From NCBI GenBank assembly GCA_001917735.1, contig MNEO01000020.1, forward strand, positions 1-21,875: a DNA stretch of 21,875 bases, written 5' to 3'. Source of the stretch: Chloroflexi bacterium 13_1_40CM_68_21 (GTDB taxonomy: Bacteria; Chloroflexota; Limnocylindria; P2-11E). Shown piece by piece: positions 1-21,875 of the stretch (its first letter is position 1; each line of letters starts with the position of its first letter). Below the pieces are notes generated by a model. The model saw nothing but the letters and a program-made list of their open reading frames with translations. It was not told the DNA's origin and did no database searches. The position numbers and the translations under genes were made by a program.

Positions 1-549
1 GTCCTCTTCTACACGTACCCGCTGAAGTACGTCGGCCTCGGTGAGCTCGCGGTGCTCCTCGTGTGGGGTCCCCTGATGATCGGCGGGACTTACTTCGTGG
101 TCACGGGCAACTGGGACTGGGAGGTTGCGCTCGTCGGTCTCCCCTACGCGCTCGGCGCGACGACTGTGATCTTCGGGAAGCACATCGACAAGCTTGAGGA
201 TGATCGTGCCCGCGGGATCCACACGCTACCGGTGATCATCGGCGAGCGGGCGGCGCGCTGGATCCTCGGCGCGATGATCGTTCTGATGTATGCGACGGTC
301 GCCTATCTGGCGGTGATCGGCTTCCTCACGCCCGTCGTCCTCATTGTTGTCCTCGCACTCCCGAGGGCACGTACGGCGCTTGCGGCGTACGCGAAGCCAC
401 GGCCCCGCGAGCGACCGGAGCATTGGCCACAGTTAGCTTGGCCGCTGTACTTCGTGCGGCTGGCGTTCGTGCACAACCGGCGCTTCGGCCTGCTGCTCCT
501 CGTCGGGCTCGCGGGGGATTTGATCGTCCGCGTGATCCAAAACCGCTGA
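1..549 (+). CDS. UbiA-family prenyltransferase, 3' part (5' end outside window)
   Basis: The frame is open from base 1 to a TGA at 547-549, so this is the C-terminal part of a gene that starts before the window. The GTG at 52 is internal. UbiA-family enzymes are integral membrane proteins that transfer a polyprenyl chain to an aromatic acceptor in quinone (MenA/UbiA), heme O or related lipid synthesis. Visible are an FYTYPLKY-GLGEL segment resembling MenA-like proteins, and the second aspartate-rich motif in DKLEDDRARGIHTLPV, which binds Mg-diphosphate in this family. Several hydrophobic segments follow, the last near the C-terminus. The first Asp-rich motif would lie upstream. The family is fairly sure; the substrate cannot be read here, though a menaquinone-type role is the first guess. 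Confidence 0.8.
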   Translation, partial: VLFYTYPLKYVGLGELAVLLVWGPLMIGGTYFVVTGNWDWEVALVGLPYALGATTVIFGKHIDKLEDDRARGIHTLPVIIGERAARWILGAMIVLMYATVAYLAVIGFLTPVVLIVVLALPRARTALAAYAKPRPRERPEHWPQLAWPLYFVRLAFVHNRRFGLLLLVGLAGDLIVRVIQNR

Positions 550-558
550 CCCCGCGGG

Positions 559-601
559 CCGCAGCGCAGCCCCGACTGACTCATCGCACTGCTGTCTGCG
601 G
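559..601. terminator. Possible bidirectional hairpin between convergent genes
   Basis: Between the UbiA stop (549) and the convergent Asp-box gene stop (639), CCGCAG at 559-564 pairs with CTGCGG at 596-601, and CAGC at 567-570 pairs with GCTG at 591-594. There is no clear T-run on either side, so this is only a weak candidate terminator. The rest of the 89-nt gap shows nothing else. Confidence 0.25.
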
Positions 602-638
602 AAGCCGGCCAGCGGGACGTCAAAGCATTAGCAACTGT

Positions 639-1964
639 TCAAGGCGAAACCCTGACGACGAAGACCTCCTGTCCCGCGCTGGCGGATGTGGGCGTCTTGT
701 CGCCGACGAAGATCGCGAGCACGCCGGTGGCCGTCGACGCTTGCCAGTTGTAATCCCCGATGAAGTTGTTGTTCGACGCGTCGAACGGAGTCGTCGTTGC
801 CTGGACGTTGGTGAAGTGTCGCGCACCATCGGACGAGAAGGCGCAGGTCGTGAAGATGAGAGCGTTTCCTGGACTGTACCGGCGGTCCTGGAAGCAGACG
901 TCGACGCGGCCGCCCGGCGCGACCGTGATAAAGGGGAAGAACTGGTCGGACCGGGACTCGTCGTTGTCGACTCGCGTGACCCCCTGGACCTGGAACTCGG
1001 TGCCGAGGTCAACGACCCGCATAACGCGGACGTTCGCGTCGCCGTCGTCGTAGTCCGCCCAGTTCACGTAGATCTGATTGGTGCTCCGGTCAACGGCCAG
1101 CCAAAGGTTGTTGTCGACCCTCCACGGCGCATTTGGCAAGGGGCTGGGGAGAGGAGTGATCGTCCGAAGGAGTTGGGGCTCGGAGAAGGACACTCCCCCG
1201 TTCGTTGACTTCGCGATGTAGATACGGTTCCAGTTGGAGAGCCCGTGGTTGGAGAACGCCCCGAACGCCAGGTAGATCGTGCTCGCGTCTTTTCCAGTCG
1301 CGGTGAAGGAGTCCTGGAACGTCGCGTTACCAGCGCGGTCGTTGATCGCCACGGGAGTGGACCAGGTCTGGTTCGCGTCCGTCGACCGGGAGAAAAGAAT
1401 CGTTGGCTTGCCTGCGGCTGTGAACTGGGTCTGTGTCAAGTAGAGATGTCCGGTCGCTGGGTTCGCCGTGATGAACTGGTGGTCGACGAACTCGTTCAGC
1501 GCCTTCCCGGGCCGGTCCTCGCCACTCATCGCGATGACCGGCGTCCCCCAGGTGAGACCGCCGTCGGTCGACTTGGAGACGAAGAGCGTACCCGCGGAAC
1601 CGAGCGAGCGCGGGAACAGGTTGAACGCAAGGCACGTGTAGTAGGCATTGCCAGCCTTGTCGAAGGTCACCGAGGGGTCCGTGCCGCGGTCGAAGAGTCC
1701 ACCGGAACCTGTCTGGATGCCGGGGATGACCCCGACGGTCCAGGTCGTGCCGCCGTCGAAAGAAACTCCGTAACCACAGGTCCGATCCCCACTCGAGATC
1801 CACCCGGCGGCGATGTTGTTCGGGTTGGTCGGGTTGATGGCGACGCTGGTCTCGGCGTCGCGGTCTTGATCGTTGGTTACCTGCGTAACGACGGGCGCCG
1901 CCAGTGCGATCGTTGGAAGCACGACGAGCGCGAACAATGTGAGGACGACGAGCGACCGAGCCAT
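639..1964 (-). CDS. Secreted sialidase-like (Asp-box/BNR repeat) protein
   Basis: A 441-residue protein. The start is taken at ATG 1964, not the upstream in-frame codon at 2009, because GGGGGAGGAA lies just before 1964 and the protein then opens with a clean signal peptide (about residues 1-23, ending IALAA). At least four Asp-box type repeats are visible: SFDGGTTW, STDGGLTW, STDANQTW and STNGGVSF. They mark beta-propeller folds of the sialidase superfamily. Such proteins are exported glycosidases or carbohydrate-binding propellers. I do not see a convincing full sialidase active site (Arg triad, FRIP motif), so enzymatic activity is unproven. It is transcribed alone, divergent from the Rieske gene. 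Confidence 0.8.
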   Translation of the reverse strand: MARSLVVLTLFALVVLPTIALAAPVVTQVTNDQDRDAETSVAINPTNPNNIAAGWISSGDRTCGYGVSFDGGTTWTVGVIPGIQTGSGGLFDRGTDPSVTFDKAGNAYYTCLAFNLFPRSLGSAGTLFVSKSTDGGLTWGTPVIAMSGEDRPGKALNEFVDHQFITANPATGHLYLTQTQFTAAGKPTILFSRSTDANQTWSTPVAINDRAGNATFQDSFTATGKDASTIYLAFGAFSNHGLSNWNRIYIAKSTNGGVSFSEPQLLRTITPLPSPLPNAPWRVDNNLWLAVDRSTNQIYVNWADYDDGDANVRVMRVVDLGTEFQVQGVTRVDNDESRSDQFFPFITVAPGGRVDVCFQDRRYSPGNALIFTTCAFSSDGARHFTNVQATTTPFDASNNNFIGDYNWQASTATGVLAIFVGDKTPTSASAGQEVFVVRVSP

Positions 1965-2052
1965 CTCGAATTCCTCCCCCGTTGCTTCGGGCGATCCTAA
2001 CGCGCCCATGACTCCAGGCGATCGCGCGGTATGTGCAGGAAGGCGAACGTAA

Positions 2053-2152
2053 GCTTGGAGCGCGACTCGAAACGCTTACTACTCTTCGTTAGCGAAGGGT
2101 CGCCAGCCGCGTGGGCCCTCGTACCACTCGGACCCGCGTCCGCGCTCCAAGC
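2053..2152. repeat. 12-bp perfect inverted repeat enclosing a structured 100-nt segment
   Basis: GCTTGGAGCGCG at 2053-2064 is the exact reverse complement of CGCGCTCCAAGC at 2141-2152. Inside, CTTCG-TTAG-CGAAG at 2084-2097 forms a second hairpin and a CGC..GGG/CCC-GCG pairing is possible around 2110-2137. The segment ends 24 nt before the Rieske start codon, so it could be a 5' leader structure, an operator or a small RNA. No known riboswitch motif was recognised. It also covers most of the intergenic space shared with the divergent Asp-box gene. Confidence 0.5.
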
Positions 2153-2176
2153 GATTCTGATTTGAGGTGAGAAGTC

Positions 2177-2479
2177 ATGCTGCTGCGAATCGGTAGCTCG
2201 AAGGATGTCAACAAAGGTCAGATGCGCGTCTTCGATGTCGCGGGAACGAAGGTGAACGTGGCCAATGCGGAGGGTCAGCTGTATGCCTTCGACGACACAT
2301 GCACTCACATGGGGTGCTCGCTCGCGAATGGTCATCTGGCAGGGACGGTGGTGACCTGCGCCTGCCACGGAAGCCAGTTCGATGTGACCTCCGGGGCAGT
2401 CCTACGTGGTCCGGCCGAGCGGCCAGTCCGTTCCCGAGCGGTGCAAGTCAAGGGCGACGATCTGCTTACGGAGGCCTGA
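2177..2479 (+). CDS. Rieske [2Fe-2S] ferredoxin-like protein
   Basis: A 100-residue soluble protein made of a single Rieske domain. The two cluster-binding boxes are intact: CTHMGC (first Cys and His) and CACHGSQF (second Cys and His). The length and lack of a membrane anchor fit the small ferredoxins that carry electrons to ring-hydroxylating oxygenases, or the NirD-like subunits of nitrite reductase, rather than the bc1-complex Rieske protein. The start ATG at 2177 follows GAGGTGAG. No oxygenase or reductase partner is present nearby, so the partner is unknown. The gene converges on Ku with only 11 nt between stops. The upstream region holds a 12-bp inverted repeat. Confidence 0.88.
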   Translation: MLLRIGSSKDVNKGQMRVFDVAGTKVNVANAEGQLYAFDDTCTHMGCSLANGHLAGTVVTCACHGSQFDVTSGAVLRGPAERPVRSRAVQVKGDDLLTEA

Positions 2480-2490
2480 GGTAGGGTCGG

Positions 2491-3399
2491 TTATCCGGCT
2501 CGCTTCGAGGCGGAAACCTTCGACCCACGCTTACGTTTGGCCGCCTCGACACTCGCCCGGAGCGCGTCCATCAAATCGCCGATACGACTCTCACCGGTCG
2601 CCTCGATCGTCTCCACCTGCGCCGCCGGCGTTTTGCTTCTCAAAAGAGCCAGGAGCTCCTCGCGGTAGGCGTCCGCGTGACTCGACGGAGACCACGCCGT
2701 CGCCATCGCGCTGATGAGCTGGCGAGCGGTCTTCACCTCCCGGTCCGAAACTGCGAGATCCGAGAGGCCGAACGTCAGCGCCTCAGCGCTTCGCACCTCG
2801 TCGCCGAAGAACAACGTCTCGAGCGCGAGTGCTTTCTCCAGCGGGCGAACGGCGACGATGTGCGGCCTGGTCCGAAGCACGAAGCGGCCGATCCCGGCCA
2901 TCCCAGCGGCCTGCATGGCCCGAAGGAGAAGGACGTACGGCTTCTCCGCTCCGACGCCGCGAGCTGGACCAACGTGATAGCTCTTCTCGAAGAAAACGGG
3001 ATCGATCTCCGCCAGATCCACGAATTCCTCGATCTCGATCGTCCGGCTCCGCTCGGGGGCGATCGAGAGGAGCTCGTCGTCGGTCACCGTCACGAGGTCG
3101 CCGCCGGGGAGCTCCCACCCTCTCACCACATCTTCGGACTCGACAGGCTGCGCCGCGACGGTCGATCCGCTGAACGGCGCCGGATCAGTCCGGTCGAGAG
3201 GCCACGACTCGGGAGAGGGCTCCGCCTCGAACGTCGCCGGCTCCTCGTCGCGCGTCACGCGTTCGTAGCGCACCCGCTTGCCCGTACGGCGGTCGTAGAG
3301 ATGGAAACGAACGTCTTTCGGCTCGGTGGCTGGGTAGAGCTTTACCGGAATGCTCACGAGCCCAAAACTGATGCTGCCGGTCCAGACCGCTTGAGTCAT
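2491..3399 (-). CDS. ku: Ku protein (first copy), non-homologous end joining
   Basis: A 302-residue bacterial Ku, the homodimeric ring that binds double-strand DNA ends and recruits LigD. The start at ATG 3399 gives the family N-terminus MTQAVWTGSISFGLVSIPVK, with a GGGGGGCGG tract just upstream. The 77 residues of open frame before it are low-complexity and overlap the upstream kinase, so they are not coding. The C-terminal tail is lysine/arginine-rich (KRKRGSK), as in many bacterial Ku proteins where it aids DNA binding. It lies 46 nt downstream of a histidine kinase gene on the same strand, so co-transcription with that two-component system is likely. A second, clearly different Ku lies at 18130-18969. 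Confidence 0.93.
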   Translation of the reverse strand: MTQAVWTGSISFGLVSIPVKLYPATEPKDVRFHLYDRRTGKRVRYERVTRDEEPATFEAEPSPESWPLDRTDPAPFSGSTVAAQPVESEDVVRGWELPGGDLVTVTDDELLSIAPERSRTIEIEEFVDLAEIDPVFFEKSYHVGPARGVGAEKPYVLLLRAMQAAGMAGIGRFVLRTRPHIVAVRPLEKALALETLFFGDEVRSAEALTFGLSDLAVSDREVKTARQLISAMATAWSPSSHADAYREELLALLRSKTPAAQVETIEATGESRIGDLMDALRASVEAAKRKRGSKVSASKRAG

Positions 3400-3445
3400 C
3401 CGCCGCCCCCCACTCCCGATCGGGAAGTGCTCTCGCCCGATTCTC

Positions 3446-4543
3446 TCAGGAATTAGGTGGTGCGGCCATCGTGGTCCGACGTGGCGAGATCGGTAGTGAG
3501 AACCAGAAGCGCGTGAGACCCGAGGCGGATTCCGCGCCCACTCTGCCGCCCCCGAGCTCGACGAGCTGCTTGACGATGGCGAGCCCGATGCCGGCCCCAC
3601 CCCGAGAGCGGTCGCGCGACTTCTCGACACGGTAGAAGCGCTCGAAGATGCGCGGCAGATCGGGTGACGGGATCTCGTCGCCGGTGTTCGTGACGGCGAC
3701 GACTATGTCCCAGTCGTGGCGTTCGGCGGTGATGGTCACCCTGCCGCCATCGGGGGTGTAGCGGACCGCGTTCTGAAGGAGATTGGCGAGCACCTGAGCG
3801 AGGTGATCGGGATTCGCGCGAGCCCGCAGCCCGGTCGGCACGCGCACTTCAAGCGCAACCCCGCGCCGCTCGAGCGCGGGCGATGCGAGCTCGACGGACA
3901 TGGCGACGGCGCCGTAGACGTCCAGGTCGTCCAGGCGCGGCGGTCCCCAATCGAGATCACCGTCGGCGAGAGCGTCGAGGGAGCGCGCGAGCCGCACGAG
4001 GCGATCGACCTCCTCGTGGAGCGACGCGAACGACTCGCGGCTCGGCGGAACCACGCCGTCGCGAAGTGCTTCCAGATAGCCTTGCAAATTCGTCAGGGGC
4101 GTACGCAGCTCGTGAGCCGCGTTCGTGATGAAGTCCGCTCGCTCGCGCGCGTGCTCCTCGAGTCGCTCGGTCATCTGGTTGAACGAATTGGCGAGCGAGA
4201 TGATCTCCTCCGGACCCTCCGCGGAAACACGCACGCCCAGGTCGCCCTCGGCAACACGGTGCGCGGCCCCGCGGATACGAAGGAGCGGCGCGGCCAGCCA
4301 GCGCCCGGTGACGACAGCGAGCACGACGCTGGCGAGCGCGGCGCCCAAAACGGCGGCCGTCAGCGCGCCACCGACGGATTCATTGAACATCTCACGCGCG
4401 GTGGCGACGGACTCTCCGTGCTCCTGCATCAGCTGCTCGAAGGCGCTGCCGCCCGCGATGACGACGCCGATCGTGACTATGGCGATCGCGGACGCCGCCA
4501 CCGCGAGGGCGCCGAGCGCGATGCGCGCGCCAACGCCGCTCAC
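3446..4543 (-). CDS. Sensor histidine kinase (HAMP-HisKA-HATPase)
   Basis: A 365-residue membrane kinase. Two transmembrane helices are seen (about residues 7-31 and 58-80) with only a short extracytoplasmic loop between them, so it probably senses within or near the membrane. A HAMP segment follows. The phosphoacceptor is His144 in the H-box AAHELRTP. The ATP-binding lobe has an N-box (NLLQNAVRYTP), an F-box region (FERFYRVEKSRDRSRGG) and a G-box (GAGIGLAIVKQL). Its ATG overlaps the stop of the response regulator by 4 nt (ATGA), so the two are translationally coupled. Ku follows after 46 nt. The signal cannot be told from sequence. Confidence 0.93.
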   Translation of the reverse strand: MSGVGARIALGALAVAASAIAIVTIGVVIAGGSAFEQLMQEHGESVATAREMFNESVGGALTAAVLGAALASVVLAVVTGRWLAAPLLRIRGAAHRVAEGDLGVRVSAEGPEEIISLANSFNQMTERLEEHARERADFITNAAHELRTPLTNLQGYLEALRDGVVPPSRESFASLHEEVDRLVRLARSLDALADGDLDWGPPRLDDLDVYGAVAMSVELASPALERRGVALEVRVPTGLRARANPDHLAQVLANLLQNAVRYTPDGGRVTITAERHDWDIVVAVTNTGDEIPSPDLPRIFERFYRVEKSRDRSRGGAGIGLAIVKQLVELGGGRVGAESASGLTRFWFSLPISPRRTTMAAPPNS

Positions 4544-5247
4544 GAGACGAGGGCGCGGTACCCGACGCCGCGGACGGTCGCCACGTAGCGCGACGCCTCA
4601 GCCGTGTCGCCGAGCCGTTCCCGGAGGCGCCGCACGTAAACGTCAATGGTGCGGTCGACCGCGTCGCCGTCCGCCGCGCCGTAGAGCGTGTCGAGCAGCA
4701 TGTCACGCGAGAGCACCCGTCCCGCCGCCTGCACGAGCGCGACGAGGAGACGGAACTCGATATCGGATAGCACCAGCCGCTCGCCACCGCGGAACACCTC
4801 GTGCCGCTCCCGATCGATCGTCAGATCGTCGAGCCGAAGGAGCTCATGGGCAGGGGCCGGCGCGGACGTTCGCCGCAGTATCGCTTTGACGCGCACGACG
4901 AGCTCGGCCGGGGAGAAGGGCTTGGTCACGTAGTCATCGGCTCCCTCCGCGATCGCGTGGACACGATCGGCGACGGAGCCTCGCGCGGAGAGCATGAGGA
5001 TGGGCACGTCGGACTCCTCACGGACGCGGCGGGCGACCGAGAGGCCGTCGAGCTCGGGGAGCATGACGTCGAGGACGATGAGCCTCGGCCGATGCTGCCG
5101 CACCGCCGCGAGGGCGGCGATGCCGTCGCCCGCGCTCGCGACCGCGAAGCCCTCGCGCTCGAGGTACGCCCTGACGAGCTGCGCGATCTTCGGGTCGTCA
5201 TCCACGACGAGGATCGGTCCCTTCTCGGAGCTCGTTATGGCTCTCAT
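4540..5247 (-). CDS. OmpR/PhoB-family response regulator
   Basis: A 235-residue regulator. The receiver domain has the acidic pocket (VVDDDP), the phosphorylated Asp60 in VLDVMLPELDG, and the conserved YVTKPF lysine. The C-terminal winged-helix DNA-binding domain ends in VDVYVRRLRERLG-type and VRGVGYR motifs typical of OmpR proteins. The start at ATG 5247 places the receiver near the N-terminus; the 111 upstream in-frame residues are non-conserved and overlap the divergent gene. It is the first gene of a probable regulator-kinase-Ku operon. Two GTGAC half-sites 11 nt apart in its own promoter region (5270-5285) suggest autoregulation and control of the divergent secreted-protein gene. Confidence 0.93.
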   Translation of the reverse strand: MRAITSSEKGPILVVDDDPKIAQLVRAYLEREGFAVASAGDGIAALAAVRQHRPRLIVLDVMLPELDGLSVARRVREESDVPILMLSARGSVADRVHAIAEGADDYVTKPFSPAELVVRVKAILRRTSAPAPAHELLRLDDLTIDRERHEVFRGGERLVLSDIEFRLLVALVQAAGRVLSRDMLLDTLYGAADGDAVDRTIDVYVRRLRERLGDTAEASRYVATVRGVGYRALVS

Positions 5248-5269
5248 GACACGAGTTTCCCGGCTGATT

Positions 5270-5285
5270 GTGACGGTGGCGTGAC
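5270..5285. promoter_or_regulatory. Candidate response-regulator operator (11-nt-spaced direct repeat)
   Basis: GTGAC occurs at 5270-5274 and again at 5281-5285, start to start 11 nt, in the 102-nt region between the divergent response regulator and secreted-protein genes. OmpR/PhoB-family dimers bind tandem half-sites with this spacing. The site lies 23 nt upstream of the regulator's start codon, so autoregulation is possible. This is pattern recognition only. Confidence 0.35.
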
Positions 5286-5349
5286 AGCGAGTCATCGCCC
5301 TGCAATGGCACGCAGCGACGCTGGCGCCGATAACGATCGGAGGTGACCC

Positions 5350-5730
5350 ATGCATAAGCTCATCGCCAGCGCGTTGCTCGCGGCCGCCAGCCTCACGAGC
5401 ACGGCCTCGCCCGCCCTCGCCGACAGCCCGGTGGATCGCGGCACCATCTGGCTCGACGGCGTTCAGGTACGCACGCTCCTTCCGCCGTCCGCTTTCCCCA
5501 ACGAAGGGCGCGACGGCTTCTACCGGGTCCCGGGTACCGGGGGCGTCGCGGCCGTCGGCCCCGGTAGCGGTGACTACCACGGGGGCGCGTGGAAGGTCTT
5601 CGACGTGACCTGGAGCGTCGCGCCGTATCCGCTCACATCGGCGGGGGCCGTCCTCGCGGCCGCGGCCGCCGGCAAGGTGACCATCACGAGGAACGCGAGC
5701 GCGGATTTCCGTTGCCCGATCCAGCCATAG
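5350..5730 (+). CDS. Small secreted protein of unknown function
   Basis: A 126-residue protein with a good start (CGGAGGTGACCC before the ATG) and a clear signal peptide, residues 1 to about 24, ending SPALA before DSPVDRG. The mature part is short, rich in Gly, Ala and Val, with one cysteine near the C-terminus (FRCPIQP). I recognise no domain. It is transcribed divergently from the first two-component operon, and its 3' end overlaps the start of the DM13-domain gene, so both are probably made together at the cell envelope. A regulator target role for this pair is an inference from position only. Confidence 0.75.
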   Translation: MHKLIASALLAAASLTSTASPALADSPVDRGTIWLDGVQVRTLLPPSAFPNEGRDGFYRVPGTGGVAAVGPGSGDYHGGAWKVFDVTWSVAPYPLTSAGAVLAAAAAGKVTITRNASADFRCPIQP

Positions 5731-6218
5731 AGCGCGCGAGCGCCAGGGCCGGCGGTCGTCCGGCCCTGGCGAAAATCATCGGCGCGATCGCGATCGTCGG
5801 TGCGATCACGGTGCCGCTCGTCGGGTATGTGATCGTCCCCGCGCTTGTGCGGTCGACCTTGGTCGAGGATCTTCCACTCGCGACCGGGCCGAGCCTCCAG
5901 ACGCTCGGTCAGGGCGAGCTCGTCCGCATCAACGCCGCGGACTACGGGAGCGGCAACGTGCGGATCGTGAAGGTGGGCGACGATCGACTCCTGCGCTTCG
6001 AGGGCGTCGACATCGCCGGGGCACCGGACATGTATGTCTACCTCTCCGACCAGGTCAACGGGCGGCCCGGCGCGTTCGTCGACCTCGGCAAGCTCAAGGC
6101 GACGAACGGGTCGTTCAACTACCCGATTCCGGTGAGCGTCGACCTCGCGACGATCCGCTCGGTTGTGATCTGGTGCCGCCAGTTCAGCGTGACGGTCACG
6201 TACGCGACTCTCGGATAG
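5712..6218 (+). CDS. Membrane-anchored DM13-domain protein
   Basis: With the TTG start at 5712 this is 168 residues: a short basic N-terminus, one transmembrane helix (about residues 20-45) and an extracytoplasmic DM13 domain. DM13 is suggested by the order GQGELVRI, VGDDRLLRFEGVDIAGAPDMYVYL, LGKLKATNGSFNYPIP and the terminal VVIWCRQFSV with Cys155. DM13 domains are thought to carry out redox or electron-transfer reactions at the cell surface through this cysteine. The start is uncertain: the frame is open back to 5589, but that stretch overlaps the preceding gene. TTG 5712 is the only plausible codon before the membrane helix, giving a 19-nt overlap and coupled translation. There is no strong ribosome binding site. 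Confidence 0.75.
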   Translation: MPDPAIERASARAGGRPALAKIIGAIAIVGAITVPLVGYVIVPALVRSTLVEDLPLATGPSLQTLGQGELVRINAADYGSGNVRIVKVGDDRLLRFEGVDIAGAPDMYVYLSDQVNGRPGAFVDLGKLKATNGSFNYPIPVSVDLATIRSVVIWCRQFSVTVTYATLG

Positions 6219-6246
6219 CGGGCCAAATGCGAGGATTCGCTTCGGT

Positions 6247-6939
6247 TTAGGAACCCCGCAGCTTCAGCGTCGCGAGCCCGTGCTTCATGTAGTCCTGCGC
6301 GATCGCGCGGTACGTGGCGACGTCCTTCTGCAAGCGTTGGTCCTCGGCGAAGCGCTCACCGATCGCCTCGAGCGCGAAGTTGACGCCACGCATGTACGGC
6401 GGGAGATGTTCGAGAGGGAAAGGAGTGCGGCCCGTGTCGGCCGGCTGGCGGGGTCCGGGCGGCAACGGATCCGAGCGCAGCTCTTTGCGTGGTGAGTCTT
6501 TCACGGTCTCGAGCGCATCGAGAAGCTCCTTCGTGAGCGGCCTGTCGGCGAAGTCGCGTCCGATGTAGCGGTACGCCATGGAGAGGTCGCGCCCGACGAC
6601 GAACGCCGCGGGTCGGGCGCGCTGTTCCTTCTCGCGGTACACGCCGTACGCGGCGATCACGCTCGCCTCCGGATCCGCGAGCATCGGGAACGGCAGAGAG
6701 AGCTTCGCGACCATGGCCTTGTTGCGCGCGACATCGTCGACTGAGATGCCCACGACAGTCCCACGTCGGCTCGTGAACTCCTCGTACTGCCGCCCGCAGC
6801 TGACCAGCTGCCCGTTGCAGTATGGTCACCAGTCCCCGCGCAGGAAGAGAAGCACGACGGAATCGCCGAGGTGTTCTGAGAGTCGCCAGGGTCGACCCAT
6901 GTCGTCAGCGAGCGCGAAGTCGAGCGGAAGCTGGGGCAC
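6247..6939 (-). CDS. Selenocysteine-containing peroxiredoxin-like protein (in-frame UGA at 6826-6828)
   Basis: Read through one UGA, this is a 230-residue AhpC/TSA-type thioredoxin-fold protein. From GTG 6939 the frame gives MPQLPLDFALADDMGRPW, then VVLLFLRGDW-UGA-PYCNGQLVSC, then VVGISVDD and FPMLADPE, all in peroxiredoxin order. Cys-containing relatives have DWCPYC here, so residue 38 (UGA) replaces the peroxidatic cysteine, and Cys41 could form a selenenylsulfide. Neighbouring tryptophans use TGG and UGA ends other genes in the window, so recoding as Sec fits best. A SECIS-like hairpin follows directly. An in-frame TAG at 6949-6951 limits the start to GTG 6939 or ATG 6900; neither has a strong ribosome binding site. 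Residues about 147-230 form an extension of unknown role. A truncated reading from GTG 6753 lacks the active site. It lies 60 nt behind the PstS-like gene. Confidence 0.85.
6785..6828 (-). promoter_or_regulatory. Bacterial SECIS-like hairpin following the UGA codon
   Basis: On the minus strand UGA is at 6828-6826. UACUGC (6822-6817) pairs with GCAGUA (6790-6785), and GCAGCU (6811-6806) pairs with AGCUGC (6801-6796), with apical loop GGUC at 6805-6802. The loop starts after 20 nt from the UGA, within the distance accepted for bacterial SECIS elements. From memory, the E. coli fdhF element has a similar GGUC loop on a short stem at nearly the same distance. SelB binds this loop to deliver Sec-tRNA. 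Confidence 0.75.
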
Positions 6940-6999
6940 GAGCCAAAACTAGACGATGAGCGCTAGGTGCCGCACGTCATACCGCCGTTCCCGGCGATG

Positions 7000-7833
7000 T
7001 CAGCCCGCGCCCACTCCGGCGATGACGCGCTGGCCGTCCGGGCTGCGGACGAAATCGAGGAACGCCTGGATGCCGGGCTTGACGGCCGTCGCGGGGTAGA
7101 CCAGATACAGCTGTCGCCGGACCGGATACGCGCCGGACGTGACGTTTTCCTTGCTCGCCTGGACACCCTCGATCGCGAGCATCTTGATCTTTGGCTCCGC
7201 GAGCGTTCGGCCGTTGATCGTGACGATGCCGATCACGTCACGCCGGGCGCCGACGGCCGAGAGCATCTCTTCCGTGTCGTTGAGCTCGGCGACGTCCTTC
7301 CCGTAGGTGGGCTTCGTGTCGAAGAAGTACGAGTCGAAGTTCGCGCGGATCGCCGAGTTCGGGTTGCGCGTCATGACGAAGATGCGGCCGGATGGTCCGC
7401 CCACCGCGGCCCAATCGGTGATCGTCCCGGAGTAGATGTCTCGTACTTGAGCGCGGGTCAGCCCCGTGACCGGATTGCCCGAGCCGACGATCACAGCGGT
7501 CCCGCTCACGCCGACCGAAAGGAGTCGCACGCTTTCGCGCACGCTCGCCTCGGGCTCCGTGCTGCTCGTCGCGAGGTCGATCTGACCGCGCGCGAGCAGG
7601 GCGATACCTGAGCGTGACCCGACATCCTCGAAGTCGAAGCGGACCCCGGGATGCCGTGCGGAGAACTCCGCGCTCAGCGCGCGGAAGACCTCGGCCGGCG
7701 CACCACCGCCCTTCACGAGGTATACGCCCGCGTAGGGATCGCGCTGGGGCGCGCATGCCAGCGTGGCGATGACCAGTGCGACGAGCGCGGCGATGAACGC
7801 ACGCTGGAGGCTCTCGCGTCGCGGGGCGGCCAT
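7000..7833 (-). CDS. PstS-like phosphate-type substrate-binding lipoprotein
   Basis: A 277-residue periplasmic-binding-fold protein. The N-terminus has basic residues, a hydrophobic stretch and a lipobox-like ATLAC27, so it is probably a lipoprotein. The pattern GSRSGIALLARGQIDLATSSTEP and the VRDIYSGTITDWAAVGGP segment match PstS family proteins, which capture phosphate (or a similar oxyanion) for an ABC transporter. No pstC, pstA or pstB genes follow, so it is an orphan here. The downstream gene on the same strand is the peroxiredoxin, 60 nt away. The start at ATG 7833 has a weak ribosome binding site. Oxyanion specificity cannot be told by eye; it may act as a signalling or alternative-oxyanion binder. 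Confidence 0.82.
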   Translation of the reverse strand: MAAPRRESLQRAFIAALVALVIATLACAPQRDPYAGVYLVKGGGAPAEVFRALSAEFSARHPGVRFDFEDVGSRSGIALLARGQIDLATSSTEPEASVRESVRLLSVGVSGTAVIVGSGNPVTGLTRAQVRDIYSGTITDWAAVGGPSGRIFVMTRNPNSAIRANFDSYFFDTKPTYGKDVAELNDTEEMLSAVGARRDVIGIVTINGRTLAEPKIKMLAIEGVQASKENVTSGAYPVRRQLYLVYPATAVKPGIQAFLDFVRSPDGQRVIAGVGAG

Positions 7834-8011
7834 AGTGACTGGACGCTAGGGCCGACGCCCTCTTTCCGGCATCCCCCAAACGGCGTAATTCAAGTGACGG
7901 ACTTCCCCACCGATGCGGCACCGCCACTGCTCGTATCCTGAGACCCTGATGCGTCGGTCGGACTCCGCGGGGCGGTCTCCCGTCGTGTGCGGCTGAAGGC
8001 TCGGTACGACG

Positions 8012-8134
8012 GTGGATCGCTTCTCGCAAAACGACCCCGAGCGCTCCGCGAACATCGCGTTCGCTCTGATCTTTCTCGGCATCGTCGCGGTGGGCGCGCT
8101 GACGATCTGGCTCTTCTACGGAGCATCTTTCTAG
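8012..8134 (+). CDS. Small single-pass membrane protein (40 residues)
   Basis: A short reading frame from GTG 8012 to TAG 8132-8134 encodes 40 residues. A polar N-terminus (MDRFSQNDPERSAN) is followed by one long hydrophobic helix (IAFALIFLGIVAVGALTIWL) and a short tail. GAAGG at 7994-7998 is a reasonable though distant ribosome binding site. The composition is a typical small bacterial membrane protein, and it sits 39 nt before the aldehyde dehydrogenase. The 178 nt before it, shared with the divergent PstS-like gene, show no other gene. Function unknown. Confidence 0.6.
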   Translation: MDRFSQNDPERSANIAFALIFLGIVAVGALTIWLFYGASF

Positions 8135-8173
8135 CGCTCTCTAGCCGCCTAGCATCCAGAAGGGGGAGTCCCG

Positions 8174-9685
8174 ATGGCCACCACGCTGCAGCTTCAGAAT
8201 TACATCGACGGGCGCTGGGTCGATGCGTCGACTCAAAGCACGTTCGAGGACATCGACCCCGCCACCGGCGAGACGATCGCGAGCGTCACGAAGTCGGCTA
8301 CGGCCGACGTCGATCGCGCGGTCGAAGCCGCCCGGCGCGCGCTCGACAGCTGGCGGCTCTATCCCGCGCCGAAGCGTGGCGAGATCCTCTACCGCGCCGG
8401 CGAGATCATGCTGCGGCGCAAAGACGAGCTCGCGCGCGAGATGACGCGCGAGATGGGCAAGGTCCTCGCCGAGGCCCGGGGCGACGTTCAAGAAGGCATC
8501 GACATGACCTACTACATCGCCGGTGAAGGCCGCCGCCAGTTCGGCGATGTCGTTCCCGCCGAGCTCCCGAACAAGTGGGCGATGAGCATGCGCCATCCCG
8601 TCGGCGTGGTCGCGGCGATCACACCCTGGAACTTCCCGCTGGCGATCCCGACCTGGAAGATCATGCCGGCGCTCATCCTCGGGAACACCGTCGTCTTCAA
8701 GCCCGCGTCGTACACGCCACTTCTGGCGGTGCGGCTCGTCGAGATCCTCGAGGAGGCGGGGTTGCCGAAGGGCGTCCTCAATCTCGTCCTGGGCTCGGGC
8801 GGCGAGCTCGGGGACCACCTCGTCTCGCATCCCGGTGTGGACCTCATCTCGTTCACCGGATCGTCCGACACCGGGTCACACATCAGCGAGATCGCGGGGC
8901 GCCTACTCAAGCGGGTCTCGTGCGAGCTCGGCGGAAAGAACGCGATCGTCGTGCTCGACGACGCGGACGTCGACCTTTCCCTCGACGGGATCGTGTGGTC
9001 CGCGTTCGGAACGTCGGGCCAGCGCTGCACCGCAGCCTCGCGGGTCATCGCCCACAAGGGCGTGGCGAAGGACCTCGTCGACAAGCTCGTCGGTCGGGCG
9101 AAGAAGCTTCGCCTCGGCAACGGCCTGGATGCGTCCACCGATGTCGGGCCGGTCGTGTCGTTGTCGCAGCTCGAGCGCGTGCATTCGTTCATTCCCGTCG
9201 CCGAGAAGGAGGGAGCCACTATCGCGGCCGGCGGTCGGATCCCCAAAGAGGGCCCTCTCGCGAAGGGCTTTTTCCACGAGCCGACCGTGCTCGTCGACGT
9301 GAAACCGAACATGCGCGTCGCGCAGGAGGAGATCTTCGGGCCGGTGACTGCGGTCATCGAGGTCTCCAGCGTCGATGAGGCGATCAAAGTCTTGAACTCG
9401 ACGAAGTACGGGCTTTCGAGCTCGATCTATACGCGCAACGTGAATAACGCGTTCCGCTTCATGCGCGACGCGGAGACGGGGATCGTGTACGTCAACGCCG
9501 GAACGATCGGCGCGGAGATCCAGCTCCCCTTCGGCGGCATGAAGGCGACCGGCAACGGCCATCGCGAGGCCGGCCGCGCGGCGCTCGACGTGTACTCCGA
9601 GTGGAAGTCGATCTACGTCGACTACTCCGGCAAGCTGCAGCGCGCGCAGATCGACGACGCGGAGAGCGCCAAGCTCGCGCCATGA
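8174..9685 (+). CDS. NAD(P)-dependent aldehyde dehydrogenase
   Basis: A 503-residue ALDH-superfamily enzyme of normal length, which oxidises an aldehyde to the carboxylic acid with NAD(P)+. The catalytic Cys285 lies in GTSGQRCTAASR, the general base Glu251 in CELGGKN, and the cofactor-binding ITPWNFPLAIP and FTGSSDTG motifs are intact. The C-terminal NAGTIGAEIQLPFGGMKATG and GHREAG pattern resembles the aminoadipate-semialdehyde (ALDH7-like) branch, so a semialdehyde substrate is possible. The start ATG 8174 has a strong AGAAGGGGGAG site. Its 3' end is 17 nt from the convergent membrane-protein gene, with a small CGCCG-GAA-CGGCG hairpin at 9706-9718 lying just inside the convergent gene. Substrate not certain. 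Confidence 0.93.
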   Translation: MATTLQLQNYIDGRWVDASTQSTFEDIDPATGETIASVTKSATADVDRAVEAARRALDSWRLYPAPKRGEILYRAGEIMLRRKDELAREMTREMGKVLAEARGDVQEGIDMTYYIAGEGRRQFGDVVPAELPNKWAMSMRHPVGVVAAITPWNFPLAIPTWKIMPALILGNTVVFKPASYTPLLAVRLVEILEEAGLPKGVLNLVLGSGGELGDHLVSHPGVDLISFTGSSDTGSHISEIAGRLLKRVSCELGGKNAIVVLDDADVDLSLDGIVWSAFGTSGQRCTAASRVIAHKGVAKDLVDKLVGRAKKLRLGNGLDASTDVGPVVSLSQLERVHSFIPVAEKEGATIAAGGRIPKEGPLAKGFFHEPTVLVDVKPNMRVAQEEIFGPVTAVIEVSSVDEAIKVLNSTKYGLSSSIYTRNVNNAFRFMRDAETGIVYVNAGTIGAEIQLPFGGMKATGNGHREAGRAALDVYSEWKSIYVDYSGKLQRAQIDDAESAKLAP

Positions 9686-9702
9686 CCGCGCGTTGGCGGC
9701 GC

Positions 9703-10425
9703 TTACGCCGGAACGGCGAGCGGCGCAGGATGCGGCGGGCGACGAGCGAGAAGCCAGAGGCCGACGAGCGCCGAGAGCCCGACGAGCGTCTGACCGGCCG
9801 GGTCCTTCTCCGGAGAGCGGAGCCCGAACTCGAGGAACGGCGCGATCGCTATGAGGAACCCGAGCGGACCGCTCGCGAGCGCGAGCCTGTGTTCCGCGCC
9901 CCAGCCCGAACGCGCCGACCACCGGCCGATCCGTCCCAGCGCGTATGCCGCGACCGCCCCGAGAGCGACGACCACAAGGAGCGCGACCGGGATCACGTGG
10001 GGTCCGATCCACGCGAGCGCGAACGCGGCGACGGTCGTCGCGAACGCGAATCCGCGCAGCCGCCAGAGCGACGGCGGTGGAACATCCGAAGGCACGGGGC
10101 CCGAGCGCAGGCGCAGGCCCAGCCGCACGAGAGCCCCCGCGATCAGCAGCGCGATCGCGTAGGAAGCGGGCGGGTGGTCGTATCCACGATCGCGGAACGC
10201 GAGGAAGCCGAAGCCGACCAGCCCGATGAGGGAAATCAGTGCGAGCCAGATCGCGACCGCGCGCATGGCGCGGTCGCCGAGCCACGGAAGATTCGCGATC
10301 CGGGGGAACGCGGCCTCCGCGAGCACGATCGGCGCGGCGATGCTGACGACCGCATGAAAGAGCGTCAGGTGGAGCGCCCAGACCCAGTTGACGTCGAGGA
10401 ACCGGCCGTACGCCCCCAGGCTCAC
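9703..10425 (-). CDS. Multi-spanning membrane protein, C-terminal fragment (split gene)
   Basis: 240 residues with about six or seven hydrophobic helices, starting at a GTG. It is in the same frame as the upstream 89-residue piece (10438-10707). Only a TAA (10438-10440) and four codons (WPDA) lie between them, and together they would make a 334-residue membrane protein. The joined sequence EEGLVVTSWTNP-stop-WPDAVSLGAYGRFLDVNWVWALHLTLFH reads as one continuous family segment, so this fragment is probably not an independent gene. The function of the family is unknown to me. It is the last gene of the second two-component operon. Either the gene is a recent pseudogene or the TAA is a sequencing or assembly error. 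Confidence 0.6.
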   Translation of the reverse strand: MSLGAYGRFLDVNWVWALHLTLFHAVVSIAAPIVLAEAAFPRIANLPWLGDRAMRAVAIWLALISLIGLVGFGFLAFRDRGYDHPPASYAIALLIAGALVRLGLRLRSGPVPSDVPPPSLWRLRGFAFATTVAAFALAWIGPHVIPVALLVVVALGAVAAYALGRIGRWSARSGWGAEHRLALASGPLGFLIAIAPFLEFGLRSPEKDPAGQTLVGLSALVGLWLLARRPPHPAPLAVPA

Positions 10426-10437
10426 CGCATCAGGCCA

Positions 10438-10707
10438 TTACGGGTTGGTCCAGCTGGTCACCACGAGACCCTCCTCGAGCACGCCGTACGCGGCACCAAG
10501 CAGCAACACGTTTCTCCAGCCAAGCCCGCGCCGTCGAACGATCTCGCGGACGATCAGGGCACCCGAGCCGTACAGGCCTGAGAGATAGAGAAAGGTGAAG
10601 GGATTCACGAAGGCACGGAGCGGGGTCGAGCCCGAGAGGAGCTCACCGCAGACCGGCGCGAGCACGAAGAGCGCGAGGGCGGCGGGCCAGATGCGGACGG
10701 GCTTCAT
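10438..10707 (-). CDS. Membrane protein, N-terminal fragment (split gene)
   Basis: 89 residues with three hydrophobic helices (about 6-23, 37-57 and 64-83) ending in a GAAYGVLEEGLVV motif. The ATG overlaps the stop of the preceding histidine kinase by 4 nt (ATGA), which marks it as the genuine start of a translationally coupled third gene in the regulator-kinase operon. The frame stops at TAA 10438-10440 and continues without a shift into the 240-residue piece at 9703-10425. A single-base change such as TAC or TAT to TAA would explain the break. Function unknown; a link to the kinase, for example membrane-stress response, is inferred from operon position only. Confidence 0.6.
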   Translation of the reverse strand: MKPVRIWPAALALFVLAPVCGELLSGSTPLRAFVNPFTFLYLSGLYGSGALIVREIVRRRGLGWRNVLLLGAAYGVLEEGLVVTSWTNP

Positions 10708-11816
10708 TCCTCGACCGGCAGCGTGAACCGGATCTCGGTGCCGCGGCCGACGACGCTCGTGGCGGCGATCGTGCCCCCATGCGCCTCGACCAGCTGTTTC
10801 GCGATGGCCAGGCCGAGCCCCGCGCCTCGCGACTCCGCCGATTTGTAGAAGCGGTCGAAGATGCGTCCGAGCGTATCCGGCGCGATCCCCGCGCCCGTGT
10901 CGGAGACGACGAGCGCGACCTTGCCGTCGTCCGCGCTCGCATCGACGCGCACTCGGCCGCCTCGCGGGGTGTAGCGCAGGGCGTTCGCGACGAGGTTCGC
11001 GAGAATCTCACGAGCGCGCACTGGGTCGGTGTTCGCGAGCGGCAGGTCGGCCGGCGCGGCGGCGTCGAGCGTGACGCCGGCCTCCTCGGCCTGCGGCTCG
11101 AACGACGCGAGCGTCTCCCTCGCGAGCGCGCCGAGGTCGGTCGGCTCGCGGTGAAGAGCGAGGGCCCCGGATTCGGCGAGCGAGAGCGTTCGCAGATCCT
11201 CGACCAGCCTCGAGAGCACCTTGGTCTCGTCCAGGATCGCGAGGAGATGTGCCTCGTCGGCGGGATGGACGCCGTCGACGAGCGCCTCGAGGTTTCCCTG
11301 CACGACCGAGAGTGGGGTCCGGAGCTCGTGGCTGACATCGGCGAGCAGGCGCCGCCGCTGCTCCTCGCTCGCACGCAGGCGGCTGGTCATCGCGTTGAAC
11401 GCGCGCGCGAGCGCGCGCGCTTCGCGAGGGCCACGCTCGTCGACGCGCGCCGAGAGATCGCCATCGGCCACACGGCCGACCGCATCGATGACATCGCCGA
11501 CCGGCGCCGCGAGCCGGCGTACCGAGCGCGCCGCGAAGGCGATCAGAAGGAGCACGAGCAGAAGAGCGGCGCCGCGCGCGACGGCCCCCGATGGGTCGGG
11601 GGCCCCGAGCGCGCTCGCGAGCGTCAAGAAGAGGAACGTGGCGGCGACGACGGAGAGGACGGCCCCGGCGACGAAGAACATCGCCATTCGGCGCACGAAA
11701 CCCCCGCGCATCGGCCACGGCCCGCCGCGGCCCCATCCGCGGCGCGGAGGGAACGGCTCGTTCTCCGGCCACCACGGCGGGCGCTCGCGGGAGTGACGCC
11801 AGCCCCCACTTCTCAC
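10704..11816 (-). CDS. Sensor histidine kinase (BaeS-like, HAMP-HisKA-HATPase)
   Basis: A 370-residue membrane kinase starting at GTG 11816, whose GTGA overlaps the response-regulator stop. The N-terminal 45 residues are cytoplasmic and unusually rich in Trp, Pro, Arg and Gly (for example PPWWPENEPFPPRRGW). Two transmembrane helices follow (about 46-68 and 83-97) with a very short loop, then HAMP. The phosphoacceptor is His163 in DVSHELRTP. The catalytic domain has N-box NLVANALRYTP, DTGAGI and GAGLGLAIAKQL. The architecture suits a sensor of membrane state rather than a soluble ligand. Its 3' end is coupled to the split membrane-protein gene. Confidence 0.93.
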   Translation of the reverse strand: MRSGGWRHSRERPPWWPENEPFPPRRGWGRGGPWPMRGGFVRRMAMFFVAGAVLSVVAATFLFLTLASALGAPDPSGAVARGAALLLVLLLIAFAARSVRRLAAPVGDVIDAVGRVADGDLSARVDERGPREARALARAFNAMTSRLRASEEQRRRLLADVSHELRTPLSVVQGNLEALVDGVHPADEAHLLAILDETKVLSRLVEDLRTLSLAESGALALHREPTDLGALARETLASFEPQAEEAGVTLDAAAPADLPLANTDPVRAREILANLVANALRYTPRGGRVRVDASADDGKVALVVSDTGAGIAPDTLGRIFDRFYKSAESRGAGLGLAIAKQLVEAHGGTIAATSVVGRGTEIRFTLPVEE

Positions 11817-12499
11817 CCGTCGAGCTCCGCGAAGCGATACCCGACCCCGTACACGGTCAGCAGGTAACGCGGCGCCGACGGATCGTCCTCGAGCTTGCGC
11901 CGGATGTTCTTCACGTGCGCGTCGATCGCTCGTTCGTACGACTCGAACGCGACGCCGTGCAGCGCATCGAGGAGCTGGGCACGCGTGAAGACCCGCCCCG
12001 GCTCGCGCGCGAGCGCCGCAAGAAGCTGGAACTCGGTCGGCGTCAGATCCACGGCACGGTCGGATCTCGTGACACGCAGCCGCGGTATGTCGAGTCGCAC
12101 ATCTCCGACCTGAATGAGCTCGCTGGAGAGCTTCGGCCGCTCGAGGCGCCGCAGCACGGCGCGCACGCGCGCGACGAGCTCCTTCGGACTGAACGGTTTG
12201 GTCACGTAGTCGTCCGCGCCAAGCTCGAGTCCGACGAGCTTGTCGGACTCCTCGCTGCGGCCGGTGAGCATCACGATCGGAACGTTCGACTCGGCTCGCA
12301 ACGTCCGCGCGACGTCCAGGCCGTCGAGCTCCGGGAGGCCCAGATCGAGGACGACGAGGTCTGGGCGCTGCCCTCTGGCGGAAGCGAGCGCGGCTCTCCC
12401 GTCGTGCGCGGTCACGACCGCGAACCCGGCGTGCTCGAGATAGTCACGGGCGAGCTGAACGATCTTGGGTTCGTCGTCGACGACGAGGATCGTTCTCAT
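11813..12499 (-). CDS. OmpR-family response regulator
   Basis: A 228-residue regulator: receiver domain with VVDDEP, phosphorylated Asp52 in VLDLGLPELDG and YVTKPFSPKEL, then a winged-helix DNA-binding domain ending VYGVGYRF. The start ATG 12499 is followed directly by the conserved MRTILVVDDE, so the start is firm. The partner kinase overlaps its stop by 4 nt. A 30-bp perfect palindrome lies 22 nt upstream and could be a terminator for the preceding gene or an operator for this one. It is distinct from the regulator at 4540-5247 (different DNA-binding domain sequence), so the two systems are separate paralogues. Confidence 0.93.
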   Translation of the reverse strand: MRTILVVDDEPKIVQLARDYLEHAGFAVVTAHDGRAALASARGQRPDLVVLDLGLPELDGLDVARTLRAESNVPIVMLTGRSEESDKLVGLELGADDYVTKPFSPKELVARVRAVLRRLERPKLSSELIQVGDVRLDIPRLRVTRSDRAVDLTPTEFQLLAALAREPGRVFTRAQLLDALHGVAFESYERAIDAHVKNIRRKLEDDPSAPRYLLTVYGVGYRFAELDG

Positions 12500-12520
12500 C
12501 GCCTGCCAATCCTAGGTAAC

Positions 12521-12550
12521 GAAGACGCCGGACCGCGGTCCGGCGTCTTC
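12521..12550 (-). terminator. 30-bp perfect palindrome; strong hairpin between two genes
   Basis: Positions 12521-12550 read identically on both strands (GAAGACGCCGGACC on one arm, GCGG centre region, mirrored arm), giving at least a 13-bp GC-rich stem. It lies 17 nt after the stop of the small membrane protein gene (12567) and 22 nt before the response-regulator start, on the same strand. A terminator or attenuating hairpin is likely, but no run of T follows on the minus strand (GTTACCTAGG). A palindromic operator is the alternative. Confidence 0.5.
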
Positions 12551-12566
12551 GCGATGAAGAAGGGGC

Positions 12567-12929
12567 TCAGCGTCCGCTAGGCGGCGTCGGGGACGCCGAT
12601 CCGCCGTCGCGCGGCTTTTCGCCGTGCATCTCTTTGTGCCATTCCTCGAGACGCGAACGGGGATCGCCCCAGTACCCGCCGCCGTAGCCACCGCCGTACC
12701 GCCTTCCCCAACCGCCCCAGAACGCGCCGCGGATCAGGAAGAAGATGAGGAAGAGGAAGAGGAGCGGAAAGAGGAATCCGAACCCGCCGAAGAAGAAGGG
12801 GTGGTAGTAGATGGCCGGCGCGACCGCGGTCCCCGTGGTCGCGAGCCCCTGTGTGACACCCAGCTGATAGGCGCCAACGCCGACGATCGCGGCGATGACA
12901 AGTGTGACGATGATGCCGATGCCTCGCAT
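12567..12929 (-). CDS. Small membrane protein with Gly/Tyr/Trp-rich segment
   Basis: 120 residues. A hydrophobic N-terminal helix (about 4-24, possibly a signal anchor) is followed by a Phe/Leu-rich helix (about 44-67), then a glycine-aromatic stretch (GGWGRRYGGGYGGGYWGD) and a charged amphipathic piece (PRSRLEEWHKEMHGEK). The start at ATG 12929 has an excellent AAAGGAGC site. Proteins of this shape are often encoded next to BaeS/OmpR-type regulator-kinase pairs, as here, which suggests an envelope-stress role. That link is inference. No enzyme motif is visible. Confidence 0.78.
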   Translation of the reverse strand: MRGIGIIVTLVIAAIVGVGAYQLGVTQGLATTGTAVAPAIYYHPFFFGGFGFLFPLLFLFLIFFLIRGAFWGGWGRRYGGGYGGGYWGDPRSRLEEWHKEMHGEKPRDGGSASPTPPSGR

Positions 12930-13013
12930 GTGATTGCTCCTTTGTGTTTGTCGTCGATGGGCATCGTCGCCTGCGCTCGTGAACTGGATGTGAAGGCGGT
13001 GCGGAAAACCTGT

Positions 13014-13562
13014 CTAGCGCAGCAGGCTGTCGAGCCAGCGTGCCGCGGCTGCGACCGCCTCCTGCTCGGCTGGTCCGAAATCGTGGCCGGCTCCCGCGAT
13101 CGGCACGAGGTCGATCCGGGGGTTCCGGCCGGCGATGCGTTCGAGGACGGCGAGCGGCCCGAGCTCGTCGTGCTCTCCCTGGACGACGAGGGTCGGGCAC
13201 ACGATCGCGGCGAGCGCCGCCTCATCCCGGGGGCGGGGCCGCGCTGGCGGCGCGATCGGATGACCGAGGATCACGAGCGCGTCGGGCGGCTCCCGCTCCG
13301 CGAGGAACGCACACATGCGGCCGCCGAACGACCGCCCGACGAGCGCGACACGCTCCGCTCCCGCGTCACGCAGAGCGTCGCGTGCGTTGCGAACATCCTC
13401 TATCTCAAGGGCGTAGTCCTTGCTCGGCCGCGATCCACGCGTCCGAAACGTGACTGCCTGGGTGTCGATGCCAAACGCGCCGAGCGCCGACGCAAGCGCG
13501 CGCAAGAGCGGCTGTTCCGCCGTGCCGCCGTAACCCGGCGCGAGGACGGCGGCGCGGTTCAA
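13014..13562 (-). CDS. Small alpha/beta-hydrolase (dienelactone-hydrolase/KANL3-Tex30-like)
   Basis: 182 residues with the full catalytic triad in order: nucleophile Ser78 in GRSFGG, an acid Asp in VQGEHDELG, and His in GAGHDFG near the C-terminus. The oxyanion-hole region PGYGG is near the N-terminus. It is a compact cytoplasmic hydrolase without a lid domain. Substrate unknown. The start is TTG 13562, which overlaps the LigD stop as TTGA (4 nt), so translation is coupled to LigD. The functional reason for this coupling is not known. The 84-nt gap after it separates it from the small membrane protein gene. Confidence 0.85.
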   Translation of the reverse strand: MNRAAVLAPGYGGTAEQPLLRALASALGAFGIDTQAVTFRTRGSRPSKDYALEIEDVRNARDALRDAGAERVALVGRSFGGRMCAFLAEREPPDALVILGHPIAPPARPRPRDEAALAAIVCPTLVVQGEHDELGPLAVLERIAGRNPRIDLVPIAGAGHDFGPAEQEAVAAAARWLDSLLR

Positions 13563-15949
13563 GCGGGCGGCTTCGGCAGCTTCTGCGTGAGCTCGAGCGA
13601 GGGCGTCAGGAGGTCGCCCACTGATTCGAGGCGCGTGGCCATGTTGGCGATCGTGAACGCATCCGGCCGACCGAGCGACGAGATCTCCTCCCAGCGCAGT
13701 GGCGCGGAGACCGGGGCTCGGCGGATGGGCCGCACGCTGTACGGTCCCGCGGTCGACTTCATGCGCACGTTCTGCAAGTAGTCGATGTAGATGCCACGCC
13801 GGCGGGCCTTCGAAAACTCGAGCGTCACGAGCTTCGGGAGCCGCTCGCGCGCGAGCTCTCCCACGCGGAGCGCGAACGCGCGCGTCTCCTCGAACGTGTA
13901 TCGGCGAGCGACCGGCACGAGCACGTGGATGCCGCGCGATCCAGTGGTCTTGGGGAACCCCACCAGCCCGAAGTCGTCGAGCACCGTCTTAACGGTCCGC
14001 GCGACTTCCTTGACGTCGTCCCACGTCGCGCCCTCCGCGGGATCGAGGTCGATCATCACGTTGTCCGGATTGTCCGGCAGGTCGATCCGCGCGAGGCGCG
14101 GGTGCAGCTCGATCGCGGTGTAGTTCGCGAGCCAGACGAGCGTGGCCATGTCGTTCGCGAGCACGTAGTCGTTGTCCGGCTCGTGGGGGTCTTTCCAGCT
14201 CTTGATCCAGCGCGGGGTGAAGTCGGGCTTGTCCTTCTGGTAGAAGCTCTGCCCGGCGATGCCGTCGGGGAATGGCTTCATCGTGAGCGGCCGGTCGCGC
14301 AGCCACGGCACCAGGTACGGTGAGACCTCCGCGTAGTAGCGGATGAGGTCGGCCTTGGTGTAGCCGTCCTCGGGCCAGAGCACCTTCTGGAGATTCGTGA
14401 GCTTGATCCGGTGCCCCTCGACCTCCAGCACTGCGGGCACCCGTTCGGGTCCCTCGCCGTTGCCGGACGCGGGCCTCGCCACGGCGGCCTTCTTCGCGGC
14501 TTCCTGCGCGCGCTTGGCCGTTTCGCGACGCTCCTCGCCGGTGCATTCGCGAGGATCGACGTCCGGTCGCAGGCCGCGATAGGTCGGGTGCCGCAATGTG
14601 CCGTCGCGCGTGATCTCCGCGTACTCGACCTCGCACACGAGCTCGGGCATGCACCAGCGCGCCGGCTGATTCGTGCGCGGCAGCGTCGCGAACGGCGCCG
14701 TCGGCGACTCGTGCCGCTGAAGCGTCGCGAGGAGATCACGGAGAGTTCGTTCGTCAAAGCCGGTCCCGACATGACCGACCGGCTCCAGCTTGCCGTCGCG
14801 ATAGACGCCGAGGAGCAGCGCGCCGAGGGTGCTCGCGCGGCCACCCTGTCCGGCGGTCCACCCGCCGATCACGCAGTCCATCGTTCGCATCGCTTTCACT
14901 TTCACCCAGGCGGGCGAGCGCGCGCCGGGCTGATAGATGGAGTCGAGGCGCTTGGCGATGATCCCTTCGATCCCCTGCTCCTTCGCCGCGTCGAACAGCG
15001 CGACGCCGGTCCCGACGAAGCCGTCACTGCGACGGATCGCGCCCATCGGCGTGAGCGCTTCGTCGAGCCTGCGCAGGCGCTCGCGCAGCGGCCTGTGGGT
15101 CAGATCCTCGCCGTCGACGTACAGAAGATCGAACACTTCGTAGATGGCCGGCGTCGATCGCCGGAGCTTGCGAACCGTGGCGTCGTCGCTCACGTGCATC
15201 CGCGGCTGCAGCCGCTGGAAGCTCGGGACGCCTTTCTCGTCGAGCGCGACGATCTCGCCATCGACGATCGCCTGATACGCGCCGGTGAGCGCCTCGGCGA
15301 TTTGCGTGCCCTCGGGGTACTGCCGCGTGCAATCGAGGAGGTTGCGGGTCTGCAGGCGCACCTCGCCCCCGTCGACGAAAGCGATCGTCCGCACGCCGTC
15401 CCACTTGGCCTCGTAGGTGAACTCTGGCGAGTCGAATGGCTCGTCCGCCGCCGCCGCAAGCATCGGCGCGATCTTCCCAAGTAGAGGATCGTTCTTGGGC
15501 GGCGTGCCGTGCTTGATCATCAGCCAGTCACGCCCTTCGTTCTGGCGGGTCTTCACGAGGACCCATTCGCCCTGCAGGCGCTTGCCCGCGAAGCGGAGCT
15601 TGAGCTCGTCGTCCTTCTCCTCGAGGAGCTCGTACGTGCCGCTATCCCAGATCGTCATCGTTCCGGCGCCGTAGCCGTCCGGGATCACGCCGTGAAAGGT
15701 GAGGTACTCGATCGGATGGTCTTCGGTGTGCACCGCGAGTCGCCTCTTGCCGGCCTCGAGCGGCGGACCGTTCGGCACCGCCCACGATGCGAGGATGCCC
15801 CGGATCTCGAGACGCACGTCCCAATGAAGGCGCGTCGCATGGTGGCGATGGACCACATAGCGACGCGTCTCTTCGGTCTTCGGCTGCTTGCCCTTTGGTT
15901 CGGGCGTGCGGCGGAAGTCGCGTTTGCGCTGGTAGTCGGTGAGGCTCAC
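13559..15949 (-). CDS. ligD: Multifunctional DNA ligase D (PE-Lig-Pol), end joining
   Basis: A 796-residue LigD with all three activities used in bacterial end joining. Residues about 1-150 are the 3'-phosphoesterase (His36, His42, Asp44 and Arg46 in HRHHATRLHWDVRLE). Residues about 160-460 are the ATP-dependent ligase with the adenylated Lys182 in EAKWDGVR. Residues about 520-790 are the primase-type polymerase with metal-binding Asp634 and Asp636 in MIDLDPAEG and a TTGSRGIHV motif. The domain order PE-Lig-Pol is that of Pseudomonas LigD, not the mycobacterial order. The start at GTG 15949 (VSLTDYQRKRDF) has GAAGG 7 nt before it; an in-frame codon at 15997 would overlap the divergent gene. 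Ku genes at 2491 and 18130 are its expected partners. Confidence 0.94.
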   Translation of the reverse strand: MSLTDYQRKRDFRRTPEPKGKQPKTEETRRYVVHRHHATRLHWDVRLEIRGILASWAVPNGPPLEAGKRRLAVHTEDHPIEYLTFHGVIPDGYGAGTMTIWDSGTYELLEEKDDELKLRFAGKRLQGEWVLVKTRQNEGRDWLMIKHGTPPKNDPLLGKIAPMLAAAADEPFDSPEFTYEAKWDGVRTIAFVDGGEVRLQTRNLLDCTRQYPEGTQIAEALTGAYQAIVDGEIVALDEKGVPSFQRLQPRMHVSDDATVRKLRRSTPAIYEVFDLLYVDGEDLTHRPLRERLRRLDEALTPMGAIRRSDGFVGTGVALFDAAKEQGIEGIIAKRLDSIYQPGARSPAWVKVKAMRTMDCVIGGWTAGQGGRASTLGALLLGVYRDGKLEPVGHVGTGFDERTLRDLLATLQRHESPTAPFATLPRTNQPARWCMPELVCEVEYAEITRDGTLRHPTYRGLRPDVDPRECTGEERRETAKRAQEAAKKAAVARPASGNGEGPERVPAVLEVEGHRIKLTNLQKVLWPEDGYTKADLIRYYAEVSPYLVPWLRDRPLTMKPFPDGIAGQSFYQKDKPDFTPRWIKSWKDPHEPDNDYVLANDMATLVWLANYTAIELHPRLARIDLPDNPDNVMIDLDPAEGATWDDVKEVARTVKTVLDDFGLVGFPKTTGSRGIHVLVPVARRYTFEETRAFALRVGELARERLPKLVTLEFSKARRRGIYIDYLQNVRMKSTAGPYSVRPIRRAPVSAPLRWEEISSLGRPDAFTIANMATRLESVGDLLTPSLELTQKLPKPPA

Positions 15950-15984
15950 TCTGTGACCTTCGCCATTGTCGTGGAGGTCGCTCC

Positions 15985-17616
15985 GTGGCGTCCGCATCCT
16001 TCTCGGCGCTGGTCAAGGATTACCTCACCGAGCAGTACGACGAATCGCCCTCCTGGGCGAGCATGCTCGGCCTCACGGCGTATGACGGGCGGTCTGAGGA
16101 CCTGTCCGCCGAGGCGTTCCACCGGCGTGAGGCCCGGGTTCTCGACTGGACCGGGCGCTTCCGCGCGGCCCCCGACGCAGAGCTCTCGGACGACGAGCGC
16201 ATCGACCGCGACGTCGTGCTCTCGTCGCTTCGCGGACGCGAGCTCACTCAGCCGCGCCTCGATTGGAAGCGCCAGCCGAACATCTATCTGAACCCTTCGC
16301 TCGGCGGGGTGTTCACGCTCTTCCTGCACCGCCTCCGACCTGAGCGCGATCTCGCCGACGCGGCGCGGGCGCGGCTGCTCGCTGCCACTCGCCACGTCGC
16401 TGACGGCAAGGCGAACCTCGATTTCTCGCTGATGCCGCGGGTGTACGTCGACCGAGCCATCAGCCAGGCGAAGGCCGCGGCGCGTTATGCGCGGGAGCTC
16501 GTGCCCGCGGAGGTCAAGGACGCGACGGTCCGGCAGAAGGTCGCCGAAGCCGGGGCGACCGCCGCGGGGGCGTACGAGGATTTCGCCGCGTTCCTCGAAA
16601 CGAACAAAGAGCGTTCTTCAGGCGAGTACGCGATCGGCGAGGAGCTCTACACCGCGCTCCTCAGGGAAAAGGAGCTGCTGCCCTACGGGGCGCGCGAGCT
16701 CCGCGAACGCGGCCGCGAGCAGTACGAGCTCCTGACGAACGAAGCCAACAAGATCGCGAGCCAGATCGACGGTGGAGGCGATTGGGTCCAGGTATGCGAG
16801 CGCCTCAATCAGATCCATGCGCCGACACCCGATGCGATGCGTGCCGAGTACGAGGACTGGACCGACCGCGCTCGGTCATTTCTCAAGGACTCCAACCTCG
16901 TGACCCTTCCGCCCGGCGAGCGCTGCACGGTCGAGCCGTCGCCGCACTTCCAGCGGCCGATCCTGGCGGTCGCGAGCTACAACCAGCCACCCGCCTTCAG
17001 CGATTCGCTCCACGGACACTTCTTCGTGCCCTACCCCCCGGACAACACCCCGCCGGACGAGGTGCGGAAGCGGCTCGAAGGAAACTGCAGCGCCGGGATC
17101 CCGACGACGGCCGTGCACGAGGCTTATCCGGGCCACCACTGGCACCTCGTGATGGCGAAGCAGAATCGCTCTGCGGTCCGGCGGACCCACTTCACGTCGT
17201 ACTTCGCCGAAGGCTGGGGCCTCTACGCCGAGCGCGTCATGCGCGAACAGGGTTTCTTCAGCGATCCGCGCCACCTGCTGTTCCAGTACGAAGCCACGCT
17301 ATTCCGCGCAGCGCGCATCGTCGTCGACACCTCGCTGCACCTTGGCGAGATGAGTTTCGGCGAGGCCGTCGAGTTCATGGTCAGGAAAGGCAACCTCACG
17401 CCGCCGAACGCGAAGGCCGAGGTCGGCCGCTACTGCTCCTGGCCGACCCAGGCATCGAGCTACCTCACCGGGATGCTCGAGATCGTCGACATCCGGACGC
17501 GCTGGCTCGCCAAGCACGGATCGGCCGACCGGGCCGCGTTGCGTGCCTTTCACGACGCGATCACGTCGAGCGGGTCGATCCCCACGTCGCTGGCGGAGCG
17601 CGCGATCGCCAACTAG
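15985..17616 (+). CDS. DUF885-family zinc metallopeptidase-like protein
   Basis: 543 residues, close to the usual size of DUF885 proteins, mostly helical. The family zinc motif is present as HEAYPGHHWH (His378, Glu379, His384, His385), followed by a YFAEGWGLYAERV segment that supplies the downstream glutamate. These proteins resemble gluzincin/M3-like peptidases, but the substrates of most members are unknown. There is no signal peptide, so it is probably cytoplasmic. Start GTG 15985 follows GGAGG with 8-nt spacing. It diverges from LigD with only 35 nt between start codons, so their promoters must overlap. DUF1232 follows 3 nt after the stop. Confidence 0.87.
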   Translation: MASASFSALVKDYLTEQYDESPSWASMLGLTAYDGRSEDLSAEAFHRREARVLDWTGRFRAAPDAELSDDERIDRDVVLSSLRGRELTQPRLDWKRQPNIYLNPSLGGVFTLFLHRLRPERDLADAARARLLAATRHVADGKANLDFSLMPRVYVDRAISQAKAAARYARELVPAEVKDATVRQKVAEAGATAAGAYEDFAAFLETNKERSSGEYAIGEELYTALLREKELLPYGARELRERGREQYELLTNEANKIASQIDGGGDWVQVCERLNQIHAPTPDAMRAEYEDWTDRARSFLKDSNLVTLPPGERCTVEPSPHFQRPILAVASYNQPPAFSDSLHGHFFVPYPPDNTPPDEVRKRLEGNCSAGIPTTAVHEAYPGHHWHLVMAKQNRSAVRRTHFTSYFAEGWGLYAERVMREQGFFSDPRHLLFQYEATLFRAARIVVDTSLHLGEMSFGEAVEFMVRKGNLTPPNAKAEVGRYCSWPTQASSYLTGMLEIVDIRTRWLAKHGSADRAALRAFHDAITSSGSIPTSLAERAIAN

Positions 17617-17619
17617 CAC

Positions 17620-18042
17620 GTGGACCTCCGGGACTGGGTACAGCTCGCGGTCGTCCTCGTCGTCCTCTGGACGCTGCTCGTCATCGTCCTTTTGATGGTC
17701 GGCCGGAGGATTCTGGCGCGCGAGCTCGCCTTGCTCGTGCCGAACCTCATGCGGCTGTTCGCCGGCCTCATGCGCGATCGGCGCGTCCCCGTTCGTGCGA
17801 AGATCGTTCTCGGGCTCGCGAGTCTGTGGCTCGCATCGCCGATCGACCTCATTCCCGATTTCATACCCATCGTGGGTTCCTTCGATGACGCCATCGTCGC
17901 CGGGCTCGCGCTTCGGATCCTGCTGGGCACGACCGACGAGCGGATCGTCCGCGAGCATTGGCGCGGCGATCCGGCGACGCTCGATCGGATCCTTCGTCTG
18001 GTCCGCTTCGGCCGCGGCGCACCGCCGCCGGCGCTTCCTTGA
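17620..18042 (+). CDS. DUF1232 (YkvA-like) membrane protein
   Basis: 140 residues beginning with GTG 17620, only 3 nt behind the DUF885 stop, so both are one transcription unit. An N-terminal transmembrane helix (about 8-29) is followed by the DUF1232 signature SPIDLIPDFIPIVGSFDDAI with a hydrophobic helix. Members are small membrane proteins of unknown function. The C-terminal tail is basic and proline-rich. The family call rests on the very characteristic signature. Confidence 0.85.
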   Translation: MDLRDWVQLAVVLVVLWTLLVIVLLMVGRRILARELALLVPNLMRLFAGLMRDRRVPVRAKIVLGLASLWLASPIDLIPDFIPIVGSFDDAIVAGLALRILLGTTDERIVREHWRGDPATLDRILRLVRFGRGAPPPALP

Positions 18043-18057
18043 CCTTGTCGTTACACT

Positions 18058-18106
18058 CGCGCGGCTAGGCCGCGCGGGGAAACCCGGGGACGAAAGTCCT
18101 GACGGG
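18058..18106 (+). promoter_or_regulatory. Structured leader upstream of the second Ku gene
   Basis: In the 87 nt between the DUF1232 stop and Ku, CGCGCGGC (18058-18065) pairs with GCCGCGCG (18069-18076) around a UAG loop. Then CCCG (18083-18086) can pair with CGGG (18103-18106), enclosing GGAC-GAAA-GUCC (18088-18099) capped by a GNRA tetraloop; GGG-AAA-CCC at 18077-18085 is a competing small hairpin. The Ku ribosome binding site follows at 18120-18125. It may be a leader, attenuator or terminator of the upstream genes. I do not recognise a known riboswitch class. Confidence 0.4.
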
Positions 18107-18129
18107 AAGATCGGCCGGCGAGGTGTGGA

Positions 18130-18969
18130 ATGCCACGTTCGATCTGGCGCGGTGTCATGAGCTTCGGTATGGTCGCGATCCCGGTCCGCCTGTACCTGGC
18201 GACCGAGAGCACCAGCAAGGTGTCGTTCAACCTGCTCTGCCCGGAACACAAGAGCCGCATCAAGAACAAGCGCTGGTGCGTCGAGGGCGATCACGAGGTC
18301 GCGTGGGGCGACGTCGTGCGCGGGTACGAGTATGAGAAGGGGAGCTACGTCGAGCTCACAGACGAGGATCTGGAGAAGCTCCCACTCCGATCGAGCAAGG
18401 CGATCGACATCTCAGGGTTCGTGAAGGACGAGGAGCTCCCTGGAGCCCTCTATTTCCAGTCGTCCTACTACCTCGAGCCCGAAAAGTCGGCCGAGAAGCC
18501 CTACGCCCTGCTCAACAAGACCCTCCAGAAGACCGGGCGCATCGCCATCGCCAAGTTCGCGCTGCGCGACCGCGAGCGGCTCGTGTCCGTTCGCCCGCAG
18601 GATGGGGCGTTGCTCATGAACACGCTCCATTGGCCGGACGAGATCCGTTCGACCGAGGATCTCGATGTTCCGGAGGACGTGAAGGTCTCCCCTGCCGAGC
18701 TCAAGATGGCCGAGAACCTGGTGAACATGATGGCGACCGAGTTCGAGCCGCAGGAGTACAAGGACGAATACAAGGAAGCGGTCATGAAGCTGGTCGAGGC
18801 GAAGGTCGAGAAGCGCGAGATCATCGAGGCCCCCGAGCCAGAGACCGAGACGACCGTCGTCGACCTCATGTCCGCGCTCAAGGCGTCCGTCGAGAAGGCC
18901 AAGAAGGGCGAGGCAAAGACGAAGCGCGCGGCATCGTCGTCGCGCGCCGCGAGAAAGAAGGCTTCCTAG
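18130..18969 (+). CDS. ku: Ku protein (second copy), non-homologous end joining
   Basis: A 279-residue Ku with the family start MPRSIWRGVMSFGMVAIPVR and ribosome binding site GAGGTG before ATG 18130. It forms the DNA-end-binding ring. Compared with the first Ku (2491-3399) it has a Cys/His-containing segment (Cys37, His40, Cys50, His55 in LLCPEHK...RWCVEGDH) that may bind a metal; the first Ku has Arg/Tyr residues there instead. The lysine/alanine-rich tail (KKGEAKTKRAASSSRAARKK) is DNA-binding in related proteins. The ATP-dependent ligase gene follows after 49 nt, so a Ku-ligase operon is likely. Two diverged Ku proteins could form homodimers or a heterodimer. Confidence 0.94.
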   Translation: MPRSIWRGVMSFGMVAIPVRLYLATESTSKVSFNLLCPEHKSRIKNKRWCVEGDHEVAWGDVVRGYEYEKGSYVELTDEDLEKLPLRSSKAIDISGFVKDEELPGALYFQSSYYLEPEKSAEKPYALLNKTLQKTGRIAIAKFALRDRERLVSVRPQDGALLMNTLHWPDEIRSTEDLDVPEDVKVSPAELKMAENLVNMMATEFEPQEYKDEYKEAVMKLVEAKVEKREIIEAPEPETETTVVDLMSALKASVEKAKKGEAKTKRAASSSRAARKKAS

Positions 18970-19018
18970 GACCGGACCGGTCGGCGGAGCACGCCGTTCG
19001 CGGAACTATCCTCGCTGA

Positions 19019-21875
<2,857 letters not shown>

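Follow-up and report, generated by a model that had tools for sequence, protein, structure and literature searches.

An in-frame UGA in a peroxiredoxin-fold gene of a soil Chloroflexota bacterium points to an unannotated selenoprotein with a UxxC site

Results

The locus and its reading frame

The stretch of DNA analyzed here (21,875 nucleotides, hereafter the window) derives from a soil Chloroflexota bacterium. The gene under study lies on the minus strand and has the following features:

6247..6939, minus strand: predicted selenoprotein gene encoding 230 residues, of which residue 38 is Sec, GTG start and TAA stop; PF00578 at residues 7-122
6826..6828, minus strand: in-frame UGA, read as Sec38, the first residue of UxxC in D-W-U-P-Y-C
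6817..6819, minus strand: Cys41, the second residue of the UxxC pair, at the peroxidatic Cys column of classical peroxiredoxins
6796..6811, minus strand: candidate bacterial SECIS hairpin GCAGCU-GGUC-AGCUGC, its loop beginning 20 bases past the UGA
6751..6753, minus strand: internal GTG, where both a 168-aa ORF and the truncated database entry P0002 begin
6610..6612, minus strand: Pro110, at the catalytic Arg column of peroxiredoxins in the alignment
6253..6414, minus strand: C-terminal extension (residues 176-229), predicted by AlphaFold2 to form a helical hairpin beyond the peroxiredoxin fold

Direct reading of the minus strand, translated with TGA as U, confirmed the frame proposed in the initial annotation, which runs from GTG 6939 to TAA 6249-6247 with TGA 6828-6826 as its sole internal stop. 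The upstream limit is a TAG, with the frame open from 6948, three codons above GTG 6939. Possible starts ahead of the UGA are GTG 6939, ATG 6900 and GTG 6855; at the equivalent point the two closest relatives carry ATG (L001/L022) and GTG (L002). The read-through protein matched AhpC-TSA (PF00578; 2e-28) over residues 7-122, a span that contains the UGA, and scored 99.2 bits against a family cut-off of 26. Since this match spans the UGA and a UGA at the same column recurs in other genomes, the frame is not a product of chance. Without read-through the ORF begins at GTG 6753 and encodes 168 aa, the same as the database protein P0002, in support of the truncation by gene finding that was first suggested. 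This 168-aa part does not include the UxxC active site.

Conservation of the UGA column in relatives

To follow the UGA codon across relatives, copies of the gene were searched for in 177 genomes of the class and 400 genomes of the phylum. The codon at the UGA column was scored in the copies returned as loci (30 each from the class and phylum searches, together with L003), after removal of L038, L042, L043, L045-L047 and L049 from the class search, which fell below the cut-off of the alignment script, of the repeats L064 and L070, and of L027, which stops short of the column. Of 52 other distinct copies placed in the profile alignment, 24 (from 23 genomes) have TGA at this column, 15 have a Cys codon and 13 a Ser or Thr codon, and neither TAA nor TAG occurs. 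The alignment rendered TGA as Cys and TAA/TAG as X, which biases the counts slightly toward TGA; the 15 Cys copies include several distant ones, such as those with CPKD (L035 and L039). Public metagenome-assembled genomes with an in-frame TGA at the same place comprised two from Chloroflexi (L001, L002) and one from Rhodospirillaceae (L003). The initial annotation matched the UGA to the first Cys of DWCPYC in Cys-containing relatives, and that motif is indeed read in database homologues such as P0065, P0067, P0068, P0070 and P0071. Cys is thus found at the column both in 15/52 copies and in database homologues, and the gene shows the in-frame UGA aligned with the Cys of homologues that serves as a criterion for bacterial selenoproteins.

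Selection was compared on the two sides of the UGA. Ahead of it (codons 2-37), dN/dS was 0.20 and 0.22 relative to the two closest relatives, and after GTG 6753 it was 0.18 and 0.13 relative to the same two; among six sequences, compared in all 15 pairings, upstream values ranged from 0.11 to 0.68. These ratios indicate that the codons ahead of the UGA evolve as protein, under purifying selection.

The protein database yielded 103 homologues of the window protein, and relatives among viral contigs numbered zero. None of the best 63 of the 103 (P0002-P0064) contains the active-site motif, and the protein is therefore invisible there as a redox enzyme; 62 of these begin downstream of the active site, and P0064 has an unrelated head. 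P0096 terminates exactly at RGDW: a CBS domain runs directly into the N-terminal part of the selenoprotein family and ends at the UGA, possibly as a fusion or through a mis-chosen start.

A candidate SECIS hairpin downstream of the UGA

Just downstream of the UGA, GCAGCU-GGUC-AGCUGC can form a hairpin with a small apical loop containing G, and the loop of E. coli fdhF likewise contains GGUC. A small apical loop with a guanosine is given as a common trait of bacterial SECIS elements in the 2005 Sargasso Sea paper (PMC1088965). The loop of the best hairpin lay at +20/+21 in 17 of 25 UGA sequences versus 0 of 15 Cys sequences (Fisher p = 1.2e-5), with the +20/+21 criterion picked after the hairpins were viewed and the test ignoring the kinship of the sequences. 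Covariation is seen at some pairs; in L083 and L084, for example, A-U takes the place of one G-C pair. Folding energy was shifted between the groups (mean z -0.73 for UGA versus +0.28 for Cys, p 0.003); the window's own folding energy was unremarkable for its protein sequence under synonymous-codon randomisation (z -1.09, p 0.16). Pairing was weak in the UGA sequences L065, L067-L069, L071 and L072 (3/6 pairs or fewer in the two common registers), and some non-UGA sequences also pair (two Cys sequences 5/6, one Ser/Thr sequence 6/6). A scan of the window with Rfam gave no match at gathering score.

Sec machinery in related genomes

Relatedness to the host was gauged from the window's CTP synthase, which shared 97% identity with that of G002, 96% with G132 and 93% with G001. 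A tRNA-Sec above the cut-off was identified in 20 of the 23 UGA genomes, and the remaining three have SelB; the anticodon was UCA in all seven UGA genomes checked with ARAGORN. Of 16 UGA genomes searched for SelB, 15 had it above the cut-off, among them the three without a tRNA-Sec match; G149 gave no SelB or SelA match. SelA and SelD were each above the cut-off in 8 of 10 UGA genomes tested. Seven of the eight SelD genes contain one in-frame TGA, scored for presence wherever in the gene, which fits the known Sec-containing form of SelD. The check for Sec machinery called for in the initial annotation was thus answered for tRNA-Sec and SelB in the genomes of relatives rather than in the host's own. 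The relatives G001 and G002 carry tRNA-Sec, SelB, SelA and SelD.

In G178 and G070, two Cys-form genomes of the class, no tRNA-Sec reached the cut-off and neither SelB nor SelA was matched at the thresholds applied; SelD is present in G070 and has no TGA. This contrast fails across the phylum, where tRNA-Sec was found in 8 of 9 further Cys-form genomes and is widespread overall (305/400 genomes), so that co-occurrence of the UGA with tRNA-Sec is weak evidence when taken alone. The class search returned no close copy of the gene from some genomes, such as G132, G133 and G135, whose CTP synthases are as close to the window's as that of G001. In these genomes the gene is either absent or missed by assembly, and its distribution, judged from the searches, is patchy.

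Active site and predicted fold

Alignment with classical peroxiredoxins led us to revise one part of the initial annotation, which had placed the UGA at the peroxidatic cysteine. Residue 38 aligns with the Ser/Thr of SxxC/TxxC and Cys41 with the peroxidatic Cys, so the UGA residue sits three residues ahead of the peroxidatic column. Measured against the canonical peroxiredoxin pattern (PxxxT/SxxC with a distant Arg), the window protein keeps the Cys alone (Arg34, Sec38, Cys41, Pro110). Arg34 stands where peroxiredoxins have Pro, and Pro110 where they have Arg; each of these two residues is common to 11 of 12 rows of alignment A4. The UxxC pattern of Prx-like thiol:disulfide oxidoreductases is present, with U38-P-Y-C41 aligned with S/TxxC. 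The AlphaFold2 model (mean pLDDT 90.7) places Sec38 directly before an alpha helix, and the structural matches listed for the whole-protein model cover residues 1-151, with none listed over the C-terminal hairpin. On the alignment and the model, the predicted site is a thioredoxin-like UxxC on a peroxiredoxin fold.

Discussion

A probable Sec-containing UxxC protein

The hidden selenoprotein first suggested for this locus is supported by the conservation of the UGA at a Cys column, by selection acting both before and after this codon, by the downstream hairpin and by the Sec machinery of relatives. From this sequence evidence we put the probability that the gene encodes a Sec-containing UxxC protein at roughly 94%, a figure that excludes the substrate. 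In the mechanism we propose, SelB with Sec-tRNA(UCA) would read the UGA as Sec, guided by the downstream hairpin. Sec38 would then act as the attacking selenolate, reducing a disulfide or a peroxide before forming an Se-S bond with Cys41, and this bond would be reduced by thioredoxin or a similar donor.

With the Pro, Thr and Arg of peroxiredoxins gone, the protein is probably a thiol:disulfide oxidoreductase rather than an enzyme with classical peroxidase chemistry. The best-surviving alternative accepts the selenoprotein and makes it a classical peroxidase in which Cys41 is peroxidatic and Sec38 is accessory or resolving. We consider this less likely, as Arg34, Sec38 and Pro110 stand in place of the Pro, Thr and Arg that would assist a peroxidatic Cys, and two of the replacements, Arg34 and Pro110, are each near-constant in alignment A4 (11/12 rows).

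A further alternative is that the UGA is decoded as Cys or another residue, through a different suppressor tRNA or a change of genetic code. Special tRNAs can in principle read UGA as Cys, and the homologues do carry Cys at the column. However, TGA terminates 10 of the 14 Pfam-supported window genes (27 ORFs scanned), which shows no sign of a code change, in line with the initial annotation, and led us to reject one; moreover, all tRNAs with a UCA anticodon were named tRNA-SeC by ARAGORN in the 18 loci, rather than whole genomes, that were scanned. Decoding as a residue other than Sec is accordingly very improbable. Of four genes that had been named as ending in TGA, LigD, a PstS-like gene and CTP synthase do so, and UbiA was not found among the 27 ORFs, which are part of the window's ORFs. 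The available text of PMC5424206, on RNA-dependent Cys synthesis, does not contain 'UGA'.

The least probable reading takes the UGA for a broken Cys codon or a sequencing error, with the gene dead or the 168-aa part alone made, and although the plain ORF covers only that part and one relative (L027 in G130, at a contig end) is headless, we rejected it on the column codon counts (the same UGA in 24 other copies, TAA/TAG in none) and on the dN/dS of 0.20-0.22 against the closest relatives over codons 2-37, which would otherwise be untranslated, the 168-aa part moreover being without the UxxC active site.

Relation to known selenoproteins

Selenoproteins of the kind favored here, a Sec-containing UxxC protein, are already known. 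Table 1 of PMC13188914 (2026) lists Prx-like thiol:disulfide oxidoreductase selenoproteins with PF00578 and UxxC, together with two further families, cd02970 with UxxS and redoxin with UxxC; Prx-like UxxC groups are described in the available text of the marine surveys PMC1088965 and PMC2398784, and Prx-like thiol:disulfide oxidoreductases are counted in that of PMC5029168. Like the Prx-like UxxC selenoproteins of PMC13188914 and PMC1088965, as far as their available text describes them, the window protein is a predicted bacterial selenoprotein whose PF00578 domain carries a thioredoxin-like UxxC instead of TxxU. Set against these published descriptions, rather than against representative sequences, the window group is distinguished by D-W-U-P-Y-C and the C-terminal helical hairpin.

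Membership in the NCBIfam models was rejected, as none of the 13 matched models reached its cut-off. The second-best match was the SelL-related redox protein (NF040769; 43.4 bits versus a cut-off of 120), a Prx-like family named after a selenoprotein; the motif of SelL is UxxU, whereas that of the window protein is UxxC. Eukaryotic SelU has an AhpC/TSA-type fold in which Sec opens the motif. The Sec peroxiredoxin PrxU (TxxU) shares the peroxiredoxin fold and an active-site Sec with the window protein, which scored 39.4 bits against the PrxU model (NF040737) with its cut-off of 270. In PrxU the catalytic Sec follows PxxxTxx, as given in the available text of PMC13188914, whereas in the window protein Sec occupies the Thr position. 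The cd02970 selenoprotein, compared by its description in Table 1 of the same paper, resembles the window protein in having Sec as the first motif residue on an AhpC/TSA-type fold, and differs in the last motif residue, which is Ser there and Cys in the window protein. The Bcp/PrxQ and AhpE peroxiredoxins (3hjp, 2cx3, 1xxu) have S/TxxC, with Pro and Arg in the compared columns, and no Sec.

The motif UPYC was not found together with 'selenoprotein' in the literature searched, and a search for selenoproteins with Chloroflexi or Chloroflexota returned, as judged by titles, none on this family. The window protein may well represent a distinct, unnamed Chloroflexota selenoprotein subfamily defined by W-U-[PS]-Y-C, a thioredoxin-type site on a peroxiredoxin fold (with Pro where the catalytic Arg would be) and a helical hairpin conserved at the C-terminus. 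It would be part of a larger set of related UGA genes in the phylum, with motifs such as FUGIC, WUIYC, WUTAC, LUPHC and WUPPC, whose annotated versions are cut at the UGA. The protein adds a predicted selenoprotein group to a phylum whose selenoproteins no title found treats, and offers a natural comparison of Sec, Cys and Ser at one position of one fold, bearing on what Sec buys in a UxxC site.

Divergent copies and genomic neighborhood

More distant Prx-like genes of the phylum (L078, L079, L081-L085) carry TGA at the same column within different motifs, namely FUGIC, WUIYC, LUPHC, WUTAC, WUTTC, WUPPC, WUTFC and CUGPD. The last of these belongs to L084, a UGA copy in which Asp replaces the second Cys, leaving the motif without a partner Cys. 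G187 holds two UGA copies 0.6 kb apart, with a third family match about 1.3 kb before them. The headless copy L027, from a genome with tRNA-Sec (G130), aligns only from roughly position 81 of the profile onward, and the sequence ahead of that point is unrelated. It equals the database protein P0064 over the part compared, and the contig of P0064, at 27,844 bases, places L027 at a contig end; L027 may be an assembly artefact. Window residues 170-228 find a match just downstream of L067, L068, L069 and L072, in a frame that differs from that of the peroxiredoxin part and, in L067, L068 and L072, after an in-frame stop. Either this part belongs to a gene of its own, or a frameshift or assembly error separates it from the peroxiredoxin part.

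The neighboring genes are:

5589..6218, plus strand: gene with a DM13 domain, converging on the selenoprotein gene across a gap of 28 bases; the two are also adjacent in L001 and L002
4540-5580, minus strand: response regulator
3446-4543, minus strand: histidine kinase

L002 has the same order of selenoprotein gene, convergent DM13 gene, response regulator and histidine kinase, and in L001 the DM13 gene is again the neighbor. Elsewhere in the window, a doubled end-joining repair set lies within 18 kb and comprises two Ku genes, a three-domain LigD and a second ATP-dependent DNA ligase:

2491-3630 (minus), 13559-15997 (minus), 18130-18969 (plus) and 19019-20284 (plus): Ku x2, LigD and ATP-dependent DNA ligase set
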